From Clostridia bacterium (GTDB taxonomy: Bacteria; Bacillota; Clostridia; TANB77; CAG-465), in contig JAUNGP010000004.1 in the NCBI GenBank assembly GCA_030524345.1, forward strand, positions 1-64,000: a DNA stretch of 64,000 nucleotides, given 5' to 3'. Positions within the stretch are counted from its first letter, which is position 1. The number at the start of each line of letters is the position of its first letter. The notes below the pieces were generated by a model. That model had not been told where the DNA came from and ran no database searches. It saw only the letters and a program-made list of their open reading frames with translations. Shown here piece after piece: positions 1-64,000 of this stretch. A program made the position numbers and the translations under genes.

Positions 1-2824
1 TTAATTTTCCTGGGTTTTGTTCTTCTGAATAATATACTACTGGTGCATATCCTTTACCTTCTGCATATGTTGTATCTACTCCTACAAATTCACCTTTCCA
101 GCCACTACTAATATCATTTCCACTTTCATCATAGATTGTTTCTAGTGTATCGTATAATATTAAATCCTTTAGACTATTTGCTCCTGTTGTTACACGAAGT
201 TTATATGTGTATTCACTTCCTGCTGTTGCTTCTGCTGTTCCTTCTACAAATGCTCCCTTGGTTAAGTCTGTTCTTACTTGTTTGATAACAGCTTGCTGTG
301 AGGATACTGCATGGGTTATATTTGTAGTAACTAAACTATATGTCAATTTTTCATTAATATCCCCATCATTATCTATATCTAAAGCTAAAGTATCATATTG
401 TCCATTATCTGTAGTTACTTTATATCCCATAGCACTAGTAACATATTGGTATTCTTGTTCATTCCACATAGAATATACATAATTTTTATATGTTGTTCCA
501 TATTCTAATATACTATCATATGGTATTTCTGTTTTTATTTTTATAGATAGACCTTCATATTGAAACCTATTTACTAAATAATAACTCCAATCTATTTCAT
601 TTAAATTATATATTATACTTATTTTTGTTCTTCCACTATTTTTGTAATCATAGTCTACTTCTATTGTAGTATGTTCTTTGATATAGTCTACTAACTCTGT
701 TTTGGTATTAAATATTGTTCCATTTTTTAATTTTAAGCTTTGATATGATAATCCACAGGCAAGGCTCTCTATTATTTCTTTCTCTGTGCTAACCAAATTC
801 ATTCCTTCAGGTAATATATCATACGCCTTAACTATAAAATCTTTATCTACATCGTAATATTCCATCAAAAAATTTGAAGTACATGTATATTCAACATCAT
901 ATTTCTCTTCTGACACATTATGATTTAAAGAACTTGCTTTTTGACTTCCAAGCGTTAATCTTCCATTTAGTATACGCGTCCAAGAATAATCTCGTTGCAT
1001 ATATGTACCATATGTTTCTTGATCATATTCTGCAACTTTTAGTTTTGTAGATTCTGTAGCATAACTGCTTAAAGTTGGCTCATTTACAAGAGTTCTATTT
1101 CCACTTTCATCTTTATGATACACTTGTAAATAATCAAAATTATATACCATTCCATTTTCTATACAATTTTTGGTATGGACATTGGTAGTTACATATATTT
1201 TTCCACCATATAATGTTGTATCCAGATCTTTTATTACAATCTTTACTCCGGCTACATCATCTCTATTAAATATTATACTTTTTCCTTGATTATTCGTCAT
1301 CCCAGTTTCATAAGTTACATATTCATTGGTGTCAGCATATCTAACCTGTAAATCATACTTATATCCTATTAAAGCATCTCCACTACTTGTAGTGTATTTA
1401 TTGTACGTTGAAAATATTGGTATTCTTACTTGAGTAAAATTATACTCATTATCTTCTAACTTGGTAACCTCACCATCTTCTCTTGTTATATATAATAGAT
1501 CATCTCCTATTTCTACATCCATTTTACTATCTGTATAAAATGCTATCGGGTATAAATCCCATTCTTTATTTTCTCCTCCATTTTTAATTCTATTTAAAAA
1601 CATACTATTAGAGCATGATTTCTTGATTGAATATAATTGGCCAGTATATTCGAAATTAAATTCTACTAAACTTACTGTTTTTGTTGCCTCCGCTAATTTT
1701 TGATTTTTTTCTTCATCTTCATATCTTCCCCATAGTTCTGCTGTATTTGCTATTTTATCTCCCTCATTATAGCTACTTTTTGGATAGCCAACATAATAGA
1801 AAGGCATTACATTCGAAGTCGTATAATAGGCTTCCAAATAATATACATTTCCCTCATATGGTTCAATTTTATTTAAATTGTCATCATATAATACACAACC
1901 TTCCGGTAACTCCTCCTTTACACATTGATAGTAACTTTTATCTATAACAAATTTATTGTTAATATCGTATACTTGTATTCCTCCATCTTCATTATTTTTA
2001 TAAGTAAAATAATATTGAACCCAATAATAATCATCTAATATATCTTCTATTGGCGTATAATCTTTTTTTACTCCTACTCGAGCATATTTTGTTAAACTAT
2101 ATGTATTCTTTACTGATGTATAATGAAAATTACATACATTAGAATTCATCGCTATAATTTCATCTGCACTTATATTCTCTCTAATTTTTGCCTGAAATTC
2201 CAAATCTGTTTGTATTCTTAATCTTGGTAATAAGTTATATACTATTTGTATTGTTCCTTCAAAATGTTCATTTTGTTCTATTGCCATATTATTTGTAAAT
2301 GTATATGTATTGGTAGTTTCATTATAACTATAACTCCAATCATATTGTTTTACTGTATCAGTATCCTTATCTGCCGCTACTACTACATTATTTTTTAACC
2401 AATAGCTATATGTCCAATTTAAAGGAGTCGTTACATTTCTCCAATACTCACTAAAACTATCCTTTGCTATTCCTGGTATTTCTATTGCAATTTCTCCTGG
2501 CTGATATGTTTTTCCTGTTGTACATGCATAATTTGTTTGCATAACAAGTTGCTTTGTATCACTACTACTTGTCGCATTCCATGTAACATCTGTTATTGCA
2601 TCATTTGGTGTATCACTGCTTTTATCATACATGACAAGTGTAATGTTCCAATTATTGTCTTCTACTTCTAACGCATTTTTATTCTTCATACTTGTCGCTG
2701 TTATTGTGATCATTGTTGCTATTAGAAATAGCCATAAAAATACTGTGATAATTGACGTTTGCCTCTTCCTTTTAACTTTTTGTTTACTTATTTTTTTAGG
2801 CTTTTCATTTTCTCCTTGTTTCAT
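1..2824 (-). CDS. Large membrane-anchored surface protein, 3' end cut by the window edge
   Basis: An open frame of about 941 codons runs without a stop from ATG 2824 past base 1, so the C-terminus is outside the window. A perfect AAGGAGG lies just upstream of the start. The N-terminus is a Lys-rich cytoplasmic tail (about 25 residues) followed by one hydrophobic segment (about residues 26-46), giving a type II or uncleaved-signal anchor. The rest is rich in Tyr, Asn, Thr and Asp with many short beta-strand patterns, as in repetitive adhesins. The last visible part has the form G(S)EYTYKLRVT..SLKDLILYDTL, typical of DUF11 or SpaA-like beta-sandwich modules of Gram-positive surface proteins. 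Only a few Cys are present. No sorting signal can be judged because the end is missing. Function is inferred as surface adhesion or scaffold; the family is not firmly recognised. Confidence 0.8.
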   Translation of the reverse strand, partial: MKQGENEKPKKISKQKVKRKRQTSIITVFLWLFLIATMITITATSMKNKNALEVEDNNWNITLVMYDKSSDTPNDAITDVTWNATSSSDTKQLVMQTNYACTTGKTYQPGEIAIEIPGIAKDSFSEYWRNVTTPLNWTYSYWLKNNVVVAADKDTDTVKQYDWSYSYNETTNTYTFTNNMAIEQNEHFEGTIQIVYNLLPRLRIQTDLEFQAKIRENISADEIIAMNSNVCNFHYTSVKNTYSLTKYARVGVKKDYTPIEDILDDYYWVQYYFTYKNNEDGGIQVYDINNKFVIDKSYYQCVKEELPEGCVLYDDNLNKIEPYEGNVYYLEAYYTTSNVMPFYYVGYPKSSYNEGDKIANTAELWGRYEDEEKNQKLAEATKTVSLVEFNFEYTGQLYSIKKSCSNSMFLNRIKNGGENKEWDLYPIAFYTDSKMDVEIGDDLLYITREDGEVTKLEDNEYNFTQVRIPIFSTYNKYTTSSGDALIGYKYDLQVRYADTNEYVTYETGMTNNQGKSIIFNRDDVAGVKIVIKDLDTTLYGGKIYVTTNVHTKNCIENGMVYNFDYLQVYHKDESGNRTLVNEPTLSSYATESTKLKVAEYDQETYGTYMQRDYSWTRILNGRLTLGSQKASSLNHNVSEEKYDVEYTCTSNFLMEYYDVDKDFIVKAYDILPEGMNLVSTEKEIIESLACGLSYQSLKLKNGTIFNTKTELVDYIKEHTTIEVDYDYKNSGRTKISIIYNLNEIDWSYYLVNRFQYEGLSIKIKTEIPYDSILEYGTTYKNYVYSMWNEQEYQYVTSAMGYKVTTDNGQYDTLALDIDNDGDINEKLTYSLVTTNITHAVSSQQAVIKQVRTDLTKGAFVEGTAEATAGSEYTYKLRVTTGANSLKDLILYDTLETIYDESGNDISSGWKGEFVGVDTTYAEGKGYAPVVYYSEEQNPGKL

Positions 2825-2969
2825 TTTTAACCTCCTTAATTTTTAACATAGTTTGTGCAATTTTATACTGTAATATTTAAAATATATACCATTTCAAAAT
2901 TATTTTTAATGACTTATGGTCAAACTGCATTAAACAATTGGTATTATTAGATTATAATAACGCAAAAAG

Positions 2970-2998
2970 AGCTGATACTAGTTTTTCTAGTATCAGCT
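2970..2998. terminator. Strong 12-bp hairpin, terminator-like on both strands
   Basis: A perfect 12-bp stem (2970-2981 with 2987-2998) with a T5 loop is flanked by an A-run on the left and TTTTA on the right. It sits in the 455-bp gap 2825-3279 and does not directly follow any gene in the window. It probably shields the surface-protein promoter from read-through. Confidence 0.7.
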
Positions 2999-3060
2999 TT
3001 TATTAAAATAGACGGAATTGTCCCTATTATTTTCTTTTTGATTGTTTATAGAACTATGTT

Positions 3061-3082
3061 GTGTGTGTGTGTGTGTGTGTGT
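3061..3082. repeat. (GT)11 dinucleotide microsatellite
   Basis: Eleven uninterrupted GT units lie in the gap between the divergent surface-protein gene (start 2824) and the J-domain gene (start 3280). A 6-bp inverted repeat brackets the tract (GAACTA at 3051-3056, TAGTTC at 3082-3087). Such tracts change length by slipped-strand mispairing. Apart from this tract and the hairpin at 2970-2998 the gap shows only AT-rich DNA. Confidence 0.9.
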
Positions 3083-3279
3083 AGTTCATTCACTATTTTA
3101 TGCTTTTTAGTTACCATAATCTTTCCTCTTTCTGTAATCTTTTGGATTACACATCTATATTATCATTTCTACATTATTTTTTCAAGATATAATTTCATTT
3201 TTGTTTTATCTAAGTCGTTACATTGACAAAATACTTGATATACAGTAAAATTAAAATAATATATAGGAGATATTGATTT

Positions 3280-3888
3280 ATGAAAAATTATTATGAGATA
3301 CTAGAGGTAAATGAAAAAGCTTCTCAAGAAATTATAAGTAAAGTATTTAAAATGCATATTAAAAAGTGGCATCCTGATCTATATCAAGGAGATGAGAAAA
3401 TAAAAGCTGAGAATAAAACCAAGGAAATCAATGAAGCTTACTCTGTTTTATCCGATGAAACAAAAAGAGCAAATTATGATATGGAACTTCAAAATGAGAA
3501 AAATATTTTATCAGGCGAAAACTACGAACTTGAAATGCTAAAAGAAGAAAATGAAATGCTAAAAAGAAGTATTGAGAAACGAGATCAAATCATCAATAAT
3601 TTAATTCACCCATCTAGTGAAACTTCTAAAAGAATGCATTACTATAACGAGGATGATTATTACGATGAAGAAGAGACTCAACCCCAATATACAGCTTACA
3701 ACCAAGATTATAATCAAAACTACTCTCAAAATGATGATAATAATGAATATTCTAATCCCCAACCTAGTGTAAAAGATTTTATGATAAAAGTAATCATTTG
3801 TTTCTTAATATTACTTATAGGATCAATTATTATATACTTTTTAATTAAAAATCTACCACTATTTAATTTAATGAATGATATACAATAA
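3280..3888 (+). CDS. J-domain protein with C-terminal membrane anchor
   Basis: The first 65-70 residues form a J domain with the diagnostic HPD motif at 31-33, followed by the helix containing KEINEAYSVLSD. J domains stimulate the ATPase of an Hsp70 partner (DnaK). The protein lacks the Gly/Phe region, zinc fingers and substrate-binding domain of DnaJ, so it is a specialised co-chaperone. A short coiled coil (about 75-105) and an Asn/Gln/Tyr-rich linker (about 120-160) lead to one hydrophobic helix near the C-terminus (about 168-192), suggesting a tail-anchored membrane protein with a cytoplasmic J domain. AGGAGAT precedes the ATG by a normal distance. It is convergent with spoIVA and shares its terminator. 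Confidence 0.85.
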   Translation: MKNYYEILEVNEKASQEIISKVFKMHIKKWHPDLYQGDEKIKAENKTKEINEAYSVLSDETKRANYDMELQNEKNILSGENYELEMLKEENEMLKRSIEKRDQIINNLIHPSSETSKRMHYYNEDDYYDEEETQPQYTAYNQDYNQNYSQNDDNNEYSNPQPSVKDFMIKVIICFLILLIGSIIIYFLIKNLPLFNLMNDIQ

Positions 3889-3910
3889 AAACGGCATTTA
3901 GCCGTTTTTT
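3887..3910. terminator. Bidirectional terminator between the J-domain gene and spoIVA
   Basis: A 9-bp stem (3887-3895 with 3901-3909) has a 5-nt loop and A- and T-runs on its two sides. It starts in the stop codon of the plus-strand gene and lies just after the minus-strand spoIVA stop. Confidence 0.85.
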
Positions 3911-3911
3911 G

Positions 3912-5393
3912 TTATAATATAATACAAATCAGTCCACCACTTCCTTCATTAATAATTTTTTCTAAAGTCTCTTGTAATTTCATTTGTGCTTCATCAGGCA
4001 TTCTATATAGCTTGTTATGAAGCCCTTCGTTTACAAGTGAATGCAATGATTTGCCAAATATATTGGATTCCCAAATCTTAGTAGGATCAGTTTCAAATTC
4101 ACTAAGTAAATATTTTACTAAATCTTCTGATTGTTTTTCGCTTCCAACAATTGGAGATACCTCTGTTTCAATGTCAGCTCTAATCATATGAATACTTGGA
4201 GCACTAGCCTTTAATTTTACCCCATATTTATTACCTTGTTTTACAATCTCAGGTTCTTCTAACTTTAACTCATTAATCTGCGGTGTCACAATTCCGTATC
4301 CCTTGACTCTAACTTCTTCTAACGCCATTGCAATCTTATCATATTCTTGCTTTGTATTAGCAAAATCTTTAAGAAGTGAGAAAATATCTCCATCTGATTC
4401 AATATTAAAGTTTGACATCTCACTTAGAACTCGATAAAACATCTTAGGATTAATATTCATTCTAACTTGTATTCTTCCATCTTCCATCTGTGCCTTATCG
4501 ATATTAATATCTTCAAATATATCATTTTCTGTATTAACTTTTTCTATTACTTCATTAATTTCTCTAATAGAATAATCATTTTCAAAATTATCTTTTACAA
4601 TATTAATAATATTTTGTTTTAACCAATGATTCATATCTAATATACTAAACCACTCAGGAAGTTTAAATCCAATCTCTGTCACTGGGAATTCTTCTAAAAC
4701 TCGCTCAAAAATATGATTAATATCTTTTTCATTTACAGATGCAACATCTACTGGGATGACTGAAGCATTATATTTAGCACTCAATTCACTTGCAAGGCTT
4801 CTAGTCTCATCGGCATCAGGATGAACAGAATTTAATACTACTACAAATGGTTTATTAATATCCTTTAATTCATTGATAACCCTAGTTTCTGCATCTATAT
4901 AACTTTCTCTTGGAATATCTGTAATACTACCATCCGTAGTAATAACAAGACCTATCGTAGAATGATCTGTGATTACCTTTTTTGTCCCAATTTCAGCAGC
5001 ACGTGAAAAAGGTATTTCCTCCTCAGACCAAGGAGTCCTAACCATTCTTGGCATATCATTTTCCATATGCCCTACTGCTCCATCTACTAAATAGCCAACA
5101 CAATCTACTAGTCTTGTCTTAAACTTTACATTAGATCCTAATGTTATTTCAACAGATTCATTTGGCACAAACTTAGGCTCAGTGGTCATAATCGTTTTTC
5201 CAGCCGCGCTTTGAGGTAGTTCATCCTTTGCCCTATCTTTTTTATAGTCATTATCAATATTTGGTATCACAAGCTTTTCCATAAAGTTTTTTATAAATGT
5301 AGATTTACCACTTCTTACAGGTCCTACCACTCCAATATATATATCCCCATTTGTTCTTGACGATATATCTTTATAAATATCTAAATCTTTCAT
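3912..5393 (-). CDS. spoIVA: Stage IV sporulation protein A (spore coat basement ATPase)
   Basis: SpoIVA is the ATPase that polymerises on the forespore surface and anchors the spore coat; in Bacillus subtilis it is recruited by SpoVM. The 493 residues match the usual length of about 492. The P-loop is at about 24-32 (GPVRSGKST), in the family-specific context that follows IGVV. The downstream region has the TRLVDCVGY switch (D-x-x-G) and a GTPase-like fold that reads VVVLNSVHP. The C-terminus ends in a short hydrophobic stretch (GGLICIIL), the region that contacts SpoVM in Bacillus. GGAGGT precedes the ATG. Expression from a sporulation sigma factor (SigE) is expected; a weak candidate lies in 5400-5480 but I cannot assign it firmly. 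A SpoVM-like ORF is in this window at 22032-22100. Confidence 0.97.
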   Translation of the reverse strand: MKDLDIYKDISSRTNGDIYIGVVGPVRSGKSTFIKNFMEKLVIPNIDNDYKKDRAKDELPQSAAGKTIMTTEPKFVPNESVEITLGSNVKFKTRLVDCVGYLVDGAVGHMENDMPRMVRTPWSEEEIPFSRAAEIGTKKVITDHSTIGLVITTDGSITDIPRESYIDAETRVINELKDINKPFVVVLNSVHPDADETRSLASELSAKYNASVIPVDVASVNEKDINHIFERVLEEFPVTEIGFKLPEWFSILDMNHWLKQNIINIVKDNFENDYSIREINEVIEKVNTENDIFEDINIDKAQMEDGRIQVRMNINPKMFYRVLSEMSNFNIESDGDIFSLLKDFANTKQEYDKIAMALEEVRVKGYGIVTPQINELKLEEPEIVKQGNKYGVKLKASAPSIHMIRADIETEVSPIVGSEKQSEDLVKYLLSEFETDPTKIWESNIFGKSLHSLVNEGLHNKLYRMPDEAQMKLQETLEKIINEGSGGLICIIL

Positions 5394-5497
5394 TTTTTAC
5401 CTCCAGTTAATATCTTTAATACAAATATATTAATATCAATTCCTTAATATGATAAAAAAGTAACAATTTAAAGATTTATTCATATCATATATATAGT

Positions 5498-5535
5498 AAA
5501 AGTGACAAAATATAAATATATATTTTGCCACTTTT
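5498..5535 (-). terminator. Terminator of the DUF1385-like gene
   Basis: A 17-nt arm pair (5498-5514 with 5519-5535) with one wobble position lies immediately after the stop at 5539. Confidence 0.7.
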
Positions 5536-5538
5536 TAT

Positions 5539-6162
5539 TCATTTCATAATTTCATCTAGTTTTAACAAAGCTTCTCTTGCAAGCATTAGATTAGAATCAT
5601 CCGGAATATTGGTAGAAAATAATTGTATCGGTAACGAGATAATTTTTACAATTTTTAAGTTATAGATTGCCATTCTTAAACTAAAATAAGGTATTCCAAA
5701 CTTAAAAATGATGAGAATAATCACACATATCAAATTAATAATATATTTCCGATCCCCGCAATTTAAAGCAAATCTTGAAAAGTACTTTGCCTCTTCAATT
5801 GTTGGTACACGTTTTAACTTGTTATATGCATTGATCATCATATGCTCTGCCCCATGATTTCTAAAACTTGTTCTACTCATATGATACAGGTGATAGAATG
5901 AATAAATACATTTTAGAATAACTAATATATACGCTATATTTGAAATAACCCTACATTTACTGATAACTATCATCTCTATAATAAAGCTCAGCAAAACAAA
6001 AAGTTTATTAATTATTTTCCAATAAACTTCATCGTATCCGTTGATATCCTCAACACTGACAGATATATTTCCAGATATGTCATTTTTAGCAGTCACACAT
6101 TTATCACCACTGGAAAATGCAATGCTCCACTTTGTTGATGCTCCCTCAAGATTTTTAATCAT
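5539..6162 (-). CDS. Divergent DUF1385 (YqhQ-like) membrane protein
   Basis: The core carries NHGAEHMMINAY followed about 20 residues later by an S-R-x-x-x-x-C-G segment. These match the conserved HGAEHK-x-I-x-x-Y and SR..RCG blocks of DUF1385/YqhQ, a family of unknown role. Hydrophobic helices flank the motif on both sides. At about 207 residues it is shorter than typical YqhQ (about 300). A longer reading begins at GTG 6213, but a consensus promoter has its -10 box at 6214-6219, so that GTG precedes the expected transcription start. ATG 6162 has GGGGA 5 nt upstream and is preferred. The gene is a solo unit with its own promoter and terminator. Family assignment is by motif only. Confidence 0.6.
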   Translation of the reverse strand: MIKNLEGASTKWSIAFSSGDKCVTAKNDISGNISVSVEDINGYDEVYWKIINKLFVLLSFIIEMIVISKCRVISNIAYILVILKCIYSFYHLYHMSRTSFRNHGAEHMMINAYNKLKRVPTIEEAKYFSRFALNCGDRKYIINLICVIILIIFKFGIPYFSLRMAIYNLKIVKIISLPIQLFSTNIPDDSNLMLAREALLKLDEIMK

Positions 6163-6213
6163 ATTATTCCCCATTTCTAAAATTTTTGAAATACCAGCAT
6201 TTTCTCCAACCAC

Positions 6214-6242
6214 ATTATATCACTGATACTTTATTATGTCAA
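6214..6242 (-). promoter_or_regulatory. SigA-type promoter of the DUF1385-like gene
   Basis: TTGACA at 6237-6242, a 17-bp spacer and TATAAT at 6214-6219 with an extended TGA. It overlaps the T-run of the upstream gene's terminator. Confidence 0.8.
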
Positions 6243-6248
6243 AAAAGA

Positions 6249-6272
6249 TACCCAGGAAAAATTCCCTGGGTA
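6249..6272 (-). terminator. Terminator of the zinc-ribbon gene
   Basis: An 8-bp GC-rich stem (6249-6256 with 6265-6272) is followed on the minus strand by TCTTTTTT. Confidence 0.85.
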
Positions 6273-6293
6273 CCTTCTAACAGTACATTAATT

Positions 6294-6653
6294 TTACTCC
6301 TTTTCGATCTTCACGCCGCATTCAGGACAATATCTGTCCTCAGCAGGAATGGCGTTTTTACAAGCCGGGCACTTTTTCAAGCCCTGTTTAGCCAGAAGCT
6401 GGCACTCGCAGTCCTCTTTGAAAGCTTCTAATTCTTTCACTCTTTCTGCCTGTTCGGCAAAGAAACCGGAACCAAGTTCCAATGCTTTCTTTCCCGCTTC
6501 CAGATAAATCTCCTGAATTTCTGCTTCCGCTACCTGCATCTGTTCTTTCAAAGCTACAGTATTTGCCAGATCATCGGCTTTTGCATTAATGCTATCAAGA
6601 CCTCTCTGCACTCCACCTGTTGCCTTTTTTACCAGTTCTTCAAATCTTGCCAT
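6294..6653 (-). CDS. Coiled-coil protein with C-terminal zinc ribbon
   Basis: The 119-residue protein begins with an amphipathic helical region (about 1-85, rich in Ala, Glu, Lys). It ends in a zinc ribbon with two CxxC knuckles (CPACKNAIPAEDRYCPECG, about 95-113), a fold usually involved in protein or nucleic-acid contacts. Its bases are visibly richer in G and C (codons such as GCC, CGC, CTG) than the neighbours, suggesting recent transfer. It has its own promoter (6704-6732), AGGAGGA site and terminator. It lies directly downstream of the kinase operon on the same strand. telA (15467-16684), at the other end of the region, has similar base usage. No specific function can be named. Confidence 0.75.
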   Translation of the reverse strand: MARFEELVKKATGGVQRGLDSINAKADDLANTVALKEQMQVAEAEIQEIYLEAGKKALELGSGFFAEQAERVKELEAFKEDCECQLLAKQGLKKCPACKNAIPAEDRYCPECGVKIEKE

Positions 6654-6703
6654 AATTTTATTCCTCCTATATTAATATTTGGGTTTCATGTTACTTGACA
6701 TAT

Positions 6704-6732
6704 ATTATACACCAAAAAGTCTCTTTTGTAAA
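6704..6732 (-). promoter_or_regulatory. SigA-type promoter of the zinc-ribbon gene
   Basis: TTTACA at 6727-6732, a 17-bp spacer and TATAAT at 6704-6709. It sits between the end of the kinase gene and the zinc-ribbon start. Confidence 0.8.
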
Positions 6733-6735
6733 GTA

Positions 6736-9700
6736 TTATTTTATCTTTACATATTCGTAAACCCTATCATCATTGAAAATATAAAATCCTTTCTTTTTGA
6801 TGACAATACAAGATTTACTTTCGATAACATTGCATTCAATATACTTTTCCTTGGATTTTTTTGTATTGATAATATAAATGCCTCCATCCTCTGGAATATA
6901 TATATTGCCATTTTCAAACTTGACTTTTCTGATATTACATCCTACAACTCTCCTATCCTCAAACTGAATATGTTTTCCATTATTTCTAATGACAACACAC
7001 ACTCCTTCTGTATTGATAACTAACCATTCATTTCTTACTTTATCATATAGTACGCTATATTCTACATCAGAGTCAGATCTAGGAATAGAAAGATATCGAA
7101 TGTCATTGCAGAAGATATAGTCTTCATGATCACCTTCCTTTACAATCACAAATTTTTCGTTATTTAGAACAAAGAAACTCTTGGTATACATCTGAGTTTG
7201 GAACTTAATAACAGTTTTTTTGGTAAGTACTCCGCCAGCAAACTCTGCCTTGATAATAACATTTTCATAGTCTATGACACTTGCAAAATACAAAGTATGA
7301 CCATTGATAGCCACTTTTGGGGCCATGTTAAGATTGCTTTTAAAGATCTCTTCATCGTTACTTAAAGATATCATACAAATAGATCTTTCAAATACTATCA
7401 AAGCCATTTCCTTACTCTCAGAGAGAATAATGTCGATTACCTTTTCGTCTCCTAAGATACCAAACTTGTGAATTTCCTTATTCACACAAATGTTAACAGT
7501 CTGATTACCATTCTCATCTATAGAAATATAACTAATAGAGTTGATAATCTTGTTGAAGTTTTCTTCAAAAACAACAATTTCTCTTGTAACTGTTTTAGAA
7601 GTTGAGAAAGTATCTGTAAAACTACTTAGATCAGCACAACCAACATACTTAGAAGATGCAATACTATTGTAATAATTCTTCAAGTAAGGAGTTATGTTTA
7701 CTCTCTCATCACCTTCAAAAATACTCAAAAATGTCTCTTCAATCTCTCCTTTCATCCATTCCCAGGATCTTGCCAAAGAAGGTGGCTTTATACCGTGTTT
7801 TCCAAGTAACGATATTCTAAGTTCCATCTTCTCATCGATGTCTAAGTTTCGCTTTTTATCCTTATCATAGTAAATGCCTTCGAAAGGATGTGTCAATGTA
7901 AGATAATAAAATGCCTGTATGGCAAATGAATACCAATCATCCTTCATTGAAATAGTTTGGTTGTTTTTAGCAATAGGATCGACATAACCATCCGTAAAAA
8001 ATAGAGGCGCTATATCATCAATTCCCATTCCATCAAAGTCAAGGAAATATATGGTCTTGTTTTCATCAAACAAAATATTGCGACCATTTAAGTCTCCTAT
8101 ATACATATTTGCTTTTTTATGAAGATACTCAATTCCTTCACCTGCTGTTATGAGAATCTCTAAAATATCCTGTATTTCCAAACCGAGTTTTTGTACTAGT
8201 GCTTCATCCCTTAGTGTAGAGATTGAGACTCCTTTTACTTCATTTAAGATATAGCCTCTTACACTATTGGTTTCGCTATCAATGATAAACTTTTGAGGAG
8301 TGACAAAAACAAACTTAGAGTTTTCTGTATTTAATCTTTCTAAGATATCTCTTCTCTCCAGTATCTTTATAATGATAGCAACCTTCATCTCAATATTTAC
8401 TTCATCCAATTTGAAGATTTTAGCAAATACGCCATCCTCATATTCATAGATGTATGATTCACCACCCTCATTTTTAGGCTTTCGTTCTTTCATCCATTGA
8501 TCAACTGGAAAAGAAATCGAATTTTCCTGTAAAACACTTGGATTAAAATTAGGGACACATTTTGGACATAACAAATACTTTTTATGGTAATAAATATCAT
8601 GTACAGGACAGTATTTTGTCATATTTCTTGCAAGTTCCTTAATTTGGTCAATCAAATCTGCCAAAGAGATTGCATTAATATCCTCAGTGTCAATTTCATT
8701 TGAGATGATAGAATGAATATAATTTACAATAAAAGTTTCACTAAAGTTACATATCTCTTGACCTCCATCTTGATTAAAGTTTAAAAAATCTACATTTACA
8801 ATCTGTATCATTTTCTTATGAGACGGATTAAATAGTGCCTTTCCAAATGGATTATGAGAAAAGAAAAACCTTGCATATTCCAAATGTAATACCTGAGTAC
8901 CTAGTGTGATAAGTGCTTTAAGCTTTTTTAAATTTTTGAAATCTTTATCAAGATCTAAGCACTCAGAAAAATCTACTTTCTCATACACGTATCCTATAAA
9001 CTTTCTGCTAGAAGCAATCACTGCTTTTTTATACGGCAAGAACATATCCTGACCTAAGTTAGGTCGATTCTTCAAATAAGAATCAATATTTTGCTCTTGC
9101 TCTCTTATATCTATTTTATCCTCTTTATACACCTTTAAGTTTTTATCAACTGTTAAGGCATAATGTATCGCATACTCGTCTTCAAATATTATCTTGCCAA
9201 ATTTCCCTTTATACTTTTCAACATCATATATGGTTCTTTGACAAATAGGACACAATCCATCGCTAGAAGGATAATACACATTATGTGCATCACAAAAAGC
9301 ATCCATAGACTCATATAGCATATTAAGGCTACGACGGCTAGAAAAATTAATATTCCTAACAATATCGTCCTCAAGCCCATTGATAGGGACTATTCTAGAT
9401 AAGAGATCTTCTGCAAAATTCCTTCCAGATGTTTTATTTACTGTAATATTGTCCAGCATATTAATATAGAAGTGGAAGTCCTTATCCATCCTAATGCTAC
9501 AAAAGCCAATATACCTTTTGTTAAATCTAACAAACAAGTTTGCTGCAATTTTAATAAAATCTTTATTACTAATTTTTGAAAAATCCAGTTCTGACAGCAG
9601 TTCCCCCTTTATTGGATCACTAACATACCCTATCATATAATAGGTATCGTCATTAGAAATCTTTTTAGAATAAATAATGGTATGAAGACCTATTTTATGA

Positions 9701-11421
9701 ATAATATCGCTGTCATCATAACTAAAGAACTGAGAATATTTCTCTTCGTTGCTATCCACCACCTTTGCAAAATTCTTAAGCTCTCGCTTACCTTTAAACA
9801 GGCAAATTACTCTACCGTCATCTAAAACATGCTCTGTACCATAACTTACTTCTATGCCAAAAAGATCTTTTACCTGCTCTTCAAATATATATTCTGTCTT
9901 TAAAGGATCATAAATAAACTTACTATAATAAATATACAGCTCTTTCTTATTTTTTCCTTGTTGATAATTACTTGGAAAGTCCTGAAAAAAGCTATAATAT
10001 ACAGATCCCATATCTACTTTTTGACCAAGTATAAAATGACAAAGTTCTAAAGTAAATTTAGGAGGCAAGATCTTTATTTCAAACAGCTCATAAAGAGCAT
10101 CCAATGTCATAGACTCCAAACCATTATATTGGGAAGCAAGATAATTGGAGTAAAGTTTTAAAGCAAAATTCCCAAGTTGATTTTTTAATACTTCAGTTGG
10201 ACAGCTAAGCCCTCTTATAAAGCTCTCATCATCAGTAAAGTACATAGTTGTCATACTATTCATACTATAAGATACATCATTTTCAATATCAAAAGTATTA
10301 TCACCTGATGATTTGCTAAAGCCAGAAGGAATAGAACTGACAAACCTTTTTAAATTCCATAGCCATGTAACTAAACCAGATAAGTCCTCTCTCTTACCTT
10401 CTTTGATCGGTAAAAGTTTACAAAAACTTGTTTCACAGTATTCATACCCAATAAAGTTACAATCAAAATCAAAGAGCATTCCTGTAATCTTAAACTTGAC
10501 AAAACGTGAGAGTTCGTAGATATCATAAAGAAACCGAATATTTTCATACACTGTTTGATCTGGCGTTGTGTATAGTTTATACTGCGTTTCATTTTCCTCA
10601 CCATAAACAATATATGACTCTGTTTCTTTCAATACCTTCTGTCCCTTTTGGAAGTCTTCAAGAGATGGAATCAATTTCATGTTATATTCATGATAATATT
10701 CTTTGTACTCCTCATCGGCTTTTTCTGATTTCAGGACTTCTAAGACATCCTTCTCAAGCTTATTATTCTGATAAAATTGATAGAACATCCTAAGCATATC
10801 AAAGGAGAAGCTTACATTTTTCATTTCAAAAGAAAAATTCTTTCTAATTGTATTGTAAAGATCTTCTAAAGAACCTCCATAAACTTTATGACAAATAAAA
10901 TCTAACAAAAGTCCTGTATTGACAATAGTGGCATTTTCGCCTTCACCCTCATCAAACCAAAAGAGTAATTCAAAAAAACTACAATAGCTATTCAAATTAC
11001 AAAACTCTTCTGCCAGGACAAAATTCATCTCATTCATTTTACCTACAAAAGTTGTAAATTCAATTAACTTTTCTAGGTCAGATAAGTGAGCATCAGGATT
11101 CTTTTTTGACATATACATATGAAAGGCCAAAAGTTTATTTTCTTTTCTATCTATTACAATTTTTCTGATACTGATATTGTAATATTCAAGACTAATTTCT
11201 CCAACATCTTTTAATCCCTTGATCATATGGAAAAGCCGCTTTGATAAAGTTTCATCTTTGATCACATACACAAGTTCTACCAGTTCTCTATCATCACATA
11301 AATATATATCATACTCATATTCACAAATGGAATGTTCGTAGACACTTTCAATCCAGAAGTTCCAAAAAATTGGTAACTTTTTAGCATACATTTCCTTCTT
11401 AAAAGGATTATATATAGTCAT
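6736..11421 (-). CDS. Giant multidomain Ser/Thr-type protein kinase with zinc knuckles and C-terminal propeller-like region
   Basis: Of 1561 residues, the recognisable kinase occupies about 975-1250. It has a glycine-rich GGESYIYEYEDG near 985, Lys in FAKIFK, catalytic YIGDLNGRNILF near 1109 (Asp and Asn kept, HRD altered) and DFDGMG near 1128 replacing DFG. Upstream are two cysteine knuckle pairs: CPIC near 724, and CPVH with CPKC near 938-952. Several earlier stretches repeat kinase-like patterns without catalytic residues (about 260-370, 540-700, 745-900), for example HNPFGKALF followed by IVNVDF, suggesting tandem pseudokinases. Residues from about 1300 form repeated beta strands, probably a WD40 or PQQ-type propeller. 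No membrane helix is seen. It is the last gene of the operon with phosphatase and vWA genes, so phosphorylation controlled by the PP2C partner is inferred. Confidence 0.8.
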   Translation of the reverse strand: MTIYNPFKKEMYAKKLPIFWNFWIESVYEHSICEYEYDIYLCDDRELVELVYVIKDETLSKRLFHMIKGLKDVGEISLEYYNISIRKIVIDRKENKLLAFHMYMSKKNPDAHLSDLEKLIEFTTFVGKMNEMNFVLAEEFCNLNSYCSFFELLFWFDEGEGENATIVNTGLLLDFICHKVYGGSLEDLYNTIRKNFSFEMKNVSFSFDMLRMFYQFYQNNKLEKDVLEVLKSEKADEEYKEYYHEYNMKLIPSLEDFQKGQKVLKETESYIVYGEENETQYKLYTTPDQTVYENIRFLYDIYELSRFVKFKITGMLFDFDCNFIGYEYCETSFCKLLPIKEGKREDLSGLVTWLWNLKRFVSSIPSGFSKSSGDNTFDIENDVSYSMNSMTTMYFTDDESFIRGLSCPTEVLKNQLGNFALKLYSNYLASQYNGLESMTLDALYELFEIKILPPKFTLELCHFILGQKVDMGSVYYSFFQDFPSNYQQGKNKKELYIYYSKFIYDPLKTEYIFEEQVKDLFGIEVSYGTEHVLDDGRVICLFKGKRELKNFAKVVDSNEEKYSQFFSYDDSDIIHKIGLHTIIYSKKISNDDTYYMIGYVSDPIKGELLSELDFSKISNKDFIKIAANLFVRFNKRYIGFCSIRMDKDFHFYINMLDNITVNKTSGRNFAEDLLSRIVPINGLEDDIVRNINFSSRRSLNMLYESMDAFCDAHNVYYPSSDGLCPICQRTIYDVEKYKGKFGKIIFEDEYAIHYALTVDKNLKVYKEDKIDIREQEQNIDSYLKNRPNLGQDMFLPYKKAVIASSRKFIGYVYEKVDFSECLDLDKDFKNLKKLKALITLGTQVLHLEYARFFFSHNPFGKALFNPSHKKMIQIVNVDFLNFNQDGGQEICNFSETFIVNYIHSIISNEIDTEDINAISLADLIDQIKELARNMTKYCPVHDIYYHKKYLLCPKCVPNFNPSVLQENSISFPVDQWMKERKPKNEGGESYIYEYEDGVFAKIFKLDEVNIEMKVAIIIKILERRDILERLNTENSKFVFVTPQKFIIDSETNSVRGYILNEVKGVSISTLRDEALVQKLGLEIQDILEILITAGEGIEYLHKKANMYIGDLNGRNILFDENKTIYFLDFDGMGIDDIAPLFFTDGYVDPIAKNNQTISMKDDWYSFAIQAFYYLTLTHPFEGIYYDKDKKRNLDIDEKMELRISLLGKHGIKPPSLARSWEWMKGEIEETFLSIFEGDERVNITPYLKNYYNSIASSKYVGCADLSSFTDTFSTSKTVTREIVVFEENFNKIINSISYISIDENGNQTVNICVNKEIHKFGILGDEKVIDIILSESKEMALIVFERSICMISLSNDEEIFKSNLNMAPKVAINGHTLYFASVIDYENVIIKAEFAGGVLTKKTVIKFQTQMYTKSFFVLNNEKFVIVKEGDHEDYIFCNDIRYLSIPRSDSDVEYSVLYDKVRNEWLVINTEGVCVVIRNNGKHIQFEDRRVVGCNIRKVKFENGNIYIPEDGGIYIINTKKSKEKYIECNVIESKSCIVIKKKGFYIFNDDRVYEYVKIK

Positions 11422-11447
11422 TACAACTACCTCCTGTATAATTTTTA

Positions 11448-11487
11448 AGAGGGATATTCAAAATAATCAATGTATGGATATCCCTCT
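11448..11487 (-). other. Intercistronic hairpin upstream of the kinase gene
   Basis: A 10-bp stem (11448-11457 with 11478-11487) with a 20-nt loop lies in the 84-bp gap between the TerY-like gene and the kinase gene. The arm is followed by A residues rather than T on the minus strand. It is therefore not a typical terminator and may instead set mRNA stability or relative expression. Confidence 0.5.
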
Positions 11488-11505
11488 CTTATTTAAAATA
11501 ATTTG

Positions 11506-12222
11506 CTATACTTCTTCAAACCAATCCTCATCATCCATTACCTGTGATGCCTTAGCTGAATATCCTGCAGACTGACTGTTTTTAGCTGCCTGGCTAAAGA
11601 ATTCAGCGCCTAAAGACTTCATACTTCTTGACTGCTCTTTGCAACTTCTAGAAAGTTCCTCCCCCATAAATGTGGTAAGAGCGGATCTATCGTTAATATC
11701 ACGCGTAGCAACAAATCCAAGTTTGCTACCAAACTGCGCTGTAATCGAACGTCCAAATGCTACAAAAACAGTTGTTACACCGTTCTTATTAAGTTTTGCA
11801 ATTGCCTTTTTGGCATTTTCTTCTGTATCTTTATCATACTCAGACATACCATCAGATAAAACAATAAATGTTGCTCTTGGGATACAATTATTTCTAAGGA
11901 TTACCTCTTGGATATACTCTAAAAGATCATTTGCTCCCTGTACAATAGAATGATAAAGGGCAGTTCCTCCACTAGGATAATAATCGGTTCTAAACTCGCT
12001 TATATTTCTAAAAGCGGATGGATAATAGTCATTATCAAATGTATTCAAAGCAACTGCTATTGAGTTTGCTTCAGAAAAGTTCTCAAAACTTTTCTTAAAG
12101 GATTCCAATCCATCAATCATATTTCGCCTATCATCTCTCATAGACCCGGAACTATCTGCATTAAATGAAAAGACATTAATTCTGGTCGTAGAAAATTTGT
12201 AAAGATTATTTTTCTGTAACAT
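11506..12222 (-). CDS. TerY-like von Willebrand factor A domain protein
   Basis: A cytoplasmic vWA domain fills most of the 238 residues. The metal-ion-dependent adhesion site is intact: DSSGS near 24-28 (DxSxS), Thr in PSGGTALY, and Asp in VLSDGMSEYD. Such domains bind a divalent cation and a protein partner. TerY-type vWA proteins occur beside PP2C phosphatases and kinases in tellurite/stress (Ter) loci, and here the same partners share the operon. The C-terminal 50 residues are Ser/Ala/Gln-rich and end in an acidic tail. No signal peptide is present. An AGGAGG site lies 8-10 nt before the ATG. It probably acts as a metal-responsive scaffold; that role is inference. Confidence 0.85.
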   Translation of the reverse strand: MLQKNNLYKFSTTRINVFSFNADSSGSMRDDRRNMIDGLESFKKSFENFSEANSIAVALNTFDNDYYPSAFRNISEFRTDYYPSGGTALYHSIVQGANDLLEYIQEVILRNNCIPRATFIVLSDGMSEYDKDTEENAKKAIAKLNKNGVTTVFVAFGRSITAQFGSKLGFVATRDINDRSALTTFMGEELSRSCKEQSRSMKSLGAEFFSQAAKNSQSAGYSAKASQVMDDEDWFEEV

Positions 12223-12234
12223 GTTTTTTTCCTC

Positions 12235-13803
12235 CTAGATTAACTCATTATAGTTTTTGATATCATTCAAACTCTTAAGTACATTTTCAAGTCCTTGAAA
12301 ATAAAAAGAGTTCAAATAAACATGGTTTTGAAAAATCATAAAGTCAAAATTTTTTTCTTTTAAAGCTCGTGTAATTTTTGCTATATCTTGCTCATCTAAA
12401 GAGAAGATTTTTACATAATTTTGACTCGCTCTACTGCACTTTAATAATTCACTTTTTCTTTTTTCTACTTCACTCTTAGGATAAAAAGAACTATATTTAT
12501 CCATTTGCTTTTTTATATTTTTGACAAAAGATCCTGAAATACCTCTACTAGAGTTTATTTCTTCCAGCAAATCAAATAAGAGCAAAATAAAATAAATCTC
12601 CTTATACGTTACCTCACTACTTAGATTGGAAAGAATCCTCAAAACTATTGCTACATTGATATCCTGCGTTTTATAAGATATTTCAGCAAGTGACAAACAA
12701 GACTGTGATTTTACAGATAAGAATATTTCATTCTCATCAATACCAGTATCAAATCTATCTAAAAGTATAATCTCAGTCCTATCTTTTGAGTATCCTAATA
12801 AAGTAAGACAGTGCAAAACGTCATCTTCAATTCCCATTACTTCCAGCCAAAATTCTTCACTATTCATAACTTTGTTTACAGATACATCATAGTTAAAATT
12901 CTGCAATTTTTGAATTCTTCTTAGGAACGAAAAATAGTACTCTTCTCCTTTTAAGAGTTCCAAAAGAGCTGTTAGATTTTCTAATTCTTCCAATACAAAA
13001 TCTTTGAAAATCTGTGTGTGATCTAAACCACGAAATTCTCTCTCAATAAAAAGAGTAGATAATACTTCCTTCATATTCAAATCTAAAGAATTTCGAACAA
13101 CACACTTAAAAATCAAATAATCTGCATAGGAAACAAAGTCAATCAAGTACTCTTTTTTATACTTATCAGAAGTAAAGAATCCATATGACTTAGTATCTTC
13201 AACAATATCTGCAATACTTTCTTTTGCGCGTTCTATTTGAGCTAAAAATTTCTGCTTTTCCTTATCTCCAGAATAACGAATCGAAGTGTTATACAATGTA
13301 CTAAGCTTTACACATATTTTCTGTATTCTTCTAGAGATCAGATAAAATTTCAAGTCGTTTTCTATGAAGGCATTGATTTCCTTTTCTAGTAACACTACTT
13401 CGTTTACCTTTTTGGAATCCTCATCTGGATCAATTTCAAAAGTAATTGTCTTATTTTTCAAACTATCCAAATATTCATTTAAACTAACCTGATATTCATC
13501 CTTTAAATTTTTAATTCGTTCTGCAAATTCAGCATAAGGCTTAGGAAAAATTTCATCAAAAGTTTTGATAAGCTGCTCCATAGAATATAACCTAGCAAGC
13601 ATGGATCGCTTAACGATTACTACATCATCATTTTCAAATTCTTCCTTTTCCTCTTCAGCTTTTTGGATAAGATCTCTCATTTCTTCTAATTCCTCATGAG
13701 ATAAATCGTCCTCTGTTTCATCAGCCGCAGTATCACTTAAAATTCCAATGATATAGCTCATGAAAGAGTTCCACTTACTTTTCATAATTTGTATCAGACT
13801 CAT
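12235..13803 (-). CDS. Coiled-coil protein of unknown function in the kinase operon
   Basis: I do not recognise a family. The 522 residues are almost entirely helical by pattern, rich in Leu, Glu, Lys and Ile, with an acidic segment near the N-terminus (about 25-60). A TTG start at 13824 is possible, but ATG 13803 has GGAG 7 nt upstream and is preferred. No transmembrane helix, Cys motif or nucleotide-binding motif is visible. It lies 17 nt after the degenerate vWA gene and 12 nt before the TerY-like gene, so it is co-translated with them. A role as a scaffold or kinase/phosphatase substrate is a guess from context. Confidence 0.7.
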   Translation of the reverse strand: MSLIQIMKSKWNSFMSYIIGILSDTAADETEDDLSHEELEEMRDLIQKAEEEKEEFENDDVVIVKRSMLARLYSMEQLIKTFDEIFPKPYAEFAERIKNLKDEYQVSLNEYLDSLKNKTITFEIDPDEDSKKVNEVVLLEKEINAFIENDLKFYLISRRIQKICVKLSTLYNTSIRYSGDKEKQKFLAQIERAKESIADIVEDTKSYGFFTSDKYKKEYLIDFVSYADYLIFKCVVRNSLDLNMKEVLSTLFIEREFRGLDHTQIFKDFVLEELENLTALLELLKGEEYYFSFLRRIQKLQNFNYDVSVNKVMNSEEFWLEVMGIEDDVLHCLTLLGYSKDRTEIILLDRFDTGIDENEIFLSVKSQSCLSLAEISYKTQDINVAIVLRILSNLSSEVTYKEIYFILLLFDLLEEINSSRGISGSFVKNIKKQMDKYSSFYPKSEVEKRKSELLKCSRASQNYVKIFSLDEQDIAKITRALKEKNFDFMIFQNHVYLNSFYFQGLENVLKSLNDIKNYNELI

Positions 13804-13820
13804 ATTTTTTCTCCATATAC

Positions 13821-14627
13821 TCAATATTCTTTACTCAATGAGCCAATAGATCGAAAGCCCATAGCTGCAGCCTTTGGCATTAAATTCTCATTAGTACAAA
13901 AGTACTTAGCTTTGACTTTTTTAGAAAGTAACTCATTAAATAAAGTTCCTGCCTCCTCATAAGTTGTTGTAGAAGCATTATCACTACAAGTACCTATTCC
14001 GATAATTTCAAAATGTTCTATTTGAAAACGATTAATGCTATCTTCTGTGATCTTTCTATCATGACTTGCGATTACTTCATTCAAAGTGCCGATAGCATCA
14101 AAAAAGCAAACTTTATCATTTGAACTATCTGATTTTACATCAGTCTGTTTACTAGTGCTTGAACTCTCACCATATCGAATAATACAGTAACAATTGTCCT
14201 TAATCGCACCATTAATAATTCTTGCGATACGACTAGCATATTCGTTCATCGATGTACTTTCCTCAAGTAGCACGATAACCATAGTCTTATGAATAAGAGG
14301 TTTATATCGAAATCTTTCCTCTTTTTCACGAGCAAAAGGCTTAGTCTTGACGACTTTAGAAGTTTCTTCATCAGCAGCTTTTTGAGCTTCCTCAATTTGC
14401 TTCTGACCTTCCAACATTAGCTCTCTAAAATATGGATCAGAAATTTCCGGAGTAGTATCTACTTGAACTTTCTGATTCACTCTGGGGCAAGTCTCAAGTT
14501 TTACTTCTTCACTTTCCTTTTGGATCACTTCCTTTTTACTCTCAGGAACTATAGTGGGAACCACTAAATCTTTCTTATCTGTATTTTTTCCAAAAATGTT
14601 ACCTAAAAATGCTCTCTTTTTCTTCAT
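13821..14627 (-). CDS. Degenerate vWA-like protein of the kinase operon
   Basis: The first 110 residues are charged and low in complexity (Lys, Glu, Val, Pro), likely unstructured. From about 115 the sequence reads like a vWA fold: a hydrophobic strand MVIVLLEESTSM with E-x-S-x-S in place of the canonical DxSxS, then a central strand with GIGTCSD and a final FRSIGSLS. The metal site therefore looks altered. The gene sits between the phosphatase and the coiled-coil gene with 15- and 17-nt gaps. Having an intact and a degenerate vWA protein in one operon suggests a paired platform. Family assignment is by pattern only. Confidence 0.6.
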   Translation of the reverse strand: MKKKRAFLGNIFGKNTDKKDLVVPTIVPESKKEVIQKESEEVKLETCPRVNQKVQVDTTPEISDPYFRELMLEGQKQIEEAQKAADEETSKVVKTKPFAREKEERFRYKPLIHKTMVIVLLEESTSMNEYASRIARIINGAIKDNCYCIIRYGESSSTSKQTDVKSDSSNDKVCFFDAIGTLNEVIASHDRKITEDSINRFQIEHFEIIGIGTCSDNASTTTYEEAGTLFNELLSKKVKAKYFCTNENLMPKAAAMGFRSIGSLSKEY

Positions 14628-14642
14628 GACAAATATCCTCCC

Positions 14643-15323
14643 TTAAATCAGAATTGTTATATCATCTTTGAACAAATGGTTATTAGCAAGAATAATTCCC
14701 TCAGCGCCATATTCAGATTCCACTTTCGATACAATCAAAGTATCAAAATCAGTCTTAATATCACCTTTAGCAATAGGTTGAATACCATCTGATGCCACTC
14801 CAACCTTTTGGAATTCCTTCTTACTGAAAGTGAAAGTTTTGAAGTGATAATCTTTAAAAATATTATCCTCTAAAAGCTCACAATATTTGTATGCAAAATA
14901 CGGAGGCCTTTTTCCATAGAAGAATTTTAAATAGCTCACTTTGTCATTTTTATTCACAGTGACAATATATCCGTCTCCGAACATCTTGACAATAAATGAA
15001 TCCTCCATTTCAAAGCAAGCAACAATGGTAAAAAGTAAATTATCCATGATAAACTCTTCCACTGCCTCTTTGGTTGTAAACCACTTCTTAAACATTTCCA
15101 AAAGTTCATCAAATGTTTTCTTAACATTTTCCTCAAAGCACTCCACTTTTGCTCTATCCGGAAGTGTAGAAAACACCTGTATAAAGAGTCTTGTACCTAC
15201 TTCTGAATACTGCGCTTCACTACATCCATCAAGAACCATTTTTAAGTTTTGGTCTAAGTAACAAAAATCCTGATTGTTCATGCCATTAGTATAATGGGCA
15301 CATCCTTGTCTAGTAATTTTCAT
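14643..15323 (-). CDS. PP2C-family protein phosphatase
   Basis: This compact 226-residue protein carries the ordered PP2C metal-site motifs: NQDF near 17-20, VLDGCSEA near 30-37, MFGDG in the middle, ASDGI, and DDITILI at the C-terminus. PP2C enzymes remove phosphate from Ser/Thr using two Mn or Mg ions. It is about 20-30 residues shorter than stand-alone bacterial PP2Cs, as is common in operonic forms. It is the first gene of the five-gene operon. The promoter is at 15378-15406 and the RBS AGGAGAT. The operon also encodes a kinase, so the two probably act on the same targets; this is inferred. Confidence 0.82.
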   Translation of the reverse strand: MKITRQGCAHYTNGMNNQDFCYLDQNLKMVLDGCSEAQYSEVGTRLFIQVFSTLPDRAKVECFEENVKKTFDELLEMFKKWFTTKEAVEEFIMDNLLFTIVACFEMEDSFIVKMFGDGYIVTVNKNDKVSYLKFFYGKRPPYFAYKYCELLEDNIFKDYHFKTFTFSKKEFQKVGVASDGIQPIAKGDIKTDFDTLIVSKVESEYGAEGIILANNHLFKDDITILI

Positions 15324-15377
15324 AAAAATATCTCCTTTTCTTTTATTAAAAATAAAATATAATATAAAACCGATAAT

Positions 15378-15406
15378 ATTATATCATATTTTTTAAATTA
15401 TGTAAA
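15378..15406 (-). promoter_or_regulatory. SigA-type promoter of the phosphatase-vWA-kinase operon
   Basis: TTTACA at 15401-15406, a 17-bp spacer and TATAAT at 15378-15383 with an extended TGA. It lies between the telA terminator and the phosphatase start. Confidence 0.8.
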
Positions 15407-15433
15407 GTAAAATAGCATAATTATATACAAAAA

Positions 15434-15459
15434 GAGACACGCTTTTTAAAGCGTGCCTC
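15434..15459 (-). terminator. Terminator of telA
   Basis: A 12-bp stem with one wobble (15434-15445 with 15448-15459) is followed on the minus strand by CTTTTTG. It separates telA from the kinase operon. Confidence 0.85.
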
Positions 15460-15466
15460 CCATTTC

Positions 15467-16684
15467 TTAAAATTCTAATGAGCCGTTTCCATTATAAGTT
15501 GTAGTTTGTGTTGAAGCGCTACTTCCCGCCCCCTGCTGTTTTACCTTATAAATATACGGTTCAAGCTCTTCAACCAGCCGATTGACTTCATCCAGATCTG
15601 CCCGTAACTTCGGAACCATTTCGGTATGCACTTTTTCGATCTCTTTACATCCATCGATAACTGTTAAAATGGCCTCTTTTGCTGCAGACATCCCATAGAA
15701 ACCAGCATAGATTAACTTTTCTGTTTCCTCTGCTGTCAATTTAGCATTCTGAGAAACTTTTTTCATCAGCTCATCATTTAATCTAATGATGGCCTGCTGT
15801 CCTTCTAAGACCTCGCGATTTTTTGCATCCAAAACCGCATTTCTAAGCTGCTGCGAAATCAAAGCCATGCTGTTATTCTTCTGGGTATGGATTGTGATTT
15901 GCATGTTACGATTACCACGTTCTGTCAGTGCCAGCTGTCCAATACTCAATTTGTACATTGCTCTTGATTTTTCCAAATTCGTAAGAACAATCTGGAATAC
16001 CTCATAACCATCTTTGATAGCATCATATTCCTGCTGATCCTTCTGCAGACCGCTTGCTTCATATGCAGCTTTCTTTTCATCTAAAAGCTTACTAATGCGT
16101 TCAGAAGCAAGATATCCTGCAACCAGATATTTTTCAAGCAGTTCAATTGTCATTCTATCATCAACACTGGAACTTGTAATCTGATACATAGCCGTCTTTA
16201 ACATCTCAATCCAAGAATCACAGGATTCCTTGAGCTGCTTTAAGAGCTTATAGTTGGTAACCGCACTCTCTCGAATCCTTTGATTTCTCTTTTTCTTCCT
16301 TCCAGTAGAGATTTTAAGCAAAATCCTCTCCAGGAAGTTTGGTTCTTTCAGAACCAAATTAAAGTCATCATAGCTTTTATTTGCTATGTTAGAGAGTTCA
16401 ATTACTTCTCTAATGACTCTCTGATCGGCTTCAGATCCCTGTTCTTCCTTTAACAGGTTTCCGCACTGTTCAAAGGTAGAAATCAGCGGTGAAGATCCAT
16501 AAGACATAATTTTATCGATCTCAGTAACATCGATCCGCGCTGCAAGCTCTGTAATGGCGTGCTGATCTTCGGGTGAATAAGATGCCAAAGCAGCCTGATA
16601 ATTCAGTGGCTGAATATTGGCCTTTGCCTCTACTTTTGGTCCAAGCTGAAAATTCTCTTTTAACATTAATTCTTCGTTATTCAT
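15467..16684 (-). CDS. telA: TelA/YceH-family toxic anion resistance protein
   Basis: TelA-family proteins are linked to tellurite and other envelope or chemical stress; their biochemical role is unknown. The 405 residues are helical and about the family length. The middle carries LEKYLVAGYLASERI, and the C-terminal half has the typical QLALTERGNRNMQITIHTQ region followed by NSMALISQQLRNAVLDAKN, matching the TelA core. The last 20 residues are Ser/Thr/Gln/Gly-rich. It has its own promoter and terminator, so it is a separate unit upstream of the kinase operon. Its base usage is richer in G and C than the operon, closer to the zinc-ribbon gene. The neighbourhood supports a Ter-type stress role. 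Confidence 0.87.
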   Translation of the reverse strand: MNNEELMLKENFQLGPKVEAKANIQPLNYQAALASYSPEDQHAITELAARIDVTEIDKIMSYGSSPLISTFEQCGNLLKEEQGSEADQRVIREVIELSNIANKSYDDFNLVLKEPNFLERILLKISTGRKKKRNQRIRESAVTNYKLLKQLKESCDSWIEMLKTAMYQITSSSVDDRMTIELLEKYLVAGYLASERISKLLDEKKAAYEASGLQKDQQEYDAIKDGYEVFQIVLTNLEKSRAMYKLSIGQLALTERGNRNMQITIHTQKNNSMALISQQLRNAVLDAKNREVLEGQQAIIRLNDELMKKVSQNAKLTAEETEKLIYAGFYGMSAAKEAILTVIDGCKEIEKVHTEMVPKLRADLDEVNRLVEELEPYIYKVKQQGAGSSASTQTTTYNGNGSLEF

Positions 16685-16736
16685 TTTTTTCCTCCTACAA
16701 ATTTATTAAAATTGGAATTAGAATTAATACGCAAAT

Positions 16737-16765
16737 ATTATATCATTACATTTGGCAAAAGTCAA
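16737..16765 (-). promoter_or_regulatory. SigA-type promoter of telA
   Basis: TTGACT at 16760-16765, a 17-bp spacer and TATAAT at 16737-16742 with an extended TGA. Confidence 0.85.
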
Positions 16766-16848
16766 CACATTATGTAATTTTAGCTTCTTAATTATCCTAT
16801 ATTTTAAATATTTTTAAATTATAAATAGACCTTTCTATTACAATGTTC

Positions 16849-16877
16849 TTTATTTTTATGTAAATTTATGATATAAT
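16849..16877 (+). promoter_or_regulatory. Promoter of the 285-residue gene, divergent from telA
   Basis: TATAAT at 16872-16877 with an extended TGA. The -35 is weak (TTTATT at 16849-16854, 17-bp spacer). Confidence 0.6.
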
Positions 16878-16912
16878 ATTATTATCACAAATTTAAAGGA
16901 GGAGTTGTTAAT

Positions 16913-17770
16913 ATGACTCAAAAAGAAATTGAAGAACTATTTCAACAAAATTTTTCACATCGGGATCTTGAACAACTTTTAAATCCCAATCACACGATTT
17001 CACAGATGTCTCAGGGTGATAAAATCATCATCAACGATGAACTCTTGGATTATTTAAGAGACTTTTTTGATGAACAATATCAAGGAAAAAAGATTCCTAA
17101 AGTGTTTGATAAGGTGCTTATTGAACTTAGAAATAACCCCTCTGGACTTATTCGCATCTTTATAGAATTTCCGGAGGATAAAGAAAACTTTGTCTATCTT
17201 GATGTCTTTTTGAATTGGACCTTTATTGTAAAATTCATATTTGTAAATGTTGAAGCTACTGATAAAGATCCAGTCACTGGCAGATATATTACCTTTATGG
17301 CTCCCGTTTTTAGAGGCCCCTTTATTTACGGCGATTTATCCAATTTTGTAAAAAATATTTTTGGATATGCTTATCTTTTTGTAGCTGCCAATAAAGAAGA
17401 AAAGTCCGTATATACAGAAGAAGTTCGCAAAAATAACACTCAGACACAAACAAAAGCCAAAAAGCCTAAGAAACAAGGAAAAAAGAAAAACTATTCCCCC
17501 TTAGAACGAGAAAGAGTCTATATCCCTAAAACAAGACGAGTTTATTCAATCACAAAAATCACGCCAAGAGTTGAAGAAAATATTCGTAATTACATCTTGG
17601 CAGAATGGCCCGTTAAAGGATATACCTACACCAGAAGAAAGAGTAAAAATTCTGATGAATTGATTGAGGTAAGTGTTCCCCCAAGAGTTTCTAAAAGACG
17701 CCATCCCAATGCCGGTGTAAAAAAGGATGTTCAAGGAAAGGATTTTATCCTTACCCAACCTAAAGACTAA
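16913..17770 (+). CDS. Unknown protein with basic linker, divergent from telA
   Basis: I do not recognise the family. The N-terminal 165 residues look like a mixed alpha/beta domain with aromatic strands. A strongly basic linker (about 175-195, mostly Lys, Pro, Gln) follows. The C-terminal 90 residues are also basic, with many Arg, Lys, Tyr and Pro, suggesting contact with nucleic acid or another anionic surface. No membrane segment or Cys motif is seen. The site AAAGGAGG precedes the ATG. It shares a 228-bp divergent promoter region with telA, which hints at joint regulation, and ends in a strong terminator. Its base usage resembles the AT-rich background more than telA does. Confidence 0.7.
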   Translation: MTQKEIEELFQQNFSHRDLEQLLNPNHTISQMSQGDKIIINDELLDYLRDFFDEQYQGKKIPKVFDKVLIELRNNPSGLIRIFIEFPEDKENFVYLDVFLNWTFIVKFIFVNVEATDKDPVTGRYITFMAPVFRGPFIYGDLSNFVKNIFGYAYLFVAANKEEKSVYTEEVRKNNTQTQTKAKKPKKQGKKKNYSPLERERVYIPKTRRVYSITKITPRVEENIRNYILAEWPVKGYTYTRRKSKNSDELIEVSVPPRVSKRRHPNAGVKKDVQGKDFILTQPKD

Positions 17771-17777
17771 CGATATG

Positions 17778-17819
17778 CACATCATAATATTCAATGTAAT
17801 ATTATGATGTGTATTTTTT
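17778..17819 (+). terminator. Terminator of the 285-residue gene
   Basis: A perfect 14-bp stem (17778-17791 with 17798-17811) is followed by TATTTTTT. Confidence 0.9.
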
Positions 17820-17906
17820 CTCCCTCCTTACTTAGTAGCAAATATTTATATACTTTCATATTATGTATTGTAAGATTTATTTTTTTACTTTTTTAGACTA
17901 AATTTG

Positions 17907-17935
17907 TTGACTTTTTAGCACTTTAAATGTATACT
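17907..17935 (+). promoter_or_regulatory. Promoter of pyk
   Basis: TTGACT at 17907-17912, a 17-bp spacer and TATACT at 17930-17935. It overlaps the upstream in-frame ATG at 17927, ruling out that start. Confidence 0.8.
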
Positions 17936-18010
17936 AATAAGTGCATTAGGCAAAATATACATATAGGTATACTATATTGTATATTATATTTTTTTAAGGA
18001 GATGGAGTTT

Positions 18011-19450
18011 ATGAAAAAAACAAAAATAGTTTGTACTATTGGACCAGCAAGTGAAAAACCAGAAGTATTAAGAGAATTAATCAAATCTGGTATGAACGTA
18101 ATGAGACTTAACTTCTCACACGGCGATCATGAAGAACATTTGGCAAAAGTAAAAACATTAAGAGCTATTAATGAAGAGCTTGGAACAAATGTTGGTTTCA
18201 TGTTAGATACAAAAGGACCTGAAATAAGAACAGGATCATTTGGATCAGATCAAAACACAAGAATGAGCTTTACAAAGGGAGATAAAATTACTTTAACAAC
18301 AAAAGAAGTTGAAGGAACTAAAGATTTACTATATGTAAATTATGCAGGACTTCCTCAAGATGTTGAAGTTGGAGGCCATATTCTTATTGATGATGGTTTA
18401 GTTGATTTATTAATAGACGAAATTAGTGGAACTGAAATCAAATGTACATTCCAAAACTCTGCTGTTTTAAAAGGTAGACGTGGTGTTAATGTACCAGGTG
18501 CTAAATTACAACTTAAAGCTATGACAGATAAAGATAAAGCAGATTTAAAATTTGCTGTTGAAAATGATTTTGATTTTATTGCTGCTTCTTTCATTAGAAA
18601 ACCTCAAGATGTAATTGAAATGAAAGAATATTTAGATTCTTGTGGAAAGCATAATATCAAAATAATCTCTAAAATAGAAAATCAAGAAGGTTTAGATAAT
18701 TTTGATGAAATATTAAAAGTTACTGATGGTATAATGGTAGCTCGTGGTGATTTAGGAGTTGAAATTCCTGAAGAAAAAGTTCCAGCTGCACAAAAAATGA
18801 TGATTAAAAAATGTATTGCTGCTGGCAAACCAGTTATAACAGCAACTCAAATGTTAGAATCAATGCAAAAAAATCCTAGACCTACTCGTGCCGAAGTATC
18901 AGATGTTGCAAACGCTGTTTATGATGGAACAAGTGCTGTAATGTTATCTGGAGAATCAGCTCAAGGTGACTATCCTCTAAATTGTGTTCAAACAATGGCA
19001 AAAATTGTTGAAGCAACAGAAAAAGATATTGATTATTGGAAAAGATTTAGAAAAACAATACTTGAAAATAAACCAATTGTTTCTTCTGATGATGAAACAG
19101 AATTAAAGAAACAAGCTAACTTCTCAGTATGTTGTACTGCTATGTTTGGAAATGCTAGTGCTATCATTGCAGTTTCTGAAAATGGACTTACACCATCTAT
19201 TATTTCAAGTTTTAGACCAGCTTGTCCTATATATGTAATTACTAACAATACAAAGACATATAGACATGTATCAGTGGAACAAAGTGTAAATGCTATTATC
19301 ATAGAAAACGAAAATAACGTAGATACATTACTTAAAAAAGGTATCGATGAACTAAAAGAAAAAGGTCTATTATTTGCAGGAGATACAGTTGTGTTAAGCG
19401 GTGGATTCCCTAACGAAAGTATCACTGGAACAATCATGAAAATCAAATAA
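18011..19450 (+). CDS. pyk: Pyruvate kinase
   Basis: It converts phosphoenolpyruvate and ADP to pyruvate and ATP, the last step of glycolysis. The N-terminus KKTKIVCTIGPAS is diagnostic. The metal and substrate loop MLDTKGPEIRTG and the signature region IKIISKIENQEG..DGIMVARGDLG are intact, as are the GKPVITATQMLESM helix and the SGESAQGDYP block. At 480 residues it is the short form without the C-terminal phosphohistidine domain found in many Bacilli. An in-frame upstream ATG (17927) lies inside the promoter; ATG 18011 has AAGGAG nine bases upstream. It is monocistronic with its own promoter and terminator. Confidence 0.98.
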   Translation: MKKTKIVCTIGPASEKPEVLRELIKSGMNVMRLNFSHGDHEEHLAKVKTLRAINEELGTNVGFMLDTKGPEIRTGSFGSDQNTRMSFTKGDKITLTTKEVEGTKDLLYVNYAGLPQDVEVGGHILIDDGLVDLLIDEISGTEIKCTFQNSAVLKGRRGVNVPGAKLQLKAMTDKDKADLKFAVENDFDFIAASFIRKPQDVIEMKEYLDSCGKHNIKIISKIENQEGLDNFDEILKVTDGIMVARGDLGVEIPEEKVPAAQKMMIKKCIAAGKPVITATQMLESMQKNPRPTRAEVSDVANAVYDGTSAVMLSGESAQGDYPLNCVQTMAKIVEATEKDIDYWKRFRKTILENKPIVSSDDETELKKQANFSVCCTAMFGNASAIIAVSENGLTPSIISSFRPACPIYVITNNTKTYRHVSVEQSVNAIIIENENNVDTLLKKGIDELKEKGLLFAGDTVVLSGGFPNESITGTIMKIK

Positions 19451-19460
19451 TTTGAAATCA

Positions 19461-19490
19461 AAGCGACAATTTCGTCGCTTTATTTTTTTT
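19461..19490 (+). terminator. Terminator of pyk
   Basis: A 7-bp stem (19461-19467 with 19474-19480) is followed by TATTTTTTTT. Confidence 0.9.
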
Positions 19491-19582
19491 ACAAATATTC
19501 ACTTATGACTTGATTATTTATTAAAGTTATGTTAAAATATATGAGTAATTAACTTAAACTTTTCAAAAAGGGGGGCTTTATA

Positions 19583-19771
19583 ATGGCAAAATGCGAAATA
19601 TGTGATAAAGATGTAAAATTCTCACTACAAGTGAGTCACTCTCATAGAAGAACAGCAAGAACTTTTAAACCAAATGTTCAAACTGTAAGAGTAAACGATA
19701 ATGGTACTACAAAAAAAATGCATGTATGTACTAGATGCTTAAAGAGTGGTAAAGTTCAAAGAGCTATATAA
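19583..19771 (+). CDS. rpmB: 50S ribosomal protein L28, zinc-binding form
   Basis: This 62-residue large-subunit protein begins MAKCEICDKDV and has a second CTRC near 51-54. The two CxxC pairs mark the zinc-coordinating paralogue rather than the Cys-free one. The central SHSHRRTARTFKPN region is characteristic. GGGGGG precedes the ATG. A likely promoter lies near 19511-19539 (TTGATT, 17 bp, TAAAAT). It is monocistronic. In Bacillus subtilis rpmB neighbours spoVM; here a SpoVM-like ORF lies 2.3 kb away on the other strand. Confidence 0.96.
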   Translation: MAKCEICDKDVKFSLQVSHSHRRTARTFKPNVQTVRVNDNGTTKKMHVCTRCLKSGKVQRAI

Positions 19772-19777
19772 TCAATT

Positions 19778-19803
19778 AGATATGGAAAACCATATCTTTT
19801 TTT
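19778..19803 (+). terminator. Terminator of rpmB
   Basis: A perfect 7-bp stem (19778-19784 with 19789-19795) has an AAAA loop and is followed by eight T. Confidence 0.9.
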
Positions 19804-19811
19804 ATTCAAAT

Positions 19812-19847
19812 AAAAGGCTGAAATTACTTATGTAATTCCAGCCTTTT
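19812..19847 (-). terminator. Terminator of the 280-residue gene
   Basis: A 16-bp stem with one wobble (19812-19827 with 19832-19847) lies just after the minus-strand stop at 19850, followed by TTTTATTT. Confidence 0.85.
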
Positions 19848-19849
19848 CT

Positions 19850-20692
19850 TTACAAAAAGGTATATAGTAACTCATAGATATCATCTAACGTGCAAATAAC
19901 ATCTTCACAATACTTATAATACTGATCAGAAATAAAACAAAGGGATTGAATCAGCTCCGCATTTTCAAGTAATATTTTCAGAGCCTCTTTATTATTCACA
20001 TCTTTAGCTGCATAAATAATTTCAGCCATTTGACCATCCAAGGAAACAAGCTTTTCCATACTAATACTTCTTCCATGAATTGTAAAATCTTTCTCTAAAA
20101 CTTTTTCATGAATGTACTCTCGAATCTTTTCACACTGAATAATAAGGTCAGATACGAGATTTTCTAAAGTAGCTTCTGCGATTTTATATTCTACATCCTC
20201 AAACAAGTCTTCTTCTTCACTGAGCAATTTAAGAAATTGATCCATCTGACGATTAGAATAAGATACAGTCGGCTTTCTCATCTCCCCTCGAAGATAATTG
20301 TTAATGCTATCACATATTAACATCGCATACCGACAGGGTTTTATAAAGTCAATAATGGTGTATCTACATGCCTCTAAATCGCTCCCAAAGGGTACCTGAC
20401 ATTCTCCCTTTAAAATGAAACCTGAGGATCTTACTTTCTCTTTATCTAAATTCGTATAAAAAGAAATATAATATTCTATGATCTTAAAAACCTCTTTTAC
20501 ACTAACAGTTCCCAGAAGAAACTTTAGCGTATCCTGATCACTTCTTTTTACTTTTCTCATCATAAGTGTCATAAATAACAATGACTTTTTTGCCAAATCG
20601 TTTAAGCATTCGCCCCGATAATTTTGAATTTCTGATATTATTTCACCCCATTTTTTTTCTACATTTTCAATACTTGAATAATTCTCATCCAT
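19850..20692 (-). CDS. Unknown helical cytoplasmic protein
   Basis: I do not recognise a family. The 280 residues are predicted helical by pattern, rich in Leu, Glu, Ile and Lys, with many Cys scattered singly rather than as metal motifs. No signal peptide, membrane helix or nucleotide motif is seen. The gene is a solo unit: a perfect consensus promoter at 20728-20756, AGGAGG 12 nt before the ATG, and a strong terminator. Its style and promoter match other solo genes of the window (35425-36129, 56759-57268). It lies between rpmB and the patatin gene. Confidence 0.7.
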   Translation of the reverse strand: MDENYSSIENVEKKWGEIISEIQNYRGECLNDLAKKSLLFMTLMMRKVKRSDQDTLKFLLGTVSVKEVFKIIEYYISFYTNLDKEKVRSSGFILKGECQVPFGSDLEACRYTIIDFIKPCRYAMLICDSINNYLRGEMRKPTVSYSNRQMDQFLKLLSEEEDLFEDVEYKIAEATLENLVSDLIIQCEKIREYIHEKVLEKDFTIHGRSISMEKLVSLDGQMAEIIYAAKDVNNKEALKILLENAELIQSLCFISDQYYKYCEDVICTLDDIYELLYTFL

Positions 20693-20727
20693 AATTATGG
20701 AAAACCTCCTTTATTTTTTTCAAATGA

Positions 20728-20756
20728 ATTATACCATTTTTTTGCAATTATGTCAA
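20728..20756 (-). promoter_or_regulatory. Consensus SigA promoter of the 280-residue gene
   Basis: TTGACA at 20751-20756, a 17-bp spacer and TATAAT at 20728-20733 with an extended TGG. Confidence 0.9.
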
Positions 20757-20766
20757 CTTTTTTACT

Positions 20767-21930
20767 TTATTCTTTATAATTTATTAACTCATTCATTGCA
20801 TCTGTTGCAACAATGTAATCTGAAAAAAACTTATTCAGTAGCTTATTTGTTCTAAATTTTGGTTCTGAGGCTAACATATCCATAAAAAAGCAAAGTCCAA
20901 ATCCCTTACTAATAACCCTCATTACAAGCTTATACTGACTGACAATCCTTTTGAAATTAAACACTTTTCTAAATTTGTTATACTCATTTTGATATCGGTT
21001 ATGCTTCTCCATAATCAAATTTAAAAATTCCTCTGCCGTATATATTTGGTATTTATCTATATTATATATCCTTGCTGCATATTCTAATCCATATAATGTA
21101 TTTAAGTTAAAAATGCTTACAAGTTTATTAAACTCAGGAATTGTAAAATAATAAGTATGTCCTTGCAATTTATTGAATGCTTTTAAAGTATCTAAATATC
21201 CCATCATCATATTCTTTTTCATTTTTTCTCTATCAAATTCAAAGATTCCTCCTAAGTCCTCATTTGAGCGAATAATTTTTAAATAGGTACCTTTACTTGC
21301 AATCTTTCTTTTAATACCATCATTTGAAATGTCAATTACAATAATATTTTTATATCCTTTTTTTGCTAACATATTAATTGGAACATTATCATAATATCCT
21401 CCATCAAAATACTCCTCTTCCCCAATCTTTTGTCCTTTATAAATTGGAAAACAGGCTGTTGCCAAAAGATAATCTATAAATTCGTCCTTTGGAATATCTT
21501 CTTTAAAAACTTCCAGTGCAGTCTTACTCTTTTTTGAATAGGTAGTCATTCCAAGTTCTATATTAGAACTATATATTTTGTCAATATCTAAGTACTTTTC
21601 CATCATTTCTCTTAATGGTTTATTATCAAATCCTTTTGTTTTTACATATTCGGTAGCCAGTGGTACTACATTTTTAGCACTTAAAATATTCTTTTTATTC
21701 TTTAATTTTTCTTTTACATCAACTATATTTTCAATTTTAATCGTATCATATATTTTAAGTAATTTATCGAAATCATCCTGTATCATTAAAGCTGCATTGA
21801 TAGCACCAATAGAAGCACCACATATTGCAGTAATATTCATATTCATTTCCTTTAAGGCTTTCCATGCACCAACTTCATAGGCACCCTTTGTTCCACCACC
21901 TGCTAATACTAATCCATATTCTTTTTTCAT
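20767..21930 (-). CDS. Patatin-like phospholipase
   Basis: Patatin enzymes are lipid acyl hydrolases with a Ser-Asp dyad. The oxyanion loop GLVLAGGGTKGAYEVG is near the N-terminus, the nucleophile elbow GASIG near residue 38 (GxSxG), and the catalytic Asp in YFDGGYYDN near 170. All are intact. The first 210 residues are the catalytic domain; the remaining 175 are helical and unassigned. No signal peptide is present, so it is cytoplasmic or membrane-peripheral. A GTG three codons upstream is possible, but ATG 21930 follows AGGTGA at a good distance. It lies downstream of the small spoVM-like operon, separated from it by a terminator. Confidence 0.92.
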   Translation of the reverse strand: MKKEYGLVLAGGGTKGAYEVGAWKALKEMNMNITAICGASIGAINAALMIQDDFDKLLKIYDTIKIENIVDVKEKLKNKKNILSAKNVVPLATEYVKTKGFDNKPLREMMEKYLDIDKIYSSNIELGMTTYSKKSKTALEVFKEDIPKDEFIDYLLATACFPIYKGQKIGEEEYFDGGYYDNVPINMLAKKGYKNIIVIDISNDGIKRKIASKGTYLKIIRSNEDLGGIFEFDREKMKKNMMMGYLDTLKAFNKLQGHTYYFTIPEFNKLVSIFNLNTLYGLEYAARIYNIDKYQIYTAEEFLNLIMEKHNRYQNEYNKFRKVFNFKRIVSQYKLVMRVISKGFGLCFFMDMLASEPKFRTNKLLNKFFSDYIVATDAMNELINYKE

Positions 21931-21988
21931 ATCATTCACCTAGTATAATTATATACTTTATTTAAAAAATTTCAACACAAAAATAAAA

Positions 21989-22013
21989 TAATCACAGAGC
22001 AAAACTGTGATTA
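21989..22013 (-). terminator. Terminator of the spoVM-like small-ORF operon
   Basis: A perfect 9-bp stem (21989-21997 with 22005-22013) is followed on the minus strand by TTTTATTTTTG. Confidence 0.85.
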
Positions 22014-22031
22014 CAAAAAATTAGACTATGG

Positions 22032-22100
22032 CTATATTTTAAATATTGTCTTTAGTAACATTCTCATAAATTTCCCAGGCTGATAAACTACAATTTTCAT
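22032..22100 (-). CDS. spoVM: SpoVM-like 22-residue spore morphogenetic peptide (candidate)
   Basis: SpoVM is a 26-residue amphipathic helix that marks the forespore membrane and recruits SpoIVA. This 22-codon ORF starts MKIVV and contains KFMRMLLKTIFKI. Aligned without gaps to Bacillus SpoVM it keeps Met1, Lys2, Lys10, Phe11, a basic residue at 17 and the hydrophobic spacing; the helix-breaking Pro is at 8 instead of 9. AGGGGG precedes the ATG. It sits 14 nt behind a 50-residue membrane ORF and ahead of a terminator, so it is a genuine transcription unit. Proximity to rpmB recalls Bacillus. The assignment is from pattern; too short for certainty. Confidence 0.65.
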   Translation of the reverse strand: MKIVVYQPGKFMRMLLKTIFKI

Positions 22101-22114
22101 ATCTTATTCCCCCT

Positions 22115-22267
22115 TTAGCAAAAAAGCCATGATATTCCAAAAATCGCTATTGCTATTGCTACTATACCTATCCATCCCCATAGAGGAAGTACAATACTTA
22201 AAAATACTCCTATACCTAAAGCTAGACAAAAGAGCCCAATTGTTTTTCTAAAGCCACTTGTAAACAT
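22115..22267 (-). CDS. Small hydrophobic membrane protein upstream of the spoVM candidate
   Basis: The 50-residue ORF runs from ATG 22267 to TAA 22115, with AGGGGG eight bases upstream. After a short basic N-terminus it is almost wholly hydrophobic, probably two membrane helices (about 9-27 and 31-49) joined by PLWGW. It lies 14 nt before the SpoVM-like ORF, and the two are bounded by a terminator, so they are co-transcribed. I do not recognise a named family. By context it may act in the forespore envelope. Confidence 0.65.
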   Translation of the reverse strand: MFTSGFRKTIGLFCLALGIGVFLSIVLPLWGWIGIVAIAIAIFGISWLFC

Positions 22268-22354
22268 ATTTCTTCCCCCTTTTGACAAATAGAAAAAATT
22301 ATTATAAAATGTCTAATATATATTATGAGAATTATATAAAATGGTGATTAATTT

Positions 22355-23014
22355 ATGGAAAAAGATAAAGTGAAAAAGTATCAGAAAATAAGCAAAGAAA
22401 ATGCTATTTTAGCAATTGAAATTTTAAATAAATATTATAGTGATGCAAAATGTGGTCTTGACTTTAAAGAGCCAATTGAGCTTGTAGTTGCTTTGATTCT
22501 TGCAGCACAATGTACTGATGAGAGAGTCAATAAAATAACTCCTATTTTATTTAGAAAATATAAGGATGTATATGATCTTGCTAATGCTAATTTAGAAGAT
22601 ATTCAAAATATTATCAGACCTTGTGGATTTTACGTTAATAAAGCATCCTCAATTTTAGAAACATCGAAAACGATCGTTGAAAGATTCAATGGACAAGTTC
22701 CAAATAATATGAAAGATTTAACAACCCTAAGAGGAATTGGTAGAAAATCTGCAAATATTATATTACAAGAATGCTTCCATAATACAGTAGGAATTGCTGT
22801 AGATACACATGTAACACGTATATCTCGAAAAATAGGTTTATCAAATAGCAATACTCCTGAAAAAATCGAGCAAGATCTTATGAAAAAATTGGACAAAAAA
22901 TATTGGACTAAAATCAACCATATTTTCGTGTATCATGGCAGAGCTATCTGTATTGCAAGAAGGCCCCAATGTAATGACTGTCCAATACAAGACATTTGCT
23001 CTAAAAATGAATAA
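22355..23014 (+). CDS. nth: Endonuclease III (DNA base-excision repair)
   Basis: A bifunctional DNA glycosylase/AP lyase that removes oxidised pyrimidines. The helix-hairpin-helix LRGIGRKSANIIL includes the catalytic Lys, followed by the catalytic Asp in VDTHVTRISRKIGL. The C-terminal iron-sulfur loop CIARRPQCNDCPIQDIC has the C-x6-C-x2-C-x5-C spacing. The 219-residue length is normal. The RBS is weak (GGTGAT). It is divergent from the spoVM-like operon and convergent with the PBP gene, sharing a terminator with the latter. Confidence 0.97.
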   Translation: MEKDKVKKYQKISKENAILAIEILNKYYSDAKCGLDFKEPIELVVALILAAQCTDERVNKITPILFRKYKDVYDLANANLEDIQNIIRPCGFYVNKASSILETSKTIVERFNGQVPNNMKDLTTLRGIGRKSANIILQECFHNTVGIAVDTHVTRISRKIGLSNSNTPEKIEQDLMKKLDKKYWTKINHIFVYHGRAICIARRPQCNDCPIQDICSKNE

Positions 23015-23044
23015 GACTTAAGAAATTTCTTAAGTCCTATTTTT
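23015..23044. terminator. Bidirectional terminator between nth and the class B PBP gene
   Basis: A perfect 22-bp palindrome (23015-23036) is followed by CCTATTTTTA on the plus strand. Confidence 0.8.
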
Positions 23045-23045
23045 A

Positions 23046-25082
23046 TTATTCAAATACCCATTTTACAAGTGGAAATATAGAAAAGCTCTCTTTTTTGTCG
23101 TCTTCTCTCATACAGATTACTAAGTACTGCCTCTCTGTATTATCATCAGCTGTAAAAGCATCTAACCAACTAAGCTCTATTCCTTCTGATTCTTTATCAC
23201 TTTTTAATTCTGCTGTTCCGGTTTTTGCACCAATTGTAATTCCCTCTGTTTTTAAGCTATGCGCTGTTGCATCATATCCCTCAACTACTTGAATTAAGTC
23301 TTCTTTTATGATATTTGCTGTTTCCTGAGAAAATACATTTTCTTTATAAAACTGTGGCGTCTTATCTTCCCTATATTCTATATATGGCAATATCATATTT
23401 CCCCCATTTACAAAACATGAATAAATGGATGCCATATGAATTGGGTTAACAAGTATTTCTCCTTGACCATAACTACTATCTGCAAGCTTTATTTCTGTCT
23501 CAAATTCATTGGTATTAGAAAAACTAGAAGCAGTCAGCAAAAGATCAAAGTCAACACTCTCATTAAAACCAATTTTAGTTAACTCTTCTGCTAAAGTTTG
23601 GCCCCCAATCTTCATACCAGCTTTAGCAAAATAAATATTGTCAGAATACTTTAAAGCATTTTGAAGGATCGCAGGAGTAAAATATTCTTGTAATGTAGTT
23701 ATTTGATAATTTCCCCAACTCTCATCTTTTTGATAGCTATAACCACTATGACCAAAATCCTCATTTGGATCAATTTTTCCAGTATTTAAACCAATAGAGG
23801 CTGTAATTGGCTTAAAAGTAGAACCGGGACACCAAGAAGATAAATATCTTGCATACAATGGCTTACTTTCATCATGATTCAAATCATTCCATTTACTTGT
23901 AGATATTCCATTAGCAAAATCATTAGAATCAAATGATGGAGTACTAACAAGAGTCAGTACTTCTCCTGTTTTTGGATTCATAATAATAAAAAATCCTCTT
24001 TGTGTTTTAAAGCGATTATATATTTCATTCTGTTTTACTGCATCAATGGTAAGCTTAATATCTTCACCATTTTTTACATCTTTTTTTAGTATCGTTTCTT
24101 TCACATCTCCATCGGAATCAGTGATTACAATCTGAACTCCATCAATTCCTCTTAGTCTTTCTTCATAACTTCTTTCAAGACCAGATTTTCCAATCACACT
24201 ATTAGAATGATAACCATCTCCCTTATGTTTATCTAGTTCTTCAGCATTAATATTTTGAATATATCCAATTAAATGTGATGTAGATTCTCCATATGGATAA
24301 ACTCTAGAAGACTTTTCTATCACTTTGATTCCTTTTACTTCTAGCACACGATCAATTAACTCATTCTCACTAAGTGAAACTTTTTTTAATTCCACAAACA
24401 TATCCTCTTTTACATAAGATGCACTAAGTAATTTATCTATTTTCTCTACTGTCATATCTAACAGACTTGCTATTTTCTCTTTATCTTGTATTGCATCTTC
24501 ATTCATTTTTCCTGGAACAAATCCAATACTATATATCGTTCCCTCGCCTGCTAAAAGATTATCATTCCTATCATATATATTCCCTCTTTTAGCAGTCAGT
24601 GTATTTACCTTAATTTTATCTGTATCATTTAAGTTTGGAAATATTAAATTAGAAGACCACTCCATTTTATATTCTTTTCCAATTTTATATACTGTAGATT
24701 TGTTTTCAAAATGAATGATCCCATAAGAGGTTGTCAACTCATTAATATAATCTAGCTCAAATTCATTACTGGATTTTTCTGTAACATTTTCTATAGTAAC
24801 TTTTATCTCCTGCAAATCAATACCATTATATATTCGACTATTTCTATTGATAAAATCTTCTTTACTTATTTTCTCTTTGCTTGAGTCATTTAGACTTTCA
24901 TACATCGCTTCGTAATTTTCCTCATTAATACTTCTCATATATGACTCTAATAAAATTTTTGACTGATTTATTTTATTTTTGTGACTGCTACTACAGATAC
25001 CAATTATGATAATAATTAATATCATAACAATTAATATACAGCTTAAAACCAACTTTAGGGTCCTTTTTTGATTCTTTATCAT
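23046..25082 (-). CDS. Class B penicillin-binding protein with MecA-type N-terminal domain
   Basis: A monofunctional DD-transpeptidase that cross-links peptidoglycan outside the membrane. After a short cytoplasmic tail there is one anchor helix (about 8-29), then an NTF2-like domain (about 38-145) as in MecA/PBP2a and PBP3 of Enterococcus. A dimerisation domain follows (NTLTAKRGNIYDRN.. to about 320), then the transpeptidase. Active-site motifs are intact: STFK near 417, SDN near 480 and KTGT near 620. The length (678) fits this subclass. It is a solo gene convergent with nth. This PBP type is often of low beta-lactam affinity, but that cannot be read from sequence alone. Confidence 0.92.
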   Translation of the reverse strand: MIKNQKRTLKLVLSCILIVMILIIIIIGICSSSHKNKINQSKILLESYMRSINEENYEAMYESLNDSSKEKISKEDFINRNSRIYNGIDLQEIKVTIENVTEKSSNEFELDYINELTTSYGIIHFENKSTVYKIGKEYKMEWSSNLIFPNLNDTDKIKVNTLTAKRGNIYDRNDNLLAGEGTIYSIGFVPGKMNEDAIQDKEKIASLLDMTVEKIDKLLSASYVKEDMFVELKKVSLSENELIDRVLEVKGIKVIEKSSRVYPYGESTSHLIGYIQNINAEELDKHKGDGYHSNSVIGKSGLERSYEERLRGIDGVQIVITDSDGDVKETILKKDVKNGEDIKLTIDAVKQNEIYNRFKTQRGFFIIMNPKTGEVLTLVSTPSFDSNDFANGISTSKWNDLNHDESKPLYARYLSSWCPGSTFKPITASIGLNTGKIDPNEDFGHSGYSYQKDESWGNYQITTLQEYFTPAILQNALKYSDNIYFAKAGMKIGGQTLAEELTKIGFNESVDFDLLLTASSFSNTNEFETEIKLADSSYGQGEILVNPIHMASIYSCFVNGGNMILPYIEYREDKTPQFYKENVFSQETANIIKEDLIQVVEGYDATAHSLKTEGITIGAKTGTAELKSDKESEGIELSWLDAFTADDNTERQYLVICMREDDKKESFSIFPLVKWVFE

Positions 25083-25288
25083 AAATAAGATCTCCTTTTA
25101 TTTTACATTTGTAAATTAATTATATTTTACACGTATAAAGAAAAAAAGTCAATAAAATGTCGAAATATAGTTTTTTATTTTTCATCTAATACAATATATG
25201 ATAAATGTATGTTTTTAAAGCTTACCTTATTCCTTGAAAACATAAATATTTTCCTTATATTTTTTTACAATTTTTTTATTAAAAAGTC

Positions 25289-25317
25289 TTGACTTTTAGT
25301 AATATATCTATTATAAT
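25289..25317 (+). promoter_or_regulatory. Promoter of the tRNA pair
   Basis: TTGACT at 25289-25294, a 17-bp spacer and TATAAT at 25312-25317, 20 nt before the first tRNA. Confidence 0.85.
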
Positions 25318-25336
25318 ATAACTGTTCCATGAGAGT

Positions 25337-25413
25337 GGGCCTTTAGCTCAGTTGGTCAGAGCACCCGGCTCATAACCGGATGGTCCGGGGTTCGAATCCC
25401 TGAAGGCCCACCA
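25337..25413 (+). tRNA. tRNA-Met (CAT anticodon)
   Basis: A full cloverleaf: acceptor GGGCCTT paired with AAGGCCC, anticodon loop CTCATAA, T-loop TTCGAAT and an encoded CCA. The paired first base and the lack of three consecutive G:C pairs in the anticodon stem argue against the initiator. Elongator Met is likely; tRNA-Ile2 with a modified CAT is not excluded. The outermost anticodon-stem pair (C27-A43) appears mismatched. Confidence 0.95.
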
Positions 25414-25432
25414 TTCTTATATATTGGAACAT

Positions 25433-25518
25433 GGGTAGGTGTCCGAGTGGCTAAAGGAGGCAGACTGTAAATCTGTTGACGTTCGTCTACGATGGTTCGA
25501 ATCCATCCCTGCCCACCA
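25433..25518 (+). tRNA. tRNA-Tyr (GTA anticodon)
   Basis: A class II tRNA with acceptor GGGTAGG paired with CCTGCCC (one G-T), anticodon GTA in the loop CTGTAAA, a long variable arm and an encoded CCA. It lies 19 nt after tRNA-Met in the same transcript. Confidence 0.96.
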
Positions 25519-25533
25519 TAATATAATGGTTCA

Positions 25534-25567
25534 AAATACTGAGAATTCAATATTCTCAGTATTTTTT
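25534..25567 (+). terminator. Terminator of the tRNA operon
   Basis: A perfect 13-bp stem (25534-25546 with 25552-25564) ends in a T-run. Confidence 0.9.
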
Positions 25568-25586
25568 AATGCAATAAAATAATAAT

Positions 25587-25606
25587 AGAGCTATATTTCA
25601 AGCTCT
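25587..25606 (-). terminator. Terminator of the DUF1653 gene
   Basis: A 6-bp stem (25587-25592 with 25601-25606) is followed on the minus strand by ATTATTATTTTATT. Confidence 0.55.
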
Positions 25607-25645
25607 AACCTACTTTTTACAAAATCAAATATACATTACTAAAAA

Positions 25646-25900
25646 TTATTCTATGATTTCTTCAAAACGATATTTTTGCGTCGCATCTGGATATTTTTCA
25701 TGGTCTACTTCAGATAAAAACATTTCTAATGGTCTGGCATAAATTCCATCTTTGTGATTTGTCTTTCCATTATTATCCATACAACGATAAACAACTAATT
25801 GCTCACCTGTCTCACTATGCTGAGCCACTGTAATCACAAAGGATCTTGCACCTTTAAAATGTTTCCACATCGTAAAAGGTTTTACTATTCTCTCCTCCAT
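25646..25900 (-). CDS. DUF1653 family protein
   Basis: This 84-residue protein matches the compact beta fold of DUF1653: [29 protein letters not shown] followed by [12 protein letters not shown] and a final YRFEE. The role is unknown. A longer ATG exists at 25927, but ATG 25900 is preceded by GAGGAGG at the right distance and is preferred. It is a solo gene with its own promoter (25932-25961) and a weak terminator. Confidence 0.88.
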
Positions 25901-25931
25901 ATTCTTTCCTCCTCTGCTATTCATCAAAATG

Positions 25932-25961
25932 ATTATAACATATAAAAGAAGTATTTTTCAA
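25932..25961 (-). promoter_or_regulatory. Promoter of the DUF1653 gene
   Basis: TTGAAA at 25956-25961, an 18-bp spacer and TATAAT at 25932-25937. Confidence 0.7.
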
Positions 25962-26141
25962 CACTTGATATATCTTCTCTCTTTTTCCCTTGATTTGTCA
26001 TATCTCATATGACTTGAAAATCATAGCAACTAGTGATATAATATCAATATGTTATCTTTTATCCACTTTATACTAATTAGTAATGGATGTTTCCCAACTT
26101 TTTAGTTTTAAATACAAATATCATATTTAATTGGAGGAACT

Positions 26142-26408
26142 ATGATGCATAATCAAAGGAAAATGAAATTTTTTCGGGATAAATTTTTAGACATAACGAT
26201 AATTGCTATGGTCATAACGGTGATACTGCAATTATTCTTTGTTTCTGCACTAAGACATATTATACTATGCAGTATTGTGCTATTCCTTATTGCTATTACC
26301 TTACTTTTTGATGGAATTTTAAAAGATCATGAAGGAATCAGCACACGAATATTCTGGTATGCAATTTGGTTTATACATTTAATCAGCTCTTGCGTCTCTA
26401 ATTTTTAA
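26142..26408 (+). CDS. Small membrane protein of unknown function
   Basis: An 88-residue protein with a basic N-terminus and three hydrophobic segments (about 17-35, 38-57 and 68-86). GGAGGAAC precedes the tandem ATG ATG, and a terminator follows the stop. No family is recognised. It is convergent with the 60-residue gene. Confidence 0.65.
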   Translation: MMHNQRKMKFFRDKFLDITIIAMVITVILQLFFVSALRHIILCSIVLFLIAITLLFDGILKDHEGISTRIFWYAIWFIHLISSCVSNF

Positions 26409-26417
26409 AAATGAAAA

Positions 26418-26443
26418 TGGCTTGTTTTAACAAGCTATTTTTT
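26418..26443. terminator. Terminator shared by two convergent small genes
   Basis: A 7-bp stem (26420-26426 with 26429-26435) with flanking base pairs is followed by ATTTTTTA. Confidence 0.75.
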
Positions 26444-26446
26444 ATG

Positions 26447-26629
26447 CTATTCTTTTGTTTTTTCTTCTATTTCTCTTACTTTGATCTTTTGCTCATCAAT
26501 TGAGGTCCAATGATCTAATCTTGGAACAAAATCGTAACCTTTCTTTTTCGTATTTTGTGCATCTTTTCTCTCTAACTCTAAGTTATATTCTAAACTTACT
26601 TTACCTTGATTATTTCTTTTTTTTCTCAT
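26447..26629 (-). CDS. Small charged protein of unknown function
   Basis: A 60-residue ORF rich in Lys, Glu, Arg and Asn. AGGTGAT precedes the ATG at normal distance, and a shared terminator lies just after the stop. No family is recognised. Translation is supported only by the RBS and genomic placement, so it may still be spurious. Confidence 0.5.
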   Translation of the reverse strand: MRKKRNNQGKVSLEYNLELERKDAQNTKKKGYDFVPRLDHWTSIDEQKIKVREIEEKTKE

Positions 26630-26679
26630 ATGATCACCTAAGGATATTATTTGAATAAATCTTATTTCTATACAAAAAT

Positions 26680-26700
26680 TCTCACAAAATTTTTGTGAGA
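26680..26700 (-). terminator. Hairpin with T-run upstream of the 60-residue gene
   Basis: A 10-bp stem (26680-26689 with 26691-26700) has a near-zero loop and is followed by GAATTTTTG on the minus strand. It may be a second terminator for the GNAT gene or a leader element of the 60-residue gene. Confidence 0.5.
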
Positions 26701-26815
26701 GTTCCCCTCCCTAATTTTACCTATATGAAGTAGCCTCTTAAATTATACAATGTCCATTTTAAAAAACATATCAGAATAAAAATTAGTATTCAAATTTCCC
26801 AAATACATAAAGTAA

Positions 26816-26839
26816 TAGAACACTATTTCTAGTGTTCTA
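26816..26839 (-). terminator. Terminator overlapping the end of the GNAT gene
   Basis: A 10-bp stem (26816-26825 with 26830-26839) with a 4-nt loop overlaps the stop codon and is followed by a modest T-rich stretch. Confidence 0.6.
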
Positions 26840-27305
26840 TATCCTTAACATATGCTTTTTCTACTCTTGTAACATTCTGCTTTTCCATACACCTGATCGA
26901 TGCTATATTCTGAGTGTCAATATATGCAATATACCGCGTGCTATCTACTTTTTGAGAAACATCTTCTGAAAATAGTAGCCCCAAAGCATTTTGACCGATT
27001 TTTTTGCCACGATATAACCTTTTGATAGAATAATCCAGAATATAGCTTTTAGGGTGAAAGAATTCAGTTTTATATATGCTTCTACATAAGAAAATATATC
27101 CTACACTCCTATGATTCACTCTAATATTAATCACTTTTTTATCACTTAAATAATCTTCCAAATAGGCAACCGGTATAAATTTTTGAAAAAGCAGACTTAA
27201 CCGTATATCAAATAAATTCAATTTCTCTACTTGTACTAAGCTAAGAACTTTATCTCCTGTCAAATTAACTTTTCCTAATACTTCACTCAAAATATTATCC
27301 TCCAT
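26829..27305 (-). CDS. GNAT-family N-acetyltransferase
   Basis: GNAT enzymes move an acyl group from acyl-CoA to an amine. The 158 residues show the fold in order: a central strand VGYIFLC, strand LDYSI, then the acetyl-CoA loop RLYRGKKIGQNAL (R-x-x-G-x-G/A type) and helix, and the late segment DTQNIASIRCMEKQN, equivalent to the common N-x-x-S-x-x-x-x-E-K-x-G. The substrate is unknown. It is a solo gene with a consensus promoter at 27323-27350 and a terminator. Confidence 0.85.
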   Translation of the reverse strand: MEDNILSEVLGKVNLTGDKVLSLVQVEKLNLFDIRLSLLFQKFIPVAYLEDYLSDKKVINIRVNHRSVGYIFLCRSIYKTEFFHPKSYILDYSIKRLYRGKKIGQNALGLLFSEDVSQKVDSTRYIAYIDTQNIASIRCMEKQNVTRVEKAYVKDIEH

Positions 27306-27322
27306 AATATATTATGTCATAT

Positions 27323-27350
27323 ATTATATCACCTTATACATTTTTGTCAA
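27323..27350 (-). promoter_or_regulatory. SigA-type promoter of the GNAT gene
   Basis: TTGACA at 27345-27350, a 16-bp spacer and TATAAT at 27323-27328 with an extended TGA. Confidence 0.8.
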
Positions 27351-27374
27351 GAAAAAAATAACTAGTTATCCTAG

Positions 27375-27608
27375 TTATTCCTGTTCAAAATTTGTTTCTT
27401 CAAGCTCTCCATTTTCATTTTTTACTAATATATTAATTCTCTTTTCTGCATTTTCGAGTTTTTCACTACACTCTTTTGAAAGCTTGATTCCTTTTTCAAA
27501 TTCAGTTATTGCATCCTCTAAACTAAGTTCTCCTCTTTCTAAATTTTGAGCTACCTTTTCCAGTTCGTTTAAGCTCTCTTCAAATGTTTTTTCATTATTC
27601 TCAGACAT
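27375..27608 (-). CDS. xseB: Exodeoxyribonuclease VII small subunit
   Basis: A 77-residue two-helix protein with the family core FEESLNELEKVAQNLERGELSLEDAI followed by a second helix FEKGIKLSKECSEKL. It wraps the large subunit XseA to form the single-strand-specific exonuclease VII used in repair. It follows xseA by 14 nt and is the last gene of the asp23-amaP-nusB-xseA-xseB run. Confidence 0.96.
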   Translation of the reverse strand: MSENNEKTFEESLNELEKVAQNLERGELSLEDAITEFEKGIKLSKECSEKLENAEKRINILVKNENGELEETNFEQE

Positions 27609-27622
27609 ATTACACTTCTCTC

Positions 27623-28813
27623 CTATTCTACTACCACTTTTATTTTTCCATCTGTAAGTATGACATTTAACTTATCAGACTGGTTGATATCATTCACACT
27701 TTTTACTACTTTTCCATCCATTGTTTCAGTCACACTATATCCTCTCGTTAATGTTTTTAATGGACTTAATGTATCAATTTTAGCAATAGCTTGCATACTC
27801 TTTGATTTATATTTTTCAAGTTGTAAATTAATCACATTATGACTTTGCCTCATTAAACTATCTATTGTAAGCCTATATCGATTAATCATATCAAGGGGTA
27901 CCTTTTCAAGTTTAGCAGCTTTCAACCTTTTTACATATTCTTTCTTCCTTTCAAAATAATTATTTGTCGCAACTATGATTCTATTTTTATCCATCATAAT
28001 TCTTTTTACAATATCGCTATATTGTGGATAAACAAGTTCTGCTGCTGCACTCGGAGTTGGAGCCCTCAAATCAGCTACGAAATCACAGATTGTAAAATCA
28101 GTCTCATGGCCGACTGCTGATATAACTGGAATTTGAGATGCAAAGATTTTTCTAGCAAGCGCTTCATCATTGAAACCAAATAAATCTTCAAAAGAGCCAC
28201 CACCACGAGCTATGATAATAACATCTACATTATTTAATTTATTAAATGTATCAAGTCCTGCTATCACAGTGCTAGAAACATTTACCCCTTGTACTGCTGC
28301 AGGATAAATTAGCAAATCAACATTTGGATATCTTCTAGTAGTAACGTTGATAATATCTCTTACCACAGCTCCTGTTTTAGAAGTTATCACACCCACTCTT
28401 TTCGGTAAAAAAGGTATTTTCTTCTTTAGATTTGTATCAAATAGCCCCTCTTTACTTAATTTTTGTTTTAACTGTTCATATGCAAGATATAATTCACCAA
28501 GTCCTTCTGGACTCATACTCTTACAATATATCTGATATGCTCCATCTCTTTCAAAGACACTAACTTGTCCATCTATTACAACTTTCATCCCATCTGCTGG
28601 TCTAAATTTGACAGTACTTGCAAAACCTTTAAACATAACACATTTAATTGTTGAAGTTTCATCCTTTAAAGTAAAATAAAAATGTCCTGTATAGTGTGCT
28701 TTAAAATTTGTAATTTCACCACGTATTCTAATATCATTTAAAAAGGTGTCCTTATCAAACACCATTTTTATATATTTATTTACCTCAGATACTTTATATA
28801 CTTTTGTTTCCAT
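27623..28813 (-). CDS. xseA: Exodeoxyribonuclease VII large subunit
   Basis: The catalytic subunit of exonuclease VII. It has an N-terminal OB fold (YKVSEVNKYIK.. to about 100), a catalytic domain with the conserved GVITS.TGAVVRDI, RGGGSFEDL and SAVGHETDFTICDFVADLRAPTPSAAAEL blocks, and a coiled-coil tail. About 396 residues is typical. An upstream in-frame ATG (28858) lies inside nusB; ATG 28813 follows the nusB stop by 7 nt with AAGGAATGAG as RBS and is preferred. Confidence 0.96.
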   Translation of the reverse strand: METKVYKVSEVNKYIKMVFDKDTFLNDIRIRGEITNFKAHYTGHFYFTLKDETSTIKCVMFKGFASTVKFRPADGMKVVIDGQVSVFERDGAYQIYCKSMSPEGLGELYLAYEQLKQKLSKEGLFDTNLKKKIPFLPKRVGVITSKTGAVVRDIINVTTRRYPNVDLLIYPAAVQGVNVSSTVIAGLDTFNKLNNVDVIIIARGGGSFEDLFGFNDEALARKIFASQIPVISAVGHETDFTICDFVADLRAPTPSAAAELVYPQYSDIVKRIMMDKNRIIVATNNYFERKKEYVKRLKAAKLEKVPLDMINRYRLTIDSLMRQSHNVINLQLEKYKSKSMQAIAKIDTLSPLKTLTRGYSVTETMDGKVVKSVNDINQSDKLNVILTDGKIKVVVE

Positions 28814-28820
28814 CAGTCTC

Positions 28821-29225
28821 TCATTCCTTACTTTCAATAACTTTGGCAATAACGCCATTTACAAATGACTTGGAATCATTGTTACCATAGAGTTTGGCAA
28901 GTTCTACAGCTTCATTTGCTGTAACTTTTACAGGAATATCATCCATATACATTATTTCATATATAGCAAGCCTTAAAATTGCAAGATCTATTTTTGCAAT
29001 TCTTTCCATAGACCAATTCTTTAGTTTTGATAATATCATGCTATCAATTCTTTCTAAGTTTTCTTTCACTCCATTTACTACAACATTCATATATTCTTTT
29101 TCGTCTTCTTTATTTTCGTTTTCTTCATAACAAAATGCAAGTATTTTCTCAACATTTTTTTCATTATCAAACTCTAGTTCATATATGCATTTAAATGCAT
29201 TGTCTCTTGCTTTTTTCCTACTCAT
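28821..29225 (-). CDS. nusB: Transcription antitermination factor NusB
   Basis: The 134-residue all-helical protein begins SRKKARDNAFKCIYELEF and has the conserved WSMERIAKIDLAILRLAIYEI and NEAVELAKLYG blocks. It pairs with NusE (S10) in rRNA antitermination. AGGGGA precedes the ATG. It sits between the Asp23/AmaP genes and xseA, the usual clostridial order. Confidence 0.96.
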   Translation of the reverse strand: MSRKKARDNAFKCIYELEFDNEKNVEKILAFCYEENENKEDEKEYMNVVVNGVKENLERIDSMILSKLKNWSMERIAKIDLAILRLAIYEIMYMDDIPVKVTANEAVELAKLYGNNDSKSFVNGVIAKVIESKE

Positions 29226-29255
29226 TTTTTTCCCCTACTCTATATTTCAATTTTA

Positions 29256-29507
29256 CTAATCTTTTTTCTGATAGTAATAAACTTTCTCTTTATATTCTTT
29301 CACTTTTTTCATATTAAATATGTTTTTTATATTATCTTCATTGTCCTGTAATTTCTTGCCAACAAAAACAGCGCCGCCAATTAAAGCAATTAAAATAGCT
29401 ACTTTTGTCAAAAATTCTACAATACCCAAAGCATACAAAACAACGACAATGGCAATACAAAGAATTACATATTTATTTTTAATTACATAATCTAAAAAGT
29501 CTTTCAA
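29256..29507 (-). CDS. DUF2273 small membrane protein of the Asp23 cluster
   Basis: About 83 residues with two hydrophobic segments (near 13-32 and 35-50) and a charged C-terminal tail, matching DUF2273, which accompanies Asp23 and AmaP genes. It starts just after amaP. A GTG at 29516 is almost adjacent to the Shine-Dalgarno AGGATG, so TTG 29507 is a better-spaced start; the choice is uncertain. It is probably part of a membrane-anchored Asp23 complex. Confidence 0.8.
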   Translation of the reverse strand: MKDFLDYVIKNKYVILCIAIVVVLYALGIVEFLTKVAILIALIGGAVFVGKKLQDNEDNIKNIFNMKKVKEYKEKVYYYQKKD

Positions 29508-29519
29508 TTTTATCACATC

Positions 29520-30056
29520 CTACTTTTTCTGTGGCTCCAAATAAACGCCCTTTATTTTTATGTTTGCCTCTTTAATTTCCACAGTTGTTTGCTTTAAAAC
29601 GCTCGCCTTAACATTGCTTTGCAACTTTGATGTAAGTGCCGGCACCACAGTATCAGGAAGAATCATAGCATAAATATTGGCAATGACTCCATCCTCTGAC
29701 ATTGATATATCAACTTTTACATTTCTAAGTTCAGCATAATTTCTAGTAACTCCTACAATGATACTTTCAAAAGTATCTCTAGTTATATAGACAGTTCCAG
29801 TTTCACTTTTAATTGCAAGTCCACTTTTCATTTCATCTGCATTATCTGATGATGCAAATATACCTATAAGGGCTAAAAGTGAAAGAACTGCGCCTGTTAT
29901 AAGTCCAACCATTTTATGTGATATTAACCATTCTATTCCAACATTTAAAATATCTGCTCCTTGTATCATTTGAGTTGACATGAGTATTAAAAATACTGAT
30001 ACAATGATAATCAAAATTGAAAATATCACTAATATGAATTTCTCAAAACCCTTCAT
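29520..30056 (-). CDS. amaP: Alkaline shock membrane-anchor protein AmaP
   Basis: A 178-residue protein with two N-terminal membrane helices (about 7-27 and 47-68), then a soluble domain with TGTVYITRDTFESIIVGVTRNYAELRNVKVD, the AmaP/Asp23-like fold. In Staphylococcus AmaP tethers Asp23 to the membrane. AGGGGG precedes the ATG. It follows asp23 after a 72-bp gap that contains a long inverted repeat. Confidence 0.9.
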   Translation of the reverse strand: MKGFEKFILVIFSILIIIVSVFLILMSTQMIQGADILNVGIEWLISHKMVGLITGAVLSLLALIGIFASSDNADEMKSGLAIKSETGTVYITRDTFESIIVGVTRNYAELRNVKVDISMSEDGVIANIYAMILPDTVVPALTSKLQSNVKASVLKQTTVEIKEANIKIKGVYLEPQKK

Positions 30057-30072
30057 AAATTTATCCCCCTAT

Positions 30073-30118
30073 AATGTAGGTTATAGCCCGAACTATATCA
30101 GTTTGGGCTACTACATTA
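30073..30118 (-). other. Long inverted repeat between asp23 and amaP
   Basis: An inner 11-bp stem (30084-30094 with 30100-30110) is enclosed by an outer 8-bp stem (30073-30080 with 30111-30118). No T-run follows on the minus strand, so it is more likely an mRNA stability or processing element than a terminator. Confidence 0.6.
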
Positions 30119-30128
30119 ACTACAATTA

Positions 30129-30554
30129 TTATTCAGCTACCTCAGCTTCTTTTTCTTCTTTTTTATCAAAAGATATACCTTGAACATTGATGTTAACAGC
30201 TGCAACTTCTAGTCCAGTCATTGTCTCTACTGCTGTTTTAACAGCATTTTGTGCTGCCCATGCAACATCTGGAATTTTTACTCCATAAGTAACATTTACA
30301 TATAAGTCAATAGTAACTTTCTTACCATCAAGCTCAATTTTTACACCCTTAGAATATTTTTTATTGCTTCCTAAAATTTGATTGATTCCATCAACAAATC
30401 CTAAAGTCATTCCAGCAATACCTTCAACTTCTGATGCTGCAAGACCTGCTATAATACCTATAACATCCTCTGAAATATTTAAGTTTGTAGCTATTTCAAC
30501 GTTTGGTTGTTCAACAACTTCTTCTACTGCTTCCTTTTTTGATTTTTCACTCAT
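30129..30554 (-). CDS. asp23: Asp23/Gls24 family envelope stress protein
   Basis: The 141-residue protein has the family core NLNISEDVIGIIAGLAASEVEGIAGM, then KGVKIELDGKKVTIDLYVNVTYG and a final VAAVNINVQGI. Both termini are charged and probably flexible. Asp23 proteins form abundant membrane-associated assemblies under envelope stress. AAAGGAGG precedes the ATG. A perfect 15-bp palindrome (30573-30587) lies in its leader, and a likely -10 TATAAT is near 30603. Confidence 0.94.
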   Translation of the reverse strand: MSEKSKKEAVEEVVEQPNVEIATNLNISEDVIGIIAGLAASEVEGIAGMTLGFVDGINQILGSNKKYSKGVKIELDGKKVTIDLYVNVTYGVKIPDVAWAAQNAVKTAVETMTGLEVAAVNINVQGISFDKKEEKEAEVAE

Positions 30555-30572
30555 AATAAACTTCCTCCTTTT

Positions 30573-30587
30573 GTAGTCTTAGACTAC
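30573..30587 (-). promoter_or_regulatory. Palindrome in the asp23 leader
   Basis: GTAGTCT and AGACTAC flank a single T, directly upstream of the ribosome-binding site of asp23. It could be an operator or a leader hairpin. Confidence 0.45.
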
Positions 30588-30695
30588 ATTAATATAGTCT
30601 TATTATAACTCAAAAGTAAACAAAAGTCACGTATTTTATCAAATTTTTTTTAATTTATATAAATTCATAAAATTTCACAATATAAAATGAAAAAA

Positions 30696-30726
30696 ACCTT
30701 ATTGGTAAACACTTTACTAATAAGGT
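30696..30726 (-). terminator. Terminator of the HIT gene / alaS operon
   Basis: A 14-nt arm pair with one wobble (30696-30709 with 30713-30726) is followed on the minus strand by seven T. Confidence 0.85.
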
Positions 30727-30741
30727 CTTCTTTGATCGTTT

Positions 30742-31086
30742 TTATACTACTTTATCTCTCAATTTCTTACCGCCTAACAAATGAAAATGTAAGTGATGTA
30801 CCATTTGGCCACCATCATTTCCACAATTACATACTAATCTATAGCCTTTTTCTTTTACTCCACAAATACTTGCAATTTCTTCTACTGATTTATAAATTTC
30901 ACTAATATATAAAACATTTTTATCACTAATTTCATTTGTATCTTGAATATGAATCTTAGGTATGATTAATACATGAACGGGTGCTACTGGATTAATATCT
31001 TTAAAAGCTAGCACATAATCATTTTCAAACACCTTTTCTGATGGTACACTACCTACAACAATTTTACAAAATAAACAATCTTCCAT
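30742..31086 (-). CDS. HIT family nucleotide-binding protein (HinT-like)
   Basis: The 114-residue protein starts CLFCKIVVGSVPS and has the histidine triad HHLHFHLLGG near 95-104. This branch (PKCI/HinT) hydrolyses AMP-linked substrates such as aminoacyl-AMP. The context behind alaS is compatible with clearing aminoacyl-adenylates, though that is inference. GAGGAG precedes the ATG. It is the last gene of the alaS unit. Confidence 0.95.
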   Translation of the reverse strand: MEDCLFCKIVVGSVPSEKVFENDYVLAFKDINPVAPVHVLIIPKIHIQDTNEISDKNVLYISEIYKSVEEIASICGVKEKGYRLVCNCGNDGGQMVHHLHFHLLGGKKLRDKVV

Positions 31087-31103
31087 ACATACATCTCCTC
31101 ACT

Positions 31104-31628
31104 CTATATTTTGTTTACGTAATCTTTACCAACTTTTTCTTTCAATAAATTTCTTAATTTCTCAGCATCTCCCATTATAAAACAATCCTTTGATACAATC
31201 AGAACCTGTATTCTATTTAAATAGATATAAAATGCCTCTTTTCGTTCATATACTTTATAGATATCCTGATAATCTAATTTAGAATTAGATGTTTTATTTG
31301 ATATGTCAATTCTATCATTGTAAAATTCAAACGTATTTTTAATATTACTTTTTAACAAGTTATCTGACTTAAATATCTTCTTAGTTTGTATTGAGGGTAA
31401 AAGGACATATAAAGCAGAAAATACAAGTGCTAATGCAATATAAAAAATTGCTCTATCATAACTTCCAATTACTAACATAAATATTCCACATAAAAATATT
31501 ACAATAACAGATATTATTAGAACAATAAGAGTAACTTTTTGCTTCGTATACATATTAAATTGATTTAGTTTTAAATATCTCTCATATGTATATTCTGTTT
31601 CGTTTTTCACTAATAGTTCATTTTCCAT
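31104..31628 (-). CDS. YcxB-like membrane protein
   Basis: About 174 residues with two membrane helices (near 30-50 and 57-80), then a soluble C-terminal domain with repeated beta strands (YNDRIDISN.., YEREKEAFYIYLN-like pattern, VLIVSKDCF), matching the YcxB layout. The role is unknown. A GTG nine bases upstream is possible, but ATG 31628 has AGGGAG ten bases ahead. It lies 14 nt after alaS and 17 nt before the HIT gene. Confidence 0.75.
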   Translation of the reverse strand: MENELLVKNETEYTYERYLKLNQFNMYTKQKVTLIVLIISVIVIFLCGIFMLVIGSYDRAIFYIALALVFSALYVLLPSIQTKKIFKSDNLLKSNIKNTFEFYNDRIDISNKTSNSKLDYQDIYKVYERKEAFYIYLNRIQVLIVSKDCFIMGDAEKLRNLLKEKVGKDYVNKI

Positions 31629-31642
31629 AAAAAACACACTCC

Positions 31643-33409
31643 CTAATCAACAAAAACTGCTTTTATCCTTCTAATGCCAGAAGATACAGCCTCCTCTTTT
31701 TTGATTTTAATATGTTTCAATTTATTCGTGTTTTCAACATGAGGACCTCCGCAAAGTTCTGCTGATACATTACCGATTGTATAAACAGTAACCATATCTG
31801 GATATTTTTCAATAAACATACATTCAGCACCAGATTCAATCGCTTCTTCCTTTCTCATCTCTTTTTTATCAACTGCAAGTCCTAAATCTATCCATTTATT
31901 TACTAATTCTTCTGTCTTTTGTTTTTCTTCATCTGTCAATTTGTGATCACAAGAAAAATCAAAACGCATTCTTTCAGTCGTTATATTACTTCCCCTTTGA
32001 TGTACATCACTTCCCACTATGACTTTTAAAGCAGCATTTAATAAATGTGTGGCTGTATGATACATCGTTTCAGTTTCTCCCGTAGACGCCAAACCACCTT
32101 TGAACTTTTCTTTTGCTCCTGCACGTGATATTTCTTGATGTACTTTAAATTTTTCCTTAAATCCTTCTTCATCAACTTTGATTCCTAATTCATTTGCAAG
32201 CTCTACTGTAAGCTCTATTGGAAATCCAAAAGTATCATATAGTCTAAATGCATGATCTTTATCAAGTTTTCCATCTTCAACTTTTGCTATCATTTTTTCA
32301 AATTCTTTTAAGCCTTTTTCAAGCGTTCTGTTAAATTTTACCTTTTCTGTTTTTAATACTTCAAGTACAACACTTCTATTTTGGCTTAATTCGGGATAAT
32401 ACTTTTCGTATTTCTCTATGATATTAATAGCAATTTGCTCTTCCCAATTACTATTAATGTCAATATTTAATTTCTTAGCATATCTTATTGCACGCCTAAT
32501 TAATCTTCTTAGAATATATCCTTGATCTGTATTACTTGGCTTAATACCTGCAGGATCAGCGCTAATAAATACTGCACTTCTAATATGATCGGCAATAATA
32601 CGCATAGCCTTTTGATTACCTTCATATGTTAGTTTAGATACTTCTTCTATTTTCTTGATAACATCTGTCCATATAGATGAAGCGTAATTATCTGTCACTC
32701 CCTCAAGTACAGCAGTGATTCTTTCAAGTCCCATTCCAGTATCAACATTTTTCTTTGGAAGTTCTGAAAATGTACCATCTTCATTATGATTATATTGCAT
32801 AAATACATTATTCCAAATTTCTACCCAACGTTCATCTTCTGGATCAAATTCTTCTGGTATTTCATCATTTCCCCTAAAATAAAAAATTTCAGTATCTGGT
32901 CCACATGGTCCAGTAAGTTCCATATTAGGCCACCAATTATCATCTTCACCTAAAAATTTTATTCTCTTATCACTTATTCCAAGATTTCTCCAAATATTTG
33001 CAGACTCATCATCGGCAGATACGATGTCATTTCCCCTAAATACAGTCACTGCTAATCTTTCAATTGGAATCTCAAATATTTTTGTAAGAAGTTCAAAACT
33101 CCATGAAATACTTTCCTGTTTAAAATAATCACCAAGACTCCAATTACCAAGCATCTCAAAAAACGTATGATGAGTTGTATCTCCAACCTCATCCAAATCA
33201 TTTGTTCTCATACACTTCTGATAATCACATAATCTAGTACCATAGGGATGTGGTTGTCCCATAAGATATGGCACTAATGGTTGCATGCCTGCTGTATTGA
33301 ATAATACTGATGGATCATTTTCTGGCACAACTGGTGCACTAGGTATTTGTCTATGTCCCTTTGATTCAAAAAATTCTATATATTTATCTCTTAAGTTATC
33401 TACTTTCAT
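31643..33409 (-). CDS. alaS: Alanyl-tRNA synthetase, short form lacking the C-Ala domain
   Basis: It charges tRNA-Ala. The catalytic domain is complete (motifs in FFESKGHRQIPSAPVVPENDPSVLFNTAGMQPL, motif 2 RTNDLDEVGDTTHHTFFEMLGNWS, motif 3 TGMGLERI). The editing domain keeps HTATH and CGGPH zinc ligands. At 588 residues it ends right after the editing domain, whereas usual bacterial AlaRS is about 870 and carries a C-Ala oligomerisation domain. Short AlaRS forms are known in some organisms. There is no T-box leader. The promoter is at 33464-33492. The stop is followed by a new RBS, so this is not obvious truncation. Confidence 0.9.
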   Translation of the reverse strand: MKVDNLRDKYIEFFESKGHRQIPSAPVVPENDPSVLFNTAGMQPLVPYLMGQPHPYGTRLCDYQKCMRTNDLDEVGDTTHHTFFEMLGNWSLGDYFKQESISWSFELLTKIFEIPIERLAVTVFRGNDIVSADDESANIWRNLGISDKRIKFLGEDDNWWPNMELTGPCGPDTEIFYFRGNDEIPEEFDPEDERWVEIWNNVFMQYNHNEDGTFSELPKKNVDTGMGLERITAVLEGVTDNYASSIWTDVIKKIEEVSKLTYEGNQKAMRIIADHIRSAVFISADPAGIKPSNTDQGYILRRLIRRAIRYAKKLNIDINSNWEEQIAINIIEKYEKYYPELSQNRSVVLEVLKTEKVKFNRTLEKGLKEFEKMIAKVEDGKLDKDHAFRLYDTFGFPIELTVELANELGIKVDEEGFKEKFKVHQEISRAGAKEKFKGGLASTGETETMYHTATHLLNAALKVIVGSDVHQRGSNITTERMRFDFSCDHKLTDEEKQKTEELVNKWIDLGLAVDKKEMRKEEAIESGAECMFIEKYPDMVTVYTIGNVSAELCGGPHVENTNKLKHIKIKKEEAVSSGIRRIKAVFVD

Positions 33410-33463
33410 AATACATTCTCCAATCTTAAATAATATACGTATAAAATACTTTTTTTCTCGTTA

Positions 33464-33492
33464 ATTATACCAAAAAACATATACTTAGTCAA
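33464..33492 (-). promoter_or_regulatory. SigA-type promoter of alaS
   Basis: TTGACT at 33487-33492, a 17-bp spacer and TATAAT at 33464-33469 with an extended TGG. Confidence 0.85.
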
Positions 33493-33530
33493 CTAAAAGC
33501 AAATGATTTTTACATAATAACTAGAAAAGA

Positions 33531-33546
33531 CGAGATCAAAATCTCG
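33531..33546 (-). terminator. Terminator of the deacetylase gene
   Basis: A 6-bp stem (33531-33536 with 33541-33546) with an AAAA loop is followed on the minus strand by TCTTTTCT. Confidence 0.65.
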
Positions 33547-33611
33547 CCTAAATAATATACAATTTATTCTTTTTGTTTATAGCTCTTCTAGTCTCCTTTT
33601 CTTTTATTCTA

Positions 33612-34505
33612 TTACCATTCCACTTCTACATTTGCTTCTCTAAGATACCTAGCAAATTCGTTTAAAGTCATACTTCGATTAGCATATATCCTAGGAATTC
33701 TATACAAATCATCATGAATATAACTATAATATGTACCACCAGTCATTGCAATACCATATTGATATCCCGCCTCTTTAGCAATCTCGATTACCTCATTGTT
33801 ATAATCCCCAGATGGATAGCAAAGTGTATTCACTTTTATTCCAAAATCACTTTCCAAATTCTCTTTTGATTTTATAATCTGTCTTCTTTTTTCTTCAGTA
33901 GACAGTGTAGTAAGCTTTTCATGCGACATTGTATGTGATTCAATTGATACTAAGCCACTATCTAACATTTCTTTTATTTGTTCTGTTGTAAGATAATTCT
34001 CACCATTAATATACTCATATATAATACATAAGGTAACTTTTACATTATATTTTTTAATCAAAGGAAAACCATTATCATAAAAATATACAAATACATCATC
34101 TATTGTTAAGCAAACAGGTTTTGTATAATTTTCTAAGTCCTCTATTTCATTCATAAAAATAGTTTCATATCCATTCTCTGTGATATATTTTAATTGTTCC
34201 TCAAAGGTCTCAGGCTTCATAAAGTTTTCAACATCTGGATAAGTGCCATAATCATCAAGTAAAAAATGATACATAAAGATTGGAACGCTAGCTGTCATAC
34301 TTTTTGGTTTTCTTTTTACTTCTTGCACAAAACTTTCTTTTGTATGAATCGTATTTTGAACAATTTCTGTAACGTTTTCTTCATTTACAACAAGTGTTGT
34401 TTTAGCACCACCATTAAATAAAATATACCATCCAGAAATAAGTGCAACTAAAACAATTAATATTATAACAATTAGTAAGCGTTTATTTCCATTATTTTTT
34501 TTCAT
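33612..34505 (-). CDS. Membrane-anchored polysaccharide deacetylase
   Basis: A NodB-domain enzyme that removes acetyl groups from an envelope polysaccharide. One N-terminal membrane helix (about 8-28) precedes a linker and the catalytic domain. Motif 1 reads CLTIDDV (catalytic Asp and metal Asp kept), motif 2 SHTMSH supplies the metal histidines, and motif 3 CYPSGDYN follows. The length of 297 is typical. An upstream ATG (34574) would add 23 residues, but ATG 34505 has a perfect AGGAGG and is preferred. It is divergent from the TtcA-like gene. Substrate (peptidoglycan or exopolysaccharide) cannot be told. Confidence 0.92.
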   Translation of the reverse strand: MKKNNGNKRLLIVIILIVLVALISGWYILFNGGAKTTLVVNEENVTEIVQNTIHTKESFVQEVKRKPKSMTASVPIFMYHFLLDDYGTYPDVENFMKPETFEEQLKYITENGYETIFMNEIEDLENYTKPVCLTIDDVFVYFYDNGFPLIKKYNVKVTLCIIYEYINGENYLTTEQIKEMLDSGLVSIESHTMSHEKLTTLSTEEKRRQIIKSKENLESDFGIKVNTLCYPSGDYNNEVIEIAKEAGYQYGIAMTGGTYYSYIHDDLYRIPRIYANRSMTLNEFARYLREANVEVEW

Positions 34506-34651
34506 ATAATAGCCTCCTAAATACTTTAATTTATAACTATAGTATATATTATATTTCAAATTTTGACAATACATTTAAAATATTTTATTTCATATTGCTA
34601 TTTTCTCATCATTATGTTAAACTATATCAATAAATGATAAGGAGTAGAAAT

Positions 34652-35389
34652 ATGTTACAAAGTATAATGGGACAAACAAGACGTGCACTTGATGATTTTA
34701 ATATGATAAATAATGGTGATAAAATAGGGATTGGATTATCTGGTGGAAAAGATAGTTTAACTTTACTTTATTCACTATATTATTTGAGAAAATTCTATCC
34801 AAAAAAATTTGATATTATGGCTATTACGATTCATCCCGGAAGTGAAACTTTCAAAACAGATAAATTAATGGCTTTGTGTAAAGAATTAGATATTGAGTAT
34901 ATCGTATATCACTCTGACATTGCACAAGTCGTTTTTGATATCAGAAAAGAAAAAAATCCATGTTCTCTTTGTGCTAATATGAGACGTGGAATGCTAAATA
35001 GTATTGCAATTGAGCATGGTTGTAATAAAATAGCTCTTGGGCATCACAGTGATGATGTTATGGAGACTCTACTGATGAGCTTATTTTTAAACGGAAAAAT
35101 CTACACATTCTCCCCTGTTACCTATCTAAGTAGAAGTGATATCACCGTTATAAGACCACTTATTTATGTAAGTGAAAAAGATATTAGAGCATTAAGTAGA
35201 GAAAAAAACTTCCCAGTAATGGGAAAATGTTGTCCTTATGATGGTTTTACAAAAAGAGAATACATGAAAGATTTAATAAAAGATTTAAAAACAGATATTC
35301 CAAAAGTAAGAGAAAATATTTTTGGAGCTATTAAGAGATCCGATATTCCAGGTTGGAAAACAGAAAAAAATGATGATAAACATGATTAA
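34652..35389 (+). CDS. TtcA-like tRNA 2-thiolation enzyme
   Basis: A PP-loop ATPase with GLSGGKDSLTLL near 28-39, a CSLC motif near 112-115 and GHHSDDVMETLL, matching the TtcA family that makes 2-thiocytidine in tRNA using an iron-sulfur cluster. A late MGKCCPYDG may hold further ligands. At 245 residues it is shorter than Escherichia TtcA (about 310), as in Firmicute members whose exact product is less certain. An ATG at 34634 precedes the RBS; ATG 34652 follows AAGGAG by 7 nt. It is monocistronic. Confidence 0.9.
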   Translation: MLQSIMGQTRRALDDFNMINNGDKIGIGLSGGKDSLTLLYSLYYLRKFYPKKFDIMAITIHPGSETFKTDKLMALCKELDIEYIVYHSDIAQVVFDIRKEKNPCSLCANMRRGMLNSIAIEHGCNKIALGHHSDDVMETLLMSLFLNGKIYTFSPVTYLSRSDITVIRPLIYVSEKDIRALSREKNFPVMGKCCPYDGFTKREYMKDLIKDLKTDIPKVRENIFGAIKRSDIPGWKTEKNDDKHD

Positions 35390-35392
35390 GCC

Positions 35393-35424
35393 CTATGAAC
35401 AAATCGTTCATAGAGCCTTTTTTT
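35393..35424. terminator. Terminator between the TtcA-like gene and the 234-residue gene
   Basis: An 8-bp stem (35393-35400 with 35406-35413) with a 5-nt loop is followed by GAGCC and seven T. Confidence 0.85.
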
Positions 35425-36129
35425 CTAGAGAATGAACTCCCAATACAATGGCTTTCCGCTTACAATTAGACAGCCACCATTACCAGGTTTCATGAAATAT
35501 TCCTTTGACCGAGTCATATCTTCTTCTACAAGTATAACAAGAGCAGATGCTCCAATGCACTCCTGACAGTAAAGATTACCTCCCGTATAAGTACCTGCCT
35601 TGATTTCTTCAAGGGACTTTTTAAACCGTTCCTGGATATCAGGATAAGTAAAACCACCTTTCCAGCTCTTTTTCCTAAATAAGATTGCTTTAGCTTTCTT
35701 ATCTTTTGCTTCTTTCACCGCTTCATCAAACTTTACTTGCAAGTATTGCTCTTCCACTTTTTTCTCAAGCTTACTACACGCTATACTCAGATCAAACCAA
35801 GTATCCCGCCTTTTAGGTGCCAGTTTAACAAACTCTTCACCAGTAAGACTATCCGGTAACTTCATAATTTTACCAATGACTGAAAAACTGATTTCTGGAA
35901 TCCCAATAACTCTAGCAAAACCGTTGACCTCACTAAGCCTTCGATCAATAAATGATTGATAACTTTCATCAGAAGAATAATATTTTACTTTATCTCTAAA
36001 TTGATTTCTTACATTCCGATTTTCCCATACTTCTTCCACATTTGTAATAGTAATACCTCTTTTTCTTAGCTTCTCAACATCTTGATCAAAGTACTCTCTT
36101 AGCATTATCATCATCTCTTCATTTGTCAT
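35425..36129 (-). CDS. Unknown solo protein
   Basis: No family is recognised. The 234 residues are charged and helical to about 140, then Trp/Phe/Gly-rich (KKSWKGGFTYPDIQERF), then a strand-rich end with CQECIGASALVILVEED and PGNGGCLIVSGKPLYWEF. The single CxxC is not an obvious zinc site. AAGGAGG precedes the ATG, a perfect promoter lies at 36194-36222, and the gene shares a terminator with the TtcA-like gene. It is of the same solo type as 19850-20692. Confidence 0.7.
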   Translation of the reverse strand: MTNEEMMIMLREYFDQDVEKLRKRGITITNVEEVWENRNVRNQFRDKVKYYSSDESYQSFIDRRLSEVNGFARVIGIPEISFSVIGKIMKLPDSLTGEEFVKLAPKRRDTWFDLSIACSKLEKKVEEQYLQVKFDEAVKEAKDKKAKAILFRKKSWKGGFTYPDIQERFKKSLEEIKAGTYTGGNLYCQECIGASALVILVEEDMTRSKEYFMKPGNGGCLIVSGKPLYWEFIL

Positions 36130-36193
36130 ATTAATGACCTCCTTAAAACTAAAAAAAATTACCTTAATAGTAATATAAAAATGTTACACAAAC

Positions 36194-36222
36194 ATTATAT
36201 CACTTTTATGTAAATTTGTCAA
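36194..36222 (-). promoter_or_regulatory. Consensus SigA promoter of the 234-residue gene
   Basis: TTGACA at 36217-36222, a 17-bp spacer and TATAAT at 36194-36199 with an extended TGA. Confidence 0.9.
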
Positions 36223-36235
36223 TTTAGATCACTTA

Positions 36236-36258
36236 AAAGAGAGGTATCACCTCTCTTT
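36236..36258 (-). terminator. Terminator of the cadherin-like / glucosaminidase operon
   Basis: A perfect 10-bp stem (36236-36245 with 36249-36258) is followed on the minus strand by TTAAGTG. Confidence 0.7.
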
Positions 36259-36260
36259 AA

Positions 36261-37664
36261 TTATTCTTTATTATTATCATCACCTAATTTACTTTTTGCA
36301 TCATCAAGTTTTTGTATATTGTTATCTTCTACCTGATTTTTCTCTTCAAGTTCTAATGGAATATCAATACTATTGATTTTTTTCTCTTGAGTTAAATCTA
36401 GTTCTCTTTTTTTTCCACTTCTTGTTGTAGACATTTCGCCATTTTCATCAATGCCATACTTTTCCAATATTTCATCTCTTTTATTTAGTTGCTTATATAA
36501 ATATACAATTTGAACAAACTCAACAACGATAAATATATACATTAATACTAGTAGAGCATTTGCTTTTATAGATAACCATAAATTTCCCATAAAATCTTTA
36601 AACTTTTGAGATGATGAACGCTCATTTACATTCTCTAAAGCATTTGTTTCAACTACTTCTGCCTTTTTAGTAACTTTTAATATATATTCTTTTGTAGTAG
36701 TTCCATCTTCTGCAGTAACAATTATCTTAATTTCATTTTCTCCCTCTTTGAGGTTTTCATTACCGATTACCTCAACTTTGGCATTTTCATTTTTTGGAAA
36801 TGTTAATATGTTTAATTTATCTATATTAAATTCTATTTCTCCTAAATCATATTCAAAAACTTCTGGCTGAAATTCAGGTGAAAGTTTTAGATTTTCTATT
36901 ACCAAATTTTCTAAATATGCATTTGCCTTTTCTGGATCAGCTGTTTTCGTAACTGTAATATAATATGTTCTTGTACTACCATTTTCTGCAACAACTACTA
37001 CACTAATCGTATTATCACCTTCTACTAAACCTGTATTGCCTTCGACATAATAGTAAGAAGAACCACTTTCTGTCTCTGCACTAATATTGATCTCATTGAC
37101 ATCTAGGCCAACAGTAATAGCATAACTTGTTTTTGTCTTTACAAAACTTGGTGACATTCCTTCCTCGCTAAGTTCCAGATAAGAAAGATATGTATTACTA
37201 TCTTTTGTAGTAGTATTTTGATTATTATTCTGATTATTATTATAGTTGTTATTATTATTTTGATTATTATTCTTATCAACTGGTGGTGGTGCGGGCTCTG
37301 TAACATTAATCGTAATTGATTGGCTGACAATAGACTCATCAGATGAGTTATCAAGATTTGCAACTTTGCCACTGATTATGATATTAGCAGATCCTGCGAT
37401 ATTTCCTTGTATAGTAGCAGTAATTCTACTATTCTCTACCCAATCTGATGATACACTATTTACTGATACCACAGATGGATTAGACGAAGTGATACTAATG
37501 TTTCCTGCCACTCCTGTACCATCAACAGTTATTGTTGCAGTATTTCCAACATTTAAATTTGAATTACTAGAATATGCACTAACATTAGCGCCATACACAT
37601 TAAAATTCAATATTAATGCTACACATATAGCAATCATAAATGAAGTTATAACCTTTTTTCGCAT
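36261..37664 (-). CDS. Membrane-anchored protein with cohesin-like/BIG-like and cadherin-like domains
   Basis: The protein has a signal peptide (about 1-25), then a beta domain (about 26-125) with NVGNTATITVDG.. and ANIIISGKVANLDNSSDES that looks like a BIG or short cohesin-type module. An Asn/Gln-rich linker (about 130-155) leads to two cadherin-like beta-sandwich repeats (about 158-240 and 245-335, each ending YYITVTK or YILKVTK). One membrane helix (about 362-385) is followed by a charged cytoplasmic tail of about 80 residues. It follows the dockerin protein gene by 18 nt, suggesting the pair act together at the cell surface. Confidence 0.8.
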   Translation of the reverse strand: MRKKVITSFMIAICVALILNFNVYGANVSAYSSNSNLNVGNTATITVDGTGVAGNISITSSNPSVVSVNSVSSDWVENSRITATIQGNIAGSANIIISGKVANLDNSSDESIVSQSITINVTEPAPPPVDKNNNQNNNNNYNNNQNNNQNTTTKDSNTYLSYLELSEEGMSPSFVKTKTSYAITVGLDVNEINISAETESGSSYYYVEGNTGLVEGDNTISVVVVAENGSTRTYYITVTKTADPEKANAYLENLVIENLKLSPEFQPEVFEYDLGEIEFNIDKLNILTFPKNENAKVEVIGNENLKEGENEIKIIVTAEDGTTTKEYILKVTKKAEVVETNALENVNERSSSQKFKDFMGNLWLSIKANALLVLMYIFIVVEFVQIVYLYKQLNKRDEILEKYGIDENGEMSTTRSGKKRELDLTQEKKINSIDIPLELEEKNQVEDNNIQKLDDAKSKLGDDNNKE

Positions 37665-37682
37665 ATCTTTTTTACCTCTTTC

Positions 37683-39980
37683 TTATTGAGCAATATCTTC
37701 CTTACCCAAAATCTTATTTTTTATTTTTACATAATCACTTGGTGATATATCTCCATCCCTATTCACATCACCAGCTACTTTAAATATATTTTCTAAATTT
37801 TCTTTTCCCAATATTGTATTTTTTACCTTTACATAGTCACTTGGTGATATATTTCCATCACCATTTACATCACCATAAATGAGTATCGTATACTCTTTTA
37901 TCATATTTCCATTACGAAGTATTTGCACTGTTGAACCAGTTCCTACAAATGATTCATTTGTAAGCTCTATACCATTTTTATTAAAATACTTAACTTCCAT
38001 ATTTGTTTTTATTTTTTCATTTAAACTACTTACAGTGGTTTCTGGACCGATATTTGAAATATAATTTGTATTATGATCTACATTTAATTCCTCATCTATT
38101 AAAATATCATCATCATTTAATTTGATAACATTAACCTGTACTTTTACTATTTTATTCCCATCTTCTGTTATAAATGTAACAAAAGTAGAGCCTTCTTTTT
38201 GAGCAAATAATTTACCATCTCTATTTTCCAGTACACTTTCATCTTCTATATGAATCGTATAATTTTTATTACTTGCAGTCTCAGGTAAAATCGTAGGTGT
38301 TAGTGTTAGTATTTCTCCTTCAATAACAGAGTATTCACATTTATCTAACGTGATACTTTCTACATTAGTAGATATAACCTTTACATTGCAATTAGCAGTT
38401 TTGGAAGAATTTACAGTAGTTACCGTAATGATTGCCTCTCCTAATCCTTTGGCTACTATCTTACCATCTGAATCTACAGTTACAATATTTTCATTTGATG
38501 AAGACCAAGTAACATCAGAAGATATTGCGTTTACAGGAGACACTGTCGCACTTAATTTATATGTTTCGCCAGATTTTAATTCGATACTTGTTTTATCTAA
38601 ACTAACTCCAGTAACGTTAGAATATTGATATTCATATACCCATTTAGAATATACATAACCAATTCTTCCATCTGGAAGCTGCACTCTATCCCAAGGTGTA
38701 TTAATTCCCTTTCCAGTTCTAATTAGCTTTGTTCTATTTTCTTGACCATCTTTTTCTTCATAGTAAATTTGTATGATATTTGAATTATCTGAAGAATTTG
38801 GCGAAGATCGAATCCAAAACTCATCTACTACTCCACTATCACTTGGATCATCTAAATACACTCTAGTATTATCTTCCTCAAATCTACTATCTACTGCATC
38901 AGGCGAAGGAGACGCAATACTTGGCATATTATTATATACAGGAATATGAAATTCAAATGCAGAATCAATCATGCCAGAATTTACATAGCCAGAATATGCA
39001 GTTTTGGCCTCATTTGATGGAGCTGCAATATTAGTCATATACTGAGAAGCAAATAACCAAGAAGCATTTCCATATGGATTATTTACATCAAATTTTTGAA
39101 AATAGATTGTATCTTGTCCATACCTAATATATTTACTTACTAACGTATCAATTCCCGCCTCAATAGATTTTTCAGGGGTTGTCCAACCATTATTTTTAGC
39201 GGTATTTAATCCATTAGTCACCGCACTATTTCCATCACTTCCAGGGGTTGCTCCAATATTGAAAAAATTGTATACTCCGGCATCTCCATTAATTAATGAA
39301 CCGTTAACAATATCTCCACTATTTTCCTGTCTAATTCTTGAAGCAACATGAGTCGGACTGATATTATATTTTTGTGAAAGCCTTACAATCATTTCTGCAT
39401 AAGTCTCATTCATTGTCTTCCATTCACCCAAATACTTATATTTGTTACAATAATCTGCACTTCCCATTGGAGTACTTGCAAGTATTTTTTGTACACTTTC
39501 CACAGTATGAACATTCGCAGAATAACTTAGCGTTTCAAATTGAAATATACCTCTTTCTGTTAAAAAATTTCTTGGATCTAACATATATGCAACAGCAGCT
39601 TTAGAGGCAGTATAATATGGGCCATCATGAGCAATATTATCTCCATTATAAAACCAATTATCACCATAATCATTTCGATTGATAAGGCTAATAGCAGGAT
39701 TTGTCTCATAAGTTTCATGTTTTAATACTAAGTTCCAATCTAGATTTGTATAAACTGCTTTAAATACCCAATTCGGATGATTTTTTTTCAGAGTTTCAAT
39801 ATATGGCTTATAACTATCTGGAAACTCATCTTTTAATTCTGATATTGGCAAGTCAGTTGTAATTACCGCAACACAAGAATTAAAACTACTCATAAGAATC
39901 GTACAAATCAGTATAAGACTTAAAATTTTGCTTAATTGAATTCTATTATTTTTTCTTTTCCCCTTACTTTGATATATCAT
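37683..39980 (-). CDS. Secreted glucosaminidase with BIG2 and C-terminal dockerin
   Basis: An envelope hydrolase of the endo-beta-N-acetylglucosaminidase type. After an N-terminal hydrophobic segment (about 17-38), the catalytic region spans about 50-350 with ASRIRQENSGD (catalytic Glu) and VYNFFNIGA. An SH3-like segment follows (VQLPDGRIGYVYSKWVYEY), then a BIG2 domain (about 450-535), another strand-rich module, and a type I dockerin (about 700-762) with two calcium loops DVNGDGNISPSDY and DVNRDGDISPSDY. A dockerin binds a cohesin on another protein. The gene heads a two-gene operon with the cadherin-like membrane protein. Confidence 0.9.
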   Translation of the reverse strand: MIYQSKGKRKNNRIQLSKILSLILICTILMSSFNSCVAVITTDLPISELKDEFPDSYKPYIETLKKNHPNWVFKAVYTNLDWNLVLKHETYETNPAISLINRNDYGDNWFYNGDNIAHDGPYYTASKAAVAYMLDPRNFLTERGIFQFETLSYSANVHTVESVQKILASTPMGSADYCNKYKYLGEWKTMNETYAEMIVRLSQKYNISPTHVASRIRQENSGDIVNGSLINGDAGVYNFFNIGATPGSDGNSAVTNGLNTAKNNGWTTPEKSIEAGIDTLVSKYIRYGQDTIYFQKFDVNNPYGNASWLFASQYMTNIAAPSNEAKTAYSGYVNSGMIDSAFEFHIPVYNNMPSIASPSPDAVDSRFEEDNTRVYLDDPSDSGVVDEFWIRSSPNSSDNSNIIQIYYEEKDGQENRTKLIRTGKGINTPWDRVQLPDGRIGYVYSKWVYEYQYSNVTGVSLDKTSIELKSGETYKLSATVSPVNAISSDVTWSSSNENIVTVDSDGKIVAKGLGEAIITVTTVNSSKTANCNVKVISTNVESITLDKCEYSVIEGEILTLTPTILPETASNKNYTIHIEDESVLENRDGKLFAQKEGSTFVTFITEDGNKIVKVQVNVIKLNDDDILIDEELNVDHNTNYISNIGPETTVSSLNEKIKTNMEVKYFNKNGIELTNESFVGTGSTVQILRNGNMIKEYTILIYGDVNGDGNISPSDYVKVKNTILGKENLENIFKVAGDVNRDGDISPSDYVKIKNKILGKEDIAQ

Positions 39981-40127
39981 TTATTCTCTTTACCCCTTAT
40001 TTTTAATATTTTGACATATTTATATAAAATTATATCATAAAGAGAGCTTTTGTCAAAGAGTTTTACACCTTTTTCACAAAATTACAATATTTTAATAAAA
40101 TATCATTAGATACTATTGATTTTAAAT

Positions 40128-40156
40128 TTGACTTTTTTTTCAATTTATATTACAAT
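40128..40156 (+). promoter_or_regulatory. Promoter of the glmS ribozyme-glmS transcript
   Basis: TTGACT at 40128-40133, a 17-bp spacer and TACAAT at 40151-40156. A transcription start near 40163 would leave a leader of about 48 nt before the cleavage site. Confidence 0.7.
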
Positions 40157-40190
40157 AGTCTAAATTTGTTTTTTAAATAGAGAGGTGAAA

Positions 40191-40205
40191 ATGGAATTTA
40201 AATGA
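40191..40205 (+). other. Possible 4-codon leader ORF before the glmS ribozyme
   Basis: GAGGTG at 40182-40187 precedes ATG GAA TTT AAA TGA, which ends 6 nt before the ribozyme cleavage site. The spacing (3 nt) is short. Translation is unproven. Confidence 0.3.
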
Positions 40206-40206
40206 C

Positions 40207-40350
40207 AAATAGCGCATGGACATATTCGGTTTTAATATGTTGACGAGGTTTGATAAATATCGATAATCAGCGGATTTTATCACGGTAAATTTTAGTATCG
40301 TTATATATAGTACAAAATACAAAATCACTCTTGTAACAAAAACTATATAA
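40207..40350 (+). ncRNA. glmS ribozyme/riboswitch
   Basis: The self-cleaving RNA responds to glucosamine-6-phosphate and lowers glmS mRNA. The core is clear: A|GCGC with cleavage expected between 40211 and 40212, a P2/P2.1 region with GTTGACGAGG at 40239-40248, ATCGAT near 40260 and GCGGAT..CACGG at 40270-40284. A P3/P4 region runs to about 40350. Together with its promoter it explains most of the 423-bp gap 39981-40403. Confidence 0.93.
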
Positions 40351-40403
40351 TCTAAAATAATTTATTGCACTTTGAAAATAATATATAATGGAGGTTTTAA
40401 AAA

Positions 40404-42215
40404 ATGTGTGGAATAATTGGATATACAGGAAAGAAAATGAACGCTAAGGATATCGTTTTAGCTGGTTTAAAAAATTTAGAATATAGAGGATACGATTCAT
40501 CTGGAATCGCTGTCAATGAAAATGGTAAAATTAATTTATATAAATCACATGGTAAAATTTCAAACTTGGAGGATCGTTTAAAAGGAAAAGAAATTTTATC
40601 TTCTACTGCTATTGCACATACTAGATGGGCAACTCATGGAAAGCCTAATGAAACCAACGCCCATCCTCATAGATGTGGAAAAGTAACATTAGTTCATAAC
40701 GGAATTATCGAAAACTATATGGAGCTAAAAAAAGAGCTTTTAGAAAAAGGAGTTACTTTTCAATCTGAGACTGACACAGAAGTTGCTTGCGCATATATTA
40801 ATGATATATATGAATCTGAAAAAGATAAAATCAAATGCTTAAGTAAAGCTTGTTCTGCTTTCAGAGGTTCTTATGCTTTTGCAATCATTTTTGATGATGA
40901 GAAAGACGTAATCTATGCTACAAGAAAAGATAGTCCTCTAATTGTTGGTCTTAGTGATGATGGAAATTTTGCAGCGTCTGATGTTTCAGCTATACTTGAT
41001 TTTACTGCAAAATATATCTTACTTGAATATGGTGAATTTGCTAAAATAACAAAAGATAAGGTCACTATATATAATGCTGATTTAAAGGAAATAGAAAAAG
41101 AAGTAAAAGTTGCTACTTGGAGTGCTACTGAATACAAGAAAAATGGATATGATCATTTTATGTTAAAGGAAATTAATGAACAACCTGATGTTATTGCTAA
41201 TATCTTCTCTAGATACTTAAATGATTGTAACTATAATGATATAGATTTCTTAAAATATGATGCTATTCATATAGTAGCTTGTGGAAGTGCAATGCATGCT
41301 GGAATGGTTGGTAAATATTTATTTCAAAATTATGCAAATATACCCGTTACCGTAGATATAGCTTCTGAATATAGATATAGCACTCAAATGATAACTCCTT
41401 CTACTTTAGTTATCATCATATCTCAATCAGGAGAAACTGCTGACTCTCTTGCAGCTCTTAGACTTGCACATTCAAAAGGCGCTACAACGCTTGGAATTGT
41501 AAATGCAGTTGGATCTACAATTGCTAGAGAATCAGACATTTGTATCTATACTTATGCAGGCCCAGAAATAGCGGTTGCCACAACCAAAGGATATACTTCT
41601 CAAGTAGCTATTTTATCTACACTTGTCATCAATGCTATGAAACAAAAAGGATTGCTTTCTGATGAGCTTTTTGAAAATATAAAACAGGATTTTAGCAATA
41701 TATCTTCTAATCTAAATCATATTATTAGCAAAAAAGAAGATTATATTAATGTTGCTCAAAAAATTTTCGATCACAATGATTTATTCTTTATTGGAAGAGG
41801 AATTGATTCTGCGGTATGTATGGAAGGATCTTTAAAATTGAAAGAAATTTCTTATATGCATTCTGAATCTTATGCAGCAGGTGAACTAAAACATGGTACT
41901 ATTTCATTAATCGAAAAAGGTACTCCTGTAATAGCAATTGCAACGAATAATGATCTATACGAAAAGACAATTAGTAATATTAAAGAAACAAAAGCCCGTG
42001 GTGCTTTTGCAATATTTATTACGACAGACAACTTTAAAAATTCTACTTTTGAAGACTTTTCTGACATTAGTATCACGCTGCCAAAAACAACTGAATTTGT
42101 TCAAGCAATAGAAGTTTCTGTATTACTACAATTAATTGCTTATGAAACTGCAAAACTTAGAAACTGTGATATTGATAAGCCAAAAAATCTTGCAAAATCA
42201 GTTACAGTAGAATAA
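40404..42215 (+). CDS. glmS: Glutamine-fructose-6-phosphate aminotransferase
   Basis: It makes glucosamine-6-phosphate from fructose-6-phosphate and glutamine, the entry to peptidoglycan precursors. The N-terminal MCGIIGY supplies catalytic Cys1 of the glutaminase domain, with HTRWATHG and NGIIENY following. Two SIS domains bind the sugar (CGSAMHAG, SQSGETADS, and the C-terminal KPKNLAKSVTVE). The length of 603 is standard. GGAGG lies 11 nt before ATG. It is controlled by the ribozyme immediately upstream and ends in a strong palindromic terminator. Confidence 0.98.
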   Translation: MCGIIGYTGKKMNAKDIVLAGLKNLEYRGYDSSGIAVNENGKINLYKSHGKISNLEDRLKGKEILSSTAIAHTRWATHGKPNETNAHPHRCGKVTLVHNGIIENYMELKKELLEKGVTFQSETDTEVACAYINDIYESEKDKIKCLSKACSAFRGSYAFAIIFDDEKDVIYATRKDSPLIVGLSDDGNFAASDVSAILDFTAKYILLEYGEFAKITKDKVTIYNADLKEIEKEVKVATWSATEYKKNGYDHFMLKEINEQPDVIANIFSRYLNDCNYNDIDFLKYDAIHIVACGSAMHAGMVGKYLFQNYANIPVTVDIASEYRYSTQMITPSTLVIIISQSGETADSLAALRLAHSKGATTLGIVNAVGSTIARESDICIYTYAGPEIAVATTKGYTSQVAILSTLVINAMKQKGLLSDELFENIKQDFSNISSNLNHIISKKEDYINVAQKIFDHNDLFFIGRGIDSAVCMEGSLKLKEISYMHSESYAAGELKHGTISLIEKGTPVIAIATNNDLYEKTISNIKETKARGAFAIFITTDNFKNSTFEDFSDISITLPKTTEFVQAIEVSVLLQLIAYETAKLRNCDIDKPKNLAKSVTVE

Positions 42216-42220
42216 AAGAA

Positions 42221-42260
42221 CACCTTATATAACTTATAAGTTATATAAGGTGCTTTTTTT
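42221..42260. terminator. Bidirectional terminator between glmS and purC
   Basis: A 32-bp near-perfect palindrome (42221-42252) is followed by CTTTTTTT. Confidence 0.9.
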
Positions 42261-42975
42261 AGCCCTTTACTCTTTCAAGAATTTTCCTGTATGCCTCTCC
42301 GACTCCGCCAAGATTTTGTCTGAATAAATCCTTATCAAATTTTTCTCCTGTCACTTTATCAACAAGTCTACAGGTATCCGGTGAGATTTCATCACCAATT
42401 ACAATATTACCATCCATATCACGGCCGAATTCAATTTTAAAGTCAATAAGTCTTACACCAAGGCTGTCAAAATATTCACTTAAAATATCGGAGACCTTGG
42501 CGGTCGTCTCCTCCATGTACTGGATCTCCTCTTCAGTTGCAATACCTAAGGCCTTAATAGCAAACTTAGGAATAAACGGGTCTCCCAACTCATCACTTTT
42601 AAGTGAGAATTCAACACCAGACGGTACGATTTCTACCCCAGCTTCGCAGCCAAACCTTTCACAAAAGCTTCCAGCAGTATACCTTCTGTTAATGACCTCA
42701 AGCATAATCATATCAAGTTTCTTCACAAATTTTGAGCATTCATTAGAACCCTCACTAATAAAATGGGTCTTTATACCGTTTTTCTCCAGTAGCTTAAAGC
42801 AATACATTGAAATAACGTTATTCACAACCCCTTTTCCTTCGATAACATCTCTCCTTTCACCATTACCAGCAGAAATCCTGTCACTTGCCTCCAGCTCTAA
42901 GATATCTCCTGCATTAGTTGAAAAGACATTATTAGCCTTTCCTTTGTGAATGAGTTGCTCTCTTCTTAGCTCCAT
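42259..42975 (-). CDS. purC: SAICAR synthase (purine biosynthesis)
   Basis: It joins CAIR and aspartate in purine synthesis. Diagnostic blocks are present: KGKANNVF, VINRRYTAGSF and VEIVPSGVEF near the middle, and IGDEISPDTCRLVD near 192-205. At 238 residues it is the common bacterial size. It stands alone, with no other pur genes beside it. ATG 42975 is preferred because AAAGGA would overlap the ATG at 42984. Base usage is richer in G and C than the neighbours, suggesting separate acquisition. The promoter is at 43043-43071. Confidence 0.95.
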   Translation of the reverse strand: MELRREQLIHKGKANNVFSTNAGDILELEASDRISAGNGERRDVIEGKGVVNNVISMYCFKLLEKNGIKTHFISEGSNECSKFVKKLDMIMLEVINRRYTAGSFCERFGCEAGVEIVPSGVEFSLKSDELGDPFIPKFAIKALGIATEEEIQYMEETTAKVSDILSEYFDSLGVRLIDFKIEFGRDMDGNIVIGDEISPDTCRLVDKVTGEKFDKDLFRQNLGGVGEAYRKILERVKG

Positions 42976-43042
42976 AATTACCATTCCTTTCTAGAATTAT
43001 TTATATATATATTCATATATATATCAACATTGATTTGATAGG

Positions 43043-43071
43043 ATTATATCACGCTATCTTTTTCATGTCAA
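43043..43071 (-). promoter_or_regulatory. Consensus SigA promoter of purC
   Basis: TTGACA at 43066-43071, a 17-bp spacer and TATAAT at 43043-43048 with an extended TGA. Confidence 0.85.
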
Positions 43072-43110
43072 TAATATGTAACCTAAAATCTAATTATGGC
43101 ATATATTTAA

Positions 43111-43139
43111 TTGACTTTTATACTATTTAATGGTATAAT
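43111..43139 (+). promoter_or_regulatory. SigA-type promoter of the class A PBP gene
   Basis: TTGACT at 43111-43116, a 17-bp spacer and TATAAT at 43134-43139 with an extended TGG. Confidence 0.88.
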
Positions 43140-43191
43140 ATTTATCGTACCTTATATTTAGACTTGATATATAATTATAGGAGGGACTTAA

Positions 43192-45096
43192 ATGAATAGG
43201 TCTGAATTTGAAAGAAAAAGAATTACTAAACATAGAAACACCTCTTTTGCTTCAACTTTTTTTGGTATTCTCTCAATTATTTTTTTGCTCATCGTCATTG
43301 TAGCTATGCTCATAATCATTTTGTTCCATTCGTATTTAAATATTGCTCTTGATTCATATAGGGTCGGTATTAATACCAATAGAATTGATTATAACTGTGT
43401 ACCATATATGTATGACAACAACGGTGAGCAAATTAATATGTATTATGGATACTATGATGAAGATGACAAGGATTTTATTCCTACTTACACATCTGTATAC
43501 TCCAAACTCGAGGATCTTCCCAACTATGTGTATAGTGCCTTTGTTGCAATTGAAGATGAAACGTTTTTTGATAACTATGGTTTTTCTCCTAAAAGACTTT
43601 TGGGAGCTATCGTAGCCTATAAACTAAACGGTGATTCTACCTATGGTGCAAGCACTATAACGCAGCAGTTGGTAAAAATTGCAACAGGTGACACTTCCCA
43701 CTCTGCAGAGCGAAAGGCACGGGAACTTGGAGCAGCAATTTACCTTACAGAGAAATGGGAGAAAAAACAAATCCTAGAAAGCTACATTAATGTAGCGTAT
43801 TACGGTGACAATAGTTATGGTATTTATGAAGCAAGCATGAATTTTTTTGGAAAAGAGCCGAAATATTTAAATATTGCTGAATCTGCAACTCTTGCTGCCA
43901 TGCTAAACAAACCCGAAGGAAACAATCCCTATAAAGGAGATGAAGCTTTAGAAAGATTAATGCAACGCAAAGTTCTTGTTTTGAACAAGATGCTAGAATT
44001 AAATTTCATTACTCAGGAGGAGTACAGCAATGCGATCAATTACAAAGTAACCTTTATCGGTGAAGATTTTGAATATCGCAATAAAGCAATTGATCAATAT
44101 ATTCCTCTTGCAATGAAAGAAGCAAAGAAGCTTGTCATGGAATATTATGGTCTAAGCTCTACTGATGAAGCATTTGATATGATTCTAGATGGTAATACGA
44201 AAATTTATACCAATTTAGATCAAGAACTTCAACAAAAGTCTTATGACATACTGAAAAGTACTTATGCTGATGACATTGAAATGGGCTATATTCTAACAAC
44301 TAAAGATGGAAGAGTTCCAGTCGCTGTCACTAGCAAAAATGATAGTAACATTGATCATGTATACACGATGACAAGACAAACTGGTTCAGCAATTAAGCCA
44401 ATTGGAGTCTATGGGCCTGCATTTGATTTAAATGTATCCTCTCCAGACACGGTAGAAATTGATGAAGCAGTATACATTGGAAACTGGCAAGTCCACAATT
44501 ATGGTAACACTTACCATGGTGCTATGACTGTAAGAGATGCAATTGCCTATTCCTATAACACCATTGCAGTAAAAACACTTCAAAAGGTAGGAATTTATAC
44601 TTCCATGGACTATCTACAGCGTCTTGGTATAACATCTTTAACAGAAAATGATGCTTATTACCCCGCTCTTGCTTTAGGCGGTTTATCAAATGGTATTTCT
44701 CCTTTTGAAATGTGTCAAGCGTATAACGCTATCAACAACGATGGTGTATTTTCAAGAATCTCTTTTATTTCTAAAATCGAGATCAACGGAATTACAATTA
44801 CCCCCCCTGCTAATACTGAAAGAGTATTCTCTTCTCAAGCAAATGATCTATTAAAAGATTGTTTGAGGTCTGTTGTAGAATATGGAACGGCAACAAGGGC
44901 GGCACTTGACTATCATACGGTATATGCTAAAACAGGAACCACTTCTGACAGCGCCGATTTCTGGACTTGTGGATTTACAGATGATGTTACAGCAACTATT
45001 TGGACTGGATATGATCGACCAAGGGAGATTGAAATCATACCATCTGGACACTTAAGTGAAATCTGGAAAGAGCTTGTCGAGGCTTATTACTATTAA
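43192..45096 (+). CDS. Class A penicillin-binding protein (glycosyltransferase/transpeptidase)
   Basis: A bifunctional enzyme that polymerises and cross-links peptidoglycan. After a cytoplasmic tail and one membrane helix (about 24-48), the GT51 domain carries AIEDETFFDNYG (catalytic Glu near 120), GASTITQQLVK and the RKARELGAAIYL block. The transpeptidase domain has SAIK near 397, SYN near 460 and KTGT near 579, all intact. At 634 residues it is a compact class A PBP with no C-terminal extension. GGAGG precedes the ATG. It is monocistronic with a strong terminator. Confidence 0.95.
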   Translation: MNRSEFERKRITKHRNTSFASTFFGILSIIFLLIVIVAMLIIILFHSYLNIALDSYRVGINTNRIDYNCVPYMYDNNGEQINMYYGYYDEDDKDFIPTYTSVYSKLEDLPNYVYSAFVAIEDETFFDNYGFSPKRLLGAIVAYKLNGDSTYGASTITQQLVKIATGDTSHSAERKARELGAAIYLTEKWEKKQILESYINVAYYGDNSYGIYEASMNFFGKEPKYLNIAESATLAAMLNKPEGNNPYKGDEALERLMQRKVLVLNKMLELNFITQEEYSNAINYKVTFIGEDFEYRNKAIDQYIPLAMKEAKKLVMEYYGLSSTDEAFDMILDGNTKIYTNLDQELQQKSYDILKSTYADDIEMGYILTTKDGRVPVAVTSKNDSNIDHVYTMTRQTGSAIKPIGVYGPAFDLNVSSPDTVEIDEAVYIGNWQVHNYGNTYHGAMTVRDAIAYSYNTIAVKTLQKVGIYTSMDYLQRLGITSLTENDAYYPALALGGLSNGISPFEMCQAYNAINNDGVFSRISFISKIEINGITITPPANTERVFSSQANDLLKDCLRSVVEYGTATRAALDYHTVYAKTGTTSDSADFWTCGFTDDVTATIWTGYDRPREIEIIPSGHLSEIWKELVEAYYY

Positions 45097-45100
45097 GAAA

Positions 45101-45135
45101 AAAAGACTACTGGAATTAAATCCAGTAGTCTTTTT
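45101..45135. terminator. Bidirectional terminator after the class A PBP gene
   Basis: A perfect 14-bp stem (45101-45114 with 45121-45134) with a 6-nt loop is flanked by A- and T-runs. Confidence 0.9.
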
Positions 45136-45986
45136 TATATACTCTTCCTATAATCAGATATTAGTAGCTGATCCTCTACTTTCTTTAAAGTATATGTAAC
45201 AGACGTAAGCTTACTACTATCTAGTTCTTGAGAATCTATTTTCCCACGTATAAATTGTACTTGATTATATTCGTTATTACTAAGTTCACCATTTTCAAAC
45301 GCGATAGCTTTTTCTAACATAGCTCTATCATAGTATAATATATCAGTCACTTTCATTTCTAACTCATTATCAGAATTAACATTTGTATTTACATATATTC
45401 TATATGATGTCACTTCTACTCTATCATCATATTCAGTAATCTTGTATGGCACCTCTATTGCATAATCAAAATTTGTAAATCCTCTTGACGATGTAATATA
45501 TATTCCCTCCTCTGCATCATATGACCCATTTCCAAGAACAGGAGTGTGTATAATTCCTTCTGAATCTGCAAAAGTTTTTCTAATCACGTTTTCCAAATCA
45601 TATTTTGAGAAATAAGTACCTATTTCTCCTTGTTGTAATAGCGAAGTATATTCTTCCTGACTAGTTATTTTAATAAACGCTGCTATAATTTTAGCATTAT
45701 TACTTATCCCATAAGAATCTAGCTCATCATAATATGTATTTGAGTACATTTTTGAAACAAAGTCTAGATTTTTTAGTATTTCTATCCCTCTTCTACTATC
45801 TACTTTGACTTTCTCTCCACTAACATTTTCTTCTTGACTTTCATTTCCTTCTACTACATTTTCTACTATATGATTATCCACATCTACATTATCCTCATTA
45901 CCACCATTTAATAAAATATAAATGAGTGAAATAATTGCAATCACAACAAGAATTGTAACAGTCACTATAATTGCTTTATTTTTCAT
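45135..45986 (-). CDS. Membrane-anchored extracytoplasmic protein of unknown function
   Basis: No family is recognised. One N-terminal hydrophobic helix (about 5-27) is followed by an acidic linker rich in Asn, Val and Glu (about 30-60) and a soluble domain of mixed helices and strands. There is no lipobox Cys. It follows recO by 13 nt, so it is the last gene of the era-yqzL-recO unit. AGGGGG precedes the ATG. Its stop overlaps a shared terminator. Confidence 0.75.
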   Translation of the reverse strand: MKNKAIIVTVTILVVIAIISLIYILLNGGNEDNVDVDNHIVENVVEGNESQEENVSGEKVKVDSRRGIEILKNLDFVSKMYSNTYYDELDSYGISNNAKIIAAFIKITSQEEYTSLLQQGEIGTYFSKYDLENVIRKTFADSEGIIHTPVLGNGSYDAEEGIYITSSRGFTNFDYAIEVPYKITEYDDRVEVTSYRIYVNTNVNSDNELEMKVTDILYYDRAMLEKAIAFENGELSNNEYNQVQFIRGKIDSQELDSSKLTSVTYTLKKVEDQLLISDYRKSI

Positions 45987-45999
45987 TTTATCCCCCTAA

Positions 46000-46722
46000 T
46001 TAAATACTATTTGAAATGGATTCTGTAAAAACTTGTCCAAATAATTCAAAATCATATTTTTCTTTTAATTCGAATGAAAATACCTTCTTAATATCTGCTC
46101 TCACAACATAATTAATAGCAATTAATGTTGGAACAGATATCTCAATACATTGTTTTTTCTGACTATTTAATACACATTCTCTACAAAAGAATGTATTATT
46201 GATATAATCATAAAACACTTTTTCTTCGGTATTTTCATATAACTTCTTTCTACAATGATTACATATATCTAGTCTTGGTGCAAAACCTAAAATATCAAAT
46301 AATTTAATTTTAAATACTGCTGTGACAACTTTTTCATCCTTATTCAACTTATCGATCACATAAAGAGTATTTAAAAACAGTTTTAATATTTGTGATGTAT
46401 CTTGATTTTCATCAGTAACACTATAAATCAACTTTGTAAGTTCAAAAGCAACTTGAAGCTTTTCAAAATCAACTCTTAAATTATAAAACATATTAATCAC
46501 TTCTGACGAATTAATATAATAATAATTTGTACTTTTATATAAAATAAATTCACTGTATACTAAATATTGCGAACTTGCAAGATTAGGACTATTTGTTTTT
46601 TTAGCCCCTTTTGCTATCACAGATACTTTTCCAAGTTCATCTGAAAGTATTGTTATAATTTTATCATTATCTTTATAAGAGGTTTCTTTTATCACTATTC
46701 CCTTTATTTTTGTTAGCTTCAT
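46000..46722 (-). CDS. recO: DNA repair protein RecO
   Basis: RecO loads RecA with RecF/RecR and anneals single strands. The N-terminal OB fold starts KLTKIKGIVIKETSYKDNDKII. The C-terminal helical domain holds a zinc site formed by CNHC near 166 and CREC near 188. The length of 240 is usual. An ATG at 46743 exists, but ATG 46722 follows AGGGGTG at a good spacing. It overlaps the end of the YqzL-like gene by 50 nt. Confidence 0.93.
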   Translation of the reverse strand: MKLTKIKGIVIKETSYKDNDKIITILSDELGKVSVIAKGAKKTNSPNLASSQYLVYSEFILYKSTNYYYINSSEVINMFYNLRVDFEKLQVAFELTKLIYSVTDENQDTSQILKLFLNTLYVIDKLNKDEKVVTAVFKIKLFDILGFAPRLDICNHCRKKLYENTEEKVFYDYINNTFFCRECVLNSQKKQCIEISVPTLIAINYVVRADIKKVFSFELKEKYDFELFGQVFTESISNSI

Positions 46723-46843
46723 TAAATTGCACCCCTTTATCATCTATCATAAAGCCATTTATCTCCATCAGTTTTTTATATTCTAAAAAACTTTCGATAT
46801 CTCCAGTTTTTATAAAATTATTCCATGCTAACTCTTCATACAT
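46673..46843 (-). CDS. yqzL: YqzL-like small protein
   Basis: A 56-residue protein beginning MYEELAWNNFIKTGDIESFLEY, which matches the short W-x-x-F-x-x-T-G-x-I-x-x-(Y/F)-L core of YqzL proteins found between era and recO. The function is unknown. ATG 46843 has AGGTGG upstream; an earlier ATG (46873) is less likely. The last 16 codons overlap recO in another frame, suggesting translational coupling. Confidence 0.8.
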   Translation of the reverse strand: MYEELAWNNFIKTGDIESFLEYKKLMEINGFMIDDKGVQFNEANKNKGNSDKRNLL

Positions 46844-46895
46844 ACAACCACCTACTAATATTATTTTATGCAAAATATAAACTTTGATACAATAT

Positions 46896-47810
46896 TTATA
46901 TTTTCGCCTTAATATTTTTTAAATAATTTTCATCTTGTTGCCAATGCTCTCTTACTTTTACCCAAAGTTTCAGATTTACCTTGTCACCAAGCAAATTTTC
47001 TATATCCTTTCTTGCCTCAATTCCTATTTTTTTGAGCATCACACCATCTTTTCCGATGATGATTCCCTTATGAGACATCTTTTCACATATTATATTAACA
47101 TCTATATCATAAATGCTTACTTTTTCTCTATTTTTTCTCTTTTTAAATTTTTCTACTTCCACTTTAATTCCATGTGGTATTTCTTCATCTAAATTATTAA
47201 GGGCCTTTTCTCTTATAATTTCCTCTACCAATTCTCTTTCTGTAATATCTGTTATCTCATCTTCATAATATATCATTTTTCCTTCAGGCAAATATTTTTC
47301 AATATTTTCTATTAATATATCAAGACCATCATCTTTGTAAACAGAAATTGGAATAATCTCAGAAAATTCCCCACCAATTGCCTTAAAATATTCATTATAT
47401 ACTGATATTATTTTTAATATTTTCTCTTTTTCAATCTTATCTATTTTATTAATACAAAGAAAAGCTTTTGTTTTAGAATCTGCTATATTTTCCATGATAG
47501 TTTCATTTGCTCTATCAATTGTTGGTTTTGTTGCATCTACCATATATATGATAACATCTACAGAGCTAATTGCGCTCGTCACATTTTTCATCATGTACTC
47601 GCCCATTTTATCCTTAGGAATATGCACTCCGGGTGTATCAATTAAAACCATTTGTGACTTTTCATTTGTAATAATTCCTTTTATATTAAATCTTGTTGTT
47701 TGAGGCTTTGGAGTAGTAATTGCCACTTTAAACCCTACTAATTTATTAACAAGTGAGGATTTGCCAGCATTTGGCTTTCCCACTATGGTTATATACCCTG
47801 ACTTAAACAT
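46896..47810 (-). CDS. era: GTPase Era (30S maturation)
   Basis: Era binds 16S rRNA during small-subunit assembly. G motifs are intact: GKPNAGKSS near 10-18, a TTR effector, DTPGVH, and NKID near 121. The C-terminal KH domain includes SHKGIIIGKDGVMLKKIG. The length of 304 is standard. It leads the era-yqzL-recO unit. GGAG precedes the ATG. Confidence 0.98.
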   Translation of the reverse strand: MFKSGYITIVGKPNAGKSSLVNKLVGFKVAITTPKPQTTRFNIKGIITNEKSQMVLIDTPGVHIPKDKMGEYMMKNVTSAISSVDVIIYMVDATKPTIDRANETIMENIADSKTKAFLCINKIDKIEKEKILKIISVYNEYFKAIGGEFSEIIPISVYKDDGLDILIENIEKYLPEGKMIYYEDEITDITERELVEEIIREKALNNLDEEIPHGIKVEVEKFKKRKNREKVSIYDIDVNIICEKMSHKGIIIGKDGVMLKKIGIEARKDIENLLGDKVNLKLWVKVREHWQQDENYLKNIKAKI

Positions 47811-47939
47811 TTTTAATTCTCCTTACACGATTATTATATCAAATATATTAAGAAAAAACAATAAATAAAATTAGAATTATCCCTTAATTGGTTATTCGTT
47901 ACTTTTTAGTATACTTTATGTTTTTTTATTTACATAAAT

Positions 47940-47968
47940 TTGATTTTTTACAAAATATATGGTATAAT
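47940..47968 (+). promoter_or_regulatory. SigA-type promoter of the S1-like gene
   Basis: TTGATT at 47940-47945, a 17-bp spacer and TATAAT at 47963-47968 with an extended TGG. Confidence 0.82.
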
Positions 47969-48021
47969 TAATAATGAACTGTTTATTTACCTAAAAAATA
48001 ATTGAAAAAGGAGAGAGCGGT

Positions 48022-48750
48022 ATGTTTAAAACAGATTCGATGCAACCAAAAATAATTAATGTAACTTGTATCGGATATGATAAATCCGAGGGAATGTTTA
48101 CAGTAAAGCTACCTGATAGCAGAACTGGAAAAATACCAAAGGACGAAATGTCAATATATCCGCTCAAAAATGATAAGCAAATCGAGTCTTTTATTGGGAA
48201 AGACATAAGAGTTGCTATTATAGATGAGAGCGATATGACACTGTCCGGTAAGATACCAATGCAGAAGCAACTGGAAAAATTAACAGAAGAAAATCCTGTC
48301 GGTAAAATATTAAAGGTTACCGTTGTATCAGCTTCCGATGTCGCGCTATATTGTGATCTTGGCGAAGGAATTAGTGGAATCATTTATAGAAATGATATCA
48401 TTTCCACACCTTTTCCCTTACCTACAGATGTTTATCCTATCGGCAGCGTCATTGATGCAAAGGTCAAAAATTTCAAAGCCGATAAATCATTTTTCACATT
48501 GTCGCACAGGGATGTATTTTCGAGGAGCATGAAAGCTTATCGAAAAGGAATGCATCTGAATGGTATCATCAGAGAACAGATAAAAAGGGGTAACGTTGTA
48601 ACAGGTTATTTTGTTGAAGTTACTCCCGCTATTAAAGGTATCTTAGATATAAACGATAGTATATACCTGCAAAATGGCGAAAAAATCCCCATGGTAGTAA
48701 ACGATATTACTCCAAAAGGGTTAAAACTAAGACTGGAGTATCCAAACTAA
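48022..48750 (+). CDS. S1/OB-fold RNA-binding protein
   Basis: The 242 residues contain three OB-like modules. The second (about 95-160) is the clearest S1 domain: VGKILKVTVVSASDVALYCDLGEGISGIIYRND ending FFTLSHRD. The third reads GNVVTGYFVEVTPAIKGILDI. It resembles short rpsA-related RNA-binding proteins but is not the ribosomal S1. AGGAGAGAG precedes the ATG. It is a solo gene with its own promoter and terminator, and its base usage is somewhat richer in G and C than neighbours. Confidence 0.78.
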   Translation: MFKTDSMQPKIINVTCIGYDKSEGMFTVKLPDSRTGKIPKDEMSIYPLKNDKQIESFIGKDIRVAIIDESDMTLSGKIPMQKQLEKLTEENPVGKILKVTVVSASDVALYCDLGEGISGIIYRNDIISTPFPLPTDVYPIGSVIDAKVKNFKADKSFFTLSHRDVFSRSMKAYRKGMHLNGIIREQIKRGNVVTGYFVEVTPAIKGILDINDSIYLQNGEKIPMVVNDITPKGLKLRLEYPN

Positions 48751-48780
48751 GAAAGGCAACACTTGTTGTCTTTCTTTTCT
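48751..48780 (+). terminator. Terminator of the S1-like gene
   Basis: An 11-bp stem with one wobble (48751-48761 with 48764-48774) is followed by a T-rich run. Confidence 0.75.
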
Positions 48781-48853
48781 TTTTGTTTATTTTTCACATT
48801 TCTTTAACATCTTCGCTTTTATTTCATAAACTATTAATATTAGAGGTGTTGAT

Positions 48854-49180
48854 ATGAATAATTTTTGTTATACTCTGGCTATCAGACAAAGGAGATGTCA
48901 AAATGGAATTTCAAGAGAACTTGATAATGTATATACTAATGTGACAACTTCTAGTATTATACAATTAAGTTTTGGATATGTTTTAACGGTAATTTCAAAA
49001 AATCCAAATAGCATATCTATTCAAATTTCCAATCCAAATTTTATGCCTAACACGATTTTTAATATTCCAAGTGGAAGTTTTAAAATATTTGATCTGCCAA
49101 CTGAAAACGGTACACTTAGAGTATTTATTGGTGCTACTGGTATCGACTGTAGTGACACCGTTGTGTGTTGTACATTATAG
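48854..49180 (+). CDS. Small beta-rich Cys-containing protein, first of a paralogue-like pair
   Basis: A 108-residue protein with alternating hydrophobic strands, NVYTNVTTSSIIQLSFGYVL and FNIPSGSFKIFDLP, and a C-terminal DCSDTVVCCTL. The NxYTNxTTS motif recurs in the next gene (NIYTNATTS). No signal peptide or membrane helix is seen. AGAGGTG precedes the ATG. It resembles in style, not proven sequence, the single-domain jellyroll proteins of endospore appendages. It probably forms a two-gene unit with the following gene, 10 nt on. Confidence 0.7.
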   Translation: MNNFCYTLAIRQRRCQNGISRELDNVYTNVTTSSIIQLSFGYVLTVISKNPNSISIQISNPNFMPNTIFNIPSGSFKIFDLPTENGTLRVFIGATGIDCSDTVVCCTL

Positions 49181-49190
49181 GAGGGATTTT

Positions 49191-49484
49191 ATGAATGAGT
49201 TTAATGTCACATTAAATATAGAAGATATATTTTGCGGAAATTGCTGTAAAGATGTAAAAGAAAAAGAAGTAATCATAACTAGTACTAATCAAACTGTTAA
49301 TTTACAAGAAGGCTTTGTTTTAAATGTGATTAACGTAGAAGATAATTTTTTTACAGTATTAATACAAAATGGTACATATGTCATTATTAGAAACATCTAT
49401 ACAAATGCTACAACTAGTATTTGCATTCCTAATAAATGTGGAAAACATATTTTAAATATTTCAGGAGTTGTGAATGAAACATAA
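49191..49484 (+). CDS. Small beta-rich Cys-containing protein, second of the pair
   Basis: A 97-residue protein with N-terminal FCGNCC near 14-19, a set of hydrophobic strands (VNLQEGFVLNVINV, FFTVLIQNGTYVIIRNIYTN) and two further Cys (ICIPNKCGK). The start is ATG 49191 with AGGAGG directly after the upstream stop; an earlier ATG would overlap the first gene. The N-terminal Cys cluster complements the C-terminal Cys cluster of the first protein. Disulfide-linked assembly is an inference. Confidence 0.7.
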   Translation: MNEFNVTLNIEDIFCGNCCKDVKEKEVIITSTNQTVNLQEGFVLNVINVEDNFFTVLIQNGTYVIIRNIYTNATTSICIPNKCGKHILNISGVVNET

Positions 49485-49517
49485 ATCCCATGCCACAAAA
49501 TGTGACACGGGGTTATT

Positions 49518-49979
49518 TTATACTCTTTTAAATGCATTTACTTGCTTTTTAGCATCTTTTTCTTTCATTGCTTCTCTCTTATCATATAATTTTTTTCCTT
49601 TGCAAACACAAAGCTCAATCTTTATCCACCTACCAGATGTATATACTTTACTTGGTACTAATGTATATCCTCCTTGCTTCATATACTGAGTTAATTTCAA
49701 TATTTCAGACTTATGTAAAAGAAGTTTTCTATCTCTCATAGGATCTTTATTTTCAATATTTCCATGGTCGTAAGGGCTGATATGCATATTTTTTAATGTT
49801 ATTTCTCCATTTCTAACCAAAGCAAAACTATCCTTTAAATTGCATTTAGCAGCTTTGATAGATTTGGCTTCTGTTCCTTTTAGTTCTATTCCACACTCAA
49901 TCTTATCGAAAATATCGTACTGAAATCCTATATCTTTATTTTTGATACATACTTCATATCTCTTTTTTGATTTATCCAA
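49518..49979 (-). CDS. smpB: SsrA-binding protein SmpB
   Basis: It delivers tmRNA to stalled ribosomes. The OB fold has DIFDKIECGIELKGTEAKSIK, LKNMHISPYDHGN and the KGKKLYDKREAMKEKDAKK tail that enters the mRNA channel. GTG 49988 lies inside the apparent Shine-Dalgarno AAGGTG, so TTG 49979 (6 nt spacing) is the better start; it overlaps the upstream stop by 8 nt, giving coupling. About 153 residues is standard. No ssrA gene is seen in the window. Confidence 0.95.
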   Translation of the reverse strand: MDKSKKRYEVCIKNKDIGFQYDIFDKIECGIELKGTEAKSIKAAKCNLKDSFALVRNGEITLKNMHISPYDHGNIENKDPMRDRKLLLHKSEILKLTQYMKQGGYTLVPSKVYTSGRWIKIELCVCKGKKLYDKREAMKEKDAKKQVNAFKRV

Positions 49980-51786
49980 GCTCTTCACCTTTTTTCTTAT
50001 TTTCTAAAAATTTACAATGTGCAATTTGTGTAACACCACAACCACTACATGCCTCACTACACCTTTTAGTAGTATTACCAGCCATTGCTTTTTTATATTC
50101 TCTGATTAAAAATGATTTCTCTACTCCATGCATAATATTGTCCCAAGGAAATTTGTAGTCCAGTTCATATTCTTTATTTGCATATTCTCTTGGATCTATT
50201 TCTAATTTTTCAAAAGCCTTCTGCCATGCTTCTAAGTTGAGCATACTTTCCCAACTATCAAACTTGGCACCATTTTTAAAAGCTTCATAAATTAGGGAGC
50301 CTACTCTTCTATCTCCTCTTGCAATAACTGCCTCAAGCCTACTGATTTCTGGATTATGCCACGAATATTTTATATTCTTATTACTCAAATTTTCCTTTAA
50401 GAATTGCTGCTTCAACTCGATTTTGTCAAGTGTATTTTGAGAACACCATTCAAAAGGAGTATGGGGCTTTGGAACAAATGTCGATGTAGAAACAGTTACG
50501 TTACATTTTCCTTTTCTTTTTTCTTTTGGCATAGAATAATATAGTTCAACTATCTTATTTGCAAGGGTTACAATTTCATCTAAGTCTTTGTATGTTTCTG
50601 TTGGAAGTCCTATCATAAAGTATAGCTTTATATTAGTCCATCCATTTTCAAAGGCAAGTCTACAACCATTCAAAATTTCCTCCTCTGTAATATTCTTATT
50701 AATTACATCTCGAAGTCTTTGACTTCCAGCTTCCGGAGCAAACGTAAGTGAGGATTTCCTTACCGATTGTATCTTTTTTAATATTTCAGGATCAATAGAG
50801 TCAATTCTTAAAGATGGAAGTGCAAGACTGATCTTTCTTTCTTCCCCAAATTCTATTAGCCTCTCTGCAAGATCTTTAAACTCCGAATAGTCACAAGTGC
50901 TAAGAGAAGCAAGTGATATTTCATTTATTCCTGTATTACAATATGATTTTTTGGCAAGTTCGACAAGTCTTTTAGCAGACTTTTCTCTTACGGGTCTATA
51001 TATATAACCTGCTTGACAAAATCTACATCCTCTAGAACAACCTCTAAATACTTCTAGTGATATTTTATTTTGTACTATTTCTATATTTGGTACCACACAT
51101 TTCGTAGGATAATATATTTGATCCATATCTTCTATTACTGTTTTTCGGATAATATCATTTCTATTATGAAGTTTTGGAATATAGATGCCTTGTAAATCCT
51201 TGATAGATTTTAAATAATCAATTTTAGGAAGTCCTTTTTCCTTCCATTCCGAATACTTTTGAACAATTTTATCTAAAAGAATTTCTCCTTCTCCCATCAT
51301 AAATACATCTATAAAATCTTCTAATGGTGCTGGATTACACGCACAAGGTCCCCCTGCTACAATAAAAGGAAACTCTTCTTCCCTATCCTTTGCAAGCACT
51401 GGTATTTTAGCTAAGTCTAACATATTTAATATATTAGTATAACTCATTTCATATTGAAGAGTAAAACCAATCATATCAAAATTTTTAATACTATCTTTTG
51501 ACTCTAAACCATAAAGTTCAATGTTTTTTTCTCTCATTATTTTTTCAAAATCAGGCCATGGAGCAAAAACTCTTTCACACCAAGTATCTTCTCTATTATT
51601 TAATACACCATACAAGATTTTCATACCAAGATTTGACATACCTATATCATATATATCAGGAAAACAAAAGGCAAATCTTACCTTTATGTTTGCCTTTGAT
51701 TTTATTATTTGATTATACTCCCCACCAACATATCTTGCTGGTTTCTCTACACTTAATAAATCTTGTCTTGTTAAATTTTGCATCAT
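49972..51786 (-). CDS. TIGR03960-family radical SAM protein
   Basis: A radical SAM protein with an N-terminal B12-binding-like region (about 10-210, with FPDIYDIGMSNLG and VAGGPCACNPAP). The iron-sulfur motif is RGCSRGCRFCQAG near 248-260 (CxxxCxxC), followed by a TIM-barrel region (SLASLSTCDYS, LPSLRID, LTFAPEAGSQRLR). The C-terminus has extra Cys (CSEACSGCGVTQIAHC). Matches the widespread TIGR03960 family of unknown substrate. The length of 604 fits. AAGGAG precedes the tandem ATG. It is coupled to smpB by overlap. Confidence 0.92.
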   Translation of the reverse strand: MMQNLTRQDLLSVEKPARYVGGEYNQIIKSKANIKVRFAFCFPDIYDIGMSNLGMKILYGVLNNREDTWCERVFAPWPDFEKIMREKNIELYGLESKDSIKNFDMIGFTLQYEMSYTNILNMLDLAKIPVLAKDREEEFPFIVAGGPCACNPAPLEDFIDVFMMGEGEILLDKIVQKYSEWKEKGLPKIDYLKSIKDLQGIYIPKLHNRNDIIRKTVIEDMDQIYYPTKCVVPNIEIVQNKISLEVFRGCSRGCRFCQAGYIYRPVREKSAKRLVELAKKSYCNTGINEISLASLSTCDYSEFKDLAERLIEFGEERKISLALPSLRIDSIDPEILKKIQSVRKSSLTFAPEAGSQRLRDVINKNITEEEILNGCRLAFENGWTNIKLYFMIGLPTETYKDLDEIVTLANKIVELYYSMPKEKRKGKCNVTVSTSTFVPKPHTPFEWCSQNTLDKIELKQQFLKENLSNKNIKYSWHNPEISRLEAVIARGDRRVGSLIYEAFKNGAKFDSWESMLNLEAWQKAFEKLEIDPREYANKEYELDYKFPWDNIMHGVEKSFLIREYKKAMAGNTTKRCSEACSGCGVTQIAHCKFLENKKKGEELG

Positions 51787-51813
51787 TTTTTACTCCTTTA
51801 ATTAGTATATATA

Positions 51814-53412
51814 TTAACTTTTTAATTCTTCTTGTATCATTTTATTATACAGTTTGGTTACCTTCTCATTACAATCTACAATTGTAACCAGTTCATTTTT
51901 CAAACTATTAGTTAATTTCTTTAATTCGCGCATTGAATTCATATCGTGACCATTAATATATTCTTTTAATTTACCAGGCAATTCAATATACATGTATTTT
52001 GTATATGACAATACATCTCCATCTGTTTTTCCTGTTAAATCAGAAATTTTATTTGTAGTATCTTTTATAAGGAAGTTAGTATTATCAAGATAGAATTTAT
52101 CTTCTCTTGCTAAGAAATCAATATATATCTTATATACTTCATCACTCAAATTTTTCTTCTCTTCTTTTGTTAACTCTTTTACTTCTATATTTGTAACATC
52201 ATTTTTATTTGCCACCTCTTGACTAATAGGATTAGTTTTTGAAGTTTCATCTTCTTTTTCATCAGATTTAACATATTTTGCTATTTTATCATCAATCGAA
52301 GCTATTGAATTATTAAGATAATCTAATGTATTCTTTGAAGTGATTTCATACCTTGTAATAATTTCATCACTGCTATTTTCCTCTTCTTTTCCCTTTTCTT
52401 GCGATTCTATTTTCTTAGTATAAACAGAATCATTTATATACTTTTTAATATAGTCCCTTTTTGCTACAAGCTCTTCACGAATAGACTTTAACATTTTTTC
52501 TTCATCTATAGAACTAAGCGCAGTATTATATGCTTGATCAACGGTAGTAGTTAACTCAATCAAATCTCCTTCAAGATCAATTACTTTTTTTTGCAAAGCC
52601 AAAAGAGACTCCTCAGACATTAGCATATCCTTTACTGATACATTAATACTCTTATTGTCACTACTAATCTCATCATATAAAGTATTAATTTCTTTTAATT
52701 TCTCATCATCATTTTTAATAATATGTAAATATGTAATTTTTTTATCTAATTCAATTAGTGAAGAAGTTATTTTATTATTTCTATTCTTTATGTCATTCAT
52801 CTTATCAGATTTTTCCTTATCAATGTAACCTTTAAAAGTTTTATTGATTTGAAAATCTAAAAATTCCTCTGCACTATCTAATTGACTCATATATGTCATC
52901 ATTTTAAGAAGCGTAAGGCTAGCGTCTTCATAGCTCATATTTTCATTGATACTAACATCTCTAGTTGTTACAACAATAGATCCAACAGTAATATCTGGAA
53001 GTTTTATTTTGTTTTTATTAACAATATCTTTTATTGAATATCCGTTTGCCACATCTACTGTAGATACGTCTTTTCTGATTTTTAATTTACTATCTACCAT
53101 AGATATGAAGCCAAACACTGGTGTATCAACATTTAATCTGATAGCTGGATAATTTTCAAATTCTTTCTGCTTTTTTACTTTTGCCTCTTTATTCTCAATT
53201 GCCAAAAGTCTTGTTTTCATATCCTTAATGCATTCATCAATCATATTTAAAATTTCTTTTTTTTGAGCTTTTCTTTCTTCTGTTTCATTATCTATTACTT
53301 TATCCTCAGTAGATACCGAATTTTCTACTGTCGCAAATATATAACTATTTCCTAGAAATATCATGCAAACTAGAAAAAAAGTTATAACAGATAATACCTT
53401 TCTTCTTTTCAT
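51814..53412 (-). CDS. Exported coiled-coil protein of unknown function
   Basis: A signal peptide (about 1-27, hydrophobic core FFLVCMIFLG) precedes about 500 residues dominated by charged heptad-like helices. A short strand-rich region (near 90-150, with DITVGSIVVTTRDVSINENMSYEDA) interrupts them. No membrane helix, Cys motif or catalytic motif is seen. GGAGGAT precedes the ATG. It lies between the metallopeptidase gene and the radical SAM gene on the same strand. No family is recognised; an envelope scaffold role is possible. Confidence 0.75.
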   Translation of the reverse strand: MKRRKVLSVITFFLVCMIFLGNSYIFATVENSVSTEDKVIDNETEERKAQKKEILNMIDECIKDMKTRLLAIENKEAKVKKQKEFENYPAIRLNVDTPVFGFISMVDSKLKIRKDVSTVDVANGYSIKDIVNKNKIKLPDITVGSIVVTTRDVSINENMSYEDASLTLLKMMTYMSQLDSAEEFLDFQINKTFKGYIDKEKSDKMNDIKNRNNKITSSLIELDKKITYLHIIKNDDEKLKEINTLYDEISSDNKSINVSVKDMLMSEESLLALQKKVIDLEGDLIELTTTVDQAYNTALSSIDEEKMLKSIREELVAKRDYIKKYINDSVYTKKIESQEKGKEEENSSDEIITRYEITSKNTLDYLNNSIASIDDKIAKYVKSDEKEDETSKTNPISQEVANKNDVTNIEVKELTKEEKKNLSDEVYKIYIDFLAREDKFYLDNTNFLIKDTTNKISDLTGKTDGDVLSYTKYMYIELPGKLKEYINGHDMNSMRELKKLTNSLKNELVTIVDCNEKVTKLYNKMIQEELKS

Positions 53413-53508
53413 ACTATATCCTCCACTTTATGTAGTTTATATTATAGCATGTAAGCGCCAATATGTAAATAGAATCATCTTTTATAAACTACACAAATAT
53501 TTAAAAAT

Positions 53509-54381
53509 CTAATTTAAAATGTCATCATATGGAAATTTATTACTTGTTATATTTTCCACAATACTTGCATCTATTTCATCTGCTTTTTTCTTAATATTTT
53601 GTCCCTCACCTAAATAACTTGGCTTTTTTGTTGCAATCATAAGTTCAGCAAATATTTCTGCTCGATCCTCTTTATCAGATGCTTTCGAATACTTTGTTAC
53701 AAAATATGGATTCATATTTACATTCTCACCATTTGAATATGATGTATAAACATAATCATTATCTAATTTTGAGGTATTAGATTCATACATAAATCCATCA
53801 GGATTGAAATCATTCCAATTTGCATATAAGTTTTTCTTTTTATCTGACATATAATATTCTAATATGTGAAACATCTCATGATGAAAAGCTCTTTCAAATT
53901 TATTAGTATTACTAACAAATAATCTATACTGATTAAGACTATTTCTTGAAGCTAAAGCCAAAGTATTATTGTTAAATTTGTCAACAATCATAATATACAG
54001 TGGATATTTTCTTGATTTGAATATATCAAAAACATCATCTGGATAAGTCTGCAAAGCAGCATATATTTGTTTTAAGTTATTATTGATTATATTTTGATCA
54101 TACTGCTCTACAGCATTAACAGAAGCAGCATAATCGGCAACCTCCTTGCCATATAATATGTTGATTCCAAAATCATTTCTTATCTTTTTAATATATACCT
54201 CATTTTCTTCTTCTACACTTTTGTAATTTCCACTATTAAACAGTGCCATCGTTTCTTCATATTCGTTATATGATGGCAAGTCTAGTTTTTGTATCAATAA
54301 TATAAATATAAGAACTACAAAAAGAAATAGAATTACATCGGTTATAATAGATAACTTCTTTGTTTTTATACTTAAATTCAT
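53509..54381 (-). CDS. Membrane-anchored zinc metallopeptidase-like protein
   Basis: An N-terminal helix (about 13-33) anchors an outer domain of about 250 residues. HHEMFHILEYYM near 165-176 contains HExxH, and a later EDRAEIFAELM near 236-246 could supply the third metal ligand, the arrangement of putative zinc-binding peptidases. The substrate is unknown. GGAGGAG precedes the ATG. It lies 21 nt after the 345-residue membrane protein gene, so the two are co-transcribed. Confidence 0.8.
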   Translation of the reverse strand: MNLSIKTKKLSIITDVILFLFVVLIFILLIQKLDLPSYNEYEETMALFNSGNYKSVEEENEVYIKKIRNDFGINILYGKEVADYAASVNAVEQYDQNIINNNLKQIYAALQTYPDDVFDIFKSRKYPLYIMIVDKFNNNTLALASRNSLNQYRLFVSNTNKFERAFHHEMFHILEYYMSDKKKNLYANWNDFNPDGFMYESNTSKLDNDYVYTSYSNGENVNMNPYFVTKYSKASDKEDRAEIFAELMIATKKPSYLGEGQNIKKKADEIDASIVENITSNKFPYDDILN

Positions 54382-54402
54382 TTTCTCCTCCGTTCAATAC
54401 AT

Positions 54403-55437
54403 TTAATAGTCATATTCCATATTAAAAGATTTTAAAATATATTTATATGAAATATCGCTTTTCTCCTCAATAGCCAAATCATAATCATCGATAAATATAA
54501 TAGATATCAAACTATCACTTAAATTTCCAGTACATTTTAATGATAATTCAACTTGTTCAATTTCTTCATAAACACTACTCTTTTTTATGTCCTCTAAATA
54601 GGAAACTACTTCCTTTGCAAAGGTTTCTGTTGTAGTTTTATCAATACAACTAACACTTTTTGATATTTCTAAACTAATTTTATCATCTTCAACAATTTTA
54701 GGCTTTATAAAGAGTTTATCATACTTACTACTATCATCCAAATTAATAATACAATCTGTTAACACTTTATTAATCTCATTTACTTTGCTACTTGTCACAG
54801 AATCTTTATACTCATCTATTATCATATCATTCTCATTTACATATACTGTAAACTTGTATACATCATTTTGATTAGCATTAGATAAATAAAAAATATATCT
54901 AGGATTTTTATACATATAATAATTTACATTGATTTCTTTAAAAGTATCTGTACTTCCATAATTTTTCTTTAAATATTGGTTTAATTCCTTTTTACATTCC
55001 TGATAAGTAATAATGCTTCCATTTGTAATATTATGGATCAAAAGTGCTATCACAAGGGTAACAATTAAAACAAATGTAGGCTTTAATATTTTTTTATCCT
55101 TACATCTTTCTTTATCTTTGATACCACTGAGTAACTTCAATAAATACTTACCAAACGCCTCCCCCACAATTACATTTAAACTCATTGTGGCAGATACAAA
55201 AAGTACATACATAAGATCCGTAGGTGTTTTTAAATAATTAATACATAATGAAATCACAAATCCTAGTGCAGTAGTAATAATCTGCCTTTTAAAAATAGCA
55301 TTTCCTACGATCCCTAGTATAAATAATAGTGGTATCAATCTAATATAGATTGAACCATACACACTAGCAAATATAACTAATATAATTAAAAAAACATATA
55401 CAATACTTTCTAACATTTCATTTATTTTATTTTTCAT
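54403..55437 (-). CDS. Multi-pass membrane protein with C-terminal soluble domain, unknown function
   Basis: About 344 residues with four or five hydrophobic segments in the first 140, then a soluble domain of about 200 residues with alternating helices and strands. No family is recognised. A GTG or ATG further upstream would give a 357-residue form; ATG 55437 with GAGG upstream is preferred. It is the first gene of the unit that continues with the metallopeptidase, and it is divergent from dacF. Confidence 0.75.
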   Translation of the reverse strand: MKNKINEMLESIVYVFLIILVIFASVYGSIYIRLIPLLFILGIVGNAIFKRQIITTALGFVISLCINYLKTPTDLMYVLFVSATMSLNVIVGEAFGKYLLKLLSGIKDKERCKDKKILKPTFVLIVTLVIALLIHNITNGSIITYQECKKELNQYLKKNYGSTDTFKEINVNYYMYKNPRYIFYLSNANQNDVYKFTVYVNENDMIIDEYKDSVTSSKVNEINKVLTDCIINLDDSSKYDKLFIKPKIVEDDKISLEISKSVSCIDKTTTETFAKEVVSYLEDIKKSSVYEEIEQVELSLKCTGNLSDSLISIIFIDDYDLAIEEKSDISYKYILKSFNMEYDY

Positions 55438-55548
55438 ATAAACCTCTTTAAAAATTATAACTAAATTATATCTCAAACATTTAAATATATCAATATTTTA
55501 AAGGGTATATAATCCATAATTTTGAATAAAATGTTATGAGGTGCTTTT

Positions 55549-56707
55549 ATGAAAAAAACGTATCAATTCATTTTTTACTTCTTATTCCTTCAAATAATAT
55601 TTTCTTTTTTCTATAGTAATATCTATGCCTCCTCAAAAGAATTTTTAGATATTTCATCTCCATCTGCTGTGGTAATAGATTTTGATAGTGGTAGAATATT
55701 ATATAATAAAAATGCGACAGAACAAAGAAAAATGGCATCCCTTACTAAAGTGATGACTAGTATTTTACTTGTAGAAAATTGTGATTTAGATGAGGAAATA
55801 GAAGTACCAAAAGAAGTTGCCTGGATTGGAGGATCTACTGTAGGGCTCAAACCTCGGTGATAAAGTCACTGCTAGAAGTCTCCTTTATGGTATGCTTCTT
55901 CCATCTGGAAATGATTGTGCATATACTGTTGGGATTCACTTAGGTGGAAGTATATCAGACTTTGCAAAAATGATGACAGATAAAGCAACTGAGCTTGGTA
56001 TTACAGATACAAGTTTTGCAAATCCGCATGGACTAGATGATGATAATCACTATACGAGTGCACTATCTATGGCTCTCATTACGAGATATGCATTAAATAA
56101 TAAATATATTAATGAAGCAGTCAATACAAAAGAAATTACGATTACTTTTGGCAGTTTTACAAAAACATTAACCAATACTAACGCATTACTTAGAACATAT
56201 GAGTATGCTGATGGAGTAAAAACTGGTTTTACCAACGGTGCTAATAGATGTCTGGTTGCATCAGCTACAAAGGATAACTCAAGGTATATAGCAGTAATAC
56301 TTGGTGCCGAAACTACAGAGAAAAGATTTGGGGAAGCAAAGGAACTTTTAGAGGCCTGCTTTGAAAGATACAAAAAAAGAGATATTTCAAAATATCTAAA
56401 TTTTTATATCAATATACCGACTATTAAAGGAAATATTTCGTTTTATGAAAGAAGTTACTCAGACCACTTAGAACTCCCCTTAACAGATGAAGAATTTGAG
56501 AAAATATATATTAAACAAAATATCATACCAAGTATAGATGCACCACTTTCTATTGGAACAAATATTGGTGATATAAAAGTATTAATAGATGATGAAGTGA
56601 TATACTCTAAAGAGTTATATTTAGAAGAAAATATTAATAAAAAAGAAATTATGGATTATATCCATGAAGGACTCAAAAATATGTTTCTACCTAAATCAAA
56701 AATTTAA
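55549..56707 (+). pseudogene. dacF: D-Ala-D-Ala carboxypeptidase (DacF type), split by a +1 frameshift
   Basis: A class C PBP that trims peptidoglycan stem peptides, in DacF's case during spore cortex formation. The signal peptide (about 1-26) and SLTK motif (near 65) lie in the first frame, which stops at 55858-55860. The SGN motif (PSGNDCAYT) and KTG motif (GVKTGFTNG) lie in the next frame. Ignoring one C at 55855 restores GLKPGDKVTARSLLYGMLLPSGN and a 386-residue protein of normal length. Everything else is intact. It may be a real mutation, a sequencing error or, less likely, recoding at the rare CGG codon. GAGG precedes the ATG. Confidence 0.9.
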
Positions 56708-56710
56708 AGA

Positions 56711-56740
56711 CCCATTAGCAACTGCCAATGGGCCCTTTTG
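56711..56740 (+). terminator. Possible terminator of dacF
   Basis: CCCATT at 56711-56716 pairs with AATGGG at 56727-56732 around a GC-containing loop, followed by CCCTTTTG. Confidence 0.45.
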
Positions 56741-56758
56741 AAAGGTCGAAAATACTAA

Positions 56759-57268
56759 CTAATACTGAATTGCTAAAATCTTGCAACCATATTTGCTATC
56801 GTCAATATGAGTAGCTGCATTTCCTTTAACAGTATATTCACCGATAAAGCCAACTTTTTGGCCCACAATGCATTTTCCAATAGGAGAGTTTAATGTAAAG
56901 TGTGCTATTTTTCGGTTCATATCGATATTCGTGTCCTTTGCCAGTGTCATCTGCACTTCAAAGGGTTCATCACCCTCCTCTGTCAGCTCCAGCGTTACAA
57001 TAGCTCCTACTCCTACAACAGTCTTGTCGGAACTGTCAAGTTCTATTACTGGGCAAGTGTCCAGAGTTCTCCGGATAGAGGAAATAGAAGTTCTAAGGGC
57101 GTGTTCCTGTTCTGCAATAGCAGAAAGTTCGCTATTATCACTTTCTTCTCCCATCACAATAGGTCTGCACTGACCTCTTGACTTGCTGATTTTTGCAAGT
57201 TCTGCTTCTTTTGCTGCCAATTCCTGTTCTAAACTTCTTACCATTTCTGGTGTTAACTGATCGCTCAT
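56759..57268 (-). CDS. GreA/GreB-family transcription factor-like protein
   Basis: The 169 residues have an N-terminal coiled coil (about 1-75, with the Glu/Asp-rich GEESDNSELSA near its tip) and a C-terminal FKBP-like domain (about 85-168, with VVGVGAIVTLEL, FTLNSPIGKCIVGQKVG and KILAIQY). This matches Gre-type factors that bind the RNA polymerase secondary channel and rescue backtracked complexes. It differs from canonical GreA at the N-terminus and may be a specialised paralogue. Base usage is richer in G and C than dacF and spoIVB. It is a solo gene with a perfect promoter (57383-57411). Confidence 0.82.
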   Translation of the reverse strand: MSDQLTPEMVRSLEQELAAKEAELAKISKSRGQCRPIVMGEESDNSELSAIAEQEHALRTSISSIRRTLDTCPVIELDSSDKTVVGVGAIVTLELTEEGDEPFEVQMTLAKDTNIDMNRKIAHFTLNSPIGKCIVGQKVGFIGEYTVKGNAATHIDDSKYGCKILAIQY

Positions 57269-57382
57269 ATTTTACGATCTCCTTTCAATTTTTTTTGATA
57301 AACTTATAAAACCCAAAACAATTATTTTTTAGTTAAAGTTACTGAACAATTGATTCAGTTCCTACAAGAGTATCTAAAAATT

Positions 57383-57411
57383 ATTATATCATTTTATCAT
57401 AAATATGTCAA
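57383..57411 (-). promoter_or_regulatory. Consensus SigA promoter of the GreA-like gene
   Basis: TTGACA at 57406-57411, a 17-bp spacer and TATAAT at 57383-57388 with an extended TGA. The 5' leader is about 110 nt and contains an ACTGAA..TTCAGT inverted repeat near 57342-57360. Confidence 0.9.
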
Positions 57412-57482
57412 CTACTAGTAAACAAAATCTATTCTTAAATGATAGACTACGTCATCTTAGACATTGAGCTATAAAATATATA

Positions 57483-57510
57483 AGACTACTCTCAAATGTG
57501 AGAGTAGTCT
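57483..57510 (-). terminator. Terminator of the DUF4230-like gene
   Basis: A perfect 12-bp stem (57483-57494 with 57499-57510) lies just after the stop at 57516. Confidence 0.75.
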
Positions 57511-57515
57511 CATAA

Positions 57516-58166
57516 TTACTTACACTTTACTGTTATTTTTTCGATATGAAAAGAGGTTGCAAGATTTTCAAAATATTCTTCTATATTTTTGATACAACTA
57601 CTAATATTGTCATCTGTCATACTATCTTGCAATATTTTTTCCTTGGCAATTTCTTCTAATGCTGCAATTTCAGAAGGACTATAGTTTTCACCAAATAGTG
57701 ATTTCGTCTCAGCAGGAACAATATTTTGAATATCTATGGCAGATATAGAAATATCATCTTTGCTATATTCTATACTGACATTCCCCTCATTTGTTACCTC
57801 CATCATAATATCAGCAACATCAATGGTAAAAATGGCTTCATATTCCATATTAACTTCTATTTCAGAGTTAATAAGCCAATCTACTAATTGATTATTTTCG
57901 GGTGTTTTATCATGATAGATTGTATATTTTCCACTTTCTCTTAAAGCAACAATCTGAATCTCATTAGAAACATTTTCTACTAACCGCTTCGCATTACTGA
58001 TCTTTTCTTTAAGCAAATTCTCTTGTAAAGCTTTTTCTTCTTCTGCCTTTAAAAATCGCTCTTCCTTTTCTTTCATAGACTCTCTATACGTATAATATGA
58101 GAATCCAGCTAAAGCAAGTAATACAATCAACACTAACATCATAATCCGTTTTACAAATTTAAACAT
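57516..58166 (-). CDS. DUF4230-like membrane-anchored protein
   Basis: A membrane helix (about 7-27) and a coiled-coil stalk (about 30-65) precede a soluble domain of about 150 residues with RLVENVSNEIQIVALRESGKY and repeated beta strands, a layout like DUF4230. The role is unknown. The longer ATG (58211) is less likely than ATG 58166, which has AGGAGGAG upstream. It has its own promoter near the end of spoIVB. Confidence 0.7.
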   Translation of the reverse strand: MFKFVKRIMMLVLIVLLALAGFSYYTYRESMKEKEERFLKAEEEKALQENLLKEKISNAKRLVENVSNEIQIVALRESGKYTIYHDKTPENNQLVDWLINSEIEVNMEYEAIFTIDVADIMMEVTNEGNVSIEYSKDDISISAIDIQNIVPAETKSLFGENYSPSEIAALEEIAKEKILQDSMTDDNISSCIKNIEEYFENLATSFHIEKITVKCK

Positions 58167-58213
58167 GTGACTCCTCCTAAATTGATATTGGGATTTTTTT
58201 ATGTTGTCCAAAT

Positions 58214-58242
58214 ATTATATCATACCTTGAAAAATTTGGCAA
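58214..58242 (-). promoter_or_regulatory. Promoter of the DUF4230-like gene
   Basis: TTGCCA at 58237-58242, a 17-bp spacer and TATAAT at 58214-58219 with an extended TGA, directly after the spoIVB stop. Confidence 0.8.
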
Positions 58243-58244
58243 CT

Positions 58245-59327
58245 TTATTCTACGTTATTCATATCTTCTATCATATTTTCTATAAATACTCCATATCCAC
58301 GTGTCGGATCATTTAAAAATACATGAGTTACAGCACCAATTAATTTTCCATCCTGCACAATAGGAGAGCCACTCATTCCCTGTATAATTCCTCCTGTTTT
58401 TTCTAATAATTTCTCATCTGTTATTTTAATGGTCATATTTTTATTTCCTGTCGATGTAAGTAAAACTTTCTCTATTTTGATACTATACTCCTTTACTTCA
58501 TTATCATCTAATGTACAAAAAATAGATGCATCTCCTTCTTTGATATCTGTTTTACTGGCAATTTCTATTTCACCTTTTCCTTTCATATAAATGTTATCTA
58601 CCATTTCCCCATAAATTCCCTTATCTGTATTTCCATATATTTGCCCAAGAATATCATTTGTTATAGTGCCTTTTAATTCACCAGGAGCCTTAGCCACTCC
58701 TTTTTTAATAGAATAAATATTTGTCTTTGTAATTCCTCCTGTGGTAATAGGCAATATATAATTTTCTTGTGTTTCAGTAACTGCATGACCAAGAGCAGCA
58801 AATTTATTACTATTTGCTTCATAAAAAGTAACTGTACCAACTCCTGCACTACTATCTTTTACCCAAAGCCCTAACTTATACTCATCTGTTATCTCCCCTC
58901 TTTGGGGAGTAATTTTAGTATAAAATTCTTTATCTTCTCTACTAACTTTAAGTTCTAACTCTTTTCCATTTGATTCCTGCGTTATTTTTTGAAGCTCTAA
59001 ATTAGACTCCACTTTTTTGCCATCTACACTTAAAATAATATCTCCCATTTTTAAATTCGTATCTGTCCTATCAATTCCCATAACAAGTACACCTGTTGCA
59101 AGAAGCTTTACTCCTACTGTTTCTCCTCCTATTAAAAACTTCATATCTTTCGTCTCTTCCTGTATTTTATCCTGCAAACTGTATACTGCTATTAATTTAG
59201 AATAATTAAGTACAAAATATAAAATGAAAAGAAAAATCACACAAAAAAATGAGATTGTTCTTTTTCCTTTTTCTGTAAAATGTACATTCTTAATTTTTTT
59301 ATTTATTTTCTTTACTATATGAATCAT
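58245..59327 (-). CDS. spoIVB: SpoIVB signalling serine peptidase
   Basis: SpoIVB is secreted by the forespore and cleaves SpoIVFA to release sigma-K activation in the mother cell. An N-terminal helix (about 22-45) precedes a PDZ domain (about 85-150, GVLVMGIDRTDTNLKMGDIILSVDG) and the peptidase (about 165-355). Catalytic Ser is in QGMSGSPI near 318 and the catalytic His in AALGHAV near 179; the end VTHVFLNDPTRGYGVF is characteristic. The length of 360 is slightly shorter than Bacillus (about 426). AGGAAGG precedes the ATG. It follows the TIGR04086 gene by 15 nt. Confidence 0.96.
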   Translation of the reverse strand: MIHIVKKINKKIKNVHFTEKGKRTISFFCVIFLFILYFVLNYSKLIAVYSLQDKIQEETKDMKFLIGGETVGVKLLATGVLVMGIDRTDTNLKMGDIILSVDGKKVESNLELQKITQESNGKELELKVSREDKEFYTKITPQRGEITDEYKLGLWVKDSSAGVGTVTFYEANSNKFAALGHAVTETQENYILPITTGGITKTNIYSIKKGVAKAPGELKGTITNDILGQIYGNTDKGIYGEMVDNIYMKGKGEIEIASKTDIKEGDASIFCTLDDNEVKEYSIKIEKVLLTSTGNKNMTIKITDEKLLEKTGGIIQGMSGSPIVQDGKLIGAVTHVFLNDPTRGYGVFIENMIEDMNNVE

Positions 59328-59342
59328 TATATATAAACCTTC

Positions 59343-59702
59343 CTAAACGTTAACTCCTATAATTCCTCCAACTATTCCAGACAGAAAGCTGATTCCAAGA
59401 TAAATAAAGAGTGTATTTGAGATAAATAATCCTGTATATTCAATACATGTGATAAAATACACGATAAGGCAAAATAGTAGTCCAAAAAGACCTCCATATA
59501 TAATCCCTTTCTCCTTTATTTTCCTTGCTAAAATAATTGCACCTATTAGTACTGATAACATGACTGTTCCAAAAACAAATGAATCTAAATATCTATCATT
59601 TATATTAGTATATGCAAAAATACTTGCAGATATCGTCAAAAAAACTGCAGCGAGTACAAATGATATTAATAAACTAATACTATATCTTTTTATTTTTTCC
59701 AT
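59343..59702 (-). CDS. TIGR04086 family membrane protein
   Basis: About 119 residues with four membrane helices (near 10-30, 41-60, 68-88 and 95-117), matching TIGR04086, a family common in Clostridia of unknown role. ATG 59702 has AAGGAAGG upstream; an earlier in-frame start (59720) is less likely. It lies just before spoIVB on the same strand, so they may be co-transcribed. Confidence 0.82.
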   Translation of the reverse strand: MEKIKRYSISLLISFVLAAVFLTISASIFAYTNINDRYLDSFVFGTVMLSVLIGAIILARKIKEKGIIYGGLFGLLFCLIVYFITCIEYTGLFISNTLFIYLGISFLSGIVGGIIGVNV

Positions 59703-59778
59703 ATTCAAACCTTCCTTCAACTTTATAATACTAATTTATGAATATGTTATCTACTTTATTCAAACAAAGCATAAAAAA

Positions 59779-59799
59779 AGAATAGCTTTTCGCTATTCT
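59779..59799 (-). terminator. Terminator of the division cluster transcript
   Basis: An 8-bp stem (59779-59786 with 59792-59799) is followed on the minus strand by seven T. It overlaps the sbp stop. Confidence 0.85.
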
Positions 59800-60227
59800 T
59801 CTGATTCACTTATTTCTTTTTTATTTGCTCTTTTTTCTTTCTTTGTACTAACTGCTTTTTTTACCTCATCTTTTATATTACCTTTATTTTTTTCAAGTCT
59901 GTCGATAATTTCTCTTCTAATCGCAGTAAAATTATTCAAAAGTCTTCCAGTAAACACAATTACTGCTCCTAAATAAATATCAACATTTAATTTTGTACCA
60001 ATATACACTAAAAATATAGCGATAAGAGAATTTCCAAAAAAACCAGTTAAAAATATATTCATTTTAAATTTTTTAGTCATTGTTGCATTCAAAGCTCCAA
60101 ATACAGAATCCAAACAAGCAAGGATTGCAACAGCTATATATTGTGAATATGAATAAGGAATAAAAACATTGATTCCTGTTAATACTCCTGCAAGTATAAA
60201 TCCAATTATAATTATTACTCCTGGCAT
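59793..60227 (-). CDS. sbp: Small basic protein (Sbp, DUF1290)
   Basis: The 144 residues contain three or four membrane helices (about 4-25, 28-48, 55-78 and 82-95) with FGALNATMTKKFKMNIFLTGFFGNSLIA and YLGAVIVFTGRLLNN, diagnostic of Sbp. A long charged tail (about 105-144) follows. In Bacillus it lies between ylxX and ftsA in the division cluster. It is the last gene of this run. The role is unknown. Confidence 0.9.
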   Translation of the reverse strand: MPGVIIIIGFILAGVLTGINVFIPYSYSQYIAVAILACLDSVFGALNATMTKKFKMNIFLTGFFGNSLIAIFLVYIGTKLNVDIYLGAVIVFTGRLLNNFTAIRREIIDRLEKNKGNIKDEVKKAVSTKKEKRANKKEISESEE

Positions 60228-60245
60228 AATTTCAAACTCCCTTCT

Positions 60246-60995
60246 TTACTTTTCGGAAACACCATATTTAAATTTTAGTGAACCTTCATATTTTGGTATA
60301 TCTACTTTATCTTGTCTTGTAATACTAATCCCTACACCTAACTCTTTTAAAACGTCCGCTACACCATTTTTGATTGTCAATGCACTCTCTAAATATTGTG
60401 AATTTCCAATTGCTTTTATCTCAAAAGGAGCTGCTACTTTTTGATAATTAACCTGAATGACTGGTCCTACACATCTTATTGCTGAAGTTGAAATAATTCT
60501 TTGATTATTCACACATATTGCTTCAGCACCAGCTGCTTTTAATTCATTTACTACAGTTAACACATCACTATCATGTACCAATGAATCAGAAGTTTGACCA
60601 TCTGATAAAGTCACAATAATTCCCTCACCAGATAGATTAGAAGTACCAGCTAAATTATTTAAATTATTAATTTCTTCTTGCATAGCTGCAATTAACTCAT
60701 CATTACTTGCAGCATTTGTCTGATATTCTTTAACAACTTTAGAACTTTGTTCGTATTTTTCTTTTAATTCATTATATTGTTGCTGTAAAGTGACTAAGTC
60801 ATCTGTAAGTTGCGCTTCTCTTTTGCCTTGAAGTACTGCCTCTGTATTACTCATACTTTTCATTTGTGCAGTAAGCAACATAGCCAAGAAAAAAAGCGGT
60901 ATTCCAATTGCAACATATGCAATTACTGAATATTTCTTAATAAATTCACGTATCTTTTGTCCTTTAGCTACATCTTTATTCTCTTTTTTAGACAA
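60246..60995 (-). CDS. ylxW: DUF881 (YlxW/YlxX-like) protein
   Basis: One membrane helix (about 22-42) is followed by a coiled coil (about 50-105) and the DUF881 domain (about 110-248) with GEGIIVTLSDGQ, VHDSDVLTVVNELKAAGAEAICVNNQRI and CVGPVIQVNYQKVAAPF. TTG 60995 follows AAAGGAGTGA at normal spacing and is preferred over an ATG inside ftsQ. It lies 13 nt after ftsQ and 18 nt before sbp. Envelope and division linkage is inferred from context. Confidence 0.9.
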   Translation of the reverse strand: MSKKENKDVAKGQKIREFIKKYSVIAYVAIGIPLFFLAMLLTAQMKSMSNTEAVLQGKREAQLTDDLVTLQQQYNELKEKYEQSSKVVKEYQTNAASNDELIAAMQEEINNLNNLAGTSNLSGEGIIVTLSDGQTSDSLVHDSDVLTVVNELKAAGAEAICVNNQRIISTSAIRCVGPVIQVNYQKVAAPFEIKAIGNSQYLESALTIKNGVADVLKELGVGISITRQDKVDIPKYEGSLKFKYGVSEK

Positions 60996-61008
60996 CTTTA
61001 TCACTCCT

Positions 61009-62028
61009 TTAAAATATCGAAAAAACCGGGTCATTTTTCGTCATATCAATTACTCCTTGTAATTCTCCATTTTTCTTCAATATACTCTTTAACAAGTCCA
61101 ATTTATACTCCAAATTCGTATCATTTGGAAGTATTACATTAAGTTTATCATTTAAAGTAATGATTGTCAAGGAATTTTCAAAATTAACCTTAGTTATGTT
61201 ACCATTTATGCCACTTTTCTCATATTTTTCGGATATTTTCTCATAGATTTTTAACTTTGATAAATCGATTGCATTTATCTGCTCACCAAGTACAATTTTG
61301 TTATTAAAAGTAATACCATATATTAGCATTTCTTTTTCCTTTTTTTCATTCTGACTTGTTTCTTCCAATATATATCCATCCTGATCTAGTCTAAAAAATT
61401 TATTTTTTTCTTTATCATATGCAATATACTTAGAAGTTCTTTCTATTACTTTTAAACTAATTTCATCTGGAAATACAATATCTACTTTTAAGTCTGCAAC
61501 ATATGGCAAGTTTGTAAGTTCTACATCTTTATATCTTAAATATTCAGAAAAAATATTCTCATTAAGCTTAAAAGGACTATTAGATATAATTTCACTACTA
61601 GTATATTTAGAATTACCAGTAACAGTTATCTTTTTTAAATCAAACGTAGTTAAATGAAAAGTAAAATATATAGCACAAATCATCATTCCAATTAGCACAA
61701 AAATAGAGATCAACAAAATTCTCTTTTTCTGATTAATAGGTCTTTTTTTCACTTTCTCTTGATTCTTGTTTTCTATGCTATTCTTGTTTGGAAATTTTTT
61801 TATATTATAATCCTTCTTCTTTACTACTTTTGTATCAGGCACTTTTTTTGGATTTTTAATAGTCATCGTTTTTTGCTTATTTCTACTATTTTCTATATTT
61901 CTTTTGGAATTCTTATTATCATTTCTTTTAATAACTTTCTGAGAATTCACTTTTTTTGAATTTTGATTCTTACTGATACTTTTTACTTGTTTTTTACTTG
62001 TCCTATTTTTACTTGCAGAATTTCCCAT
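61009..62028 (-). CDS. ftsQ: Cell division protein FtsQ/DivIB
   Basis: A bitopic divisome protein. A very basic, Asn/Lys-rich cytoplasmic tail (about 1-110) leads to one membrane helix (about 114-133) and a POTRA domain (TFDLKKITVTGNSKYTSSEI). The FtsQ domain follows (LPYVADLKVDIVFPDEISLKVIERT). The tail is longer than in most homologues. ATG 62028 has AGGTGA upstream; the earlier in-frame ATG lies within murG. The order murG-ftsQ-DUF881-sbp matches the usual Firmicute division cluster. Confidence 0.92.
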   Translation of the reverse strand: MGNSASKNRTSKKQVKSISKNQNSKKVNSQKVIKRNDNKNSKRNIENSRNKQKTMTIKNPKKVPDTKVVKKKDYNIKKFPNKNSIENKNQEKVKKRPINQKKRILLISIFVLIGMMICAIYFTFHLTTFDLKKITVTGNSKYTSSEIISNSPFKLNENIFSEYLRYKDVELTNLPYVADLKVDIVFPDEISLKVIERTSKYIAYDKEKNKFFRLDQDGYILEETSQNEKKEKEMLIYGITFNNKIVLGEQINAIDLSKLKIYEKISEKYEKSGINGNITKVNFENSLTIITLNDKLNVILPNDTNLEYKLDLLKSILKKNGELQGVIDMTKNDPVFSIF

Positions 62029-62036
62029 ATTTTCAC

Positions 62037-63161
62037 CTACTTTTTTAGTGAATTTTCTATACAATGACATATTTTTCCTTCTACATTTTTTACGACTACC
62101 TTTTTTGCATTCACGGACATATCATTTAAGATTTTATCATCCATCATAGACTCAATCATTGCATTTAAGGTGTCCTCATTTAAGTCTTTTTGCTCAATAA
62201 TTTTAGCAGCATTAACCGATTCTAAAACTTTAGCATTGTAGAACTGATGATTTTCAGCCGCTGTGGGAAGTGGTATTAAAATAGATGGTTTTCCAGATAA
62301 GGATAATTCAGTAATTGTCATAGCACCAGCTCTTGTAATACACATATCAACCGATTTATACATTTCATCCATATTATATATAAATTTTTCAATTCGAATA
62401 AAATCAGTTAGACTTCTTCCTAGTTCTTTTTCAATATTTTCTTTTTGTGAAATCACATCATCATAATTTTTGTCACCAGTAACTAAAATTATATAAATAT
62501 TTTGATTCAAATATTTCTTTATCATATCCAAGACTACTGTATTAATCTTTCTAGCTCCCTGACTTCCACATGTAACAAAGATTTTCTTTTTATGATTGTC
62601 TAAAAGGTTTAATCTTTCTAAACATTTCTTCTTATCTAATGCATCAATATCTTCCTCACAAAATTTTGCGGGCGTCCCAGTATATACAATATTTTTTCTA
62701 TTTTTCAGTCTTGGTCTTGCATCTTCAAATCCAATCATTACACAAGCAGCTTTTTTGGCAAGTAATTTGATAGCGACACCTGGGAAAGCATTACTTTCAT
62801 GTAAAACATATGGAATATGATACTTATTTGCTGCAAGCATGACGGGCCCACATATATATCCACCTGTACCAATTACCAAATCAGGTTGAAACTCCTTTAA
62901 AATACACTTAGCTTCTTTTAATCCCCTTACATTCTCGGTTAATGCTTTAATATTTTTTACAGTAACTGATCTTATAATCTTACCAGTACTAATATGCTCT
63001 ATATCATAACCAGCATTTTTAACAAGTTTATTTTCTAGACCATTTTCTGTTCCAATAAAAAGTATTTTAGCATCTTTATTTCTCTTCTTAATGATATTTG
63101 CAATTGCAATTGCTGGATTTACATGTCCTCCTGTTCCAGCACAAGCCAAAATTACTCTCAT
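62037..63161 (-). CDS. murG: MurG lipid II synthase
   Basis: It adds GlcNAc to lipid I to give lipid II on the inner membrane face. The N-terminal loop ACAGTGGHVNPAIAIA, the acceptor GTGGYICGPVMLAA, and the UDP-binding TCGSQGARKIN and ITRAGAMTITELSLSGKPSILIPLP blocks are intact. The length of 374 is standard. AAGGAG precedes the ATG. It lies between the Nudix-like gene and ftsQ. Confidence 0.98.
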   Translation of the reverse strand: MRVILACAGTGGHVNPAIAIANIIKKRNKDAKILFIGTENGLENKLVKNAGYDIEHISTGKIIRSVTVKNIKALTENVRGLKEAKCILKEFQPDLVIGTGGYICGPVMLAANKYHIPYVLHESNAFPGVAIKLLAKKAACVMIGFEDARPRLKNRKNIVYTGTPAKFCEEDIDALDKKKCLERLNLLDNHKKKIFVTCGSQGARKINTVVLDMIKKYLNQNIYIILVTGDKNYDDVISQKENIEKELGRSLTDFIRIEKFIYNMDEMYKSVDMCITRAGAMTITELSLSGKPSILIPLPTAAENHQFYNAKVLESVNAAKIIEQKDLNEDTLNAMIESMMDDKILNDMSVNAKKVVVKNVEGKICHCIENSLKK

Positions 63162-63172
63162 ATTTACTCCTT

Positions 63173-63700
63173 CTATTTATTTTTTAAATATTCTTCTAGT
63201 ATTGTTTGTGATCTTTTTACCTCAAATTTAATTTTATATAAATCTTCTGCATCGTCAATATTTAAATTATTATAAGCATTAGCGATCATCGATAATGCTC
63301 TATCTTCATTGATCCATTCAACTTTTATTCCATAAAAAATCTCATCATCACTATATTCTTCCTTTTTTCCAGCCTCTATTACATTTGCTATAAAAGCATA
63401 CGAAGTTTGTTTATACCTAGTCAAACATCTTTCTTCCTCTATTGCTCCAATTACTTTTTCTATATCAATTTTACATCCAGTTTGCTGAAAAACTGTCTTT
63501 AGAAAAGAAGATCTATAATCTTCATTATCGGTGACAATATTTCCGGGTAGCAAATAATATCCTCTATGAGTTACATTAATTAACGCTATTTTGTCTTCTT
63601 TTTTCACAATACCATAAGCTCCACAATGAATTTTGGTTGTACTAAACTTTATACTTTTTTGGCCAATATCTCCGTCTTTGATTCTACTTATCATATTCAT
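63173..63700 (-). CDS. Nudix-fold protein with a degenerate Nudix box
   Basis: The 175 residues show a Nudix-like start (CGAYGIVKKEDKIALINVTHRGYYLLPGN), but the box region reads NEDYRSSFLKTVFQQTGC, lacking the catalytic REUxEE glutamates. Hydrolase activity is therefore doubtful. Later strands (CLTRYKQTSYAFIANV, GIKVEWINEDRAL) still fit the fold. It lies 11 nt before murG and 26 nt after ftsW, an unusual position in the division cluster. GAGAGG precedes the ATG. Confidence 0.75.
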   Translation of the reverse strand: MNMISRIKDGDIGQKSIKFSTTKIHCGAYGIVKKEDKIALINVTHRGYYLLPGNIVTDNEDYRSSFLKTVFQQTGCKIDIEKVIGAIEEERCLTRYKQTSYAFIANVIEAGKKEEYSDDEIFYGIKVEWINEDRALSMIANAYNNLNIDDAEDLYKIKFEVKRSQTILEEYLKNK

Positions 63701-63726
63701 ATTTACTACCTCTCTTTACTACATAA

Positions 63727-64000
63727 TTATTTTCTACAATTTCTAGAAATACTCAAAAGTACTCCCATAGCGCACAAATTGATAAATAATGCTGTTCCAC
63801 CATAACTAAAAAATGGAAGTGGCATACCAGTAACTGGCATTGAAACTGTTACAACTGCAATATTGATAATGATTTGTAAAGCAAATACACTGGTTATTCC
63901 AGTAGCCACTAAAGAGCCAAACATGTCTTTACAAGTAATTGCAATTTTATATCCTCTATATATGAAAAGTACAAACAGTATAACAACGCAAGTTGCTCCG
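63727..64000 (-). CDS. ftsW: FtsW/SpoVE-type SEDS glycosyltransferase, 5' part outside the window
   Basis: Only the C-terminal 91 codons are visible; the frame runs on past 64000. The visible part has two or three membrane helices and the SEDS signature PVTGMPLPFFSYGGTALFINLCAMG. SEDS proteins polymerise lipid II with a class B PBP. The position before murG indicates ftsW or spoVE rather than rodA. Confidence 0.93.
   Translation of the reverse strand, partial: GATCVVILFVLFIYRGYKIAITCKDMFGSLVATGITSVFALQIIINIAVVTVSMPVTGMPLPFFSYGGTALFINLCAMGVLLSISRNCRK

Follow-up and report, generated by a model that had tools for sequence, protein, structure and literature searches.

The window, i.e., the whole stretch of 64,000 nucleotides of Clostridia DNA analyzed here, carries five ORFs on the minus strand, in the 5′ to 3′ order PP2C, VWA1 (degenerate vWA), CC, VWA2 (intact vWA), and KIN (kinase). 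Together with the elements preceding them, these are:

6736–11421, minus strand: KIN, a giant kinase, 1561 aa (ORF, model, and profiles)
11506–12222, minus strand: VWA2, an intact vWA protein, 238 aa (VWA, PF00092, 20.4 bits; alignment)
12235–13824, minus strand: CC, a helical protein and the marker gene of the system, 529 aa (ORF; AlphaFold2 model)
13821–14627, minus strand: VWA1, a degenerate vWA protein, 268 aa (alignment and profile comparison)
14643–15323, minus strand: PP2C-family phosphatase, 226 aa (PF13672, PP2C_2, 39.5 bits against a cut-off of 24; alignment)
15378–15406, minus strand: promoter-like site TTTACA-17-TATAAT with an extended −10 (11 of 12 consensus positions; consensus match only)
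15432–15461, minus strand: terminator-like hairpin between TelA and PP2C (13-pair stem, then a T-run)
15467–16684, minus strand: TelA-family protein of a divergent subfamily, 405 aa (PF05816, 65 bits)

The ORFs are exactly as an earlier sequence-only reading of this DNA had described them, with short intergenic gaps (PP2C-VWA1, 15; VWA1-CC, −4; CC-VWA2, 12; and VWA2-KIN, 84 bases), and the promoter that it had placed ahead of PP2C was recovered as the consensus match listed above. That reading left out the TelA gene directly upstream of the five, which has a promoter-like site of its own (16765–16737) and scores far below the typical TelA copies of the same genomes (~370–400 bits with PF05816). 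TelA lies upstream of the operon in 25 of the loci clustered, and several complete loci are without it. In 21 of 22 TelA-PP2C spacers a hairpin precedes a T-run and outscores every one, or almost every one, of 60 dinucleotide shuffles; TelA therefore adjoins the five-gene unit without being its first gene. The five genes lie close together as one unit, with a predicted promoter of their own ahead of them and a putative terminator parting them from TelA. On the other side, downstream of KIN, a gene for a 119-aa zinc-ribbon protein (6294–6653) has its own promoter-like site at 6732–6704, and its homologs adjoin the operon in two of the loci collected (L015 and L024).

Alignment of the PP2C protein showed the metal-binding Asp motifs to be present. 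The pairing of an intact with a degenerate vWA protein, which had been proposed from the sequence, is borne out: VWA2, though its Pfam VWA score falls below the curated cut-off of 23.8 bits, keeps the DxSxS MIDAS motif, and VWA1, with no VWA match in the Pfam domain scan, is homologous to VWA2 in a profile comparison (79%, E 1.6e-5) while lacking DxSxS in every relative aligned and having a variable N-terminus. VWA1 thus does belong to the vWA proteins, in a degenerate form. The supposed coiled-coil member CC, which starts with TTG (an in-frame ATG follows 7 codons further on), is predicted to be all-helical with a small α/β C-terminus (AlphaFold2 model mf87dce7377bd, pLDDT 77.7). Its comparison with the PDB gave no convincing fold match, the best being a designed cage at E 0.017; we rejected translin-like and vinculin-like assignments, as such PDB rows lie within the noise for helical models. 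No effector domain was recognized among the operon products, and searches with PADLOC and NCBIfam returned no system-level match, just weak kinase matches such as mad6 and PD-T4-6.

Of 57 relatives searched with CC, 12 carry it, and in each of these where the contig is long enough the same genes lie beside it, so that the co-location on which the proposed operon depends holds. With a CC profile, 23 of the 287 genomes examined in the order gave a match; among 391 sampled genomes of the class its matches were confined to this order, and among 398 sampled genomes of the phylum it found only the window's own genome plus one marginal match of 18.6 bits. A kinase-based search of named genomes yielded 27 loci, all in metagenome-assembled genomes of uncultured Clostridia, several with titles that point to animal gut samples. 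Once duplicate contigs had been removed, the order PP2C-VWA1-CC-VWA2-KIN is seen in 31 of 33 distinct loci, so the arrangement is not a product of chance; median gaps across loci are −1, 15, 14, and 75 bases. This count includes L019, where VWA1 is broken; L078 and L079, where tblastn located VWA2; L025, which has one vWA gene more; and L082 and L083, where the contig stops within KIN. The two exceptions are L022, itself cut by a contig end, and the rearranged L087 (314–5460), which reads TelA-VWA1-CC-PP2C-VWA2 on a contig that stops before the kinase. We rejected two apparent gene losses: the vWA genes "missing" from L078 and L079 were an artifact of ORF picking, and the giant kinase without CC in the genome G008 is accounted for by a contig end. 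Some loci vary in other ways. In L022, L025, and L151 a third vWA gene lies between CC and the kinase, which there measures 1688–1707 aa, and in L019 (6616–9058) frameshifts break TelA and VWA1 while the kinase stays open, reflecting either decay or an assembly error.

A kinase from a well-known single family with another fixed role would have told against the proposal, but KIN matches no such family in Pfam, PADLOC, or NCBIfam. Its great size, 1561 aa, is real; what the sequence-only reading missed is the internal array of pseudokinase and zinc-ribbon units. The Pfam Pkinase profile, run on the single sequence, found only the C-terminal kinase, at 30.5 bits (aa 1073–1195), just below the cut-off of 31.7. 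An AlphaFold2 model of aa 1–1200, built from 23 sequences, has a mean pLDDT of 80.2 with a pTM of 0.44, so that its domain folds are fair and their arrangement is uncertain; it contains successive units, each with the strand-strand-helix-strand order of kinase N-lobes. We compared profiles of these units using the secondary structure of the model, with 20 reversed-template controls that all scored 1.8% or less. The following parts were delineated in KIN:

10672–11325, minus strand: unit A, aa 33–250 (kinase-like secondary structure in the model only)
9922–10659, minus strand: unit B, aa 255–500, probable pseudokinase (B-D profile 61%, E 2.4e-4)
9307–9864, minus strand: unit C, aa 520–705, pseudokinase (C-D 98.5%, E 1e-12; C-K 63%)
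9226–9306, minus strand: zinc ribbon 1, C710, H713, C724, C727 (ligands kept in 28–30 of 30)
8617–9225, minus strand: unit D, aa 733–935, pseudokinase (D-K profile 93%, E 7.8e-6)
8542–8616, minus strand: zinc ribbon 2, C938, H941, C952, C955 (ligands invariant, 30 of 30)
7642–8499, minus strand: kinase domain K, aa 975–1260 (K1001, D1110, N1115, D1128; GGE)
6739–7638, minus strand: C-terminal β-rich domain P, aa 1262–1561 (common to the simple triad kinase)

In unit D the catalytic Asp is replaced by Asn 857 (22 of 30) and the Asp of DFG by Asn 876 (24 of 30), while the β3 Lys 763 is kept (25 of 30); the two Asn residues were placed by manual alignment because the profile match between D and K extends over just the N-lobe. 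Domain K has its catalytic residues invariant or nearly so, whereas unit D has lost its own in most rows, and K is, going by these residues, a catalytically competent-looking Ser/Thr-type kinase; aa 961–1200 give a VIA-align Z of ~15 against protein kinases. It runs straight into the β-rich tail with no CxxH..CxxC between, and the tail, domain P, has weak matches to BamB propellers in a PDB profile search (E 0.13–1), making it propeller-like by sequence only. When unit B, C, or D or the tail was searched against PDB profiles, nothing significant emerged, the units retrieving no kinase, and unit A found no support in the profile comparison. Foldseek ranked a JAK chain first for the 1–1200 model, in an alignment whose 603 columns exceed any single kinase domain; at a TM-score of 0.13, this match is at most suggestive of tandem kinase domains. 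Thus, two pseudokinase plus zinc-ribbon units (C and D) precede the active domain K, probably with two further pseudokinases (A and B) ahead of them, A being a candidate drawn from the model, and it is this array that explains the size of KIN. Between pairs of relatives the kinase C-lobe is best conserved (~80% against 50–60% in the array), which may hint at a constant output coupled to a variable input.

The window's genome also encodes a simpler version of the system (contig C37, L026:10805–15092), comprising a conserved 337-aa protein without a Pfam match, a vWA protein, a PP2C phosphatase, and a 596-aa kinase. The latter consists of a kinase domain, a CxxH..CPxC ribbon, and a β-rich tail, the ribbon and tail matching those of the giant KIN; zinc ribbon 2 in particular is homologous to this ribbon. 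Searched against its own genome, the unit D profile retrieved two ribbons, one from unit C and one from the simple kinase (both at E 6e-7 to 9e-7), and among 299 genomes of the phylum it retrieved nothing beyond these. The presence of a vWA-PP2C-(kinase-ribbon-tail) module in the same genome suggests that KIN arose from a TerY-P-type kinase by tandem expansion. An economical reading of its origin is that the kinase-ribbon unit was duplicated in tandem, that the N-terminal copies would have lost catalysis, and that the last would have lost its ribbon. Four genomes of the genus have the simple module (the window's own, G000, along with G008, L148; G024, L149; and G010, L150), and simple and expanded modules coexist in all four, which makes them suited to studying how an array may have grown out of one kinase-ribbon unit.

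The expanded unit is patchily distributed, being found in 8 of 28 genomes of the genus with the window's included, and between these carriers CC is 21–37% identical as against 72–82% for SpoIVA. In the window, ~12 kb including the operon (5394–17926) lie between spoIVA (3912–5393) and the pyruvate kinase gene pyk (17927); these two genes are adjacent in a genome of the same genus (G013, L125), and elsewhere in the genus the gap is filled by other genes. The SpoIVA neighborhood of the operon is not conserved in other carriers, the flanks being ordinary chromosomal genes such as those for SecA and an AMP-binding enzyme. Beside the operons we saw no known defense gene and no mobile-element signature, and a search of plasmids and viral contigs found no copy. 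In a tree of four of the proteins the copies of family f3 form one clade (100/100) inside the diverse copies of family f1. Transfer between these families is thus unsupported, and the patchiness may instead be due to loss, early duplication, or transfer within f1.

A TerY-P triad comprises a TerY-like vWA protein, a PP2C phosphatase, and a Ser/Thr kinase with a C-terminal zinc ribbon or OB-fold, and reportedly goes back to work by Anantharaman and colleagues in 2012. Reversible phosphorylation by PP2C and kinase families is established, and the pseudokinase domains of JAKs gate the neighboring kinase. The explanation that we favor, tentatively and at a little under an even chance, is that the operon specifies a TerY-P-type phosphorylation switch in enlarged form, with an array that senses something and gates the kinase, a PP2C that opposes it, and defense as the most likely purpose. 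The signal bound by the pseudokinase/ribbon array would be nucleic acid, metal, or an intruder protein, and by analogy with JAK pseudokinases the array would hold or release the active domain K. PP2C would keep the output off and reset it, while VWA1, VWA2, and CC might form a scaffold joining kinase, phosphatase, and substrates. Once activated, K would phosphorylate cell targets, perhaps CC, VWA1, or TelA, and this could arrest growth or harden the cell. We lean to this account because the gene order is fixed in 31 loci with short gaps and the residues of K are conserved while unit D has lost its own; because units B, C, D, and K are related by profile with negative reversed controls and a JAK chain is the top match over 603 columns; because the ribbon ligands are invariant and the ribbons homologous, with the simple module supplying the unexpanded form; and because the unit is patchy (8 of 28), its CC far more divergent than SpoIVA, and its window copy part of a ~12-kb spoIVA-pyk insert. 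Moreover, TerY-P triads, some of them stand-alone, are reported antiphage systems, as is the kinase-phosphatase module KKP (PMC7699616, PMC10889362, PMC11341870). Defense against phage or another invader is thus a plausible role and our leading guess. Against it stand the ordinary chromosomal flanks, the want of a plasmid or viral copy, of an effector domain, and of a known fold for CC, the derivation of unit A from model secondary structure and of array gating from analogy, and the fact that patchiness and divergence fit other accessory functions too.

One such alternative, unlikely on balance but a real contender, is a TelA-linked stress responder, in which the switch would sense metal or envelope damage and control TelA with no role against phage. 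The TelA adjacent in 25 loci does come from another subfamily than the typical copies in those genomes, metal sensing by the zinc ribbons is conceivable, and TerY-P was originally proposed as a metal-sensing switch (PMC11090510); yet several complete loci have no TelA, and where it is present the conserved terminator-like hairpin separates it from the five genes. TerD also argues against this reading, occurring in just one (the window's genome) of the 12 CC carriers among the 57 relatives; overall, it is found in two of the 57 (G000 and G008), 11 of the 12 carriers being without it, and the Pfam scan recovered no TerD gene in the locus itself. Hence, while the sequence-only reading rightly saw TerY-P-like phospho-signaling with extra parts, the tie to Ter loci that it drew is weak here. 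The window's genome does have a separate Ter-type locus (G000:C35:8857–13153), with five TerD matches and a TelA.

We consider it improbable that the operon is a signaling cassette of normal physiology, e.g., for sporulation or surface control, lost in many lineages: its chromosomal location beside ordinary genes, its place next to spoIVA in the window, and the single f3 clade, whose inheritance looks largely vertical, would suit such a role, but the operon is absent from most genomes of the genus, diverges far more than SpoIVA, and does not keep the SpoIVA neighborhood in other carriers. Least probable is that the N-terminus of KIN is a scaffold of unrelated origin, so that KIN would be a TerY-P kinase of the usual kind bearing a large extension, since the failure of single-sequence Pfam and of the PDB searches to find kinases there is countered by the profile relationships of C-D, D-K, C-K, and B-D (98.5, 93, 63, and 61% as against at most 1.8% in the 20 reversed controls), the recurrent strand-strand-helix-strand order of the modeled units, and the homology of the ribbons.

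Set against known systems, the enlarged phosphorylation switch that we favor is an expanded relative of TerY-P: the operon encodes a MIDAS-bearing vWA protein, a PP2C phosphatase, and a Ser/Thr-type kinase together, and KIN is homologous to the ribbon-bearing kinase of the simple module in the same genome. However, there are five core genes rather than three, with the MIDAS-less vWA protein and CC as additions, and in KIN a pseudokinase-ribbon array comes before the active kinase while no ribbon comes after it. As the ribbons of KIN follow units C and D, and the active kinase is without the C-terminal ribbon that the simple module has, the operon is not a strict TerY-P member. The CoCoNuT systems likewise combine TerY-P components and coiled-coil proteins within a larger operon, which in its extended forms includes two vWA genes (PMC11090510), but differ in that a Pfam scan of our locus genes found no McrB GTPase, helicase, or HEPN nuclease. 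The five-gene system is undescribed in the literature searched.

KKP, whose phosphatase holds the kinase in check until it is itself blocked by a phage protein, shares with the operon a kinase opposed by a phosphatase, and offers a model for how such a switch could give phage defense (PMC11341870). It differs in that its two active kinases are separate, one bearing an FHA and the other a cold-shock domain, that prophages are its main carriers, and that no vWA protein is reported for it; in our operon there is one catalytically complete kinase domain, and the Pfam scan found no FHA or cold-shock domain. Finally, JAKs, with JH2 beside JH1, and plant tandem kinase-pseudokinase immune proteins (PMC6170490) place a pseudokinase beside a kinase in one chain as KIN does, where pseudokinase D comes directly before active K. 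This is a resemblance of layout only, as these proteins are eukaryotic and without zinc ribbons between units, and the homology shown with KIN is that of the kinase fold. A bolder reading, which we regard as unlikely, is that the operon is a bacterial immune sensor of the JAK and plant tandem-kinase kind, in which the array would detect an invader and allosterically free one kinase within a dedicated multi-protein complex of one order of gut Clostridia. If the array does gate the kinase, this would be a bacterial system whose several pseudokinases regulate the kinase of their own chain, a layout for which JAKs and plant immunity proteins are the known examples.
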